Assembly (NCBI GenBank): GCA_938023075.1 | Contig: CALHDG010000090.1 | Span: 1 to 50,616 of the forward strand | Direction of reading: 5' to 3' | From: an uncultured Chitinophagales bacterium | GTDB lineage: Bacteria; Bacteroidota; Bacteroidia; Chitinophagales; JAHDHT01 | Length of the DNA: 50,616 nt | Part shown: piece by piece, positions 1-50,616 of the stretch | How the letters are laid out: the number at the start of each line of letters is the position of its first letter | Position numbering within the stretch: position 1 is the stretch's first letter | Position numbers and translations under genes: made by a program | The notes under the pieces: generated by a model | Database searches by the model: none | Told to the model about the DNA's origin: nothing | Seen by the model: the letters and a program-made list of their open reading frames with translations, nothing else

Positions 1-276
1 CAAATTGACCAGTTTTCAAAGTTAAAATCTAAGGAAGAAAAGGCAGCTTTTTGGGCAGATTTTTCAAACTATTTTGATAATTTATCAGAAAAAGAGCAGA
101 CCAATGTTCAACAAGAATGGAAAACGAATGTAAACCAAATCAATAATCGTTTAAACGAGATTTCCAAACAGTTGAATGAACAAAAGACCATTGAAATTTT
201 TCCAAAAAACAAGGAAGAAACACTTTTGATAGAGAAACTGTTGTTAAAAATGAATGTATCTTATAACCTCAAGTAG
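1..276 (+). CDS. 3' end of a small hypothetical protein (5' end outside window)
   Basis: Frame 1 is open from the first base to a TAG at 274-276 and gives 91 residues with no start in view, so this is a partial gene. The product is charged and helix-prone, with coiled-coil-like runs of K, E, N and Q. It ends in a segment (IEIFPKNKEETLLIEKLL) that resembles the tail of small Bacteroidota proteins found beside toxin genes. The neighbouring higBA pair and broken toxin-antitoxin modules fit an antitoxin or accessory role, but that is inference. No family is recognised with certainty. Confidence 0.5.
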   Translation, partial: QIDQFSKLKSKEEKAAFWADFSNYFDNLSEKEQTNVQQEWKTNVNQINNRLNEISKQLNEQKTIEIFPKNKEETLLIEKLLLKMNVSYNLK

Positions 277-348
277 TTAAGATTTAAGTAAGCCTAAATG
301 CAAAGACACAAAGATTATCTGTTACAAATAGTAGAAATTCAACACTAA

Positions 349-642
349 TCACATCGGCTTTAAATCAAAACTTAATTTTAAGGCATTTGCAATTTTCACA
401 AAATTTGATATTCTGACATCTTCTCCATTTTCAACTCTCGAAATATAAGGTCTTTTCTTTCCTACTCTATTGGCAACTTCTTCCTGGCTTATGCCAAGTT
501 CTAATCTTCTATGCTTTAAAATTTCACTTAAATAATAAGCATAGGCTTCTTCTCTAAATTTTTCACGTTTTTTTGTTCCCCGTTTCCCATATGATTTTGT
601 TAAAATTTCTTCTGCCGTTTTAAACTGTTTAACCTTCTTCAT
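349..642 (-). CDS. higA: HigA-like antitoxin, XRE helix-turn-helix
   Basis: A 97-residue DNA-binding protein with an XRE-type helix-turn-helix at about residues 43-90 (ISQEEVANRVGKKRPYISRVENG is the recognisable core). Antitoxins of this kind neutralise the cognate RelE/HigB-fold toxin and repress their own operon. The start overlaps the end of the upstream toxin gene by 14 bp, and the toxin-first order is the usual higBA arrangement. The N-terminal 40 residues are lysine-rich and may bind the toxin. Both genes look intact, unlike the TA modules just downstream. Helix-turn-helix identity is clear; pairing as HigA rests on context. Confidence 0.8.
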   Translation of the reverse strand: MKKVKQFKTAEEILTKSYGKRGTKKREKFREEAYAYYLSEILKHRRLELGISQEEVANRVGKKRPYISRVENGEDVRISNFVKIANALKLSFDLKPM

Positions 643-973
643 TTTTATATATTTCTAATATTTTCTTTGCAATTTTTACTTGTTTAACGCAATCTTTATT
701 ATCCCTTTTCAAAAAACCATTAAGCAATACAATTTTTGTTGACTGATTAAAATCTTCATTATCTAAAGTAAACAATATTACGCTAATCTGATTTTCAGCT
801 TTAATTTTTAGTTCATAAAATTCTGTATTGACCAGTTTCTCGACAATTGCCTTATGAACAATTTGATGCTCCGTAATAATTTCCAAAACATATTTAAATT
901 TCTTTAGAACACGCTTTGAGCACAACTCTATAAAACTTTCACATTCATTTGAAACAATTATAACTCGCAGCAT
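629..973 (-). CDS. higB: HigB/RelE-type toxin (phage Gp49-like family)
   Basis: A 114-residue protein with the layout of the Gp49/HigB branch of RelE-fold mRNA interferases. It has an N-terminal helical half, a central strand block (FYELKI then VILFTLD), a late strand (KIVLLNGFLKR) and a closing lysine-rich helix. Toxins of this group cleave ribosome-bound mRNA and are held inactive by the antitoxin encoded downstream. The ATG start at 973 is followed by an uninterrupted frame, and the stop lies inside the antitoxin gene, so the two are probably translationally coupled. Family assignment is from pattern, not alignment. Confidence 0.75.
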   Translation of the reverse strand: MLRVIIVSNECESFIELCSKRVLKKFKYVLEIITEHQIVHKAIVEKLVNTEFYELKIKAENQISVILFTLDNEDFNQSTKIVLLNGFLKRDNKDCVKQVKIAKKILEIYKNEEG

Positions 974-1025
974 ACGTAACTAATTAGTTACAAACATAGT
1001 GTAATTATTTCGTTACCACAAATTG

Positions 1026-1150
1026 TCTCATAAATTTAATGCTTGATTTTCGGCACGGAAAATGAACAATTTCGTCTTGTGTTTTCCAACAAAAAAAATT
1101 GGCATCTTGCATAAAAAATATATCAATTGAATTGTTGAAACGAATTATAA
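1026..1150 (+). repeat. Diverged direct repeat, copy 1 of 2 (leader of TA module)
   Basis: This stretch matches 1817-1940 at roughly 85% identity by eye, with shared blocks such as TTGATTTTCGGCAC, GTTTTCCA and TGGCATCTT. It precedes the first antitoxin gene just as copy 2 precedes the second, so it looks like the leader of a duplicated module. Copy 1 breaks off where the DUF433 coding region begins in copy 2. Confidence 0.75.
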
Positions 1151-1194
1151 AACTAATAAAATTAAATTACCTTTAACCTTGAAAGAAAAAGCAA

Positions 1195-1419
1195 ATGGCA
1201 TTTTTAAAACAACAAGTAATTGAAAAATTAGATGACTTAAGTGAAAGCGCTTTACAAGATGTACTAAACTTAATAGAGTTTCAACAAGATACTAAGCCCT
1301 ACAAACTTAGCGCTGAAGAAAAATCTGCAATACAAGAAGGTATTGATGATATTGAAGCAGGCAACCATCATACCAATGAAGCGGTAGAAAAAGAAATGTT
1401 GAAATGCTTAAAAAAGTAG
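1195..1419 (+). CDS. Antitoxin of RelE/ParE-type module 1
   Basis: A 74-residue acidic protein: an N-terminal helical pair (KQQVIEKLDDLSESALQDVLNLIEF) and a C-terminal tail typical of small Bacteroidota antitoxins (EGIDDIEAGNHHTNEAVEKE, then MLKCLKK). Its last 16 bp overlap the ATG of a RelE/ParE toxin reading frame at 1404. The same 16-bp overlap occurs in module 2, so the two share an ancestor. The antitoxin frame is intact although its toxin is interrupted. Function is inferred from gene order and tail pattern. Confidence 0.65.
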   Translation: MAFLKQQVIEKLDDLSESALQDVLNLIEFQQDTKPYKLSAEEKSAIQEGIDDIEAGNHHTNEAVEKEMLKCLKK

Positions 1420-1697
1420 TTTGGTGAAACAAGGCAAAGCGAGGCAGGTCAAATATTTTAGCTTATTGGATTGAAAGAAACCAATCAGAAGTCTACTCCA
1501 CTAAATTAAATCAACTTTTCAGTAAGGCAGTTTTCAACCTTGCAAAATATCCGTTGCCGAGAAGAATTACAGAATTTGAAAAAGTATACGTTGTATTAGT
1601 AAAAGAATACAAAATATTCTTTAAAGAAAATGCCAATACTATTTTTATCCTTATGATTTGGGATGCAAGGCAAGACCCAAGCAGATTAAATTTTTAG
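1404..1697 (+). pseudogene. RelE/ParE-type toxin, interrupted by an in-frame TGA
   Basis: From ATG 1404 one frame runs to TAG 1695-1697 with a single internal stop, TGA at 1425-1427 (codon 8, just after the VVW motif). Past the stop the product is a normal toxin body, ending in strand IFILMIWDARQDPSRLNF, the hallmark RelE/ParE C-terminus (IWDxRQxP). No other lesion is visible over the remaining 90 codons, so the inactivation looks recent or is a sequencing error. Start and overlap mirror module 2, whose toxin reads VIWNKR at the same place. Confidence 0.8.
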
Positions 1698-1816
1698 TAC
1701 AAAAATCTCGAATGCTCGAAGCATCTCAACTCTCGGCAAGATTTATAAAAATCTCACCCCATCTATATTTAAAAAACTAAAGCAAGCATTTGCAATGCAA
1801 CAAACTTAGCCTAAAT

Positions 1817-1940
1817 CTTATAAATTTACTTGTTTGATTTTCGGCACAGACAAAGAGCAATTACGACTTATGTTTTCCACCAAAAAAATGGCATCTTACA
1901 TAAAAATTATATCAATAGAATTATTGAAACGCATTACAAT
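1817..1940 (+). repeat. Diverged direct repeat, copy 2 of 2
   Basis: This is the partner of 1026-1150. It lies upstream of and runs into the truncated DUF433 frame. A second short shared block (AACTAAAGCAAGCAT, near 1774 and 2684) follows toxins 1 and 2, which supports stepwise duplication of a leader-antitoxin-toxin unit. Confidence 0.75.
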
Positions 1941-2085
1941 AGACCCAAAGGTATCGTACGACAAACCCGAATTACGAGGTTTGCGATACCCGGTTGAAAG
2001 CATTTTGGAATACTTAGAAGGAGGAGATACAATTGAAGATTTTTTAACACTTTCATTTAAAAATACTACCTTTATAATCAATTAA
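1834..2085 (+). pseudogene. Truncated DUF433-type antitoxin
   Basis: The 83-residue frame contains the N-terminal half of a DUF433 protein (VapB45-like antitoxin family) at residues 34-69. Core pieces are RITIDPKVSYDKPELRGLRYPV and then ESILEYLEGGDTIEDFL. DUF433 proteins normally continue with a helix resembling 'yP.L..eDI.aAL'; here the frame ends with an unrelated TLSFKNTTFIIN. The gene is therefore probably cut or frameshifted at its 3' end. The N-terminal 20 residues come from the duplicated leader and are unlikely to belong to the domain; a start at ATG 1870 or 1888 is as plausible as 1834. Confidence 0.6.
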
Positions 2086-2090
2086 CTTTG
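2083..2090 (+). promoter_or_regulatory. Candidate -7 box of TA module 2
   Basis: TAACTTTG matches the Bacteroidota -7 consensus TAnnTTTG and lies 11 bp before the antitoxin ATG at 2102. No clear TTG -33 element is present. Confidence 0.3.
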
Positions 2091-2101
2091 AGTTTAAAAA
2101 T

Positions 2102-2356
2102 ATGAGTGCTTTAGAATTAAAAGGTAGACTAATTGATTTAATATCAAGCATAAATGATAAAGACACCTTAAGCAGAATACAAAAATTAGTTGCTGGAGTT
2201 ATTAATGAGTCCATAGATGACCAAAACCTTGAAGACAAATTATCTGAAAGCCAGTTAAAAGAATTGGAATTGTCAATTGAAGAATCTGAAAAAAATGAAA
2301 ACTTGGTAAGTCACGAGGTAGTGTCAGCAAAGTATGCCAAATGGTTGAAAAAGTAA
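2102..2356 (+). CDS. Antitoxin of RelE-type module 2
   Basis: An 84-residue, mostly helical acidic protein ending in LVSHEVVSAKYAKWLKK, the short lysine tail also seen in antitoxin 1. The first 30 residues suggest a dimerising helix pair. It overlaps the toxin ATG (2341) by 16 bp, exactly as in module 1. The frame is intact and the linked toxin is frameshifted. The call rests on the toxin fragment downstream and the architecture, not on a recognised named family. Confidence 0.65.
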   Translation: MSALELKGRLIDLISSINDKDTLSRIQKLVAGVINESIDDQNLEDKLSESQLKELELSIEESEKNENLVSHEVVSAKYAKWLKK

Positions 2357-2636
2357 TTTGGAACAAAAGAGCAAGCAATAAACTCACTAAAATTATTGAT
2401 TATCTGTATGAAGTAGCATCTGAAAAGTAGTACACCAATTTATTGAAAATGTGGATGAGAAAATCAAGTTGATTAAAAAATTTCCAGAAATTGGTAGACC
2501 TTCATCTAAAAGTAAGTCTGTAAGATTTTACAGAATTGACAAGCACAAATTACTGTATTACCGCAAGAAAGGAAAGGCAATAATTATCATCAATATTTTT
2601 GATACGAGACAAAACCCTACTAAAAATCCGTATTGA
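2341..2636 (+). pseudogene. RelE-type toxin, frameshifted
   Basis: The frame from ATG 2341 gives a toxin N-terminus (MVEKVIWNKRASNKLTKIID) and stops at TAG 2428-2430. Moving back one base near 2425-2427 restores a continuous toxin: VVHQFIENVDEKIKLIKKFP, GRPS, KLLYYRKKGKAIIIINIFDTRQNP. The closing IFDTRQNP motif is the RelE/ParE C-terminal signature. One missing base in GAAAAG explains the break. Apart from this the gene looks full length, about 98 codons. Confidence 0.8.
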
Positions 2637-2757
2637 ATCCCAAACTTGATGAAGTTAATTTTATTCTCGCCGAAACTCTTTTTAGAAACTAAAGCAAGCA
2701 TACTGTATCTCTCATAATGGCAATTGAAATCTTCGTATCTATGTAAAAAAGAAAACG

Positions 2758-2983
2758 ATGATAAATCTTCAAGCAGAAAAACTTCGGCTTACTGAGTGGT
2801 TGGTGCAATTGCAAGATATATCGGTTATCCAAACAGATTAAAGCTTTGAAAGAGGAAGAAGCTGAGATAACACCATTAACGGTAGAAGAACTCCACCAAC
2901 GTGCGTTGGATGCTGAGCGTGATATTGCAGAAGGGAATGTAACTCCAATACGAGATATGATGAAAGAAAATTGGAAGGTGTGA
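2758..2983 (+). pseudogene. Antitoxin of TA module 3, frameshifted
   Basis: From ATG 2758 the product begins MINLQAEKLRLTEWLVQLQD and stops at a TAA near 2839. Shifting one base at the CCAAACAG run restores QIKALKEEEAEITPLTVEE and a typical antitoxin tail ending ENWKV at TGA 2981-2983. The start (short helix, EWL, QLQD) and the C-terminal toxin-binding region (LHQRALDAERDIAEGN) match a common Bacteroidota antitoxin type. An extra A in a short A-run is the simplest cause. The stop codon overlaps the GTG of the toxin. Confidence 0.75.
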
Positions 2984-3233
2984 ATATTGTTATAACGGCA
3001 AATGCAAAGAGGCGTTTAAGGCAAATCTTCAATTATTATTGTGACAAAGACCTACCAGCAGTAGCTTTACGGGTCAGAACTTCTATAGAAAACAGGATTT
3101 TATATTTAGAGAAATTACCAAGCTTGGGCACAAGCATAAAATCATACAAGTGAACCTGTTCACTTATTGTAGTAAAGTGGCAATGCTTTTGTTGACACAA
3201 TGGAACAGCAATTGTTTTACTACCGAAACTTAA
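2980..3233 (+). pseudogene. RelE/ParE toxin of TA module 3, frameshifted near its 3' end
   Basis: GTG 2980 overlaps the antitoxin stop by four bases and gives NIVITANAKRRLRQIFNYY, a classic ParE/RelE N-terminus, then NRILYLEKLPSLG. The frame ends at TGA 3151. In another frame the sequence continues as KIIQVNLFTYCSKVAMLLLT then QWNSN, which lines up with the usual 'LLxLWDxRQ' ending. A frameshift around 3134 is therefore likely, and the catalytic C-terminus is also degraded. The 3' third (3134-3231) recurs at 47454-47551 in inverted orientation. Confidence 0.7.
3134..3231 (+). repeat. 98-bp inverted long-range repeat, copy 1
   Basis: This segment equals the reverse complement of 47454-47551 with 8 mismatches in 98 positions and no gaps (about 92% identity, counted by eye). 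It corresponds to the toxin 3' end plus the block TACTACCGAAACTT at 3218-3231. Confidence 0.9.
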
Positions 3234-3304
3234 GTTAATAAAGCCATGCTGGTTGAAAATTATTTCTTCATTTTTGCGATGGTTGTTAAAGCGGAAGAGC
3301 GCAC

Positions 3305-3540
3305 TGCTTTGGTTTAGCTTTTTACTTTTATGGACAAGATTATGCCTGAATTTGGAGAGTGGCAGAGGTTTTAGAATATGGAATGGTTGGAATTAACACC
3401 GAAATGATTTCTACAAGTGTTGCTCCTTTGCTGAGCTAAAGAAAGCAGTTTTGGAAGAGCGGGTTCAAAGTATGGGATTGACGATTACGTTTATATTAAA
3501 TATGTGTGATGGGGTGGAATGGAGTTAAGTGAAACTTTAA
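3305..3540 (+). pseudogene. gabD: Decayed 3' end of succinate-semialdehyde dehydrogenase gene
   Basis: From 3308 one frame reads FGLAFYFYGQDYA, stop, IWRVAEVLEYGMVGINTEM, ISTSVAP. After a frameshift near 3430 it continues KESSFGRAGSKYGIDDYVYI, KYV, stop, WGGM. This is the well-known C-terminus of NAD(P)-dependent succinate-semialdehyde dehydrogenase (aldehyde dehydrogenase family; GLAAYFYSRD...IWRVAEALEYGMVGIN...GREGSKYGIDDYLEIKYVC). Two in-frame stops and one frameshift lie within about 75 codons, and the catalytic domain is missing. It is a remnant and cannot be functional. Confidence 0.85.
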
Positions 3541-3640
3541 AAAATTAAAACTCAAATAACAAGCAAAATAAAATTGAAAAAGGGAAATATTGACTAATCT
3601 TCGGGCATTGTTACCTATCTGTACCTTGTTTTATTAATTG

Positions 3641-3648
3641 TATCTTTG
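3641..3648 (+). promoter_or_regulatory. Candidate -7 box upstream of the AhpD-like gene
   Basis: TATCTTTG fits TAnnTTTG and lies 42 bp before the ATG at 3691, leaving room for a leader. The matching TTG -33 element is not at the usual spacing. Confidence 0.4.
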
Positions 3649-3690
3649 CAGTGTTAAAATAATTACAATAAATTTTAAAATAGTAAAACA

Positions 3691-4236
3691 ATGGTAGAGA
3701 CAAACACAACCTTAAACGTGCCTACAAGGGAAGAAGTATCGGAAACTAATCAAGCTATTTTCGACAACTTGAAAGGGGCTTTAGGCTTTGTACCAAACAT
3801 ATATGCGGCTATGGCACATTCTGATAATGCTTTAAAAAATTATTTAGATTTTTCAAACGCCAAAACTTCATTTTCTAAAAAAGAGAAAGAGGTAATAGAT
3901 TTAGCGATTAGCCAAGTGAATGGATGTAGATATTGTCAAGCAGCACATACTGCTATTTCGAAAATGAATGGTTTTACAGATGAACAAATTATTGAGCTCA
4001 GAAAAGGTGGTGCCAGTTGGGATGGCAAGTTGAATACATTAGCCAACATTTCGAAAGCAATAGCTGAAAAAAGGGGAAGGATAAGTGAGGAACTCAAGCA
4101 GGCATTTTTTAGTGCTGGGTATACTAAAGAAAATTTTGTTGACTTGGTAATTGCTGCGGGAATCATAAATATTACCAATACTTTTCATAATTTGACTGAA
4201 CTAGAAATTGACTTTCCTATAGCTGCAGAAATTTAG
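3691..4236 (+). CDS. Carboxymuconolactone decarboxylase-family (AhpD-like) protein
   Basis: A 181-residue all-helical protein of the AhpD/CMD fold, with the redox motif C79-R-Y-C82 and H86 in the context VNGCRYCQAAHTA. In AhpD-type proteins this CxxC pair plus histidine supports thiol-dependent peroxide reduction. The enzyme acts in the cytoplasm; no signal peptide is present. It is followed after 33 bp by an OsmC-family gene and then a terminator, so the two form a likely peroxide/thiol-stress operon. Substrate and electron donor cannot be read from sequence. Confidence 0.85.
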   Translation: MVETNTTLNVPTREEVSETNQAIFDNLKGALGFVPNIYAAMAHSDNALKNYLDFSNAKTSFSKKEKEVIDLAISQVNGCRYCQAAHTAISKMNGFTDEQIIELRKGGASWDGKLNTLANISKAIAEKRGRISEELKQAFFSAGYTKENFVDLVIAAGIINITNTFHNLTELEIDFPIAAEI

Positions 4237-4269
4237 TAATTTTTTAAATCAGATTAAATAGGTGATAAA

Positions 4270-4680
4270 ATGGCAACAGAAATAAACATTAAGAATATCA
4301 ACATAGGTTACCAATCCATTATTAGCAACGGAAAGCATACCATTGTTGGAGACGAACCGGTAGAGGTAAAGGGAACAGATTTGGGTATGACGCCACCGGA
4401 ATTGGTTTTGGCAGGTATATCAATGTGCAAAGTGGCAACCATTCGCAATGTTGCCAGAAGAAAGAATATTGAAATACGAGATGTGGATGCGCAATTGAGT
4501 CAAGTTGTGAAACGCCAGGAAGATGGTTCGTTTGTTACGGAAGTTCAATCAGCCATTAAAATTGAAGGCGATATTTCGGACGAGCAAAAGAAGATGTTGA
4601 TTGCCGAAGCAGATAACTGTTATGTAACTCGCTTAGTAAAAGGTGATTGGGTAATGCAAAATTCTACTGAACTTAACTAA
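4270..4680 (+). CDS. OsmC/Ohr-family protein
   Basis: A 136-residue protein with the OsmC layout: an N-terminal strand meander, the helix ISMCKVATIRNVARRK with the first redox cysteine (C53), and the second cysteine C117 in ADNCYVTRL. In OsmC and Ohr this pair reduces organic or inorganic peroxides. The motif DLGMTPPELVLAGISMC is the family's typical entry to the central helix. Co-transcription with the AhpD-like gene just upstream is likely, and a strong terminator follows 31 bp after the stop. Whether it is OsmC-like, Ohr-like or another subgroup is not resolved. Confidence 0.85.
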   Translation: MATEINIKNINIGYQSIISNGKHTIVGDEPVEVKGTDLGMTPPELVLAGISMCKVATIRNVARRKNIEIRDVDAQLSQVVKRQEDGSFVTEVQSAIKIEGDISDEQKKMLIAEADNCYVTRLVKGDWVMQNSTELN

Positions 4681-4711
4681 TAGCGGTTTCATTTTTTGGG
4701 ATTATGAAACT

Positions 4712-4745
4712 AAAGACCGTCAATTAAGTTGATGGTCTTTTTTTT
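4712..4745 (+). terminator. Rho-independent terminator after the OsmC gene
   Basis: AAAGACC-G-TCAA pairs with TTGA-T-GGTCTTT around a short loop and is followed by a run of T. It closes the AhpD-like/OsmC operon. Confidence 0.85.
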
Positions 4746-4892
4746 GTGTGCAAACTCCTGACTCCTAACTATAAATTTTTGCTATTAGCAGTTTAGTTCG
4801 TAAAATAATGTACTGTTTTTCCATTTAGATTTATTAGAGAACTGAGAAAACGATTTGAAATGTCATCTTAAAAAAATACTTTTATTTGTTAT

Positions 4893-6227
4893 TTAAATCA
4901 ATCCCCGGCTTTTCAACTCTAAGTATTTATTGATGGTGTTTAGTGTTAAATCATCAGGAGCAGTTAAGATGGTTTGTATACCGTTTTTATTTAACTCTTT
5001 TACTATTTGTCGTTTTTCGTAAGCAAATTTTTCTGCGATGGTGTTGATGTAAATATCTTCTAAGGTATTGGCTTTTTGTTGACTGATAGTTTCTATACCG
5101 GTGTTTTTGAAAAAAACGACCACCAATAAATGAAATCGATTAATGATACGCAAATAGGGTAGTTGTCTCTTTAATCCACTCATACTATTAAAATTGGTAT
5201 ATAAAATGAGCAGGCTTCTACGTTTTATATTTTTTCTAACAAAGGCATATACTTTGCTAAAATCACTTTCTAAAAAATTGGTTTTTTCTTTGTATAAGAT
5301 TTCTAAAATGCTTTTGAGTTGCTTTATTCTATTGTCTGGTTTTAAAAATGAATCGGGTTGATGGTTGAAACTAAGCAAGCCCGCCTTGTCTTGTTTTTTA
5401 ATAATAATATTGCTGAGCACCAAGCTGGCATTAATGGCGTAATCTAACAAAGTCATTTCATTAAAGGGGGAACGCATCAGTCTCCCCTTGTCAATTAGGT
5501 TATAAATATGTTGTGATTTTTCATCTTCATACTGGTTAACCATTAATTGATTTTTACGGGCAGTTGCCTTCCAATTAATGGTTCTTATATCATTGCCTAA
5601 GGTATATTCTTTTATTTGTTCAAACTCGCTGCTTTGTCCAATTTTTCTAATCTTTTTCAAACCCAATTCTGCATTAGGATTCACAAAAGCCATCAACTCG
5701 TATTGGTGCATTTGTATAATGGAAGGATACACCGGAATTTCGCGATTGGCTTCAAAACGAAAGCGGCGTTTAGCCAATCTCAAAAAACCACTCACATAAA
5801 TATTAATCCATTTAAACGTGTATGTTCCGCGTTTCACCGGTCGTAAAGTATAGGCAATATTTTTTTCTTCTAAGGTGTCTATATCGGCTTCAAATTGGGT
5901 ATCTCTTATTTGAAATTGAATGGGTACTTCATCAATCACTTCTACTTTTACCGGAAAGCGATAAAAATTTTTGACCGAAAGTACTATGTTATTCTCATCT
6001 CCAATACTCAATTTATCCGCTACTTGCCGTTTGGCTTCTATCCCTTTTTTTACATTAAACAGCACCATAATATCGGTTATAAAAACCAAAACGAAAGCGA
6101 CCAATAGTAACTGCGGTATAAAAAATAAAATAGGAAAAATGTAAGCCACTACAAATAGTAAAACAATTACAATTAGGAGGATAAAAAAATAGCGACTTAG
6201 AAAAAGATCTTTGAATAGTTGTATCAC
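4893..6227 (-). CDS. DUF58 domain membrane protein
   Basis: A 444-residue protein. Two adjacent N-terminal transmembrane segments (residues about 12-55) precede a beta-rich region (60-160) and the DUF58 core with its conserved RTINWKATAR stretch (about residues 215-225) and the following LMVNQYEDE. DUF58 proteins are vWA-like partners of MoxR AAA ATPases and are usually encoded next to them, as here (moxR lies 35 bp upstream). The start is GTG at 6227. The pair is thought to act in cell-envelope assembly or maturation of partner proteins; the target is unknown. It is the last gene of the minus-strand cluster. Confidence 0.85.
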   Translation of the reverse strand: MIQLFKDLFLSRYFFILLIVIVLLFVVAYIFPILFFIPQLLLVAFVLVFITDIMVLFNVKKGIEAKRQVADKLSIGDENNIVLSVKNFYRFPVKVEVIDEVPIQFQIRDTQFEADIDTLEEKNIAYTLRPVKRGTYTFKWINIYVSGFLRLAKRRFRFEANREIPVYPSIIQMHQYELMAFVNPNAELGLKKIRKIGQSSEFEQIKEYTLGNDIRTINWKATARKNQLMVNQYEDEKSQHIYNLIDKGRLMRSPFNEMTLLDYAINASLVLSNIIIKKQDKAGLLSFNHQPDSFLKPDNRIKQLKSILEILYKEKTNFLESDFSKVYAFVRKNIKRRSLLILYTNFNSMSGLKRQLPYLRIINRFHLLVVVFFKNTGIETISQQKANTLEDIYINTIAEKFAYEKRQIVKELNKNGIQTILTAPDDLTLNTINKYLELKSRGLI

Positions 6228-6262
6228 AAGTAATTATTAATCTATAATTTATTAATTTTAAA

Positions 6263-7243
6263 TTATCGCGGCACTTCAATATGTTCAATTAAGTTATTGA
6301 TAATATCTGTTTGACTAAAGCCTTCCATTTCTTTTTCGGCAGACAAAATAATCCGGTGATTTAACACGGGTTTAGCTACATATTGAATATCATCGGGGGT
6401 AACAAAATCTCTGTTCTGAATAGCAGCATAAGCTTTACTGGCATTTAAAATTGCTAAACTAGCTCGCGGTGAAGCCCCAATAAAAATATCACCTGAGTTG
6501 CGTGTAGCGTTTACTATTTCGGCAATGTACTTAATTAAGTTTGGTTCAAGGTGTATTTGATTAACGGCGTTTTGATACTCCTGTAAAGCCGCTTGATTTA
6601 TAAATGATTGAATGCTGTTCAAATCAATCACATTCCTTAGTTCATGAAAACGTGTAATGATTGCCGTTTCTTCTTCTAAAGTAGGATAATCTAAAATGAG
6701 TTTAAACAGAAAACGATCTAACTGTGCTTCGGGTAATCGATAAGTACCTTCGTGGTCAATTGGGTTTTGAGTAGCCAACACCATAAAAGGGGCTTCCATG
6801 TTAAACACCTTTCCTTCAATGGTAATTTGCCGTTCTTCCATAACTTCAAATAAAGCAGCTTGCGTTTTTGCCGGTGAACGGTTAATTTCATCTATTAAAA
6901 TAATATTAGAAAAAATGGGACCGGGCTTAAACTCAAACTCCGATTGATTCATATTAAATACCGAAGTGCCCAAAATATCAGAAGGCATTAAATCGGGTGT
7001 AAATTGTATACGCGAAAAACCGGAAGCAATAGTTTTTGCCAACAGTTTAGCCATTAAAGTTTTGGCAACGCCGGGTACGCCTTCTAACAAAACGTGTCCT
7101 CCGCTAAGTAAGGCAACTATCAGCAAATCGATCGTGTCTTCTTTTCCAATAATTATTTTGCCCAACTCCGTTTTTATTTGTAGAGCGGCTTGTTGTAGTT
7201 GACTTAAGTCAATCCGGTTTTGAAATTCTATGTTTGTATCCAT
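6263..7243 (-). CDS. MoxR-family AAA+ ATPase
   Basis: A 326-residue cytoplasmic AAA+ ATPase with Walker A GVPGVAKT (residues 55-62), Walker B IILIDE (114-119) followed by INRSPAKTQAALFEVMEE, sensor 1 VLATQNP and the C-terminal lid domain. These are the diagnostic MoxR motifs. MoxR proteins act as chaperone-like ATPases together with vWA/DUF58 partners; the DUF58 gene follows directly. Length is normal for the family. ATG 7243 is the only good start. In related clusters this gene sits next to the DUF4350 gene, but here an arylsulfotransferase-like gene intervenes. Confidence 0.92.
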   Translation of the reverse strand: MDTNIEFQNRIDLSQLQQAALQIKTELGKIIIGKEDTIDLLIVALLSGGHVLLEGVPGVAKTLMAKLLAKTIASGFSRIQFTPDLMPSDILGTSVFNMNQSEFEFKPGPIFSNIILIDEINRSPAKTQAALFEVMEERQITIEGKVFNMEAPFMVLATQNPIDHEGTYRLPEAQLDRFLFKLILDYPTLEEETAIITRFHELRNVIDLNSIQSFINQAALQEYQNAVNQIHLEPNLIKYIAEIVNATRNSGDIFIGASPRASLAILNASKAYAAIQNRDFVTPDDIQYVAKPVLNHRIILSAEKEMEGFSQTDIINNLIEHIEVPR

Positions 7244-7322
7244 TAATGGCTTATCGTTTCTTTTTTTTAAATGTTTTTTGTTTGATTTTTCGATGTGTTC
7301 AAAATGTCTTTACTATGAAATA

Positions 7323-9041
7323 TTAATAGACTATAAATTTATATGATTTTGGATGGTTTTTAAAAGATAGAAAATAGGTTCCGCTTCTTAGTTTTTGTAT
7401 GTCTATTTCAATGAAATTATCATGGTAAGATGGCTTTAAAGAATTTTGAATAACTACTTTGCCCACACCATCAACTATTTTAAAGTTATATATTTTAAGA
7501 TGATTTAATTGTATGGTTAAGCTATGTTTTGTCGGATTAGGATAAATTTTTAAACTTTCTTCAATAGGTGAATTATTGTTTATCGTATTTATTATTTTAG
7601 TAGTGCAAGTATCGCAAACAAAAAAATCTTCATTTACCAATAAACTACAATTGTTTTCGTCTGTACCATATTCAATAGTTCCTTTCGTGCTTAAATCTCT
7701 GCCTTTAAATGCTGGATGTGAGGCAAGCAAACGCGTAGCCCGCCAAGTAGTTTCGGTATTGGTAATAGAGTCCCCTTGTGATAAAATACCATACTTGCTT
7801 ATGGGAGTTTGGTATTTCCAGGCTATTTTATTATCGTGTGTTATTTCTACAAAATAGAAAGCACTTGTTGGACAAACCAATACATTGGCATTGGGTAACA
7901 TTTGAACGCCACTTGAAAACTGTGAGTACATTGCTGTTTCATCTTCTGGATAGGTATAAATTTTAGTTAAGGTAGTTGGACCGTATGCCCGCAAACTATC
8001 AATTATAAAATGACCTTCTTCATCTCTAGGAGGTGAAAAAATATCAATAGAAGAAAAACTAGGACCTGGTCTGCCTCTGCCATTATTAAAAACCATAATA
8101 GACCCACCGTAGGGTAAACTATCGGCTATCCATTGTACGTTGTGTTGACCAAATAATTTTTGATTGCTAATGCCGCCTCTTTCGTAGGTTCTTGGGTTAC
8201 CCCAACGGTATAAAATATCGCCACCTTTGCCGAAATTTCCTCCTGAATCAGATGCTGCTTCTGCGGTAGTAGTACTGTGGTCAATCACGTAAACCTCATT
8301 AAATGTAGGGCTGCTGATTGCAATTAAATCTTCGTCTTTATTATATGAAATTCCGTTGTAATGCTTCCAATCGAAATTTGTGGCATTGTAATAATTTAAA
8401 TCTATTTTTTCGGGATGTTCTTTTACTACTCCATAGTTATTTAAGGTAGAATCAATATCTTGAACGGTATGATCCCACACTTTCCACTCCCACACAACTT
8501 CAAATACATTATTGGGCAATAATTGAATTTCTATCAGTTTTTCTGCCCACAAACTGCTGCCCGACCTATTCTTTCCTCTGGCTAATACTTCTTCTTTGGT
8601 GTAATAATCCCAAGCCGTTAACAAAATATTGCCGTTGGGTAAAGGTTCCATATCGTGATGGAAACAATAGTCGTTTTCTTTTACAAAAGTGTTCGACCAT
8701 AACAAATTACCCGCCCAATCATATTTTTTTACGATACCCATTTTTCCCGGCATGGCAAAAACATCCGTAGAATAATCCTTGGCAGTAAATAACAAATCGC
8801 CATTATTGTACAAATGTAAGCTGCCACTTGCAGTATCGGGCGTGCTCCAATAATGCACCATTTCGCCGCAGTTGTCAATTAAATAAACGGTTGAATTGTT
8901 TTTTGGTGAAAACAAAGTATATCCATCAACCGATAGTTCGTTGTTAAGCACTACACCAACGGTATTTGTTTGGCTATAGGCAAAGGTTGAATAGCAAAAA
9001 ATTATGGCAAAAAATGAAAATGGTTTTATCTGGATTATCAT
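7323..9041 (-). CDS. Exported arylsulfotransferase (ASST)-family protein with T9SS sorting domain
   Basis: The start at 9041 is preferred over the upstream one because it gives a signal peptide directly (MIIQIKPFSFFAIIFCYSTF then AYSQ). The mature protein has the ASST-type beta-propeller signature: DGYTLFSP, VYLIDNCGEMVHYW, HHDMEPLPNGNILLTAWD and later WGNP/GQHNVQW. The last 75 residues form a T9SS type A sorting domain (IYPNPT ... GTYFLSF). It is thus probably secreted or surface-attached by T9SS. Bacteroidota ASST homologues are numerous but their sulfate donors are unknown. It sits inside the MoxR/DUF58 membrane cluster with 700 bp of repeats on its 5' side, suggesting later insertion. Confidence 0.85.
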   Translation of the reverse strand: MIIQIKPFSFFAIIFCYSTFAYSQTNTVGVVLNNELSVDGYTLFSPKNNSTVYLIDNCGEMVHYWSTPDTASGSLHLYNNGDLLFTAKDYSTDVFAMPGKMGIVKKYDWAGNLLWSNTFVKENDYCFHHDMEPLPNGNILLTAWDYYTKEEVLARGKNRSGSSLWAEKLIEIQLLPNNVFEVVWEWKVWDHTVQDIDSTLNNYGVVKEHPEKIDLNYYNATNFDWKHYNGISYNKDEDLIAISSPTFNEVYVIDHSTTTAEAASDSGGNFGKGGDILYRWGNPRTYERGGISNQKLFGQHNVQWIADSLPYGGSIMVFNNGRGRPGPSFSSIDIFSPPRDEEGHFIIDSLRAYGPTTLTKIYTYPEDETAMYSQFSSGVQMLPNANVLVCPTSAFYFVEITHDNKIAWKYQTPISKYGILSQGDSITNTETTWRATRLLASHPAFKGRDLSTKGTIEYGTDENNCSLLVNEDFFVCDTCTTKIINTINNNSPIEESLKIYPNPTKHSLTIQLNHLKIYNFKIVDGVGKVVIQNSLKPSYHDNFIEIDIQKLRSGTYFLSFKNHPKSYKFIVY

Positions 9042-9140
9042 TAGTTCGCTAAAATAAGCATTTAATTTTAATCTTGCTTCAATATATTTCACCAAATTGA
9101 ACATAAACTGTAACACCAACTTAGTTTTAATTTTGGGAGT

Positions 9141-9345
9141 TACTGAATCAAGTTCAGCACAAGCTTTTGGTTAAAAATATTCGTCAGACCTTTCTGATAT
9201 GATTACGTTTTTCGGTTCAATCTCACTAAATTAAACTAAAGTTTTTTGTGCCAACTTTTCGCTTGCTATGTATTGGTTTTTTACTTTGAGCCTACCAAAT
9301 TAATTGCAAAATTTTGTGTCACTTATTATAGTTAAATTGGTACTA
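9141..9345 (+). repeat. Dispersed repeat R1 (partner at 41250-41391)
   Basis: This stretch begins with the small palindrome CTGAA-N5-TTCAG followed by CACA, and ends with AAAATTTTGTGTCACTT then TTAAATTGGTAC. The same order of blocks occurs at 41250-41391 with a shorter middle. Identity is moderate (perhaps 65-70% over aligned parts). CTGAA...TTCAG palindromes are common between genes in Bacteroidota genomes. It lies 5' of the ASST gene. Confidence 0.5.
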
Positions 9346-9428
9346 GTGTTTTAAGAACTAAATAAACGAGCATGTTTTAATAGTAATTAAAATGTATTTA
9401 TTTAATGCAGGCGCTGGAAGTGCTACAA

Positions 9429-9544
9429 CTTGGTAGCTAAGCAATTTAATTTAATTGAGCTCCTGCGGAGCGTCATCTTAAATAACTTTGGGCGGTGTCG
9501 CTCCTCCGGAGCTTTGCTAATGTGTAGCCTTTTATGCTACCAAG
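9429..9544. repeat. Nested imperfect palindrome, about 116 bp
   Basis: Outer arms CTTGGTAGC (9429-9437) and GCTACCAAG (9536-9544) are exact reverse complements. Inside them AGCTCCTGCGGAGCG (9458-9472) and CGCTCCTCCGGAGCT (9499-9513) pair with two mismatches, and each inner arm is itself palindromic. This architecture is typical of a small palindromic intergenic repeat or a non-autonomous mobile element. No coding potential is seen. Confidence 0.65.
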
Positions 9545-9644
9545 CTGTCATCCCTCTGGGATTATTTTTGTGCAATAGGTTTACGTAGGATAATGACGAG
9601 TTAAACTTAATGCTTAACCCATTAGTATATTTTGCTTCTCTCTC

Positions 9645-9779
9645 GAAGCACAAAAGTTGGCAACCTAAACCCGATAGTAGCGGTTATACCATTTGAAGGG
9701 CAGGCAATGCAGCGTTGGCAAAATGGTATTTGAGCGGATAGCGGGACTACACTTCCTTAGTTGTTGCGGCTTTCTTTTC
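9645..9779 (+). repeat. Structured intergenic element, copy A of 7
   Basis: GAAGC (9645) leads into the core 9668-9747: CCCGATAGTAGCGGTT, then ATACCATTT pairing exactly with AAATGGTAT, then TTGAGCGGATAGCGGGAC. A TTTCTTTTC-A-run tail follows after 23 nt. The inner stem differs in sequence from all other copies but still pairs. The tail faces the 3' end of the DUF4350 gene, 43 bp away. Confidence 0.8.
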
Positions 9780-9821
9780 AAAAAAAAAATACTCACACAA
9801 AACATCAGCTCAGGCTAGTAA

Positions 9822-11063
9822 TTATTTGTTTGCATAAAACCGATCCAACAATTTATTGAAATTAATTAAATAATTTTTATCAATAGATTGAGCAGTTTCT
9901 AAGCGATTGGCGGTATCTACCAATTGATCTATTTCGTCTATTTTGATGGATGATTTTTTTTGCAACAATTGTTTAAAGCGTTGGTCTAACACTTTGGTAG
10001 GCAGGTTGTAGCGGTTGCGGACATATTCTTTCCAATAGGTAATTTTCTTTTTGGCTAAATCGGCGTGATTGCCTTCGTTGTAATATAAAGTGCCAATGGT
10101 GGTAGCAAAATCGACGTCCAGATTTTTTTCGGGTTCTACTATAGGTATGATGCTTTGTAAGCGTTTGCTTTTAAACAACATAAAAATGAGCAAGGTAAAC
10201 AGCGCCGTATAAATTGCCCACTTTAAGGCACGTACTGATAATACATAATGCAGGGGTCCTTTTTGATCCATAGGGTCTTGTATGCTTAATTTATAATGTT
10301 CATCCCAATAGGTGATGCGGGCGGGTAGTAAGTTAAAGGTATGTTCTGCTATTAGATAGTTATTGGTATTCAGGCTGTCTTCTTTTAGTAAAAAATAATT
10401 GCTGTACAATTTAGGGGTAGTGCTGATAAAAAAATTGCCCTTACCAAATGGAAATTTTGCTAATACGGGTGTTTCATTTAAGGTAGCGTAAATTTCGGCT
10501 GTTTCATTTTTTATAGAATCTAATACATTGCTAAAGTATCGCATAGGTAGTTGGCTTTCAAATAAATTATGGTAACAATAGGTTTGCAAACGATTTTCAC
10601 TAAACACAAAATTATTAAAATAAGTAGTTTGGAAACCTAAGGTATCTTCTAATAAAGGGTTGAAAATATTGGAGGATAGAAAAACCTGATTGCCTTCTGC
10701 AACATAGGCTAACAATACTTCAGTTTCATATTCATCTATATAAACGCTTGCAGCCGCTTTATTAAAAACAAAGGGGGCTTCTTCTGAAATGTGAATGTAG
10801 TTGGTGTTTTCTGCGAGTGGTACGGCATCGTTTTCTTCATCAAAATCAAAATCATCGTACACGCTTTCGGTTTTTACAAACAGCGCATCTTTTGGAAAAA
10901 TATCTTGTAATAAATTATAGAGTACATAAGCTCCGTAGGGTATTTTGTCATCTTTAGCGTACGTGGTAGACCAATCTAAGGGTTTAGGTTTGGTTAATTC
11001 GGCATAGGTGAGTAAGGCTATACCCAATATTAAAATAATATAAGGGGCTTTATTTTTAAGCAA
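9822..11063 (-). CDS. DUF4350 domain membrane protein
   Basis: A 413-residue protein with an N-terminal transmembrane segment (about 7-24), an extracytoplasmic domain of about 250 residues matching the DUF4350 pattern (YGAYVLYNLLQDIF..., a GATase-like fold), a second transmembrane segment near residues 285-302, and a cytoplasmic helical tail. DUF4350 genes are regular members of MoxR/DUF58/DUF4129 clusters. The TTG start at 11063 overlaps the end of the DUF4129 gene by 8 bp, indicating translational coupling. Function is unknown; the context points to a membrane-associated MoxR complex. Confidence 0.75.
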   Translation of the reverse strand: MLKNKAPYIILILGIALLTYAELTKPKPLDWSTTYAKDDKIPYGAYVLYNLLQDIFPKDALFVKTESVYDDFDFDEENDAVPLAENTNYIHISEEAPFVFNKAAASVYIDEYETEVLLAYVAEGNQVFLSSNIFNPLLEDTLGFQTTYFNNFVFSENRLQTYCYHNLFESQLPMRYFSNVLDSIKNETAEIYATLNETPVLAKFPFGKGNFFISTTPKLYSNYFLLKEDSLNTNNYLIAEHTFNLLPARITYWDEHYKLSIQDPMDQKGPLHYVLSVRALKWAIYTALFTLLIFMLFKSKRLQSIIPIVEPEKNLDVDFATTIGTLYYNEGNHADLAKKKITYWKEYVRNRYNLPTKVLDQRFKQLLQKKSSIKIDEIDQLVDTANRLETAQSIDKNYLINFNKLLDRFYANK

Positions 11064-11802
11064 AATTGAGTTGGTTTACTTGTTGATTAAAATTATCAAA
11101 GTCGGCTAGGTAATCATGTAGTTTTAGTTCATTTACTTCAAACTCGCCGTACCAAACGTAGTTAAATAATTCGGTTATTTTTCCGAAGGCTTGTTGTGTT
11201 GGTTGATCTTTAATTTCGTGGTAATATTCGCGATTGGTTTTAAAGGTTTGCCAATCAATAGCTTCTTGGTCGCTCAAATTTTTAAGGGCTTTTAAATAAT
11301 ATAAGCGTACCACATAGCGGTAATTTTTTTGTTTAAGATGTTGGGCAATCAATTCTTCAAAGTTTAATTCGTTGATGTTTTCTTCTAAGGCTTCGTTAAA
11401 AATGTTTTCTTTAATATCGTGTTTGCGGGTAAACAACTGCGTAAACTCTACCCCTAATATATTAGCCATTACCAATAAAACTCCTAAGATGATAATCACC
11501 CATTTTAACACATCAAACAAATTACCGGAGTAGGTTTTCGATTTTTCTGAACCGAATAACCAATCCATCAATTGAGCGAATTTAGCTTTTAGCCAATCTA
11601 CAAAGGCGGGGCTATATGGCTTTTTGTTGATGTAGGCAAAATCATCGCTGTTTTGGTAGTCGGTTATTTTTTCGGTATCAAAGTTTCTAAAGGTTGAGTT
11701 GTTGGCTGAGGTAATCGTATCGTTTTGGGCAAATAGGAAACTGCCCAACATGAATTGGATAAGGATAAGAAATGTTCTCGCCATGTTATTCTTAGTTTTC
11801 AT
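11056..11802 (-). CDS. DUF4129 domain membrane protein
   Basis: About 248 residues from ATG 11802. A signal-anchor (LILIQFMLGSFLFAQ) is followed by a short exported region, one transmembrane helix (WVIIILGVLLVMANILGVEF) and a cytoplasmic domain with the DUF4129 hallmark: LIAQHLKQKNYRYVVRLYYL, then L.D...I.W...KTNREY and FNYVWYGEFEV. In transglutaminase-like and MoxR clusters DUF4129 follows membrane segments in the same way. It overlaps the preceding gene by 11 bp and the DUF4350 gene by 8 bp. The longer TTG start (11817) adds only five residues and is less likely. Confidence 0.75.
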   Translation of the reverse strand: MKTKNNMARTFLILIQFMLGSFLFAQNDTITSANNSTFRNFDTEKITDYQNSDDFAYINKKPYSPAFVDWLKAKFAQLMDWLFGSEKSKTYSGNLFDVLKWVIIILGVLLVMANILGVEFTQLFTRKHDIKENIFNEALEENINELNFEELIAQHLKQKNYRYVVRLYYLKALKNLSDQEAIDWQTFKTNREYYHEIKDQPTQQAFGKITELFNYVWYGEFEVNELKLHDYLADFDNFNQQVNQLNFA

Positions 11803-12838
11803 AAATTTTGTAGCCAAGCGGTCCGTTGCTTAGGTGGCTCTTTCTTTTTGAGGATTCTGCAATTTTTGCATACAAGCTATAAAATGAAATAGAGATTGCC
11901 AAATGCATTAGTCCTGATAATAATACCACTAATCCATATGAAAAACATTTAAACACAATAGTGGTGATTGAACTTATAGTGGCATGCTCTGTTATACCTA
12001 TTTTTTGTAACAAGCCATAAACCGGCATGCTGGCAACATAAGTTATAAAAAACAAGGCGAAACTAAGGGCATGAATGAATACCCACGATTTTAAGGCTTC
12101 CCCTTCAAAAAGTTGATAGCACTTGACTAAGCGTTGAGTGAAACTTAAATTGGGCTCTTCTAATTTTAGGGGTACACTATATAACAACAATAAAATACAT
12201 CTGATAAAAAGCCAGAAACTCAACACAAAAACAGGCACTACTACAAAAACAAAAAGGAGCACATAAAAAGAACCCCAAGCAATAATATTGGAAGATACGA
12301 TAAATGAAAAACTCAACAATAACATAGTGAAGCCCCAAATAAACATAGTATAACTAATAGTAGTCAATACGTTTAGATAGCCCAAAAAATACATATGTAC
12401 TGATAGTAAGAAAAAGACAATTCCATTAAACAACAACAACCATAATACAATGCTTTTGCCTTCATTCCAAAGCGCAGTAAGTTTTATTTTTTTTGTAGAT
12501 GCTCCATTTTTATATGTTATGATATAGGCATAAACTAAAGTGCCCATTACCGATAAAGTAACTAAATAAAGTACTATGAAAAATAAATTGGTAGCACCTT
12601 CAATAGGATTGAAAGCCGCCGTATCTAATTTTAGTTCATTTAATATTTCAAAGATATTGAGCTGTTTATTGATCAACAAATCAAACTGAAAAATGGCAGA
12701 TAGGGCAATAAACGGCAAAACCAAAATGCTGGCAAACTTTGCCAAACTAAACACATGTTGTTTCAGAAACTCATATGTTATCGTCAGCAATTCTTCAAAA
12801 TCTCTATGGCGAAATATGTCTAATTTTTTGTTGCTCAT
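11792..12838 (-). CDS. Polytopic membrane protein with N-terminal KLDxxRHRDF motif (paralog 2)
   Basis: A 348-residue protein beginning NKKLDIFRHRDFEELLTITY, followed by about six hydrophobic segments. A mid-protein PLKLEEPNLSFTQRLVKCYQ block precedes a KSW...FI membrane helix. The same two blocks occur in the next gene upstream (12860-13819), so they are diverged tandem paralogs, roughly 25-30% identical by eye. I do not recognise a named family. Membership in the SpoIIM/MoxR cluster with tight spacing suggests a joint envelope function. The stop overlaps the start of the DUF4129 gene. Confidence 0.7.
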   Translation of the reverse strand: MSNKKLDIFRHRDFEELLTITYEFLKQHVFSLAKFASILVLPFIALSAIFQFDLLINKQLNIFEILNELKLDTAAFNPIEGATNLFFIVLYLVTLSVMGTLVYAYIITYKNGASTKKIKLTALWNEGKSIVLWLLLFNGIVFFLLSVHMYFLGYLNVLTTISYTMFIWGFTMLLLSFSFIVSSNIIAWGSFYVLLFVFVVVPVFVLSFWLFIRCILLLLYSVPLKLEEPNLSFTQRLVKCYQLFEGEALKSWVFIHALSFALFFITYVASMPVYGLLQKIGITEHATISSITTIVFKCFSYGLVVLLSGLMHLAISISFYSLYAKIAESSKRKSHLSNGPLGYKIYEN

Positions 12839-12859
12839 TTATTTATTAACCATTCAATA

Positions 12860-13819
12860 TTAAATACTTTTGACAGTATCGTAACCCATGCCGCTGCCAA
12901 TGGAGTCTATTTGATCTTTAAGGCTATTGCCCGTTAGTTTATCGTATAAACTATAAAACAATACGGCAATGGCAATATAAATAAAGCCACTTACTAAAAT
13001 CGCTAATCCGTACGAAACGCCAGAAGTTAATCCTGTTAAAAACATAGCAATGCTATTACCTTGAAACAATGCCATGCTAAACATGGCTATATACATAGGA
13101 ATTATAAATACGTATGATACGATGCCTAATAACATATTGAAAACAAAAATAAACCCAAACGACTTCCACCAATTGCCTTTTATCAGTTCAAAACATTTAC
13201 CAAAAACTTGAAAAAAGCCGAGTTGAGGTTCTTCCATTTTTAAGGGCATTATATAAAAACTTGTAAACAGTACATAAAAAAACAAGATAAGTAAAAGTGG
13301 TATAATGACTAGTAATAACCATGGACTTAGTGCTTGACTAATAAAAACAACCAAGGCGGCAATTCCTACATAAGCAACCAAAAAAAAGAATAGAAAAATA
13401 AGAGAATAGCCAATAAGCCAACCCATATTACCTTTGCTTTCATTCCAAATTTCTTTTGGGTTTAAATGAGTAATTGACTCCCTTTCTACATACAATTGAA
13501 CATATCTGAAAGAGATTGCACACATCATTATAAGAGCGATACCATAAAATAGTACGGTAGCTAAAAAAGCCGCTCCAAAGCTTATCCAATCAATATTGGC
13601 TAAATCACCGGGGTTAGATTCTAAACTTTCCAAATCAAAAACATCAACAGATTGAAAAATATAGCCTACTGCAAAACCTGCCAACAACATAAATGGAAAA
13701 ACATACATTAACATCGTTTTTAAGTATTGCTTAAAATTTTGCTTAATGAAATCGATAGTTACGCTAAACAAGCCACCAAAATCACGGTGGCGGCATAAGT
13801 CTAATTTTGCATTATTCAT
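12860..13819 (-). CDS. Polytopic membrane protein with N-terminal KLDxxRHRDF motif (paralog 1)
   Basis: A 319-residue protein. After NAKLDLCRHRDFGGLFSVTI and DFIKQNF come about six transmembrane segments. The loop PLKMEEPQLGFFQVFGKCFE is shared with the neighbouring paralog. The motif-bearing N-terminus is polar and probably cytoplasmic, which suggests a docking site for a common partner such as the MoxR or SpoIIM products. The 5' end overlaps the spoIIM-like gene by 8 bp. No characterised family is recognised. Confidence 0.7.
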   Translation of the reverse strand: MNNAKLDLCRHRDFGGLFSVTIDFIKQNFKQYLKTMLMYVFPFMLLAGFAVGYIFQSVDVFDLESLESNPGDLANIDWISFGAAFLATVLFYGIALIMMCAISFRYVQLYVERESITHLNPKEIWNESKGNMGWLIGYSLIFLFFFLVAYVGIAALVVFISQALSPWLLLVIIPLLLILFFYVLFTSFYIMPLKMEEPQLGFFQVFGKCFELIKGNWWKSFGFIFVFNMLLGIVSYVFIIPMYIAMFSMALFQGNSIAMFLTGLTSGVSYGLAILVSGFIYIAIAVLFYSLYDKLTGNSLKDQIDSIGSGMGYDTVKSI

Positions 13820-14792
13820 GTGTTATAGTTTTGTTGTATAGCGTATTAATTTTTCTTGGATAAATAATGAAATACCAAACGATATAAGCCAATGAGCCCA
13901 GTATAATAATTAAGCTGAGATACAGCGGCATATCGGTATGCCGGGTAACATAGCCTTCTAAAAAACCGGCAGTAATAAAAACCGGCACCAAACCGGTTAC
14001 TATTTTCAACCCACTTTTAAAACCTGCTCTAAAACTTACTATACGGCTGTAGGTTTTTGGAAACAATATGCTGTTGCCTAAAACCAAGCCTGCTCCACCG
14101 GCAATAACAATGGCAGAAATTTCTAAGGTTCCATGAATCCAAATAGTTAAAACACTTTCGGTTAATACCCCGTGTTTATAAAAAAAATATTGAAAGCAAC
14201 CGACCATAATTCCGTTCATCATTAATATAAAAACGGTGCCTATGGAGATAAAAATACCAGCTACAAAGGCATAAAAAGAAACCCGTACATTGTTCAAGGT
14301 AATTGCCATAAACATGGTCGATTCTTCCATGCCTTTGTAAACCGCCATCGGGTCGCCTTTTTTAATATTTTCTTTGGTCATTCGTACATAACTTTCGCCT
14401 AATATTAAAGAGGCAAAATCACTTTCGTTAGCTTCTGATACTGCACCAATTAAAGCAAAGGTTAAAAAGAAGATTAGTGAATACAATAATTTGGCGCGGT
14501 GCTTAAATATTTCTAAGGGTAATTCGTATTGCCAAAACGTTACTAAACGATTGGTTTTTTCTTTTTTGTTTTTATAAATTTTTTGGTGAAGATTTACCAC
14601 CAACTGATTAATATATTGGGTGGCTTTGCTATTCGGGTAATGGGTTTTAGCAAACGCATAATCATCAGATAAGTTAATATACACATCCGCTAATTCATCC
14701 GGACTACGATTAGCCTGATTTTTTTCGGCAATTAATTGTTCTACCGCTTTCCAACGGTCAATATTATTTTTTATGAACAGAGCTTCGCGCAA
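13812..14792 (-). CDS. SpoIIM-like (stage II sporulation protein M family, DUF95) membrane protein
   Basis: A 326-residue protein. The N-terminus REALFIKNNIDRWKAVEQLI is the normal start of Bacteroidota SpoIIM-family proteins and supports the TTG codon at 14792. The C-terminal two thirds hold about six membrane segments with the family motif NNVRVSFYAFVAGIF and GIMVGCF, then HGTLEISAIVIAGGAGL. In Firmicutes SpoIIM acts in peptidoglycan remodelling during engulfment. This organism is not expected to sporulate, so the protein probably serves another envelope role with the RDD, DUF4129 and MoxR proteins. First gene of the minus-strand operon. Confidence 0.85.
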   Translation of the reverse strand: MREALFIKNNIDRWKAVEQLIAEKNQANRSPDELADVYINLSDDYAFAKTHYPNSKATQYINQLVVNLHQKIYKNKKEKTNRLVTFWQYELPLEIFKHRAKLLYSLIFFLTFALIGAVSEANESDFASLILGESYVRMTKENIKKGDPMAVYKGMEESTMFMAITLNNVRVSFYAFVAGIFISIGTVFILMMNGIMVGCFQYFFYKHGVLTESVLTIWIHGTLEISAIVIAGGAGLVLGNSILFPKTYSRIVSFRAGFKSGLKIVTGLVPVFITAGFLEGYVTRHTDMPLYLSLIIILGSLAYIVWYFIIYPRKINTLYNKTITHE

Positions 14793-14891
14793 TTTTTTAG
14801 TTTTTGTTTGATTTATATTTAAAACACAAAGTTATCATAATAATATTAATTATTAGATGAATGCCGTAACTTTAAGCCGACAAAATACAGT

Positions 14892-15656
14892 ATGCAAAAC
14901 GTAAACGTAAAAACCAGCCAAAATGTTCAAATAAATTATCAATTGGCATCTATTGGCGACCGGATATTGGCTTATTTGATAGATAGCTTAATTATATTAG
15001 CTTACATTCTATTACTCGTTTTTATGTTCAGTTTTTTGTTTGATGGAGGCGATATAGATACACCATTTGATGATACATTTTCTGATGCTTTTGATATGTA
15101 TTCATTAATTGCTGCCCTAATCATGTTTTTAATTGTATCACCCATTATTTTTTATCACTTACTTTGCGAACAGTTGATGCAAGGGCAAAGTTTTGGTAAA
15201 CGGGCTATGCAAGTAAAAGTAGTAAAAACGGATGGCAGCCAACCCAAATTTGGTAATTATTTTATTCGTTGGATATTGAGAATAATTGATGCTATACCCT
15301 ATTGGGGTATTGGTATTTGCAGTATTTTATTTTCTCAAAAATCGCAACGCCTCGGTGACCTTGGTGCCAACACCATTGTTATAAAACTAAAACCCGAAGT
15401 TCATGCAGAAGATACTATTTTTGCTCAAGTAGATCCTAATCATCAAGTAGCCTATCAAAATGTTTTGCGCTTAACCGATCGCGATGTGGAAATCATCAAA
15501 TCGATTATGAACCGTTCTTACGAAAACCCGGATATGTTGGTGCAACTAAGTACGAAAATCCGTTCGGTTATTGAAGCCCCTGAAGATGGTGTGTTGCCTA
15601 TTCCCTTTTTACAACAGGTTTTGAAAGATTATAATTATGTGTGTATTTATGGTTAA
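14892..15656 (+). CDS. RDD-family membrane protein
   Basis: A 254-residue protein with the RDD domain (about residues 15-170). The conserved Arg and first Asp are in the first helix region (GDRILAYLIDSLIILAY), and the later SFGKRAMQVKVVKTDG and RWILRIIDAIPYWGIG blocks follow. The C-terminal 80 residues are soluble. The gene is divergent from the spoIIM-like gene with a 99-bp shared intergenic region. RDD plus SpoIIM is a recurrent Bacteroidota pair in front of the DUF4129-MoxR genes, so it belongs to the same system. Transported substrate, if any, is unknown. Confidence 0.88.
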   Translation: MQNVNVKTSQNVQINYQLASIGDRILAYLIDSLIILAYILLLVFMFSFLFDGGDIDTPFDDTFSDAFDMYSLIAALIMFLIVSPIIFYHLLCEQLMQGQSFGKRAMQVKVVKTDGSQPKFGNYFIRWILRIIDAIPYWGIGICSILFSQKSQRLGDLGANTIVIKLKPEVHAEDTIFAQVDPNHQVAYQNVLRLTDRDVEIIKSIMNRSYENPDMLVQLSTKIRSVIEAPEDGVLPIPFLQQVLKDYNYVCIYG

Positions 15657-15682
15657 CTCAATTCTTGATTTTAGTATTTTTC

Positions 15683-15699
15683 GACAAGTTTATCTAAAC
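15683..15699 (-). repeat. Solo copy of the element-tail motif (GTTTAGATAAACTTGTC)
   Basis: The reverse complement of this site equals the 3' end of the MITE-like unit at 50329-50345, and the following bases (ACAAAGTAGTTTACAC) also match the inner part. It lies 27 bp after the RDD stop. It may be the left end of a unit whose core is copy B, split by the hairpin repeat at 15880-15922. Confidence 0.6.
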
Positions 15700-15879
15700 A
15701 ACAAAGTAGTTTACACTTAATTCAAATTTTAAATAAGAAGAGGCTATTGAACCCCCCAGAAATTCGCAATACCAACTGGCGTCATCGCAGAAAATGTGGA
15801 GAGTAACGGAACATTTATCAGCGATCTCACCTAAGGTTTCCCCCTAAATTCAAGGTTTAAGAGGGTGTTTTTAGGAGAG

Positions 15880-15922
15880 ATGCCGGATAATCTACTCCGC
15901 GAGCTCCGCAGATTTCCGGCAT
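15880..15922. repeat. GC-rich hairpin repeat in the RDD-pyrG gap
   Basis: ATGCCGGA-T-AATCT pairs with AGATT-T-CCGGCAT around CTCCGCGAGCTCCGC. It sits in a 517-bp gap between convergent genes that otherwise holds only the solo tail motif, element copy B and AT-rich sequence. It looks like a palindromic intergenic repeat rather than a terminator, since no T-run follows. Confidence 0.6.
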
Positions 15923-16043
15923 GACGTTTGTTTTACTTACTTTAATCGAGCTACCTTTTTAACTTGTCTATTTTTCTTAGGTTTATTATGGTTATTAACT
16001 GATTCAAATTTACAGAATATAAAAAAGGGTAATGAATAAAACT

Positions 16044-16158
16044 GAAGTTAAAAGTTTAGCCCCGATGGGAGCGGTATCCTTTCTCAATCTTGCAAGGTTG
16101 AGAAAGATTTAGCGGACAGCGGGTAGCCCCTTTCCAAATCTGATTGATGTCTCGCTTC
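16044..16158 (+). repeat. Structured intergenic element, copy B of 7
   Basis: The core 16057-16123 is TAGCCCCGATGGGAGCGG, an inner stem CTTTCTCAA / TTGAGAAAG with a short loop, then AGCGGACAGCGGG. Flanks are GAAG at 16044 and CTCGCTTC-TAAAAAAA ending at 16158. This copy has the shortest and most perfect inner hairpin, and its stem is unrelated in sequence to the others. It ends 15 bp before the pyrG stop on the opposite strand. Confidence 0.85.
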
Positions 16159-16173
16159 TAAAAAAAGAGCCTT

Positions 16174-17832
<1,659 letters not shown>

Positions 17833-17833
17833 T

Positions 17834-17841
17834 CAAATATA
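17834..17841 (-). promoter_or_regulatory. Candidate -7 box of pyrG
   Basis: On the minus strand this reads TATATTTG, matching TAnnTTTG, 34 bp before the GTG start. Only a weak TTA is found at the -33 position. Confidence 0.45.
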
Positions 17842-17946
17842 GCATATAATGTTAAGTTTTGATGGAGGAATAACGAACAAAATTTTAATAGGGTTTGGTT
17901 GAAAATTATTCGTGAATATTTCAGTTATTAAATCTAATTTTAGTAA

Positions 17947-17954
17947 TACTTTTG
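17947..17954 (+). promoter_or_regulatory. Candidate -7 box of the phosphopantetheinyl transferase gene
   Basis: TACTTTTG fits TAnnTTTG and lies 12 bp before ATG 17967. A TTA triplet is 20 bp upstream in the -33 position. The short leader would leave little room for a ribosome binding site. Confidence 0.4.
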
Positions 17955-17966
17955 CCTTTTTGATAT

Positions 17967-18602
17967 ATGCCGGTTATTCAAACATTTTATCCTTCTAAAA
18001 ACTCCATAATAAGTATTTGGGAAATAGAAGAAACACTTGTTCAATTAGAAAACAGGATTCAATTATCAGCAATAGATCAACAAAAGTATGATCGTTTTCT
18101 GGTTGAGAAAAGAAAAAAAGAATGGTTGATAACACGTATATTGGTCAATCAGCTATTAGGGAAACCCATTCAAATTCAATATGATGAAAACCGGAATCCT
18201 TATTTGGTTGATACCAACATGAATATTTCCATATCGCATTGTCGGCATTTTGTTTGTGTTTTTTTAGATCAGAAAAAGTACATCGGCATCGACATTGAAA
18301 TTCCGCACGAACGCATCTTAAAAATTGCCTCGAAATTTCTTTCGGATAAAGAATTATTTGACCTACCTACCGAAAACCCTATACCTAAATTAACCATAAA
18401 TTGGAGCATTAAAGAAGCAATGTATAAATATTACAACCAAAAAAAAGTGGATTTTAAAACAGAACTGCAGATTGATGCTTTTGAATTGAAAACAACCGGC
18501 ATAGTATGGGCGCTTATTGTAAAAGACAATTTTAAAAAGTTAATAGCGGTTAACTATCTCAACCAACCTAATTATTGTTTAGCCTTTGTTAGTGGAGATT
18601 AA
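17967..18602 (+). CDS. 4'-phosphopantetheinyl transferase superfamily protein (Sfp-type)
   Basis: A 211-residue protein with both Sfp-type signature motifs: G-I-D109-I-E111 (Mg/CoA binding) and WSIK149-E150-A. A preceding ISHC-like segment (NISISHCRHFVCVF) matches the conserved SxSH region. The enzyme transfers 4'-phosphopantetheine from CoA to carrier proteins. It is slightly shorter than Sfp, as often in Bacteroidota. No carrier protein or synthase is encoded nearby, so the target is unknown. It stands alone between pyrG and a repeat. Confidence 0.88.
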   Translation: MPVIQTFYPSKNSIISIWEIEETLVQLENRIQLSAIDQQKYDRFLVEKRKKEWLITRILVNQLLGKPIQIQYDENRNPYLVDTNMNISISHCRHFVCVFLDQKKYIGIDIEIPHERILKIASKFLSDKELFDLPTENPIPKLTINWSIKEAMYKYYNQKKVDFKTELQIDAFELKTTGIVWALIVKDNFKKLIAVNYLNQPNYCLAFVSGD

Positions 18603-18681
18603 GGAATGCGCAGAAAATAAATTTATTTTTTTCTCATTCATAAACAAAATAGTAGTTAACACTTTTGCCTTAATTTTTTTT

Positions 18682-18815
18682 GAAGCGAAACCAAATATCA
18701 TTATAATAACACCCGTCCCGCTTTCCGCTCAAATGCAATTGCTATGCTTCAAAATCTGCGCTGCAAAATTGCATAACCGCTGCAATCGGGGCTAGTTTAA
18801 AAACTTCGGTGCTTC
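18682..18815 (-). repeat. Structured intergenic element, copy C of 7
   Basis: Read on the minus strand, GAAGCACCGAAG leads to the core 18715-18794: TAGCCCCGATTGCAGCGG, stem ATGCAATT / AATTGCAT, TTGAGCGGAAAGCGGGAC. It ends with TTTCGCTTC-A-run after 24 nt. It fills most of the gap between two convergent genes (18603-18895). Degenerate versions of the outer end motif flank it (near 18640 and 18860). Confidence 0.85.
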
Positions 18816-18895
18816 GTACAAAAATAAAAAAACCGGCACTCGAAACCAGAAAAGCATCAAGCACTTTGATAAACTTGTTGATAATAGTTTAAAAA

Positions 18896-19213
18896 CTAAA
18901 GTTCTATTTGGTTTGTTCTAACAATCAAATAAACAGCAAAGCCCACAGCAACCCCCGCAACAAGACCAAGCAGTAAACACACCCAGCCATATTTTATTTT
19001 GGGCATTTCATAAATCACCCAAATCAATAAAACTACCCAACAACAAATAGCATCCATTGAATAGGCAGTTGCAAAAGGATTCACAAATCCGCCAGCAATG
19101 GCTCCTAAAATATCTTTACTATCAAATAATGCTGGAATTACGATAAAACAGAATAGCACTGCAAAAAATGCCGCTACAATGGCAAGACTAATTTTGAATA
19201 CGTTTTTCTTCAT
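18896..19213 (-). CDS. Small membrane protein, DUF2834-like
   Basis: A 105-residue protein with three hydrophobic segments (residues about 8-30, 53-68 and 76-98). The pattern FVNPFATAYSMDAICCWVVL, IYEMPKIKYGWV and an ending of the type VYLIVRTNQ resembles DUF2834, where an N-P...D motif sits between helix 1 and 2 and an 'LYLR' end follows helix 3. Such proteins are uncharacterised inner-membrane proteins. The gene is alone, divergent from the large T9SS protein gene. Confidence 0.6.
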   Translation of the reverse strand: MKKNVFKISLAIVAAFFAVLFCFIVIPALFDSKDILGAIAGGFVNPFATAYSMDAICCWVVLLIWVIYEMPKIKYGWVCLLLGLVAGVAVGFAVYLIVRTNQIEL

Positions 19214-19394
19214 CTTTTTAATAAAATTGCTGTTGTTATTATTATTTCAATGTAAAATTTTATTGCGCTATTATATCATTTGCAATCATTTGTGCAACCG
19301 ATATAAACAAAACAATCATCTTTATAATTTATGAAATATAAAAAGAAACTGTACTTTTATTGTGAATTTGATAACAATTTAAACTAAATCTTTT

Positions 19395-22300
19395 ATGAAA
19401 ATAGCTCGACTATGTTTAATGCTAGGTATTTTATTGAGTGCTAACTATATGTTTGGTCAATGTGTTGATGGTACTGCCGGCGGCAACCCCAACCTAATTG
19501 ACAATATGGATGGCACTTACCAAATTGCCTGCGATGGTGGTAATGTCAACATTTCCAGCACTACTTTTGATGCTGGTGCATTGCCCTCTTCTGCAATTCA
19601 ATGGACATCGGGGCAAACCGGTAACTTTAGCTTTATGCCTGATTGTAACAACTTAGGCTGTTTTGAATTTACCCCATGTGTGCCATCAGGAACAACTATT
19701 CCACAACAATGTGTACCGTTTAATTCATTAGGCGTTCCGCTTACTGGCAATGTGCCTGCTGGAGGAAGTGATAACATCACTTTTAACATTGCAGGCATCT
19801 GTTATGTGCCAGGTGCAACTTACAGCGGAGATTTGGGCATCAATTTAACCGGCTCAGGAGATGTAAGTCTTTCAGTAGTTCAGCCAGATGGAGTAGTTCA
19901 AGGTCCGCTCACTTTTGGGATAGATTTGATTAATTCTCTTTCACCTTTGCCTTTAAGTTTATTGGGCTTAAGTGTTGATCCGAATGGAACCTGGTCAATC
20001 ACTTTGGAAGATGCCGGTGCAGGAAGTTTTGCCTACACCATAGACCCGAATAGTGAAATTTGTATTGATGCCGTTACCACACAAGGTGTAATTTGTGGCG
20101 ACCCCATTGAAATTTGTGTAGTGGAAGGCTGTCCAACTTTTGTGAGTGCACAGGCAACAGAAACAGATATTTGCTCAGGTGGTAGCTTCAGTTTAAGTGC
20201 AAGCTTAAATCCAGATGGTGCACCAAATGTTACCTATAATTGGAGTGGCAATGGTATTAGCAATACCTCAAGTGCTTCACCCACCGTTACGGTTAGCAAT
20301 AATACATGTTCTCCAGTAACAGAAACCTACAGTGTAACGCTAACTTGTACGCATGATGGTTCAACTATTGTAAGCAATCAACAAGTTAATGTTACCGTTT
20401 ATCCTTCAATAAATGCCAGTCAAATTGTTATTGATAATACAACAAACACTACCGACCCCAACTGTAGTATAGCTATCTCTTATCCACCCTGTCCGGCGTT
20501 TACCATTTCGGGTAATACGGTTTTCACACCAGGGGATAATGGAACAATAGCATCATACAATATTTCAAGTGGCAATGCCCCTTGCGATGTTTCAGTAAGC
20601 AGCCCGGTAAACTGTATTGGTAATTGTGTGCCGGCAAGTGCAACTGTAGTAACTTCAACCTGTGATGCAAATGGTAATTTTACCATCAGTACTACCATAA
20701 ATAGTTTAGGCGGTTCCAACAGTATAGATGTTATTTTAAGTGATGGCTCAAGCCAGCCAGGTGTTACAGCAACTGGTGGAACCTACACTTTTGGTCCCTA
20801 TGCCAGTGGAACGAGTGTCAATATCAAATTAATTGATCCTAACGATCCGACCTGTAGTATTAATTTAGGAGAATATACTGAAAACTGTTTTACCTGCCCT
20901 AACTTAGTTAGTGTAAGCCCAATAGCGGCTAATGCTTGCGGCGGTGATATAGTCAATTTATTTGCGGCGGTCGATCAAATACAAGCGGTAGAAGGGATGG
21001 ATTACAGCATTCAATGGTTTGAAAATGGTGTTGCAATTGCCGGTGGAAACACAGCTAATTACATGCATACCGTGTTAGCAGCAGATAGATGTAATGTGAA
21101 TACGTATACCTATTCTGCAGAATTGACTTGTTTAAATAATGGTATAGCCTCAACCAATACCTCATTAAATGTTGGAAGCATCAATGTGTATCATATACCA
21201 GAAGAAGGATTTGATTTTCTGTTTGAAAACTGTTCAGTTACGCCAATTGATAATTGTGGCAATTTAATCATCAATACAGGTGTAGCTACCGACCCTGCGC
21301 CAGGTACTTTTACACTAGTAAATTATACAGTTGGCGTAGCGGGTGCACCTGCTGCTTGTCAGGTAAGTGGCGTAACAACCATTAATTGCCCCAATTGTGT
21401 TGACAGACCAGGTAATGGATCAGCAACAGCCACAACAGTTTGTTGGGGCGAATCTTTTGACATCTCCAACACCTCTGCTTTAGTATCTTCTTTAGGTTAC
21501 GAAGTGGGTTATGTGGTTACGCCTAATCCACCATCTGCCTATCCAAGTACAAGTGCCTTATTAGCAGCAAGTTTAAATGGAGTGAATGGAGCCTATGCTG
21601 CTCCAGGCAGTATAACGCCAGATACTTATACCAACAATGGTAGTTTGATAAATCCAACTGACCCTTGTGGAGAAGTATTGTATTTTACCCCGTTTTTATC
21701 ATTCGCCTGCCAAAGTTACACCGCAACTAACGAAAATGGTACAGTAGAAACGCCACCCGGTTCAGGTTTTATTGCCGGTGTTTATCAAACACCGGGAATT
21801 GGTGGAATCACTTTATCCGTGCCGCAAGTACCCTATTGTAGTGGATTAGTTTCTTATAATATCCAACTATGCGTAAATGATGAAACGGATGATGGCGCAG
21901 GTGCTTTTGGACTTTGCTTCGCCGGAGAAGATCCATTACAAATGAGTTCTTTATTTGGTTTGATAGGTGGTTTGCCCGGTGGTGGATTTTCTAATTTTCC
22001 AAACATCAATAATGTACACGATTCACAGTCGAACGTATGCTATAATCAAAACGGTTGGACTGCCAACCCCTCTGGTGAACAAATCAATTTAGTTACGGTT
22101 AATTTACAAGATTTTTGTGCCGGCGGTAACGATAGTGACTTTTTGAGTTATAGCTTCAATATAAATGTGAATTGCAACAGTTCTTTCCCTACTATATGTG
22201 CCGATTGCGATGTGTTAGGAGCACCGGTTGCCGTTCGCTTTTTACCTCCATTAAATACACCGGCAGCTGGCTTTGTGGAATTGTGCGAAGGTGATGTGTT

Positions 22301-23987
22301 AGATTTAACTAATGAAGTTCCCTTCAATATTAATCCGGCAGCTAATTATACGGTGACTTGGTTAGACGGCAGTGGAGCGGTTATTGCTAATCCGACAACC
22401 GTTGTACCACCCGTTGGTTTTACCCCTTATTGTTACGAAGTTAGTTATTGTGATGATGGAGCATGTATTGCAACTGCTTGTTTAGATGTACAGGTAGATT
22501 CTAAACCAGTGGTTAATGTACCAACACTTGGTCCTATTTGCCCGGGTGATGCTTTTGATTTAACTGCTGTTGAAAGCAGCATTGCCGCCAATGGAACTTT
22601 CAATTGGTCAATAGGTGGTATGTTGAATAGTGGAGGAGCCGCCATTGCTAATCCAACTAATGTAATACCAATTGGTTCTGAATTGTATTGTGCTGAGTTT
22701 TCGAGTAATGCTACCGGTTGTACCAATACAGTTTGTGCTTCTTTTATGTTTGAAGCCTTACCAGTTTTGTTTACACCTACCGCAACTATTTGCGAAGGTG
22801 ATGATTTAAACCTTAGTACTCTGCAAGCACAAATCACTTCAGCAACGGGTACTTTTGCATGGTATAATGGCGACCCTGCAATTGGAGGTACGCCTGTTGG
22901 AAACATTGTGAATCCGGTTAGTGGCGATATGTATTGTGCTGTATTTACGGCAGGCGGCACAGGCTGTGAAGCTGGTGTTTGTATAACGCCAACAATTAAC
23001 CCTTCCCCAATTACAACGGATTATGCACCACCGGCTGTATGTGATAGTGATGCACCTTATAATTTAACCCAATATCAAGGCTTGTTGGGTTCTGGTAATT
23101 TCACCTGGTATAGCGGCAATCCGGCTACAGGTGGAACTGCCATTAATGCCAACGCTGTTAATCAAGCCATTGGCACTACTACCTATTGGTATGAGTTAAC
23201 CAATCCAACTACGGGTTGTTCTACAATCTCAACTATGGAGTTAGAAGCAGAACAATGCTGTGCAACGGTTGATTTACGTATTTTCTTTGATGGATTTCCA
23301 GGGCAAACCAGTTGGAATATTACGGATGCTAACGGCAATGAAGTAGCATCTTCAGGCGGTACTTATAGTGGACAGCAAGGCAATACTACTTTAAATATTA
23401 ATCCGGTAGTTTGTTTGGCAGATGGATGTTATGATCTGAATTTTTATGATTCACTAAACAATGGCATGTGTCCGTTCCAAAGTAGTGCGGTTGGGGTTAG
23501 TACTTTTATTACACCGGGTACTTTAATCAGTCCGGGAAGTATTGTAGGCACGTTGAGTTTAGTAGCTACACCAGGCTTATGTGGAAATTATACTTTGTTT
23601 GATGCCGTTGGAACACCTTTAGCTTCTGGTGGGGGCTCTTTCGGTGCATCTAACTCGAGTAATTTTTGTTTAAACGGCGGTTTAGCCGTACCGCGTTTAC
23701 AATCCGTGCCTTCTCCAATCGACAAAAATATAGATGACCCTACCGCAGCATTTGACGTGATTCCTTCTATTGCGGATGATCGCATTATTGTTTTCTATAA
23801 TTCGGATGCTGCTGTAGACATTAGAGTAATGGATTTAAATGGCAAATTGTTGAAACAAATTTCGCGAACAGAAGAAGCCCTCTTTCAACAAGTTTCTATT
23901 GATGTAAGCGAGTTTAGCAAAGGCTTATATTTGGTACAATTACTACAAGAAGGAACCATAGCAACTAAGAAGTTTGTGAAACGATAA
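19395..23987 (+). CDS. Large exported adhesin-like protein with Ig/PKD-like repeats and T9SS sorting domain
   Basis: A 1530-residue protein with signal peptide MKIARLCLMLGILLSANYMF-GQ. It is low in Lys/Arg and rich in Thr, Ser, Asn, Gly and Cys. Residues about 115-230 resemble a proprotein-convertase P-like jelly roll (ICYVPGATYSGDLGINLTGS). From about 1000 to 1290 a repeat recurs three to four times: a C-x-G-D/S opening (PICPGDAFDLT, TICEGDDLNLS, VCDSDAPYNLT) followed by GTFxW or GNFTW-Y. The final 85 residues are a T9SS type A domain ending TKKFVKR. It is probably a cell-surface or gliding-related protein. A terminator follows. Confidence 0.85.
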   Translation: MKIARLCLMLGILLSANYMFGQCVDGTAGGNPNLIDNMDGTYQIACDGGNVNISSTTFDAGALPSSAIQWTSGQTGNFSFMPDCNNLGCFEFTPCVPSGTTIPQQCVPFNSLGVPLTGNVPAGGSDNITFNIAGICYVPGATYSGDLGINLTGSGDVSLSVVQPDGVVQGPLTFGIDLINSLSPLPLSLLGLSVDPNGTWSITLEDAGAGSFAYTIDPNSEICIDAVTTQGVICGDPIEICVVEGCPTFVSAQATETDICSGGSFSLSASLNPDGAPNVTYNWSGNGISNTSSASPTVTVSNNTCSPVTETYSVTLTCTHDGSTIVSNQQVNVTVYPSINASQIVIDNTTNTTDPNCSIAISYPPCPAFTISGNTVFTPGDNGTIASYNISSGNAPCDVSVSSPVNCIGNCVPASATVVTSTCDANGNFTISTTINSLGGSNSIDVILSDGSSQPGVTATGGTYTFGPYASGTSVNIKLIDPNDPTCSINLGEYTENCFTCPNLVSVSPIAANACGGDIVNLFAAVDQIQAVEGMDYSIQWFENGVAIAGGNTANYMHTVLAADRCNVNTYTYSAELTCLNNGIASTNTSLNVGSINVYHIPEEGFDFLFENCSVTPIDNCGNLIINTGVATDPAPGTFTLVNYTVGVAGAPAACQVSGVTTINCPNCVDRPGNGSATATTVCWGESFDISNTSALVSSLGYEVGYVVTPNPPSAYPSTSALLAASLNGVNGAYAAPGSITPDTYTNNGSLINPTDPCGEVLYFTPFLSFACQSYTATNENGTVETPPGSGFIAGVYQTPGIGGITLSVPQVPYCSGLVSYNIQLCVNDETDDGAGAFGLCFAGEDPLQMSSLFGLIGGLPGGGFSNFPNINNVHDSQSNVCYNQNGWTANPSGEQINLVTVNLQDFCAGGNDSDFLSYSFNINVNCNSSFPTICADCDVLGAPVAVRFLPPLNTPAAGFVELCEGDVLDLTNEVPFNINPAANYTVTWLDGSGAVIANPTTVVPPVGFTPYCYEVSYCDDGACIATACLDVQVDSKPVVNVPTLGPICPGDAFDLTAVESSIAANGTFNWSIGGMLNSGGAAIANPTNVIPIGSELYCAEFSSNATGCTNTVCASFMFEALPVLFTPTATICEGDDLNLSTLQAQITSATGTFAWYNGDPAIGGTPVGNIVNPVSGDMYCAVFTAGGTGCEAGVCITPTINPSPITTDYAPPAVCDSDAPYNLTQYQGLLGSGNFTWYSGNPATGGTAINANAVNQAIGTTTYWYELTNPTTGCSTISTMELEAEQCCATVDLRIFFDGFPGQTSWNITDANGNEVASSGGTYSGQQGNTTLNINPVVCLADGCYDLNFYDSLNNGMCPFQSSAVGVSTFITPGTLISPGSIVGTLSLVATPGLCGNYTLFDAVGTPLASGGGSFGASNSSNFCLNGGLAVPRLQSVPSPIDKNIDDPTAAFDVIPSIADDRIIVFYNSDAAVDIRVMDLNGKLLKQISRTEEALFQQVSIDVSEFSKGLYLVQLLQEGTIATKKFVKR

Positions 23988-24013
23988 TCGGTTTTTCATA
24001 TGATATAATTTTT

Positions 24014-24044
24014 AAAAGCCTGGTTTTTTAGCCGGGCTTTTTTT
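24014..24044 (+). terminator. Rho-independent terminator after the large T9SS protein
   Basis: AAAGCCTGG pairs with CCGGGCTTT around a T-rich loop and is followed by seven T. It marks the left border of the restriction-modification island. Confidence 0.85.
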
Positions 24045-24141
24045 ATGAGTTTGACAACAAGAATTCCTTGTAATATATAGCAATTGTAATTTATCTAATA
24101 GAAAATTTCAAAAGGCGAAAAAATAGCATTATTCTTACCTT

Positions 24142-25014
24142 ATGAATACCAAGCATACTGTAATATTCGCAAATTGTATGAGTATGGCTGAATTACCAGA
24201 CTCGAGTATTCATTTCATTGTTACTTCTCCGCCTTATTTTAATGCACCATTCGATTACGAAGGACTTTTTAAAAACTATAATCAGTATCTAGGTGTTCTA
24301 AAACTAATGGCAAATGAAGCATATCGTGTTTTACAAGATGGTAGAATTTTTGCATTAAACATAGATGATATGCTTGTGAAAGGCGAAAAATATCCAATTA
24401 CAGCAGATGCCATCAAAATATTTCAGCATGTGGGTTTTAGATATAGAGATAAGATAGTATGGAAAAAACCAAATGGCTATTTGAGAATAAGTAAACGTAG
24501 TGGAGTTCTATTGCAAAATCCATATCCAATGTATTTTTATCCTGACAACTTATTGGAAAGTATTGTTATTTTTCAAAAAGGAAAATTTAACTATCGTTCA
24601 ATTAGTAATGAAATCAGACAACAATCAATTGTTGATAAAAAGGAATTTCAAGAAAATGGATGGTATAAAACATTATGGGAAATGACTAATGTTTTGCCAG
24701 GTTCTAATCTTGAAAAAGGTGTAGCTGCATTTCCAGACGAACTTGCTTACCGATTGATCAAACTGTTTTCATATTCGGGCGAAACTATATTAGATCCTTT
24801 TCTTGGGAGTGGAACTTCAATGAAGGTAGCCAAGAAGTTAAATAGAAATTCTATAGGAATAGAAATAATAAGAGATTTGGAAAGTGTGATTAGAAAAAAA
24901 TGTGGATTTGAAAATAAGACTGACAATGATGATCTTAAAGTTATTGAAAGAAAAACTGGACAATACAGATTTGTAACGTTGAATTATATTGAAAAAAATA
25001 AACATGAAAATTAA
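24142..25014 (+). CDS. Site-specific DNA methyltransferase, TSPPY class (beta-type order)
   Basis: A 290-residue methyltransferase. The catalytic motif IV T28-S-P-P-Y32 comes first and the AdoMet-binding motif I DPFLGSGT (residues 218-225) comes last, the order of the beta class (DpnA, PvuII-like). TSPPY is most often found in N4-cytosine enzymes but also in some N6-adenine ones, so the modified base is open. Complete-looking length. The stop overlaps the next gene by 11 bp (ATG 25004), so the two are probably translated together. First gene of an AT-rich island. Confidence 0.85.
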   Translation: MNTKHTVIFANCMSMAELPDSSIHFIVTSPPYFNAPFDYEGLFKNYNQYLGVLKLMANEAYRVLQDGRIFALNIDDMLVKGEKYPITADAIKIFQHVGFRYRDKIVWKKPNGYLRISKRSGVLLQNPYPMYFYPDNLLESIVIFQKGKFNYRSISNEIRQQSIVDKKEFQENGWYKTLWEMTNVLPGSNLEKGVAAFPDELAYRLIKLFSYSGETILDPFLGSGTSMKVAKKLNRNSIGIEIIRDLESVIRKKCGFENKTDNDDLKVIERKTGQYRFVTLNYIEKNKHEN

Positions 25015-26104
25015 AGCCCAAATAACTGGAATAGAGTATGAGTTCAAGTTAGTGCGTAATTTAAAGGAATTTGAATTTAAGCATTTTAATGTGAATGAAT
25101 TGCCATCCTCTTGTTTGGTGAATGATGGGAAATTCTCATTCAGACTTTCGAAATGGGTTTCACCAAAACGGACAAGGTCATATCCCTATGAAAGAGTGTA
25201 TAATACACTAGGGAATTTAAAGAAAATTACCGTAATACCTATCATTAAAGATGAAGGCAAGAAAGGAGATCGCGACTTCATTCAATGGGATACCGTTTCA
25301 TTAATGAGCCTATTAGATGTTTTTGTGGTATTTGCTTATTATCACAACGCTGAAAAACATCCTAGCAGAGCAAACAAAATTACCCGACAACAATTAGACA
25401 ATGATTTAGTTATTAGAAAAATAAAAGAAATAAAATCATACCATAGCTCTGCTTTGCATTGGAATTTAAAAGAAATTAAAAACTCATTTCCAAAATTAAT
25501 ACAAAAAGCGAAATTATCTTTTCGAAAGTTAAATGTTTCATTAGGAGTTGAATTTCATTCAGAGCGCGGCATCGATAAATTTTCAACACAGTTTAGTAAA
25601 GGGGTTGAACAATTTATGAATACATCTCGAAAGAAAGCTAAAGAAGCTCAGGCACGCGAAATGAAAACTATTCAACCAAAAGAAGCCTTATCAACTTTAA
25701 CAAAAGCTACCATTACCATTGAAAATTATTTAGGTGGAGAATACTATTTCACAACAGATGAAATTAAAATAAAAAAGGATAAATTATTTTTGATAGAAGC
25801 AAAGCATTCAAGAACAGCATTGCTACCAAGCATAGGTGATATAAAAGATGGTTTGTTAAAAATGATTTTGTATTCCAATCTTAAAGAGGTGTATATTGAT
25901 CATTTAAAATTTGAACCTATCCCTGTTGTCAAATTAACCTCTACTAAAATAGTAGGAAACATAAAATCTTCTCAAACACGTAAAGAAATTAATGAATTTA
26001 TAGATAAACAAGACTTCTCTAAAAGACAACTTGAAACAATCAACAATTTGATACTTGAATCTAAAGCAAACCAATTTCTCGTATACATTGAAAATGCTGT
26101 ATAA
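25004..26104 (+). CDS. Putative restriction endonuclease, PD-(D/E)XK-like (unrecognised family)
   Basis: 366 residues from ATG 25004; an upstream TTG (24989) is less likely. No known family is recognised. A possible PD-(D/E)XK core lies at D252/E253, then E265-A-K267 (context KLFLIEAKHS), after a strand-rich GGEYYFTTDE stretch. A helical segment of about 100 residues precedes it. The position between two methyltransferase genes, with an 11-bp overlap upstream and a 1-bp overlap (TAATG-type junction) downstream, is what suggests a nuclease. It could alternatively be a specificity or regulatory subunit. Confidence 0.6.
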   Translation: MKIKAQITGIEYEFKLVRNLKEFEFKHFNVNELPSSCLVNDGKFSFRLSKWVSPKRTRSYPYERVYNTLGNLKKITVIPIIKDEGKKGDRDFIQWDTVSLMSLLDVFVVFAYYHNAEKHPSRANKITRQQLDNDLVIRKIKEIKSYHSSALHWNLKEIKNSFPKLIQKAKLSFRKLNVSLGVEFHSERGIDKFSTQFSKGVEQFMNTSRKKAKEAQAREMKTIQPKEALSTLTKATITIENYLGGEYYFTTDEIKIKKDKLFLIEAKHSRTALLPSIGDIKDGLLKMILYSNLKEVYIDHLKFEPIPVVKLTSTKIVGNIKSSQTRKEINEFIDKQDFSKRQLETINNLILESKANQFLVYIENAV

Positions 26105-26952
26105 TGATTAAAAGTCCTTTACGATATCCTGGTGGCAAAAGTAGAGCCATAAAATATATTGCTCCAATCATTCCTGATTTCTCGGAGTACAGAGAACCTT
26201 TTGTGGGAGGTGGATCAGTTTTCGTTTACTTAAAACAAAAACATCCTAACAGAACATATTGGATTAACGATTTGCATAAAAATCTATATCACTTTTGGAG
26301 CCAAACACAACACAATTTAGACCCTTTAATTAAGCAAATATACTTGTGGAAAAACGAATTTGAGAACGGTAAAAACTTACATAAATTTTTAAAAACAAAT
26401 ATCGAAAAATTTAATGACTTAAAGAAAGCCGCAGCCTTTTTCATATTCAATCGGATTACTTTTTCAGGAACAAGCGAAAGTGGGGGATTTTCAAATGCCG
26501 CTTATGAAAGACGTTTTACCCTTTCTAGTATTGAGCGTGTGAAACGATTGTCAACTATTTTGACTGATATCTGTATTACAAATCATGATTATCAATTAAT
26601 TGTAGAAAAAGAAGGTGAACAAGTCTTTCTTTTTTTAGACCCACCTTATCATTCGGCAACAAAATCTGCCTTATATGGAAAAAATGGAAACTTACATAAG
26701 TCATTTAATCACGAAAGATTTGCAAATGTTTTGAAAAAAACAGAACATAAATGGCTAATTACTTATGATGATAGTCCTTACATTCGCGAACTTTTTTCCT
26801 TTGCCCACATTACAGAGTGGAATTTAACTTATGGCATGAGAAATGTAAATAAAAATGGCAATCAAATAGGAAAAGAATTATTTATTAGTAACTATAATTT
26901 ACCAATTAAACACAAAACCATACAAAAAAGTTTGTTCGATAAAATTGATTAG
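26104..26952 (+). CDS. Dam/D12-class N6-adenine DNA methyltransferase
   Basis: A 282-residue alpha-class (D12) adenine methyltransferase. The N-terminal AdoMet site SPLRYPGGKSR (4-14) is followed by FVGGGSV (33-39), the target-recognition region and the catalytic D179-P-P-Y182. The C-terminal YDDSPYIREL and GKELFISNYNL blocks fit the Dam/DpnM family, in a branch also used by enzymes for asymmetric sites. It starts on the last base of the preceding gene's stop, so it is part of the same operon. Two methyltransferases of different class recall DpnII-type or asymmetric-site systems. Confidence 0.88.
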   Translation: MIKSPLRYPGGKSRAIKYIAPIIPDFSEYREPFVGGGSVFVYLKQKHPNRTYWINDLHKNLYHFWSQTQHNLDPLIKQIYLWKNEFENGKNLHKFLKTNIEKFNDLKKAAAFFIFNRITFSGTSESGGFSNAAYERRFTLSSIERVKRLSTILTDICITNHDYQLIVEKEGEQVFLFLDPPYHSATKSALYGKNGNLHKSFNHERFANVLKKTEHKWLITYDDSPYIRELFSFAHITEWNLTYGMRNVNKNGNQIGKELFISNYNLPIKHKTIQKSLFDKID

Positions 26953-26953
26953 T

Positions 26954-27793
26954 CTAATTTAGTGATGGCAAATTTAATTGAAAAACAGTAAAATATCCAT
27001 TTAATATGTGCTTCATTTTAAACACATTAAACTGCTCAGATGATTGATAATTTAGAACAGCTCTAAATTTTTTATAGTTCAATTCTTCATCTTCTTTGGC
27101 TTCTAAAGGAATAATTAAATTAATAGTGTCATCTTTTATTTGTGGATATTTGTTTGCATCCAATATATTACCTTCGGCTATTACTTCTGAAACAATTTGA
27201 AACTGAAGTTTTACAGATGCATTATTTACTAATTGAATGCATTTATCATCTCTATTGTAGAAAGTATCGTAAAGCAACTTTTTAACATTGTTGTCAAGGT
27301 CAATTACGTCTTTATTAATAGTCTCATTTAAAACTTGTTCAATAAAATTATCAAATAAATTTTGTGATTCTATTGTTTCAAAAAAGCTACCGTGAATTAG
27401 TACTATTTTTAAGCTTTCTTTATTTCTACCTCTTATCAAATAAAAAACATCACGCTCTAACAACTCATTAATATTGTCACCTGCACTTTCCATCTGTTTT
27501 TTTATCAGGCTGTTTTCACTTTTGATAATTTGATCTATTCTCTTTTTGCCAGATGGAATGGTAGAATTGAAAGATGCTACTGTATAAGTCTTGCTATCCT
27601 TAAGCTCAATTAACTCACCACCAGTGAACAACCTGTTATTGGTATTGAGTTTAATAGCCAAATCTGGAAATTGCCTTTTATTTTGACAAGATAACAAGTC
27701 CTTATCAAAAGGAAAATCTTCAAGTTTATGAATAATGGAAAAATAGGTAGCCTTTGCAACCAAGTCTTTGAAGAAGTGATATACTGAGTACAT
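26954..27793 (-). CDS. Putative type II restriction endonuclease, PD-(D/E)XK-like, convergent to the MTase operon
   Basis: A 279-residue protein of unrecognised family. P43-D44 (RQFPDLAIK) followed by E60 and E63-L-K65 (TGGELIELKDSK) forms a convincing PD-(D/E)XK nuclease core with normal spacing, and the next segment VASFNSTIPSGKK is rich in small polar residues as in DNA-contacting loops. The gene ends 1 bp from the stop of the adenine methyltransferase on the other strand. This convergent packing is typical of restriction genes. It has no clear terminator or repeat between it and the methyltransferase. Confidence 0.7.
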   Translation of the reverse strand: MYSVYHFFKDLVAKATYFSIIHKLEDFPFDKDLLSCQNKRQFPDLAIKLNTNNRLFTGGELIELKDSKTYTVASFNSTIPSGKKRIDQIIKSENSLIKKQMESAGDNINELLERDVFYLIRGRNKESLKIVLIHGSFFETIESQNLFDNFIEQVLNETINKDVIDLDNNVKKLLYDTFYNRDDKCIQLVNNASVKLQFQIVSEVIAEGNILDANKYPQIKDDTINLIIPLEAKEDEELNYKKFRAVLNYQSSEQFNVFKMKHILNGYFTVFQLNLPSLN

Positions 27794-28135
27794 TAGATGT
27801 ATAAATCTTTGACTGATGAAGTAAAATTTTTGCTAATAGTCTTATATAAATGTTTTTAGTAAAATTCGGAAATTTTTGCTATTCTGCAAATATTTTCCAA
27901 GTAATATTTTTTTACTATCTAATAATTTTACTTCATTGCAATTACTCATCATCTCGAAGTTTCGATACGCCTGCATTTGTGCCTCATCTTGACACAAATC
28001 TAATTTAAAATCTATCCATCATTTTAATGTTGAAAAACTACATAGTACAAATATACAATCTATCACGCGTATCTTGTTAGATTACTGAATATTTGATGTG
28101 ATGTTTTACTTTTAATAATCATCGTATTGCCATAG
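27794..28135. other. AT-rich intergenic gap between the R-M island and glycerate kinase
   Basis: 342 bp without a supported gene. It must contain the promoter of the minus-strand nuclease, but no TAnnTTTG box is obvious. ATTTGTG and CACAAAT near 27975-28000 form a 7-bp stem with an 11-nt loop, preceded by TCTCGAAGTTTCGATACG, a motif frequent in Bacteroidota intergenic repeats. Nothing else is seen. Confidence 0.5.
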
Positions 28136-29251
28136 CTATTTTAAAGATTCACAATGCGCTTCCCAATCAATCCCCCTCGCAATCCGCTCCACATAGGTTG
28201 CCGCATTTCGCATCGAATCTATATCATGTTCTGCAAGGGCAGAAACAGTATAAAGCGGAATCTGATGAAGAGCATCATCTCGAAGGCTGCTATCCCCAGC
28301 AATTAAAATTAAGGGTTTTTGATGTTTTAAACAAAGCTCCGCAATTTTACCGGGCACTTTACCTTGTAGTGAAGAAGCATCAATTTTGCCTTCGCCACTG
28401 ACCACAAGATCACTGGCTTCAAGTTGACTTTCTAAGTTAGATAGCTTTGCCAGATAGTCAAAGCCGTTAAGGAGTTGAGCATCAAATAAGGCAAACAAAC
28501 CACCGGCAATACCACCGGCTGCGCCGCCTCCCGGTATAGCATGAATATCAATAGTTGTTTGCTGTTGAATTAATTGAGCGATATGTTGTAAACCCATATC
28601 TAACAATTCTACGCTTGTTTGGTTCGCTCCTTTTTGCGGACCATACACATAAGCTGCCCCTTGTGGTCCGTACAATGGATTGGTTACGTCGCATAAAATG
28701 GCTAACTCAAAATTAATAAAAGCCTTTGTTTTTTCGTAGTGTGCAATAGCTAACAAAGTTTCACCGGTTGGTTGAATAGCTTGGTTTTGCTGGTTTAAAA
28801 AACGGTATCCCAATTCGGATGCAATGCTTAAACCAGCTTCGGTAGTTGCGCTACCTCCGAGACACAATACAATTTTTTGTGCGCCTCGTTCTAACGCATC
28901 TTTAATTAAAATACCCGTACCTCGATTATGCGTATACAAAGGATTGCGTTCTGCAGTTTTTAAATGAGCTAAGCCCGACGCGATAGCCAACTCCACATAA
29001 GCCACCTTTTGATGCAGTAAATAATAAGCCTTCATTGGCTTACCTAAAGCATTCATACTATTTACATATACTTTTTCTGCTTCAATGTATTGTTGTAAGA
29101 TAGACAGCGTGCCATCCCCTCCATCGGCAATAGGTATTTTAATGATGTTAGCAGTAGGATGAGCATGTTGAATTCCCCGTTCAATACTATCGCAAACGGC
29201 TTGTGCATTTAAAGAGCCTTTAAATTTATCTGGAGCAATTAAAATGGTCAT
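28136..29251 (-). CDS. Glycerate kinase
   Basis: A 371-residue kinase of the GarK/GlxK family (glycerate kinase type 1), phosphorylating glycerate with ATP in the cytoplasm. Motifs: the opening ILIAPDKFKGSLNAQAVCDS, IPIADGGDGT, the VLCLGGSATTEAG loop, and IPGGGAAGGIAGGL near residue 240. Length is typical. It starts 1 bp after the kmo stop, so the two are co-transcribed. Why a glycerate kinase should be linked to kynurenine hydroxylation is not clear. Codon use is less AT-biased than in the adjoining R-M island. Confidence 0.93.
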   Translation of the reverse strand: MTILIAPDKFKGSLNAQAVCDSIERGIQHAHPTANIIKIPIADGGDGTLSILQQYIEAEKVYVNSMNALGKPMKAYYLLHQKVAYVELAIASGLAHLKTAERNPLYTHNRGTGILIKDALERGAQKIVLCLGGSATTEAGLSIASELGYRFLNQQNQAIQPTGETLLAIAHYEKTKAFINFELAILCDVTNPLYGPQGAAYVYGPQKGANQTSVELLDMGLQHIAQLIQQQTTIDIHAIPGGGAAGGIAGGLFALFDAQLLNGFDYLAKLSNLESQLEASDLVVSGEGKIDASSLQGKVPGKIAELCLKHQKPLILIAGDSSLRDDALHQIPLYTVSALAEHDIDSMRNAATYVERIARGIDWEAHCESLK

Positions 29252-29252
29252 T

Positions 29253-30608
29253 TTATAAGGTAATTTGCTCCAACTGCTTCAACCATTGATGCAACTGTAC
29301 TGGTGCCAAACCCTCTTCAATTTTTTGGCGAAGGTCTGGCTCTTTTAAAATTTGTTGAAATAAAGCATCGTGCCGTTGACCTTCATGTAAAGCTGCTGCA
29401 TAAGGTTTTTGACTAAACGTCACCATACTATATAAAGGGCTATAATTTTCAGGAAAATGTTGTACCAACTGTTTTTCTATTTGCTTACGCAACAAGAAAT
29501 TGTCATCCGCTACCAAATCGCGCATTTCAATAAAGTTACGCATCGCTAAATCAGCAATAGCATCGGCATTAGCTTTTCGTGCTTTGCTAAAGGCTTGGGG
29601 AATTTGTTGCCAATCATCGTTATATTGATCGATCAATTCATTTAAAATGGTACAATCTTCAAAACCTGAATTCATTCCCTGCCCGTAAAAAGGAACAATG
29701 GCATGAGAAGCATCGCCCAGCAATATGGTTTGGTTTTTATGCCAAGGCGCACACTTAATGGTGATTAATGAAGATGTTGGATTTTTTCTAAAATCGTTAA
29801 TTAAGTCGGGCATTAAGGCTAGGGTATCTTTAAAATATTGTTCAAAGAAAGTTTGTATTTGTTCATCGCTTTGTAGTTGTGCAAAAGAAACGGCACCTTC
29901 AAAAGCCAGAAACAAAGTACAGGTAAAACTACCATCTAAGTTGGGTAAGGCAATCAGCATAAAATTTTTTCGGGGCCAAATATGCAAAGCATTGTTTGCT
30001 AATTGATGGCTTCCATCGGCATTGGCTGGAATTTCTAACTCTTTATAACCATGTGGTAAATATTGTTGCGAAAAATTAAAGCGACTGGTTTTTTGCATAT
30101 TCCATCTAACGGCACTAAAGGCACCATCTGCCCCAAAAATTAAATCACTTTGTACACTTTCAACTTCGTTTGTATTGGTGTGTTTAATTTGAAGTGTGCT
30201 GGTTTCAAAATCAACCTTTTTACAGTGTACATCAAAATGATAATTTACTTTTGGATCGGGCTCTGTAGCATTGATCAATTCCAAATTCAACAAGCCGCGC
30301 GAAATAGAATAGATCGCCTGTCCTTTATTTCCATAGGGTTGAAAGTTGGTATAACCGGCTTCATCGTGAATCATTCTACCCTCCATTGGCAAGGCAATTT
30401 CTGCCATTCGATCATCTAACCCAACACCTTTTAAAGCGCGCCAACCCCGGTCACTCAATGCCAAATTTATCGACCGTCCACCAATAAAGCCTTGCTGTCG
30501 CATATCTGGTCGTCTTTCAAAAACATCAACCGTATACCCTCTTTTCGACAAATACACCGACAATAACGAGCCAACTAATCCGGCACCTACTATGCTTACT
30601 TTTTTCAC
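29253..30608 (-). CDS. kmo: Kynurenine 3-monooxygenase
   Basis: A 451-residue FAD-dependent hydroxylase converting kynurenine to 3-hydroxykynurenine with NADPH and O2, a step of tryptophan breakdown and of the eukaryote-like NAD route found in some Bacteroidota. The Rossmann GAGLVG (8-13) is followed by FERRPD and the family-typical GRSINLALSDRGWRAL. The second FAD motif ILLGDASHAIVPFYGQGMNSGFEDC is diagnostic. GTG start at 30608. Other kynurenine genes are not in the window. Downstream glycerate kinase is 1 bp away. Confidence 0.93.
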   Translation of the reverse strand: MKKVSIVGAGLVGSLLSVYLSKRGYTVDVFERRPDMRQQGFIGGRSINLALSDRGWRALKGVGLDDRMAEIALPMEGRMIHDEAGYTNFQPYGNKGQAIYSISRGLLNLELINATEPDPKVNYHFDVHCKKVDFETSTLQIKHTNTNEVESVQSDLIFGADGAFSAVRWNMQKTSRFNFSQQYLPHGYKELEIPANADGSHQLANNALHIWPRKNFMLIALPNLDGSFTCTLFLAFEGAVSFAQLQSDEQIQTFFEQYFKDTLALMPDLINDFRKNPTSSLITIKCAPWHKNQTILLGDASHAIVPFYGQGMNSGFEDCTILNELIDQYNDDWQQIPQAFSKARKANADAIADLAMRNFIEMRDLVADDNFLLRKQIEKQLVQHFPENYSPLYSMVTFSQKPYAAALHEGQRHDALFQQILKEPDLRQKIEEGLAPVQLHQWLKQLEQITL

Positions 30609-30702
30609 AGGTTAAATGTACTGTTTTTTTGGGAGACGCCAGAGGTTAGATACGAGATGACAGACTTTGTGATTTACATTTTTGGAATTTGAAATTTGCG
30701 TA

Positions 30703-30733
30703 TTGGATTTTGAAATTTTAACCACTACCTTTG
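30703..30733 (+). promoter_or_regulatory. Bacteroidota-type promoter of the heme A synthase gene
   Basis: TTG at 30703-30705 and TACCTTTG at 30726-30733 are separated by 20 bp, an exact -33/-7 pair for the Bacteroidota housekeeping sigma factor. The ATG follows only 7 bp later, so transcription may start at or very near the start codon. Confidence 0.65.
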
Positions 30734-30740
30734 TAGTACG

Positions 30741-31775
30741 ATGAATGAAAAACAAAGAACCGCTATCAACAGGTTTTTGTTATTGATGTTGGGGATCATT
30801 TTTATACAGGTTGCCATTGGTGGTATTACACGCTTAACCGATTCCGGTTTATCTATGACCGATTGGAAGCCCATTTTGGGTAGCATCCCACCGTTAAACG
30901 CGGCTGATTGGCAAGCCGCTTTCGAACAATATCAACAAATACCACAATACGATATTGTGAACAAAGGGATGAGTATAAGCGAATTTAAAGCTATCTTTTT
31001 TTGGGAATATTTACACCGAATGTGGGGAAGAGTCGGCTTTCTTGTCATTTTGATGGGCTTGGCTTATTTTGTGTTTAAACGCTATTTAAATATTAAATGG
31101 TTAAGCCGTTTTTTCATTTTAATTGTATTGTATGCAGCACAAGGGCTATTAGGTTGGATTATGGTAAAAAGCGGACTCAGCGAAAACATTAGAGTAAGCC
31201 ACTACCGGCTAACGGCACATTTGCTATTAGCTATTTTAATATTTTCTTATGTCGCTTGGCTGTTCAGCGAATTGGTCGCCATTCCGCAATATCATATAAC
31301 CAGCCGTTTAAAACCTTATTATACATGGGGTTTGGTTTTAATTGTGCTCTTAGTTATTCAAATTATGTATGGCGGTTTTATGGCGGGCTTACGGGCAGCT
31401 ATTCATTATGCCAGTTGGCCCCTTATGAACGGCAAATGGATACCCGACAACCTCTTTTTTATGAAACCCTTTATTAAAAATTTCGGAGAAAATATAGCTA
31501 CCATACAATTTATACATCGTGGTTTAGCCTATCTGTTATTTTTTGCTCTACTACAATATTGGTTCAAACTAAAAGACAAAATGAAACACAATTCCATACA
31601 CGCTTTACCCATTTTATTAAGCCTTCAAATTATATTAGGCATCGCCACATTATTGGCAGCCAAAGGTGGAGAAATCTCTATAGTATGGGGCGTATTGCAT
31701 CAAATCAATGGCTTGTTATTATTCACTAATTTTTTGTTCATTTGGTTTTTAATGCGGAAAAATATTTCGGTATAA
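30741..31775 (+). CDS. ctaA: Heme A synthase, COX15/CtaA family
   Basis: A 344-residue integral membrane enzyme with about eight transmembrane helices that oxidises the C8 methyl group of heme O to give heme A for aa3-type oxidases. Typical motifs: GGITRLTDSGLSMTDWKPI with a following IPPLN, EYLHRMWGR (heme-ligand His), and IQFIHRGLAYLLF. Length and topology match the long alpha-proteobacterial/mitochondrial COX15 type. It stands alone with its own promoter; cytochrome oxidase genes are not in the window. An element copy starts 16 bp after the stop. Confidence 0.95.
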   Translation: MNEKQRTAINRFLLLMLGIIFIQVAIGGITRLTDSGLSMTDWKPILGSIPPLNAADWQAAFEQYQQIPQYDIVNKGMSISEFKAIFFWEYLHRMWGRVGFLVILMGLAYFVFKRYLNIKWLSRFFILIVLYAAQGLLGWIMVKSGLSENIRVSHYRLTAHLLLAILIFSYVAWLFSELVAIPQYHITSRLKPYYTWGLVLIVLLVIQIMYGGFMAGLRAAIHYASWPLMNGKWIPDNLFFMKPFIKNFGENIATIQFIHRGLAYLLFFALLQYWFKLKDKMKHNSIHALPILLSLQIILGIATLLAAKGGEISIVWGVLHQINGLLLFTNFLFIWFLMRKNISV

Positions 31776-31790
31776 TATTAGAAGCGAATC

Positions 31791-31913
31791 GATCAACAAC
31801 TAAAAAACACCCGTCCCGCTTTCCACTCAAATGCTATTTGCTTGACTGCATAATCCGTGCTGCAAAATAGCATAACCGTTTCAATCGGGGCTAGTTTGCC
31901 AACTGTAAACTTC
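31791..31913 (-). repeat. Structured intergenic element, copy D of 7
   Basis: On the minus strand: GAAG, core 31813-31893 with TAGCCCCGATTGAAACGG, stem ATGCTATTTTGC / GCAAATAGCAT, TTGAGTGGAAAGCGGGAC, then TTCGCTTC after 24 nt. It is the copy with most drift in the AGCGG blocks (ACGG and AGTGG), yet its stem pairs. Its tail ends 15 bp from the ctaA stop on the opposite strand. Confidence 0.85.
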
Positions 31914-31935
31914 GTAGCAAGCCAACTATAGTTTT

Positions 31936-31970
31936 AAAGTTAGGTTTTTCAACAAACAATGCCTAACTTT
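31936..31970. terminator. Hairpin in the ctaA-molybdoenzyme gap
   Basis: AAAGTTAGG (31936-31944) and CCTAACTTT (31962-31970) are exact complements with a 17-nt loop. No strong T-run follows on either strand, so it may be a weak terminator or a leader hairpin of the molybdoenzyme gene, which starts 38 bp later. Confidence 0.4.
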
Positions 31971-32007
31971 AAATTCAAATCCCAATAATCATATAAAAAT
32001 TAAAACG

Positions 32008-34122
32008 ATGCAAGGCGTACAAACACATTACCGAACATGCAATATATGCGAAGCCATGTGTGGCATTGAAATTAAATATCAAGGTAAAGAAATTTTATCC
32101 ATTAAAGGCGATGAAAAAGACCCTTTAAGCAAAGGACATATTTGCCCGAAAGCAGTTGCTTTGCAAGACTTTTATCAAGACCCAGATCGCTTACGCCAAC
32201 CCATACGTAAAACCGAAACAGGCGATTGGGAAACCATTACTTGGAAGGAAGCGATCAATTTTGTCGCAAGCCGTTTTAAAGAAATTCAAGCAACCTATGG
32301 CAAAAATGCCTTAGCTACTTTTTTGGGCAACCCCAATGCCCATAATATGGGCAACACTTTTTTTATACCATTTTTACTAAAAGCAATTGGAAGCAAAAAC
32401 CGTTACAGTGCTTCTTCGGTTGATCAGTTGCCACACCACGTAGCCTCCAATTATATGTATGGGCATGGTTTGTTAAGCCCTATACCCGATATTGACCGTA
32501 CTGATTTTATGATGATGATCGGCTGCAATCCAATGGTGTCTAATGGCAGTATGATGACCGTACCTAATTTTCCTAAACGTTTAAAAAACTTGCAAGAACG
32601 AGGTGGTCAATTTATTGTGATTGATCCGCGAAGGACCGAAACAGCAGAACGGGCAGATCAACATTATTTTATCAAACCAGAGACTGATGCACTTTTTCTT
32701 GCTGCTGTTATACACACTATTTTTGAGCAAGAGGCAGTACAACTAAGGCATTTGTCTAATCAAATAAAAGGATTGGAGCAATTGAAAGCGGCGGTCAGTA
32801 ATTTTTCTCCTGAAAAGGTTGCACCAGTAACGGGTATTGCTGCAAAAGATATTGAACATATCGCGCAACAAATTGTTAGTGCCGAAAGTGCCACTTGCCA
32901 TAGTAGAATGGGCGCCTCTACACAATTGTTTGGTGGCTTGTGCCAATGGTTAACGCATGCCCTAAATATCATTACTGGTAATTTTGACCGAAAAGGTGGC
33001 ATGATGTTTACGCAGCCGGCTGCCGATCATATTATGGCAACTTCTAAAAAGGGGAAACCCAAAAGTTACGGCAGGTATCAATCAAGAGTAAGTGGAAAAC
33101 CCTACTATAATGGAGAGTTTCCGGTTGGCATCTTAGCGGAAGAAATTGAAACCGAAGGAGAAGATCAAATAAAAGCCTTGTTCGTAATTGCCGGCAATCC
33201 GGTGCTGTCTACCCCAAACGGTTTGCGTTTAGAGCAAGCTATTCAACAACTCGAATTTTTGGTGTCTATCGATATCTATTTAAATGAAACCAATCGCCAC
33301 GCCGATATTATTTTACCAGTGGCTACCGGTTTAGAATCTTCTAATTATGATGTCGTCTTTCAATCGATGGCAGTACGTAATACGGCAAAGTATTCGCCGG
33401 CACTTTTTCCAAAAGCAGCCGATCAACGATATGATTGGGAGGTGATTAAAGCCATCACACAACAATTATTAAATATACCAGATAATGGATTTACACCTGA
33501 GTTGATATTAGATCAAATGCTGCAAAGTGGCTATTATAGCAAAGAAGGCTTAAGTTTAGAAAAGCTGAAAGCCAACCCACATGGCGTTGACTTGGGTGCT
33601 TTACGACCTTGCATTGTAGAGCGTTTACAAACGGATGACGAATTGATTGACCTAGCCCCCGATTTATTTATCAATGATTTGAAACGCTTAGAAAAAACCT
33701 ATTTTGAGGAGGCTACACAAAATGCAAACTATCCTTTTGCGCTAATTGGCCGGCGTAACTTAAGGCATCACAATACATGGACACATAATGCAGAACGATT
33801 AAAACGCGGTAGAAATCAATGTACCTTGTTATTGCACCCGAAAGATGCCAACGAATTGGGTATTGAGGATGGTACTATGGCACAGGTAAGTTCAAAAACA
33901 GGCAGCGTAAAGGTTGCAATAGAACTTTCTGAAGACATGATGTGTGGCGTGGTTAGTTTACCGCAGGGTTGGGGCAGCCGCAAAAAAACAGGCATGAAAG
34001 TAGCGGCTTCTTATGGTGGCGTGTCTATAAATGATCTTACCGATGAAACCAGATTAGACGAACTAACCGGAAATGCTGCCTTAAATGGAACGCCGGTGAA
34101 AGTAGAAAGCCTAACATCTTAA
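32008..34122 (+). CDS. Molybdopterin-dependent oxidoreductase (bis-MGD family) with one [4Fe-4S] site
   Basis: A 704-residue enzyme of the DMSO-reductase superfamily. The N-terminal cluster site uses C11-x2-C14-x3-C18 and C46 (TCNICEAMCG ... HICPKA). It continues with the molybdopterin oxidoreductase core (ITWKEAINFVA, IDPRRTETAERAD, CNPMVSN, VIAGNPVLSTPNG) and a C-terminal dinucleotide-binding beta-barrel (ALIGRRNLRHHNTW...VSSKTGSVKV). No Tat signal is visible, so it is probably cytoplasmic. No electron-transfer subunit is adjacent, and the substrate cannot be told: candidates are assimilatory nitrate-reductase-like or formate-dehydrogenase-like enzymes. Confidence 0.88.
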   Translation: MQGVQTHYRTCNICEAMCGIEIKYQGKEILSIKGDEKDPLSKGHICPKAVALQDFYQDPDRLRQPIRKTETGDWETITWKEAINFVASRFKEIQATYGKNALATFLGNPNAHNMGNTFFIPFLLKAIGSKNRYSASSVDQLPHHVASNYMYGHGLLSPIPDIDRTDFMMMIGCNPMVSNGSMMTVPNFPKRLKNLQERGGQFIVIDPRRTETAERADQHYFIKPETDALFLAAVIHTIFEQEAVQLRHLSNQIKGLEQLKAAVSNFSPEKVAPVTGIAAKDIEHIAQQIVSAESATCHSRMGASTQLFGGLCQWLTHALNIITGNFDRKGGMMFTQPAADHIMATSKKGKPKSYGRYQSRVSGKPYYNGEFPVGILAEEIETEGEDQIKALFVIAGNPVLSTPNGLRLEQAIQQLEFLVSIDIYLNETNRHADIILPVATGLESSNYDVVFQSMAVRNTAKYSPALFPKAADQRYDWEVIKAITQQLLNIPDNGFTPELILDQMLQSGYYSKEGLSLEKLKANPHGVDLGALRPCIVERLQTDDELIDLAPDLFINDLKRLEKTYFEEATQNANYPFALIGRRNLRHHNTWTHNAERLKRGRNQCTLLLHPKDANELGIEDGTMAQVSSKTGSVKVAIELSEDMMCGVVSLPQGWGSRKKTGMKVAASYGGVSINDLTDETRLDELTGNAALNGTPVKVESLTS

Positions 34123-34169
34123 AAAGGTGTCAATGCCTGAAAGAGGTTGACCAAAAAAAGTCAATCTAA

Positions 34170-34326
34170 ATGTCAAAAAACAAGAATAAAGGAATCAAAT
34201 TTTAAGCCATCGTCAAAGTACAATCGTAAATTCAGTGTGGCATTTAAGAAAGCTAAAGTTAAAGAAATTGTAGAAAAACGAATTAGTATCAGACAATTTT
34301 GCAAACTTTACCAAGCTAGGTATTAG
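34170..34326 (+). pseudogene. IS3-like transposase OrfA remnant
   Basis: ATG 34170 gives MSKNKNKGIKF and then a stop. One base over, a frame from 34198 reads NFKPSSKYNRKFSVAFKKAK, VKEIVEKRISIRQFCKLYQ, then stops at 34326. This is the N-terminal helix-turn-helix start of an IS3-type OrfA (S.KY.rEFK...V..I..G..S...a...Y), about half length and frameshifted. No OrfB or clear terminal repeats are found. The 452-bp gap 34123-34574 otherwise holds AT-rich sequence. Confidence 0.6.
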
Positions 34327-34515
34327 AAATTTTTACCTATACTAAACCAACAATAAATTTAGAAAATTATGGACAATTGTCATTTTTAATGAATATTAAT
34401 TTATTAACTTTAATCAAACTATTTTAGGTATTGACAACTTCAACTTAATTAACTTATTTTCTTCGCAACCCTTACAATAATTCATCTATTAAAATGAAAA
34501 AGTAAATGCATTCAC

Positions 34516-34523
34516 TAAATTTG
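34516..34523 (+). promoter_or_regulatory. Candidate -7 box of the MBL-fold gene
   Basis: TAAATTTG matches TAnnTTTG and lies 51 bp before ATG 34575. No TTG is at the -33 position. Confidence 0.35.
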
Positions 34524-34574
34524 TAGCGTTAATCATAACTATCAGATAAACAAAATACCTAAACAAGTATAATT

Positions 34575-35210
34575 ATGAAGTTAAAACAATTTGCCTTTAA
34601 CGCTTACGCAGAAAACACCTACGTTTTAAGTGATGAAACCCATCAATGTATTATTATTGATCCGGGTTGTTACGATCAGGCTGAAAAAGACACCTTAGTT
34701 GATTACATTAATAAAGAAGCCTTGAAACCGGTACAGTTAGTAAATACGCATTGCCACATTGATCATGTTTTGGGCAACAAGTTTGTTGCCGATCAGTATC
34801 AATTGAAATTGGTCGCACATCAGTTAGAAGTTCCAGTATTGGCATCGGTTGCTAATTACGGTCCGTCTATGGGTTTTACGGTTGAGCCTTCTCCACCTAT
34901 TGAAGTTTTTATTGATGAGCATCAAAAAATACAATTTGGTAATACTACTTTAGATATTTTATTTACGCCGGGGCATTCGCCGGGCAGTGTTTGCTTTTAC
35001 CACCAAGCTACTAATACCTTAATTGGTGGGGATGTGTTGTTTCAAATGAGTATTGGAAGAACAGATTTACCCGGTGGTGATTATGATACATTAATCAACA
35101 GTATACAACAACAGTTATGGAAGTTGCCCGGTGAAACCATTGTCTATCCCGGTCACGGACCCTCTACTAATATTGCTTTTGAAAAAGCCAATAATCCTTT
35201 TTTACAATAA
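34575..35210 (+). CDS. MBL-fold metallo-hydrolase, glyoxalase II-like
   Basis: A 211-residue metallo-beta-lactamase-fold protein with the metal motif H59-C-H61-I-D63-H64 (NTHCHIDHVLGN), then TPGHSPGSVCFY, GGDVLF and the last ligand in VYPGHGP. These are the features of short glyoxalase II-like hydrolases (hydroxyacylglutathione hydrolase group lacking the C-terminal domain). The substrate is probably a thioester but cannot be fixed from sequence. Single gene, followed by two perfect hairpins. Confidence 0.9.
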   Translation: MKLKQFAFNAYAENTYVLSDETHQCIIIDPGCYDQAEKDTLVDYINKEALKPVQLVNTHCHIDHVLGNKFVADQYQLKLVAHQLEVPVLASVANYGPSMGFTVEPSPPIEVFIDEHQKIQFGNTTLDILFTPGHSPGSVCFYHQATNTLIGGDVLFQMSIGRTDLPGGDYDTLINSIQQQLWKLPGETIVYPGHGPSTNIAFEKANNPFLQ

Positions 35211-35219
35211 TACTCAGCT

Positions 35220-35267
35220 CATCCTCGTTTGCAACGAGGATGCCCGAGAAGTGCGTTTGTAACGCAC
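35220..35267. repeat. Two perfect tandem hairpins after the MBL gene
   Basis: CATCCTCGTT-TGC-AACGAGGATG (35220-35242) is a perfect 10-bp stem with a 3-nt loop. Eight bases later GTGCGTT-TGT-AACGCAC (35251-35267) is a perfect 7-bp stem, followed by six A. On the minus strand the second would have a T-run in front rather than after. They may terminate the MBL transcript, but the paired design looks like a dispersed repeat. Confidence 0.65.
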
Positions 35268-35285
35268 AAAAAATAGCCGGCTAAC

Positions 35286-35419
35286 GAAGCAGCGAACTGA
35301 CCAATCTAGCCCCGATTGCAGCGGTTATGCTGCCTGAAGTGTAAGATTTTGAAGCGTTGGCGCAGCATTTGAGCGGAAAGCGGGACCTAAGTTATTTAAA
35401 CACCACAAAGTTTCGCTTC
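35286..35419 (+). repeat. Structured intergenic element, copy E of 7
   Basis: GAAGC at 35286, core 35307-35386 (TAGCCCCGATTGCAGCGG, stem ATGCTGC / GCAGCAT, TTGAGCGGAAAGCGGGAC), then TTTCGCTTC after 24 nt, ending at 35419. The sequence continues with AGTGCCAACTATTTT and GTTTAGATAAAC (35457-35468), the outer end motif shared with the unit at 50099-50345. Confidence 0.88.
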
Positions 35420-35529
35420 AATAAAAAATGAAAAAGAAAGTGCCAACTATTTTATAGTTTAGATAAACATGTCAAATTTTAATTGGAAAAATTTTGCTAG
35501 CAAAATTTTGGTCGCAAAAATTGCGACCT

Positions 35530-36252
35530 CTACCCTTCGAACTGAATTTTAAACATAATGGTGCGCGAAAACAGTTTATCTAACACATTGCTATAGCGCA
35601 ATCGGTCGGTAGGCACATGAATATTGGGAATACCCTGCGAAATAGTGATTTCCGGTGCAAAAATAAAGAGGGGGAAAAAGATTTGACAGCCTATGCCATA
35701 ATCAGCAGATAAATCAAAACGACCTAACTTAACAATATCAAAAGCCTTTCTTTTCTTTGAGTTAGAGGCTAAATCGTAATCTAAACGGCCACCACCCAAC
35801 ACATAAAACCGGAAATTGTTATAGCGATCACTTTTAAATTTAAGCCAAAGTGGCGCTTGTAGCAATACCGATTCAATCCGTTTTTCAACAAATACATTAC
35901 CAACTTGCTTGTATTCTATAGGGCGATTACTAAATGCCACCCCTGGCGAAAAACGTAAATCAAAATGATTATTTAATCTTAAATTAGTTACAATAGCTAA
36001 ATTAAAGCCTCTGCCCTTTGGGGCGAGTACTTGTAAAATACTATCATCATTTACAAAATACTCCGATTGATGAATTCTAAAATTAGAATTGTTGTAGCCC
36101 ATCATAATACCAAAGTAAATCTTCTTATCATCGTGATTAGCACGGAACATTTGTGCCGAACTATTGGTATGTACAAAACAACCGACCAATAATAGAAAAG
36201 CTATTTTAAACCGGTATATATAGAGCTGATGCCAAATGTTTGTGGAATCCAT
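35530..36252 (-). CDS. porT: PorT/SprT-like T9SS outer-membrane component
   Basis: A 240-residue beta-barrel protein. The signal peptide spans about residues 12-34 (FKIAFLLLVGCFVHTNSSAQ). The mature part FGIMMGYNNSNFRI, FNLAIVTNLRLNNHFDLRFSPG and the closing MFKIQFE strand match PorT of type IX secretion, an outer-membrane-associated protein needed for cargo export. In Bacteroidota porT commonly lies directly after ubiE, as here. Its ATG lies 52 bp inside ubiE, so translation is probably coupled. Four predicted T9SS-type cargo proteins are encoded in the same window. Confidence 0.8.
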   Translation of the reverse strand: MDSTNIWHQLYIYRFKIAFLLLVGCFVHTNSSAQMFRANHDDKKIYFGIMMGYNNSNFRIHQSEYFVNDDSILQVLAPKGRGFNLAIVTNLRLNNHFDLRFSPGVAFSNRPIEYKQVGNVFVEKRIESVLLQAPLWLKFKSDRYNNFRFYVLGGGRLDYDLASNSKKRKAFDIVKLGRFDLSADYGIGCQIFFPLFIFAPEITISQGIPNIHVPTDRLRYSNVLDKLFSRTIMFKIQFEG

Positions 36253-36932
36253 TGCGCTTGTTTTAATCCTGTTGTTGTTAATATTTGAACAAATGCGTTA
36301 CCTTGTGGAAACGCTTTTACTGATTGTGGTAAATATGTATATGCGCTACTGTCTTTTGAAATTAATCGCCCAATACCAGGCAGTATATAACGGAAGTAAA
36401 GGTTAAATAATTGTTTAACAGGAAATTTTTCCGGCTTAGAAAACTCTAAAATCACCATTTTGCCACCAGGTTTTAGCACCCGGTACATTTCTGCCAAGCC
36501 TCGCTCTAAATTTTCAAAGTTTCGAACGCCATAAGCAGCGGTAACCGCGTCAAATGTATCATTGTTAAACCTTAAATTTGCTGAGTCGCCATTTTCCAAA
36601 AAAATAACATCTTGCTCATGCTTGCCCTTTATTTTATCTCTACCTATGGCAAGCATTTTATCGGCAATGTCTACGCCAATAATTTTTTCGGGGTTTAAAC
36701 GGGCAGCTTCTAAGGCTAAATCTGCTGTGCCGGTTGCCACATCTAAAATTGTTTTCGGCTCAATTTCTTTTAATTGGTCAATGGCTTGTTTCCGCCAAAT
36801 TAAATCGATACCTAACGACAGTGCCCGGTTTAAAAAATCGTATTTTGGAGCAATATTGTCAAACATTTGCTCAACTTGTTCTCTTTTGCTGCCTTCGTTT
36901 TCTGTATATGGCTTTACTTTTTGTTCACTCAA
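36201..36932 (-). CDS. ubiE: Demethylmenaquinone methyltransferase
   Basis: A 243-residue class I AdoMet-dependent methyltransferase that performs the last step of menaquinone synthesis. The N-terminal REQVEQMFDNIAPKYDFLNR and DLIWRKQAI are typical of UbiE/MenG. Motif I is ILDVATGTADLALEA, followed by GVDIADKML and the post-motif AYGVRNFE. The TTG at 36932 gives the family-typical SEQKVKPYTENEGSKREQV start. An element copy on the same strand ends 18 bp upstream of this start and could lie in the 5' leader. Confidence 0.94.
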   Translation of the reverse strand: MSEQKVKPYTENEGSKREQVEQMFDNIAPKYDFLNRALSLGIDLIWRKQAIDQLKEIEPKTILDVATGTADLALEAARLNPEKIIGVDIADKMLAIGRDKIKGKHEQDVIFLENGDSANLRFNNDTFDAVTAAYGVRNFENLERGLAEMYRVLKPGGKMVILEFSKPEKFPVKQLFNLYFRYILPGIGRLISKDSSAYTYLPQSVKAFPQGNAFVQILTTTGLKQAQWIPQTFGISSIYTGLK

Positions 36933-36950
36933 TATGTTCTATTTTTTGTT

Positions 36951-37083
36951 GAAGCGAAACGACTTACTTCGATTTAAGGCGGGTCCCGCTTTCCGCTCAA
37001 ATGCTATTGCTCAGCTGCATATGCTGAGCTGCAAAATAGCATAACCGCTGCAATCGGGGCTATTTCAATAACTGCAAAGCTCG
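36951..37083 (-). repeat. Structured intergenic element, copy F of 7, in the ubiE leader
   Basis: On the minus strand: core 36983-37062 with TAGCCCCGATTGCAGCGG, stem ATGCTATT / AATAGCAT and an extra inner stem GCTCAGC / GCTGAGC, then TTGAGCGGAAAGCGGGAC and TTTCGCTTC after 23 nt. It is the only copy clearly in sense orientation just ahead of a start codon (ubiE, 18 bp). The upstream flank is degraded (GAGC in place of GAAGC). Confidence 0.85.
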
Positions 37084-37157
37084 TAAATTACCCACTAAAT
37101 AGCTACTAAAAGAATAATAAATATTGGTGCTGTTTTTTTACAAAGCATTCAGAAGTA

Positions 37158-37227
37158 AAAGATGATACCTTTTTTAGAAAGAGGTCATCTTTAATAAAAA
37201 AAGCCCGGCAATACTGCCAGGCTTTTA
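37158..37227 (-). terminator. Tandem hairpins terminating the outer-membrane protein gene
   Basis: On the minus strand GCC-T-GGCA pairs with TGCC-G-GGC, followed by seven T: a good terminator 34 bp after the stop at 37261. A second stem AAAGATGA / TCATCTTT (37158-37165 and 37185-37192) lies just beyond it. Confidence 0.8.
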
Positions 37228-37260
37228 TATTATATTCTGTTTATGAAAAATCGATTATTT

Positions 37261-38355
37261 TTAGAACGTAGTGCTTAAACCGAAACCAAAGTTCCAAAGG
37301 TGTTGCCAATGTTTATCATTATCAGTTATAGCATCGTCAAACAAAAAATCAGTTTCTGGTTTAAAGTTTCTTAAATTCCAATTAGCACTTACTGCTAAAT
37401 TTTTGAATAAGTTAACACTAAAAGCGTTATCCCAGTTTAATTCCATTGGACCAGTGGCACCAGCAGGGTCAGGTATTAATTCACCTGATGTAACATCTGG
37501 AATTAAGGCAGTAATTTGGGTATAAGGAGCAAAACCTCTTAATTGGGTAGTCCAACCAATGCTATTACCTAAAATTTTAATAGTTCTAGCATAGTCTGCA
37601 ACAAACTTTAAACCAAAGTCAGATACTAAGTGTTTACCTTTTACTAAACCTAAGCTCTTTCTTAACTCATCAGTAAAAGCAGCATTATTGCCTTCACCGT
37701 AGTCAGATTTTACGTAAGTACCTTTCCAAGTTAATGGGTGAAAAACCACTTTTAATGGAATTAATTTTCCATCCATAGTTTGTACTGGAGTCCAGGTTAC
37801 CCCAACACCGCCACTAATAGTAGCCGGATCTGCGAAAGCACCTATGGCAGTTTGAATATCTAACAAGCCGGTAGCAGCTAACTCAGAGTTAATTCTGTAT
37901 CCTGGTAAAGATGAAAGATATAGTTTATCTAAAGTTTTGCTGGTTAAATCACTCAACTTTAAATCACCTAAATCTGTCCAGTTGCTTAAGTAACCTAATT
38001 GTAAGTTACCACCGTTGTACCAGTAAAACTTATCTTCTGTTAAATTGGCAAAAGCATTTACAGTAATGTTGGTTGTTAAACCATTGGCAATAGTATCACC
38101 GGCACCTCGCCAGTTTGAAGCTCCTGCACCGCTAAAAGCTACACCACCGTTTCCGCCAAATTTCCAGCCACTGTAATCCATAGTAGCTAGCGCAGCATCT
38201 AATTTGTCAATGTCTTCTTGAAGCGTTTTAATTTCTCCAATTTTTGCCTCTTTGTCTGCTTTAATTTGTTCTGGCGTTAAATTGCTTACTTGAGCGTTTA
38301 CACCCAATATTCCAGTTACACAAATCGCCAAAATCAATAATAAATTCTTTTTCAT
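37261..38355 (-). CDS. Outer-membrane beta-barrel protein, DUF3078-like
   Basis: A 364-residue exported protein: signal peptide MKKNLLLILAICVTGILGVN-AQ, a short coiled coil (residues about 27-58, EQIKADKEAKIGEIKTLQED), then a beta-barrel of about 300 residues with alternating aromatic strands ending in LSTTF, a typical outer-membrane terminal phenylalanine. GGNGGVAFSGAGASNWRGAG followed by TTNITVNAFANL resembles the opening of DUF3078 proteins. The coiled coil ahead of the barrel suggests a periplasmic oligomerisation or peptidoglycan contact. No ligand can be inferred. Single gene with its own terminator. Confidence 0.65.
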   Translation of the reverse strand: MKKNLLLILAICVTGILGVNAQVSNLTPEQIKADKEAKIGEIKTLQEDIDKLDAALATMDYSGWKFGGNGGVAFSGAGASNWRGAGDTIANGLTTNITVNAFANLTEDKFYWYNGGNLQLGYLSNWTDLGDLKLSDLTSKTLDKLYLSSLPGYRINSELAATGLLDIQTAIGAFADPATISGGVGVTWTPVQTMDGKLIPLKVVFHPLTWKGTYVKSDYGEGNNAAFTDELRKSLGLVKGKHLVSDFGLKFVADYARTIKILGNSIGWTTQLRGFAPYTQITALIPDVTSGELIPDPAGATGPMELNWDNAFSVNLFKNLAVSANWNLRNFKPETDFLFDDAITDNDKHWQHLWNFGFGLSTTF

Positions 38356-38477
38356 TTCAATAATTTTGTTTATTTTATATAAGTTTTTTGTTTCTTAAAC
38401 TATAATAGTTGATAATTTGCTTTGAGTACACATTATATATATTTACCCTAGCTTAAAATTAAACTGATAATTAGATG

Positions 38478-38891
38478 CTACTTTTTTAAAAGGTCACGTA
38501 TTTCTGCTAATAAAACTTCGTTAGCCGGCGTTTCGGCAGCAGCCGCTTTTTTAATTTTATTAACCCCTTTAACTACCATAAATAAAGCAAAGGCAATTAT
38601 TAAAAAGGCTAATAGCGAATTGATGAAATTACCCCATGCCAAGGCAACTCCTCCGGCTTCTCTAAAAGCTTCTAATGCCATACCTCCTTTTGCCGTTGCA
38701 GTTTCTTTTAAAGGCATATATAATTGACTAAAATCAGGCAAACTAAATACGCTTGAAACAATGGGCATTAATAAATCATCGACCAACGATTTAATTACGG
38801 TGCCAAAAGCAGCTCCAATAACTATACCTACTGCCATATCAACCATGTTACCACCAGCAGCAAAATCTTTAAATTCTGAAATCATTCCCAT
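38478..38891 (-). CDS. mscL: Large-conductance mechanosensitive channel
   Basis: A 137-residue inner-membrane channel opening under hypo-osmotic stress. The N-terminal ISEFKDFAAGGNMVDMAVG, the pore helix VIGAAFGTVIKSLVDDLLMP and the second helix NFINSLLAFLIIAFALFMVV are typical, and the charged C-terminal bundle ends VLLAEIRDLLKK. Length is normal. It is monocistronic, between two genes on the same strand but with gaps of 122 and 231 bp. Confidence 0.96.
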   Translation of the reverse strand: MGMISEFKDFAAGGNMVDMAVGIVIGAAFGTVIKSLVDDLLMPIVSSVFSLPDFSQLYMPLKETATAKGGMALEAFREAGGVALAWGNFINSLLAFLIIAFALFMVVKGVNKIKKAAAAETPANEVLLAEIRDLLKK

Positions 38892-39122
38892 AATACTTAA
38901 TTATTTTTTTTATACTTATGAATTAAAAACTTCAATTGAGACGTTGGTAGTTTATTATGTCACAACAGAAATATTGGTCTATTTACATGGCTCATACACT
39001 TTTAATGCAATAGCTTTTTTCTGTTATACAAGTAGTTTTACGTTAGTTTTTTATTAAATGTTATAATTGGTTTGAGACTAAATAGAAAGCTAAAGGTTTA
39101 ACTGGTAAAATATTTTTTTTGA

Positions 39123-40847
39123 TTAAAGTTTTCCAGCAAGTATTACCGGCAGTTTATGCTTTTCTACATTACCATCTAAATCAAAAAATTCGGCATAAAC
39201 AATGTAAATGCCTAAGGCTAATCTTTCGCCGGTTTCACCTAAGCCATCCCACTTTATAATGCCGTTTTCTGCAAGTAATTCATTTTTGGCAGGATGTGCT
39301 ATAAAACGTCCTCTTTGATCAAAAATTTGAATATTGCCTATCCAACCAGAAGATTCGGTTGAATAAGTGATGATCAGAAAATCTTCAAAACCATCATTAT
39401 CCGGTGAAACTGTTGGTTGCTCAATTTCTATGAGCATATTGTTTGAACTACCAGAAAAAGACTGACTGTTCGCATAACCCGGTGTAGCATAATTAACGGA
39501 AGCCGCAGCTGATTGCCAGTTACTTGCTTGATTAGTTGCTTGGTTGAGGTCAATACGTTCTAAGCTAACTCCGTCAATATCATCTAACAAACTAAAATGC
39601 CAATCCTCGTTATAAGCCAAAGAATCTACCACTTCTCCTTTTTCATTGTACAAAATAACACAGTCTTCATCATTATTAAAGGCGGGCAAATTATCTACTT
39701 CTATTATTTTAGCTTCAGCTAATGGTTGATAATAGTCAATTAAAGCTTGCTTATTTTCGGTTAAAGCCACATATTCGTTCGGGTTTAATATATTTTCTAC
39801 AACATTTAAATTTTTAGGATCATCGGAATCAGCTTTATCGGCAATTTTTAGGGTATTTAAATCAAATGAAGTAATACTGTTATTGTACAATTCAACAAAG
39901 TCTTCAAGACCGGTTGGCGGATTAAATAAAATTTCATTGATTAAAATATTGCCAGGTTGTATTGGAGCTGATTGAGTAAATACAAAAGCCTCATTTAAAA
40001 TTTCGTTGCCCGCGCAGTCAAATAATTGGCTTGCTGTTAAATATAGTAGTATTCCTTCAGGCAAGTTTTCTGTAAACTCCATTATAATACAAAGCTTTGG
40101 CAGCGTTTCACATGCTATAATATTACTTATTGTATAAGAAACGTCATCATCGTTCACCAAATATTTATCATCTACTAAAATATCTTCTTCTGGCAAATCT
40201 TCAGAGAAATTGATTTGAATTTGGTTTGCTCCTGTAATATTTACCGATAGAATAAATGGTGAGGTTTCATCTTGATTATCGCCATCAATAGAATTGATTT
40301 TGCCGGGTGTACCACCGGAAGGATCATTAGAGCTTGACCAGTTGTTTGCTGCTTCGCAGGTGTTATCCGGGTCAATCATTTCTAAGCTCCAGCCACCACC
40401 GTCTTTATCGGCTTCATACCAATTATCTGAGTAATTTACTTGATGGATCAGTTGTCCTTCCGAATCAATCAGCTTTAGGTCATCTCCTCCATTGTTTAAA
40501 CTTGGAAATGAACCTAATCCAATCACATCTCCAAAAGCGGTAAATAAATCTATGTTAGCTGTTTTTGTTAAAATAACATAACTATTAGGAGCTAAGTCGA
40601 AAGCCTCTTCAATAGTTCTTGTATTTAAGGCATCAGCAAATGCCCAATTCAATAAATTAATCGTTTCTGATGATCTGTTGAAAAGCTCAACATATTCTTC
40701 TTCTGGCAAACCAATTACCGGATTAGGGTCTGCAAATATTTCTGTAATTACTACATCAAACTCCTGAACATTTTTAGGATTACCGAAGGCTTGGTAGTTA
40801 CATAATACGATAAATATAAAAAATACGGCTTTTACAAATGCATGCAT
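39123..40847 (-). CDS. Exported protein with two lamin-tail domains and a FlgD-like C-terminal domain
   Basis: A 574-residue protein with signal peptide (residues 1-22, FVKAVFFIFIVLCNYQAFG). Lamin tail domain 1 covers about 27-135 (VVITEIFADPNP ... EEYVELFNRS ... LINLLNW), a Big_5-like Ig domain about 195-290, and lamin tail domain 2 about 297-420 (ILINEIMF-type opening, FVELYNNS). The last 100 residues (PTVSPDNDGFEDFLIITYST ... GIYIVYAEFFDLDG) form a FlgD-like or gliding-associated C-terminal domain, a common alternative secretion domain in Bacteroidota. Probably surface-exposed. Function unknown; lamin tail domains in bacteria often accompany nucleases or phytases, but no catalytic domain is present here. 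Confidence 0.82.
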   Translation of the reverse strand: MHAFVKAVFFIFIVLCNYQAFGNPKNVQEFDVVITEIFADPNPVIGLPEEEYVELFNRSSETINLLNWAFADALNTRTIEEAFDLAPNSYVILTKTANIDLFTAFGDVIGLGSFPSLNNGGDDLKLIDSEGQLIHQVNYSDNWYEADKDGGGWSLEMIDPDNTCEAANNWSSSNDPSGGTPGKINSIDGDNQDETSPFILSVNITGANQIQINFSEDLPEEDILVDDKYLVNDDDVSYTISNIIACETLPKLCIIMEFTENLPEGILLYLTASQLFDCAGNEILNEAFVFTQSAPIQPGNILINEILFNPPTGLEDFVELYNNSITSFDLNTLKIADKADSDDPKNLNVVENILNPNEYVALTENKQALIDYYQPLAEAKIIEVDNLPAFNNDEDCVILYNEKGEVVDSLAYNEDWHFSLLDDIDGVSLERIDLNQATNQASNWQSAAASVNYATPGYANSQSFSGSSNNMLIEIEQPTVSPDNDGFEDFLIITYSTESSGWIGNIQIFDQRGRFIAHPAKNELLAENGIIKWDGLGETGERLALGIYIVYAEFFDLDGNVEKHKLPVILAGKL

Positions 40848-40950
40848 TTATCTGCTTTTTCTTTTAATGGTGCAAATTAAAGATATTTTTTAAGAAATAA
40901 TTTAGATGAATAAAATTTATAATGTACATTCGTTTATACAAAATCGATTT

Positions 40951-41196
40951 ATGAGAAAGATTATGTTTTTATGCAGTTTTTGGGGAGTTTTTTGCTGGAG
41001 TTGTAGTACAGTTGTTGAAAATCAAGAATTCGACCAAACTAAGCAGACATCTCCAGAAATTACAAATAATAATATAGCTGATTCGCAACAAGAAAATGTA
41101 CTGAGCATTGAGGAATTACGCTTAGCGGTTAAAAAATCTAGAGAAGAGATTAATCTATTAGATCAGCAAATTGATCAATTATTAAAAGAAATGTAA
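40951..41196 (+). CDS. Small lipoprotein with C-terminal coiled coil
   Basis: From ATG 40951 the 81-residue product has a lipoprotein signal (MRKIMFLCSFWGVFCWSCST, cysteine after a hydrophobic stretch), a disordered Gln/Asn/Thr linker and a 35-residue coiled coil (IEELRLAVKKSREEINLLDQ then QIDQLL). A start at 40906 is open but would bury the signal. It is the first of three small exported coiled-coil proteins upstream of asd. No family is recognised. Confidence 0.6.
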   Translation: MRKIMFLCSFWGVFCWSCSTVVENQEFDQTKQTSPEITNNNIADSQQENVLSIEELRLAVKKSREEINLLDQQIDQLLKEM

Positions 41197-41249
41197 CAAA
41201 TACCAAACTGACTGCAAAATATAACACAAATTTCGTTTTATTTTGGCGA

Positions 41250-41391
41250 TACTGAACTTAAAATTCAGCACATGTATTTTTGTTAAATATACTCGTGATA
41301 GCTGATGGCTATGCCTGCGTTTGAATCTCATTAAAATATATTCAAAATTTTAGTGTCACTTTTTTATACTCAAATTGGTATTAAAGCTGTC
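41250..41391 (+). repeat. Dispersed repeat R2 (partner of 9141-9345)
   Basis: Palindrome CTGAA-N7-TTCAG followed by CACA, a weakly similar middle, and AAAATTTTAGTGTCACTT with CAAATTGGTA at the end. The order of blocks matches R1 but the middle is about 60 bp shorter. It occupies the gap ahead of the second small lipoprotein. Confidence 0.5.
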
Positions 41392-41521
41392 ATTTTATGG
41401 CTTCTTCACAAATTTTTAGATTTTTTACAGTTACTTTTTAAACAAACCACACTCTAATCTTGTGCAAACCTATTGCATAACCCAATCTAAAATTGGTTCC
41501 ATTTTTGATGTTATAAAAGCT

Positions 41522-41776
41522 ATGAATTTTAAATTTTTAACCTTACTCTTTTCGCTATATTTATTTTGTAGTTGTAAACCCTATTGGGAAAACGAATCTC
41601 TGAATGAATTAGATCACAACAAAATAACAGAAGCAGCCAAGGAAACCATTTCGGCAACAACCGGTAAAATGCAGGTAGAAAATAATTTAATGTCTTCCGC
41701 TCAAAAATTAGAACTGCAAACTAAAGAACTTAGCGATGAAATAAATGATATTATAAACCATTTTAACGAACTGTAA
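41522..41776 (+). CDS. Small lipoprotein with coiled coil
   Basis: From ATG 41522 the 84-residue product begins MNFKFLTLLFSLYLFCSC-K, a lipobox-like signal with the acylated cysteine expected at residue 16 or 18. The rest is helical with heptad spacing (AQKLELQTKELSDEINDIIN). A GTG at 41462 would place 20 non-hydrophobic residues before the signal and is unlikely. The stop is 1 bp from the ATG of the next gene, so the two form one operon. Size and design resemble the lipoprotein at 40951, with no obvious sequence identity. Confidence 0.65.
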   Translation: MNFKFLTLLFSLYLFCSCKPYWENESLNELDHNKITEAAKETISATTGKMQVENNLMSSAQKLELQTKELSDEINDIINHFNEL

Positions 41777-41777
41777 A

Positions 41778-42365
41778 ATGAAAACCTTAATTCTTGTAGC
41801 TTTTCTAATCACTCATCTTTTCTGCTTTCAAGCAAATAGCCAAACATATGTTGGTTCAACAAAAGATTTTTTTGAGGTTGAAGCCATCGTAAAAAAAAGC
41901 CAGCAAAAATATGAAGAAGCAAAAAAGAAAGTATACCGTGCTGAAGAAAAGTTGGTTCATATGGAAAAAATTGGCATTTTAAGTTATAATGATTTAACTA
42001 AAAAAGAACAATTGCTAAAAAAGGCAAAAGACAAATTAGAGCAGATGCGACTTTTATTAAAAAACAATACCACATTAGTTAGTCAAATCAAATCCAATCC
42101 TTCTTTCCAAAAATCTATTCGTTCAACGGCGGCAAATTCAAATGCAAAAAGTCAACGGAAAACTATACAAGATATTCAGCAAGAAAAAATAAGTAGATTG
42201 CGTGAACAACAAAAACAAGCTTTAATTAGTAAAGTCAACGAGAATAGAAACAATACCAAACGGCAGAAAATTAACACCAACAAAACATCAACTTCTACAG
42301 ATACTGTACCGGCGAAGCTAAAGAGTAAAACTTCAAAAAATAAAAACCAACAATCTGCCAATTAG
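41778..42365 (+). CDS. Exported coiled-coil protein, Lys/Gln-rich
   Basis: A 195-residue protein with signal peptide MKTLILVAFLITHLFCFQAN-SQ. Residues about 32-95 form a long coiled coil (VEAIVKKSQQKYEEAKKKVY ... KKAKDKLEQMRLLLKN). The C-terminal 90 residues are very basic and Asn/Thr/Ser-rich, probably disordered (KTSKNKNQQSAN at the end). It directly follows a small coiled-coil lipoprotein (1 bp gap), so a periplasmic or outer-membrane complex of the two is plausible. No known family recognised. Confidence 0.65.
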   Translation: MKTLILVAFLITHLFCFQANSQTYVGSTKDFFEVEAIVKKSQQKYEEAKKKVYRAEEKLVHMEKIGILSYNDLTKKEQLLKKAKDKLEQMRLLLKNNTTLVSQIKSNPSFQKSIRSTAANSNAKSQRKTIQDIQQEKISRLREQQKQALISKVNENRNNTKRQKINTNKTSTSTDTVPAKLKSKTSKNKNQQSAN

Positions 42366-42378
42366 TATAAAGATTGCC

Positions 42379-42386
42379 TAATTTTG
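42379..42386 (+). promoter_or_regulatory. Candidate -7 box of asd
   Basis: TAATTTTG fits TAnnTTTG and lies 25 bp before ATG 42412, a sensible leader length. No TTG -33 box is evident. Confidence 0.45.
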
Positions 42387-42411
42387 TACTAAAATTTAAT
42401 AAGGTAATTTT

Positions 42412-43425
42412 ATGAAAGTAGCTGTAGTGGGTGTTACTGGTATGGTTGGTCGGGTAATGCTTAAAGTTTTAGAAGAGCATCAATTCCCAATAAGCGAATT
42501 AATAGCGGTGGCTTCTCAAAGATCAATTGGAAAAGAAATTGTTTTTAAAGAATCTACTTACAAGGTTATGGGCATGCAACAAGCCATTGATGCAAAACCC
42601 GATTTAGCTTTATTTTCGGCGGGAGGAAGTACTTCTTTAGAATGGGCTCCAAAATTTGCAGAGGTGAATTGTACAGTAGTTGATAACTCTAGTGCATGGC
42701 GAATGGACCCCAACAAAAAGTTAATTGTACCCGAAATAAACGCTCAGGAATTAACTGCTGCAGATAAAATAATTGCTAACCCCAATTGTTCTACCATTCA
42801 AATGGTGATGGCTTTGGCACCGCTTCAAAAAGAATATGGTATACAGCGCATTGTTGTTTCTACTTACCAAAGTGTAAGTGGAACGGGCAAAGATGCTGTT
42901 GAGCAAATGTTAAATGAACGCAAAGGAACAGATAGTCCAAAAGTATATCCTCATACGATAGATATGAATTGTTTACCCCATTGCGATGTATTTTTTGATA
43001 ATGGCTATACCAAAGAGGAATTAAAGTTACTAAACGAAACACGCAAAATATTAAATGACGATACCATTGCTGTTACGGCAACTGCTGTTAGAGTACCGGT
43101 TAAAGGTGGACATTCGGAGAGCATTAATCTTACCTTAAAAAATGAATTTACCATTGAAAAGGTAAAACAATTAATTGGTGAGATGCCTGGCGTTGTTTTA
43201 TTAGATAAGCCAGCAGAAAACCAATACCCCATGCCTTTAACCGCAGAAGGTAAAGATGAGGTTTTTGTCGGTCGGGTAAGGAGAGATGAATCCTTTCCTA
43301 ATTCGTTAAACTTGTGGGTGGTGGCAGATAATTTGAGAAAAGGTGCGGCTACCAATGCCGTTCAAATTGCTCAATATTTGGTCAGCAATCATCTTTTAAA
43401 AACCAGTAATACAGCTGTAGTTTAA
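42412..43425 (+). CDS. asd: Aspartate-semialdehyde dehydrogenase
   Basis: A 337-residue cytoplasmic enzyme that reduces aspartyl phosphate to aspartate semialdehyde with NADPH, leading to lysine/diaminopimelate, threonine and methionine. The N-terminal GVTGMVGRVMLKVLEE binds the cofactor. The catalytic C126 is in NPNCSTIQ, and VPVKGGHSESI carries the active-site histidine. FVGRVRRDESFPNSLNLWVV near the end is family-typical. Length is normal. A cytochrome b5-like gene follows after 32 bp and may be read through. Confidence 0.96.
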   Translation: MKVAVVGVTGMVGRVMLKVLEEHQFPISELIAVASQRSIGKEIVFKESTYKVMGMQQAIDAKPDLALFSAGGSTSLEWAPKFAEVNCTVVDNSSAWRMDPNKKLIVPEINAQELTAADKIIANPNCSTIQMVMALAPLQKEYGIQRIVVSTYQSVSGTGKDAVEQMLNERKGTDSPKVYPHTIDMNCLPHCDVFFDNGYTKEELKLLNETRKILNDDTIAVTATAVRVPVKGGHSESINLTLKNEFTIEKVKQLIGEMPGVVLLDKPAENQYPMPLTAEGKDEVFVGRVRRDESFPNSLNLWVVADNLRKGAATNAVQIAQYLVSNHLLKTSNTAVV

Positions 43426-43457
43426 TTAGAGGCTTTCTCATATTATTCATATAAAAA

Positions 43458-43709
43458 ATGGAGGCTCAAAAAACTCAATATACCCGCGCCCAATTGGCTT
43501 TAAGAAACGGACAAGACAGAGAAGAAATATGGGTGGCTTACAAGGGTATAATTTATGAGCTAACTTCAAGCAGGCTTTGGCACAATGGCAAGCATTATCA
43601 ACATTGGGCAGGGCAAGATTTAACAGATGAATTAGCTGATGCTCCTCATACCGAATTAGTATTTAAGCGTTTCAAAGCTATCGGCACTTTGGTAGTTTCC
43701 CATCAATAG
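43458..43709 (+). CDS. Single-domain cytochrome b5-like heme-binding protein
   Basis: An 83-residue soluble protein that is one cytochrome b5-like domain: YTRAQLALRNGQDREEIWVA, YKGIIYELTSSRLWHNGKHY, then HWAGQDLTDELADAPHT. The 'W..G.HY.HWAGQDLT..L..APH' stretch matches the bacterial b5-like subgroup that lacks the classic HPGG; two of its histidines would be heme ligands. No signal peptide or membrane anchor, so cytoplasmic. The redox partner is unknown. Stop is followed by a hairpin shared with the convergent Crp-like gene. Confidence 0.85.
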   Translation: MEAQKTQYTRAQLALRNGQDREEIWVAYKGIIYELTSSRLWHNGKHYQHWAGQDLTDELADAPHTELVFKRFKAIGTLVVSHQ

Positions 43710-43713
43710 AAAA

Positions 43714-43738
43714 GGCTGGAAATGTAAACATCCCAGCC
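43714..43738. terminator. Bidirectional hairpin between convergent genes
   Basis: GGCTGG (43714-43719) pairs with CCAGCC (43733-43738), extended by AATG/CAT with one mismatch. It lies between the b5-like gene and the end of the Crp-like gene. T-runs are weak on both sides. Confidence 0.5.
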
Positions 43739-43760
43739 CTTCATTATCTATCATAAATAG

Positions 43761-44441
43761 TTATTGCAAATTTTCTATGTCTCTCACCAATACATTTTTT
43801 CGATCAATATGTATTTGATTAGATTTTTTCAATTCGTTTAACACAATAGTCACTGTTTGTCTGGAAGTACCAATTAAACTGGCAATTTCGTTGTGCGTTA
43901 AAAAATTCTTAATTAACACTTCGTAACCAATTGGTTGCCCTTGTTTTTTGGCTATATCTTTTATAAAATCAATAATACGCGATCTGGCACTTTTAAAAAT
44001 AAAGTTCTCAATTCGTTTTTGGGCAGCTTTTAATTTTGAACCAATTCTAGAAGACAAACGAATTGATAAAGAAGGATTGTTACACAAGAATTTTTTAAAA
44101 TCATTAGTACCAATAGCTAATACTTTTATTCCTTTGTCCATAGCTTGCGCATAATCTTCGTAGTTTTTTTGCTCAAGCAAACCATCTTCGCCAAACATAT
44201 CTCCCGGATAGTGTATGGTTTTGATCAACTCTTTCCCAATTTCATTATAGCTACATATTTTTATTCTGCCTTCTAACAAAAAATATATGGTTTCAGCTTC
44301 GCTTTGAGGATTATACACGTAGCTGTATTTTTTGTAGCTTTTTTGTTGGGCAATACCTATTAAGGTTTCGGTATTGCTATCTTTTACATCTCTAAAAAGA
44401 TTAATTCGTTCAATAGTGCAGTTGTTGTTAAATCTATCCAT
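43761..44441 (-). CDS. Crp/Fnr-family transcriptional regulator
   Basis: A 226-residue regulator. The cyclic-nucleotide-binding-like beta-roll covers about residues 20-115 (TIYFLLEGRIKICSYNEIGK, IHYPGDMFGEDGLL), the dimer helix about 120-150 and a winged helix-turn-helix about 165-220 (LTHNEIASLIGTSRQTVTIV as recognition region). The phosphate-binding Arg-Ser of Crp is not seen, and there is no Fnr-type cysteine cluster, so the ligand is unknown. The T9SS cargo gene ends 21 bp upstream in the same direction, which leaves room for co-transcription. Confidence 0.92.
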   Translation of the reverse strand: MDRFNNNCTIERINLFRDVKDSNTETLIGIAQQKSYKKYSYVYNPQSEAETIYFLLEGRIKICSYNEIGKELIKTIHYPGDMFGEDGLLEQKNYEDYAQAMDKGIKVLAIGTNDFKKFLCNNPSLSIRLSSRIGSKLKAAQKRIENFIFKSARSRIIDFIKDIAKKQGQPIGYEVLIKNFLTHNEIASLIGTSRQTVTIVLNELKKSNQIHIDRKNVLVRDIENLQ

Positions 44442-44462
44442 AGTTATTAAAATTTAAGTAAG

Positions 44463-45602
44463 TTATTTTATAATCAATTTAGTTAAACGACTTGCTTGCT
44501 TATTACTTTTTATTAAGATTAAATACAAGCCTTTAGGTAGGTTTTTGGTGTTTACTTTTTGGTAATCTGTATTATTATTTATCTCTCTTTGTATAACTAC
44601 ATTTCCATTGGTATCGTACATTATCATTTTCGAATTTTCATTTAACTCGTTTGCACTAACATAAAAATAGTCGATTGATGGATTCGGAAATACATTGACA
44701 GCAAACTCTTCCATTTTAAAAGTCGGATTATCAAATATTAAGCCAGAAATTGTTTCTAAACCCTTTTTTCGTATCTCCATACTATCATCATTGGAAATTC
44801 TGTACTCATTAGTTTCAGCTTGCTCTCCATTAACAGGTATTAGCTCGCAAACGTAGGTCATTTTACATAGATCAGGAAAGTCATCTGACAAAATCAATTC
44901 GTTGCCTATCAAAATACTATCACTTGAAAATGTTGTGTAGGTAAGCAATAAACTATCCTCGTGTTCAACACTAGCATTATCAATAATATTTAAAGTGTCA
45001 GGCTCTATAATCAAAGTATCAAGCAATTGTCCAATAGTGTCTATCCCAATAAATACTGTATCTAGTAGGGTTAAAAAGGTATCAATTGGATTTATAATTG
45101 AATCAATTAAAATTGTTGTACTATCTAAAATAGCTATATCATCTGATATAGAAAGCGTATCTATCTCTACTACTATTGAATCTCCTTCGTATTCTTTGAT
45201 TTCAATATTGATATCATTTAATATTACAGGTTCTTCATTAAAACTAAAAGCTACTCTACCACTTAGTTCTAATTCGTCTGGAATAGAAATTATTGAGGTA
45301 GATGTACCTGAAATAGCAATTTGAAAAGTTTCGTTAGAATGAACTGAGAATGCTGCTGGTGTCCAAAAGATGTCAAGTCCAAGCGATTGCAAATCTTTAT
45401 TATCGATTAAATATGCAATTCCCTCTGCCTCTACATTATTGGATTGAATGAGTAAATCAATTTGAATTTCATACACAGAGTTAATAACGAAATCTGTTCG
45501 AATAATCTCTAAACCACAACCATTATTTTGCCCGTTTGTTTTTGATATTAATAGACCAAAACAAAGCAAAAACAATAACAATGTTCTTCCGCATTTAATC
45601 AT
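44463..45602 (-). CDS. Exported T9SS cargo protein with Asp/Ile/Thr-rich strand repeats
   Basis: 379 residues from ATG 45602 (MIKCGRTLLLFLLCFGLLIS-KTNGQ signal peptide); the in-frame ATG at 45632 would add 10 polar residues. A cohesin-like beta domain is possible at about 30-135. Residues about 140-215 are a run of short strands of the type IDTL or LDTV separated by Asp/Ser (IDTFLTLLDTVFIGIDTIG). The last 75 residues are a T9SS type A sorting domain (VFPNPSIDYFYVSA ... GLYLILI). It is upstream of the Crp/Fnr gene on the same strand. No catalytic motif is seen. Confidence 0.78.
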   Translation of the reverse strand: MIKCGRTLLLFLLCFGLLISKTNGQNNGCGLEIIRTDFVINSVYEIQIDLLIQSNNVEAEGIAYLIDNKDLQSLGLDIFWTPAAFSVHSNETFQIAISGTSTSIISIPDELELSGRVAFSFNEEPVILNDINIEIKEYEGDSIVVEIDTLSISDDIAILDSTTILIDSIINPIDTFLTLLDTVFIGIDTIGQLLDTLIIEPDTLNIIDNASVEHEDSLLLTYTTFSSDSILIGNELILSDDFPDLCKMTYVCELIPVNGEQAETNEYRISNDDSMEIRKKGLETISGLIFDNPTFKMEEFAVNVFPNPSIDYFYVSANELNENSKMIMYDTNGNVVIQREINNNTDYQKVNTKNLPKGLYLILIKSNKQASRLTKLIIK

Positions 45603-45761
45603 AGTAAAATTATTTCTTGAAAGCAAGATCATTAAAAAAAAAATCGTTTTTAAATCAATTTTTATTTTACTTTACATCTCCAAACATCTATTTTGAACAC
45701 TAAATATCTCATAATTAATTGATTTTAAGCAAATTATAATAGATTATTCTATACAGTTCCA

Positions 45762-47306
45762 ATGAAAGTTTCAGATGACTTATTTAGCCTAATTCAATCT
45801 TTAGAAAAGCAGGAAAAGCGATATTTTAAACTTTATTTAAGTAAAGGTGGAGCAGGACTTAATCAAAATATGATTGATCTGTTTAATGAAATTGATAAAC
45901 AAAAAGTATACGATGAAGAACGGATAAAGAAAAAATTTAAGACCCAAAGTTTCATTAAACAATTACATGTAGCAAAAAACAGGTTGTATCAAGCTGTGTT
46001 AAAAAGTTTAGATGCTTATTATGCGGAAGCTTCAACTGAAGGCAAATTACAACGCTTGATACATCAAGCTGAAATATTGTATGAAAAAGGTTTGCGTACA
46101 CAATGTAAAAAGCGCTTAGACAAAGCCAAAAAAATAGCTATTCAAGAAGAAGCTTTTTTGTATGTTTTGAAAATACTACAATTAGAAGTACTATTTTTTG
46201 AAGAGTTAACTCAAGTTGAAAAATTAAAAAGCCAGAGTTTAGAAGGTTATCAAATTGGTTTAAAAATTATTGAACGTTACCGCAATTTTATGGAATTTAA
46301 TATGATGCGAACCAAACTCAACGAATTTTTAATTAAGAAACACGCTGGCGGAACACCAAAAGTTGATGGCTTGTTCGATGAAACCGAATTAACCTTATTA
46401 AAAAATGAAGAGGCAGCACTTTCATTTACTGCATTGCAAAGGCAATTGGTTATTAACAGTATTTATTACCGCTTAAAAGGAGAGAAGAGCAAAAGTCTTT
46501 TTTACAGAAAACGTTTAGTAGATGTATTTGAAAACAATAAACCTAAAATTGCCGGTAGTGCCAGAGCGTATCTTACCGGATTAAACAACTTGATCTCTCT
46601 TCAGCTCGATTTAAAACAATTTAAAGATGCATTAAACACTATTAATAAAATAGAAGATTTAAAAAACGAGACTTATTTTAAATTAACTGAACAAAGAGAT
46701 TTTTATATCACCTTACGAACTTACAATTATAAGTATTCTATTTACATGCAAACAAATAATATTTCTAAAGCGATAGAAACCTTAGCCGAGTTAGAAATAT
46801 TTGTAACTGAATACGCAGAACAAATACCCACTAACTTTCAACTAATATTTTACTTTTATATTGCTACTATACACTTTTTTCAATTAGATTATCAAAGTGC
46901 TACTACTTGGTTTTATACATTGTTAAACCATCCTGCTATTGATACCAATGAAGAAATTCATACTTATACCCGCTTGCTTAATTTATTATGTTATTCACAA
47001 ATGGATAACCAAAGTTTGTTTGAATCTTTTTACAAATCCACCGAGCGTTATCTAAAAGCGAAAAAAAACAATTATAAATATGTGAAATCAATAATGCAAA
47101 ACCTGAAAAAAATACATAAACTGTTCGAAAAAAGAGAACTGGAAAAACAATGGAGTTCTTTTAAAATAGAAATAGAACAATTAAATGATATAGAAGTGGA
47201 ACGAGAAGGCATTCATAATTTAAGATTGTTAGATTGGATTGCAAGTGTCATAAATAAAGAACCGCTACATGTGGTACTTAATAACAAGAAGCTGTATGAA
47301 CTTTAA
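45762..47306 (+). CDS. Conserved helical-repeat (TPR-like) cytoplasmic protein
   Basis: A 514-residue, almost wholly helical protein without signal peptide or membrane segment. The opening MKVSDDLFSLIQSLEKQEKR, YFKLYLSKGG is polar and basic. TPR-like helix pairs recur from residue 85 onward (HQAEILYEKGLRTQCKKRLD, KAKKIA; ALNTINKIEDLKNET; AIETLAELEIFV). Its pattern is that of uncharacterised Bacteroidota proteins, which I cannot name. The last 60 residues are again charged helices. Isolated gene, divergent from the T9SS cargo gene. Confidence 0.7.
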   Translation: MKVSDDLFSLIQSLEKQEKRYFKLYLSKGGAGLNQNMIDLFNEIDKQKVYDEERIKKKFKTQSFIKQLHVAKNRLYQAVLKSLDAYYAEASTEGKLQRLIHQAEILYEKGLRTQCKKRLDKAKKIAIQEEAFLYVLKILQLEVLFFEELTQVEKLKSQSLEGYQIGLKIIERYRNFMEFNMMRTKLNEFLIKKHAGGTPKVDGLFDETELTLLKNEEAALSFTALQRQLVINSIYYRLKGEKSKSLFYRKRLVDVFENNKPKIAGSARAYLTGLNNLISLQLDLKQFKDALNTINKIEDLKNETYFKLTEQRDFYITLRTYNYKYSIYMQTNNISKAIETLAELEIFVTEYAEQIPTNFQLIFYFYIATIHFFQLDYQSATTWFYTLLNHPAIDTNEEIHTYTRLLNLLCYSQMDNQSLFESFYKSTERYLKAKKNNYKYVKSIMQNLKKIHKLFEKRELEKQWSSFKIEIEQLNDIEVEREGIHNLRLLDWIASVINKEPLHVVLNNKKLYEL

Positions 47307-47453
47307 TTTATGTTACTAGAAACCCAATAAATCATCAATAGTATTAGTATTGCAAGATCGACGAAAGCAATACATTTTATCTTTATTATTTTGTTTTAAA
47401 ACGTATAAAAACTTTGCAACGTAAGGGTAAAGATGAAAGCCAATTATTTACTG

Positions 47454-47551
47454 AAGTTCCGGTAGTAAAATAATTGCTGTTCCATTGTGTCAACAAAAGC
47501 ACGGGCACTTTACTACAACAAGTAAACAGGTTCACTTGCATGATTTTATGC
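47454..47551 (-). pseudogene. RelE/ParE-type toxin 3' fragment (inverted copy of 3134-3231)
   Basis: On the minus strand it reads KIMQVNLFTCCSKVPVLLLT then QWNSNYFTTGT, the same toxin C-terminal fragment as in module 3, with 8 differences in 98 positions. The reading frame stays open past the repeat. The N-terminal part of the toxin is missing or unrecognisable, so this is debris. The rest of the 783-bp gap 47307-48090 carries the two remnants described next and AT-rich sequence. Confidence 0.75.
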
Positions 47552-47653
47552 TTTATATTTTGAATTAAGTTGGCTTAACCTTATTGAGTACTTCAATTTC
47601 CATAAATAATTTATAATTAAGTTATTATGAAATAAATACTACTACCGAAACTT
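47454..47653. repeat. 200-bp segment with 14-bp inverted ends
   Basis: The left end AAGTTCCGGTAGTA and the reverse complement of the right end (TACTACCGAAACTT, 47640-47653) differ at one position of 14. The right-end sequence also closes the copy at 3218-3231 and is followed by AAGTTA at both places. It could be a small non-autonomous element that captured toxin sequence, or recombination debris. No clear target duplication is seen. Confidence 0.5.
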
Positions 47654-47862
47654 AAGTTATTTAAAGCTTCACATACCGAAAAAATGATTGAATTAATGGA
47701 AGTAATGACCTTTGGAAACACGGTTTTTGATGATCCAAAACAATAATTTCGGTTGTGGTTAAAAATACCCAATTATGCTTTGGGCAAGGCTAAACCCATT
47801 GATTTAATCAAAAGCTCTGATGGTAAAGAATTAGTGATGGAAACACTCAACCGGATTGAACA
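47654..47862 (+). pseudogene. Xre/MbcA/ParS-type antitoxin C-terminal fragment
   Basis: The frame reads KASHTEKMIELMEVMTFGNT, VFDDPKQ, stop (TAA), FRLWLKIPNYALGKAKPIDL, IKSSDGKELVMETLNRIEHG. This is the toxin-binding DUF2384 domain of the Xre/MbcA/ParS antitoxin family ('VFGD..kF..WL..PN.aLGG.kPiDLl.t..G...V...L.RIEHG'). One nonsense codon interrupts it and the N-terminal half with the helix-turn-helix is absent. It runs into the fragment of its cognate toxin. Confidence 0.8.
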
Positions 47863-47865
47863 TGG

Positions 47866-47964
47866 CATTTTAATTTTATTGTTTACCCTCAGCTTAGTAA
47901 CTTTAAATTGATGCAGATAATCGACACCGTTCCTTTCCTAATTGACTTACGGGTTTATAAATGA
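47866..47964 (+). pseudogene. RES-domain toxin C-terminal fragment
   Basis: In a different frame, starting where the antitoxin domain ends, the sequence reads HFNFIVYPQLSNFKLMQIID, TVPFLIDLRVYK, stop. This fits the end of RES toxins ('N.LiNP.H.dF..i.i.....F.fD.RL.k'), NAD-degrading partners of Xre/MbcA antitoxins. About 100 residues of the toxin N-terminus have been deleted. Antitoxin end and toxin end are thus fused by a deletion. Confidence 0.65.
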
Positions 47965-48090
47965 CAGAGCTTGCCAAATTTTGTCTTCACAATTTTTTAT
48001 CTTAAGTTTAAAATCAAAAAGAAAATTCAGGTACATGTGTTAAACTTAATATTAAGTTTATATATTGCTTATCCAGCATTCAATTATACA

Positions 48091-48510
48091 ATGAAAAAAC
48101 ATCAAATTACATATCAAAAAATTAATGACTTATTTAAGTTAAAGTTAAAATTTGCTGGTTCTTCTACTATTGCAACTGCAGTTGATTACTGCCTGTATCA
48201 ACTTTTAGTTTACTACAATTTTATGCCGGCAAAGGCTAATTTAATTTCTGCAGGAACTGGTTTATTGATCAATTTTGTTCTTCAAAAAAAATACATATTT
48301 AATTTGAATAGAAAGTTGAAAACGGCATTTTTAATTTCTTTTGTCAGCTCTCTTTTTGGTTTAACAATTAGTACATTGTTTATACATTACTTAAGTAAAT
48401 TCCAATTTTTTTCTACCAATCAATTAATTACCAAAGCCTTGGTAACCGCAATAATTTTCTTTTATAATTTTTATATAAAGCGTTTTGCATTTGAAAAGAA
48501 AATTTTATGA
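48091..48510 (+). CDS. GtrA-family membrane protein
   Basis: 139 residues from ATG 48091 with four transmembrane helices: KFAGSSTIATAVDYCLYQLL, ANLISAGTGLLINFVLQKKY (the conserved 'N..l.k.yvF' follows), TAFLISFVSSLFGLTISTLF and LVTAIIFFYNFYIKRF. GtrA-like proteins move polyprenyl-linked sugars across the inner membrane or assist glycosyltransferases. The TGA stop overlaps the ATG of the glycosyltransferase gene by 4 bp, which supports a joint role. The upstream in-frame extension to 47971 crosses TA debris and is not used here. Confidence 0.88.
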   Translation: MKKHQITYQKINDLFKLKLKFAGSSTIATAVDYCLYQLLVYYNFMPAKANLISAGTGLLINFVLQKKYIFNLNRKLKTAFLISFVSSLFGLTISTLFIHYLSKFQFFSTNQLITKALVTAIIFFYNFYIKRFAFEKKIL

Positions 48511-50006
48511 AACTAAATTACAAAACTATTAATATAAGGTTGGTCATCTTCTCTTTACTGTTTTGCATGCTTTTCTATTTTCCGGTGTTTCACCACCTCG
48601 AAAGATTACCCATTTTAATGTGGGATGAATCGTTGTTTTCATTGCGGGCATTATATATACATCTTACCGGCAATTACCTCTACAATTTTAATTTGTTTGA
48701 AGGAATGCCCGACCATGCGAATACCAAATTACCATTTACAACATGGTTTCAAGTGATTAGTTTTAAAATTTTTGGTGTTAGTGAGTTAGCCTTACGACTT
48801 CCAATTGGATTAATATTTTCATTAACTGTTATTTATATTGTTGGTCACTTTAAAGCGCAATTTAGCAATATATGGGCTGGTTTTGTTTTCGGTTTTGTAA
48901 GCATCACTTCTACCGGATTTGTTTCAACGCATATGTTACGAACCGGAGATCAGGATGCGCCATTTGCTTGTTATATGCTTATTGCAGCAATCGCCTTTTT
49001 GCAATATTTAGAAAGCCGAAAATGGAAACCATTATTAGTTTTTACCTTTTTTTCTTTAGCGGCACTACTAACAAAAAATTTGTTAGCCGGGCTTTTGGCT
49101 CCAGGCTTATTGTTATTTGCCTTACTTACTCGTCAATTAACTGGTATTTTAAAAGAATATAAATTTTGGTTCGCTTGTTTTGTAATTGCCGGCGTGTACA
49201 GCGGCTTGGTTATTTATTATGAAATGCAATATCCTGGATTTTTAAAACGTATGTGGAATTACGAATTGGTTGGCAGATTTACCAATGCGATAGAAAACCA
49301 TGATAAGCCCCCATTTTTTTATTTAACCGATCTTGCCTTTAACAAATTTATACCCTATTTTTTTTTCTTACCCATAGTTTTTAGTTTGGCCTTTGCCAAA
49401 AATATTACTAAACAATTAAGGCATTCAATTTTAGGCATTAGTGCTGTCTTATTTTGTTATTTATTCATCATCTCGTTTTCAAAAACGCAAACACCTTGGT
49501 ATATAGCGCCAGTATACTTGCTGGGTGCTTATATAATTGCCCTTGGTGCAGTTGTGCTTTTCGAGTATTTATATGAGCAACCTAAACGGTTTCGCACTAT
49601 TTTTTTTTTATGCCTGTTGCCAGTTAGCTGTTTGTTGTATGCACAGGTGCTAATAAAAAACCTTAATCCCAAGCCATTCTTAAAAGACGAAAAATATGGG
49701 CAGTTTATGGAAATTATAGCCAAAAAAAAACCAGCACTAAAGCACTACACTGTTGCTGATAATAATTTTGGAGCCTCTGCCAGATTTTATGTTGAGATGT
49801 ACAACCTGAAAGAAACCGGCTACCACATCAGCTTTCAACGTAGCCTACAATTTAATAATAATCAATTGGTAATGGCTTGCCTAAATAATGTAATCAATCC
49901 TATCAATAAAAGGTATTATACAGAAATAATTAAGCAATGGGAAGATTGTATATTATTAAAAGTGTTATCTGAAAAAAATATACAAATCAAAACAAAGGAG
50001 GAATAA
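48507..50006 (+). CDS. GT39/ArnT-like membrane glycosyltransferase
   Basis: A 499-residue polytopic protein with about 11 hydrophobic segments. The first exported loop begins ILMWDESLFSLRALYIHLTG, with the acidic D-E pair typical of PMT/ArnT (GT39, dolichyl- or polyprenyl-phosphate-sugar dependent) enzymes. The second is HANTKLPFTTWFQVISFKIF, GVSELALRLPIGL, also typical ('KpPl..wl......FG.se...RLP'). The C-terminal 110 residues are soluble. Together with GtrA it likely transfers a lipid-linked sugar to an envelope acceptor, acting on the periplasmic face. Acceptor unknown. Confidence 0.85.
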   Translation: MKLNYKTINIRLVIFSLLFCMLFYFPVFHHLERLPILMWDESLFSLRALYIHLTGNYLYNFNLFEGMPDHANTKLPFTTWFQVISFKIFGVSELALRLPIGLIFSLTVIYIVGHFKAQFSNIWAGFVFGFVSITSTGFVSTHMLRTGDQDAPFACYMLIAAIAFLQYLESRKWKPLLVFTFFSLAALLTKNLLAGLLAPGLLLFALLTRQLTGILKEYKFWFACFVIAGVYSGLVIYYEMQYPGFLKRMWNYELVGRFTNAIENHDKPPFFYLTDLAFNKFIPYFFFLPIVFSLAFAKNITKQLRHSILGISAVLFCYLFIISFSKTQTPWYIAPVYLLGAYIIALGAVVLFEYLYEQPKRFRTIFFLCLLPVSCLLYAQVLIKNLNPKPFLKDEKYGQFMEIIAKKKPALKHYTVADNNFGASARFYVEMYNLKETGYHISFQRSLQFNNNQLVMACLNNVINPINKRYYTEIIKQWEDCILLKVLSEKNIQIKTKEE

Positions 50007-50098
50007 TTAATCAATTTTGCCAAATTGGAAGGCTTCTCGAAAAAAATGTTGAACAAATTGCTACTGTTTTTGTGGTTTGAATAAACTTACCTAATTTC

Positions 50099-50345
50099 GA
50101 CAAGTTTTTCAAAGTAGTTGATACTTTCTTATTTTAGATGGTCTCTGTTTTTTCTTTCTACGAAGAACCGAAGTTTTTAAACTAGCCCCGATTGCAGCGG
50201 TTATGCTGCCTGAAGCGTTGGATTTTGCAGCGTTGGCGCAGCATTTGAGCGGAAAGCGGGACAAGTGTTATTATAAAACATTATAGTTTCGCTTCAAAAA
50301 ATATCAAAAAAGCATCAACTGCTTTTTGGTTTAGATAAACTTGTC
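50099..50345 (+). mobile_element. MITE-like unit containing structured element copy G
   Basis: The left end GACAAGTTTTTCAAAGTAG TTGATACTTT (50099-50127) and the right end (reverse complement of GCATCAACTGCTTTT ... GTTTAGATAAACTTGTC, to 50345) are imperfect inverted repeats of about 30 bp. Between them, copy G spans 50162-50295: GAAG, core 50183-50262 (TAGCCCCGATTGCAGCGG, stem ATGCTGC / GCAGCAT, TTGAGCGGAAAGCGGGAC) and TTTCGCTTC after 24 nt. CTAATTT occurs on both sides (50091-50097 and 50346-50352) as a possible target duplication. No ORF. Confidence 0.7.
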
Positions 50346-50616
50346 CTAATTTTAAACCAAAATAAATTAGATTTGATGAAAAAGGTAGGATTTGTTTGTT
50401 GCCTGTTTAACTTAGGAACGATGAAAAATAAATGTTCAAATTTTAGCAAAGAGAATTTTTGATATACAAGTTAAGAAACGCAGGCTTAGTGGTGCTAAGC
50501 CGAGTATTTTTAATGAAGTAGATCGGAAAATCTCAAAGATAAAAATGAACAGTTATTTTTGAATTATTCCTTATCCAGCTGATACTATTAGCAGTTTGGC
50601 AAATTAAATCTGGTAT
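50346..50616. other. Unassigned 3' end of the window
   Basis: No supported gene. A plus-strand frame around 50440-50561 reads ILAKRIFDIQVKKRRLSGAK then PSIFNEVDRKISK before a stop, with a protein-like composition but no start and no recognised family. It could be a remnant of a mobile-element gene. Confidence 0.3.

Follow-up and report, generated by a model that had tools for sequence, protein, structure and literature searches.

The DNA analysed, here called the window, is a stretch of 50,616 nucleotides from an uncultured Chitinophagales bacterium (contig CALHDG010000090.1). A unit of 247 bp, termed copy G in the first-pass annotation, lies on its forward strand at positions 50099 to 50345, as delimited by the sequence itself, BLAST and an alignment of its copies. 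The unit starts with GACAAGTTT exactly at 50099 and finishes with AAACTTGTC exactly at 50345, which bears out the imperfect inverted repeats of about 30 bp described for it earlier. Both terminal inverted repeats begin with GACAAGTTTATC, and the arms are asymmetric. The short left arm of about 29 bp (50099-50127, forward strand) contains the inner motif TTGATACTTT, while the long right arm of about 37 bp (50309-50345, reverse strand) reads inward GACAAGTTTATCTAAAC and holds its inner motif about 9 bp deeper. On either side lie CTAATTTC (50091-50098) and CTAATTTT (50346-50353), which flank comparison identifies as the two copies of a target duplication matching in 7 of 8 positions. The unit is short, codes no ORF of 90 or more amino acids and lacks transposase coding. 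In its interior (50180-50267, forward strand; L001 1582-1669) cmscan detected a core resembling the Flavo-1 RNA (RF01705) with 38.3 bits.

Ends, target duplications and empty sites

A BLAST search of the 247-bp unit against its own genome (6.12 Mb in 288 contigs) listed 40 matches, mostly full-length and with 80-95% identity. In an alignment, 37 units match nearly end to end, and similarity drops at the proposed ends. The genome-wide search for the end sequence suggested in the first-pass annotation was carried out with the 15-base pattern GACAAGTTTATCWAA. It returned 231 ends (118+113) with at most one mismatch versus 9 (3+6) for the reversed control. The host genome carries roughly a hundred such units, a number derived from pattern searches and samples that fall short of a complete annotation.

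For the target duplication we compared the left with the right flank, length by length, in 36 copies with the same interior as copy G (type A), which were picked by BLAST independently of any duplication; flanks swapped between copies served as control. In the 8-bp register a mean of 6.39 of 8 positions matched, versus 3.21 with swapped flanks. Perfect 8-bp duplications were present in 12 of the 36 copies and in none of the controls, and 21 of 36 had at most one mismatch (control 1.1%). In the registers of 5, 6, 7, 9 and 10 bp the match stayed near the control. The duplication is therefore 8 bp long, and the 7-bp duplication CTAATTT proposed earlier, ruled out by the missing signal in that register, corresponds to the seven matching bases of the eight at copy G. 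The targets are AT-rich.

Empty sites were sought by joining the two flanks of a unit, with one duplication removed, and matching them to the same genome with self-matches excluded. This revealed paralogous empty sites for six units (L059, which is of type B, see below, and L071, L032, L025, L029 and L036). Those of L059 and L071 are gapless across the junction and contain the target once. The empty site of L032 shows that its target was the end of another type A unit, i.e. a nested insertion, and those of L025, L029 and L036 have diverged further. Another dispersed repeat, GAAGGGAGAGATCTTA...CATTTCATTCGAAATGACAGAATTT, noted at L059, L007, L196 and L094, served as an insertion target. Thirty-nine relatives gave no match to the whole unit; just one of them, 83% complete, belongs to the same family.

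The first-pass annotation had counted complete units without inverted ends or target duplications, or orthologous loci in relatives that show the element and no empty sites, as evidence against a transposon; complete units elsewhere in the genome carry both ends and duplications, and the empty sites exist as paralogs. With terminal inverted repeats, a duplication of constant length, many dispersed copies and paralogous empty sites, copy G (50099-50345) is a MITE, a non-autonomous DNA transposon, in complete form.

Interior types and the Flavo-1 core

Since 2010 Flavo-1 has been listed as a probable RNA whose function is unknown (Weinberg et al. 2010, PMC2864571). The core of copy G stays below the Rfam gathering cut-off (38.3 versus 42 bits, E 1.5e-5 in 7 kb), and with a relaxed threshold cmscan found RF01705 in all six framed copies searched (34.8-38.6 bits, E about 1e-5 to 1e-4). 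Other copies between such ends exceed the cut-off, at C237:1832-1920 (51.2 bits), C58:2362-2451 (44.6), C167:1934-2020 (44.0) and C69:3120-3204 (42.1). The framed cores share with Flavo-1 (PMC2864571) the outer helices and the conserved internal loops AGCCCCGAU..AGCGG and AGCGGA.AGCGGG; they differ in a longer, exchangeable apical hairpin, GGUUAUGC..GCAUUUGAGC, and in lying within a transposon frame. The structured element of the first-pass annotation is a divergent form of the Flavo-1 RNA (RF01705).

Folded alone, the core of copy G is not clearly better than shuffled sequences (z -1.30), so that the case for a structure rests on covariation. All 86 distinct cores can form an apical stem of at least 5 bp, versus a mean of 31 and a maximum of 44 after shuffling. 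The first five bases of the hairpin occur in seven main forms (GCCAT, GCTGC, GCTAT, GCAAT, GCCTT, GCTGT and GCCGT), with a matching opposite arm in every case. In the pairs L010/L030, L011/L020 and L013/L031 frames of 93-95% identity enclose entirely different hairpins, which is best read as a swap of this segment among copies via the conserved flanking sequence.

Besides copy G, the window contains a complete unit with the common ends and a different interior (type B, 286 bp, 15683-15968, reverse strand), recognised by its end match and by a perfect 8-bp duplication TATTTTTC at 15675-15682 and 15969-15976. What had been taken for a solo end at 15683-15699 is really the right end of this unit, and the solo-end reading was dropped. 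About 85 bp from it lies a canonical Flavo-1 RNA outside any MITE (16054-16130, forward strand, 61.3 bits). The unit called copy C (type A, 18641-18879, reverse strand) encloses a Flavo-1-like core. Of the degraded ends ascribed to it, the right one is indeed lost, but the left one, AACAAGTTTATC, is nearly intact and has only its first base changed. Copy E (35213-35473, forward strand) represents type E, with a different 5' half, a Flavo-1-like core and no left end; it keeps its right end, as noted before, but this end (GTTTAGATAAACATGTC, one mismatch) extends from 35457 to 35473 and not merely to 35468. Two further cores of the framed subtype, at 31808-31896 and 36978-37065 (both reverse strand), have no detectable ends. 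Other repeats of the window are a 58-bp direct pair (1040-1097 and 1831-1888, 84%) and a 110-bp inverted pair (3132-3241 and 47444-47553, 91%), the latter 44 kb apart.

Elsewhere in the host genome, type B units are about 290 bp long, with the common ends and without Flavo-1, and type C units (about 276 bp) enclose a GGTCGCAAAAATTGCGACC-like hairpin between these ends. Type E, with its other 5' half, measures 307 bp. Type D is type A with a 226-bp insert, which breaks the Flavo-1 core at GATT^GCAGCGG (L066, L067, L083, L088, L089 and L098); units interrupted in this way have multiplied in turn. Nested in the type D unit of L083 (about 2850-3080; host contig C106) is a palindromic element, GGCTACCCGTCTAA...TTAGACGGGTAGCC, with a 9-bp duplication GACACTTAG, another candidate MITE family.

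Genome-wide, 143 of 150 scored candidates were Flavo-1 hits. About 34 of these are canonical (75-80 nt, 53-66 bits), the remainder mostly belonging to the 85-90 nt subtype present in the frame. None of 19 canonical loci checked lies between transposon ends. Of 20 subtype loci selected purely on their Rfam score, 12 lack recognisable ends and the other 8 have one or both, this sample being the one free of the bias that affects framed-to-free proportions elsewhere, as most loci were fetched for having ends. Because the canonical copies and about half of the subtype are unframed, the transposon is one vehicle of the motif and not the sole one. For the framed copies, the ends, duplications and empty sites therefore indicate that the core travelled as cargo of a non-autonomous transposon, as first proposed, albeit not as its only route.

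Related units in other genomes and the transposase search

A single scan of genome contigs showed the long-arm pattern at 54 loci in six assemblies, all of them MAGs labelled Saprospiraceae or Bacteroidetes. Single pattern hits in G106, G061 and G043 were dropped for want of a convincing inverted partner, and viral contigs, plasmids and phages gave no real match to the ends. Complete units in six Saprospiraceae-type MAGs show the same arm asymmetry, with the inner motif at about +19 and about +28, and are likewise flanked by 8-bp duplications. Their interiors consist of ACCACATAGG or GGATTCACGG palindromes, GTTTACTAAAC hairpins or the Acido-Lenti-1 RNA (RF01687); Flavo-1 hits were absent from these six MAGs. 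In JALZWC01 an inverted pair of Acido-Lenti-1 copies (57.1 and 47.3 bits; L153 2041-2303) lies between both ends, and in CALFWI01 one copy (49.8 bits; L130 near 3488) lies by the right end. Acido-Lenti-1 is another RNA family in another host, showing that the frame carries other Rfam motifs as well.

The first-pass annotation had also suggested looking for a transposase with the same terminal repeats. None was found among the five families searched (IS256, ISL3, DDE_Tnp_1, IS1595 and DDE_Tnp_1_3), and neither the sampled loci of the host genome nor the six other genomes yielded an autonomous element of these families with these ends. IS256 Transposase_mut (PF00872) had no match in the host genome or in the six others, DDE_Tnp_1_3 (PF13612) gave no hits, and the hits to PF01610, PF01609 and PF12762 were without these ends. 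The sole ISL3 copy (host C144:39682-40389, L161) has its own ends, AGGTTCTACAAGAATTTGTGTGAATAGAG, and was ruled out as a partner. A DDE_Tnp_1 element in L241 adjoins a degenerate end and has its own inverted repeat. Among pairs of terminal inverted repeats more than 800 bp apart in the fetched loci, the one candidate (L218, 1776 bp) has neither a transposase-like ORF by inspection nor a matching duplication, and no ORF lies close to the end in the longer interior shared by L108 and L123. The assembly is fragmented and may lack a multi-copy autonomous element. By established transposon biology, such ends, together with the constant duplication and the empty sites, point to a DDE-type transposase that moves the units in trans.

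Origin and spread of the framed RNA motif

We consider it very probable that a MITE moved in trans captured Flavo-1, multiplied, and exchanges hairpins among its copies. A trans-acting transposase, presumably of the DDE type, would recognise bipartite ends, i.e. the terminal GACAAGTTTATC and the inner TTGAYACTTT at unequal spacings in the two arms, and would make an 8-bp staggered cut in AT-rich targets. In this lineage an extended Flavo-1 element may have been caught between such ends, the ends being the putative recipient, and the captured unit would then have multiplied to roughly a hundred copies. Inserted copies may swap their apical hairpin with each other or with free Flavo-1, probably by gene conversion via the conserved surrounding sequences.

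The most serious alternative is that Flavo-1 is itself mobile and jumped into existing MITEs, which were then copied with Flavo-1 inside. The numerous free Flavo-1 copies, the same ends around Flavo-1-free interiors (types B and C) and the nesting of other repeats in the units (the type D insert and the element in L083 with its 9-bp duplication) are in line with this. Such mobility, however, would account for the first framed copy and not for the spread, since the duplications of the framed copies sit at the MITE ends, and we regard this course of events as unlikely, if worth keeping in mind. Near-identical frames with different hairpins do suggest recombination among copies, and homologous recombination or gene conversion among scattered copies might account for most of the spread, with no transposition involved. 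Recombination between homologous sites makes neither new sites with 8-bp duplications nor paralogous empty sites with a single target, however; spread by this process alone is thereby largely refuted and very improbable. The units are also short, palindromic, intergenic and present in very high copy number, as are REP/REPIN-type elements moved by RAYT or another IS200-like transposase. Insertion by IS200 or RAYT enzymes leaves no target duplication. The plain 8-bp duplication and the true inverted repeats at the ends are unlike the products of these enzymes, and the duplication refutes a REP/REPIN origin for the framed units, which we judge hardly conceivable.

The framed RNA might also be a cis-acting regulatory or terminator element under host selection, with the MITE as its delivery vehicle. 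Consistent with this are the compensatory hairpin variation in 86 of 86 cores, although folding of the DNA strand would predict it just as well, and unit positions often soon after stop codons. For the 30 units whose ORFs on both sides were read, the setting is convergent in 10, tandem in 15 and divergent in 5. The units between tandem ORFs show no orientation preference (6 sense, 9 antisense). This agrees with a transcriptome study of Flavobacterium psychrophilum, where Flavo-1 is distributed without strand or transcript logic, its hits having no strand preference and many of them lying outside transcribed regions (PMC9723704). The gene context fits insertion tolerated downstream of genes and lends no support to a cis-regulatory role; selection of this kind appears rather improbable, and any effect on the host would be conjectural.

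The reading of copy G as a MITE with captured RNA cargo places it in a kind of element already known, since MITEs acting as small-RNA sources occur in Coxiella (PMC5896051) and Porphyromonas has Bacteroidota MITEs whose interiors differ between similar ends (PMC4596501). In QMITE1 and QMITE2 of Coxiella burnetii the MITE sequence itself became the sRNA, whereas here a known, independently dispersed RNA motif lies inside the MITE, and the cargo differs between species. BrickBuilt of Porphyromonas gingivalis has ends matching IS5-family elements (GAGACC...), short variable duplications and minisatellite cargo, in contrast to the ends GACAAGTTTATC, the constant 8-bp duplication and the Rfam RNA motif found here. 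The portions of the literature consulted nowhere link Flavo-1 to a transposon, and within them this particular family, the RNA it carries and the swapping of cargo appear to be undescribed.

Copy G shows one way in which RNA-like repeats spread through genomes. With Flavo-1 located in a transposon whose duplications and empty sites can be measured, its scattered occurrence has a testable explanation, at least in one lineage. That Acido-Lenti-1 and other palindromes lie between the same ends suggests a route of wider use for the spread of structured intergenic repeats. Tentatively, and with more doubt than confidence, one might see in the frame common to Saprospiraceae-type bacteria a chassis that takes up structured palindromic repeats time and again, swaps them and spreads them; Flavo-1 and Acido-Lenti-1, which Rfam lists as small RNAs, would on this view be transposon cargo modules, at least in part, and not conserved RNA genes.
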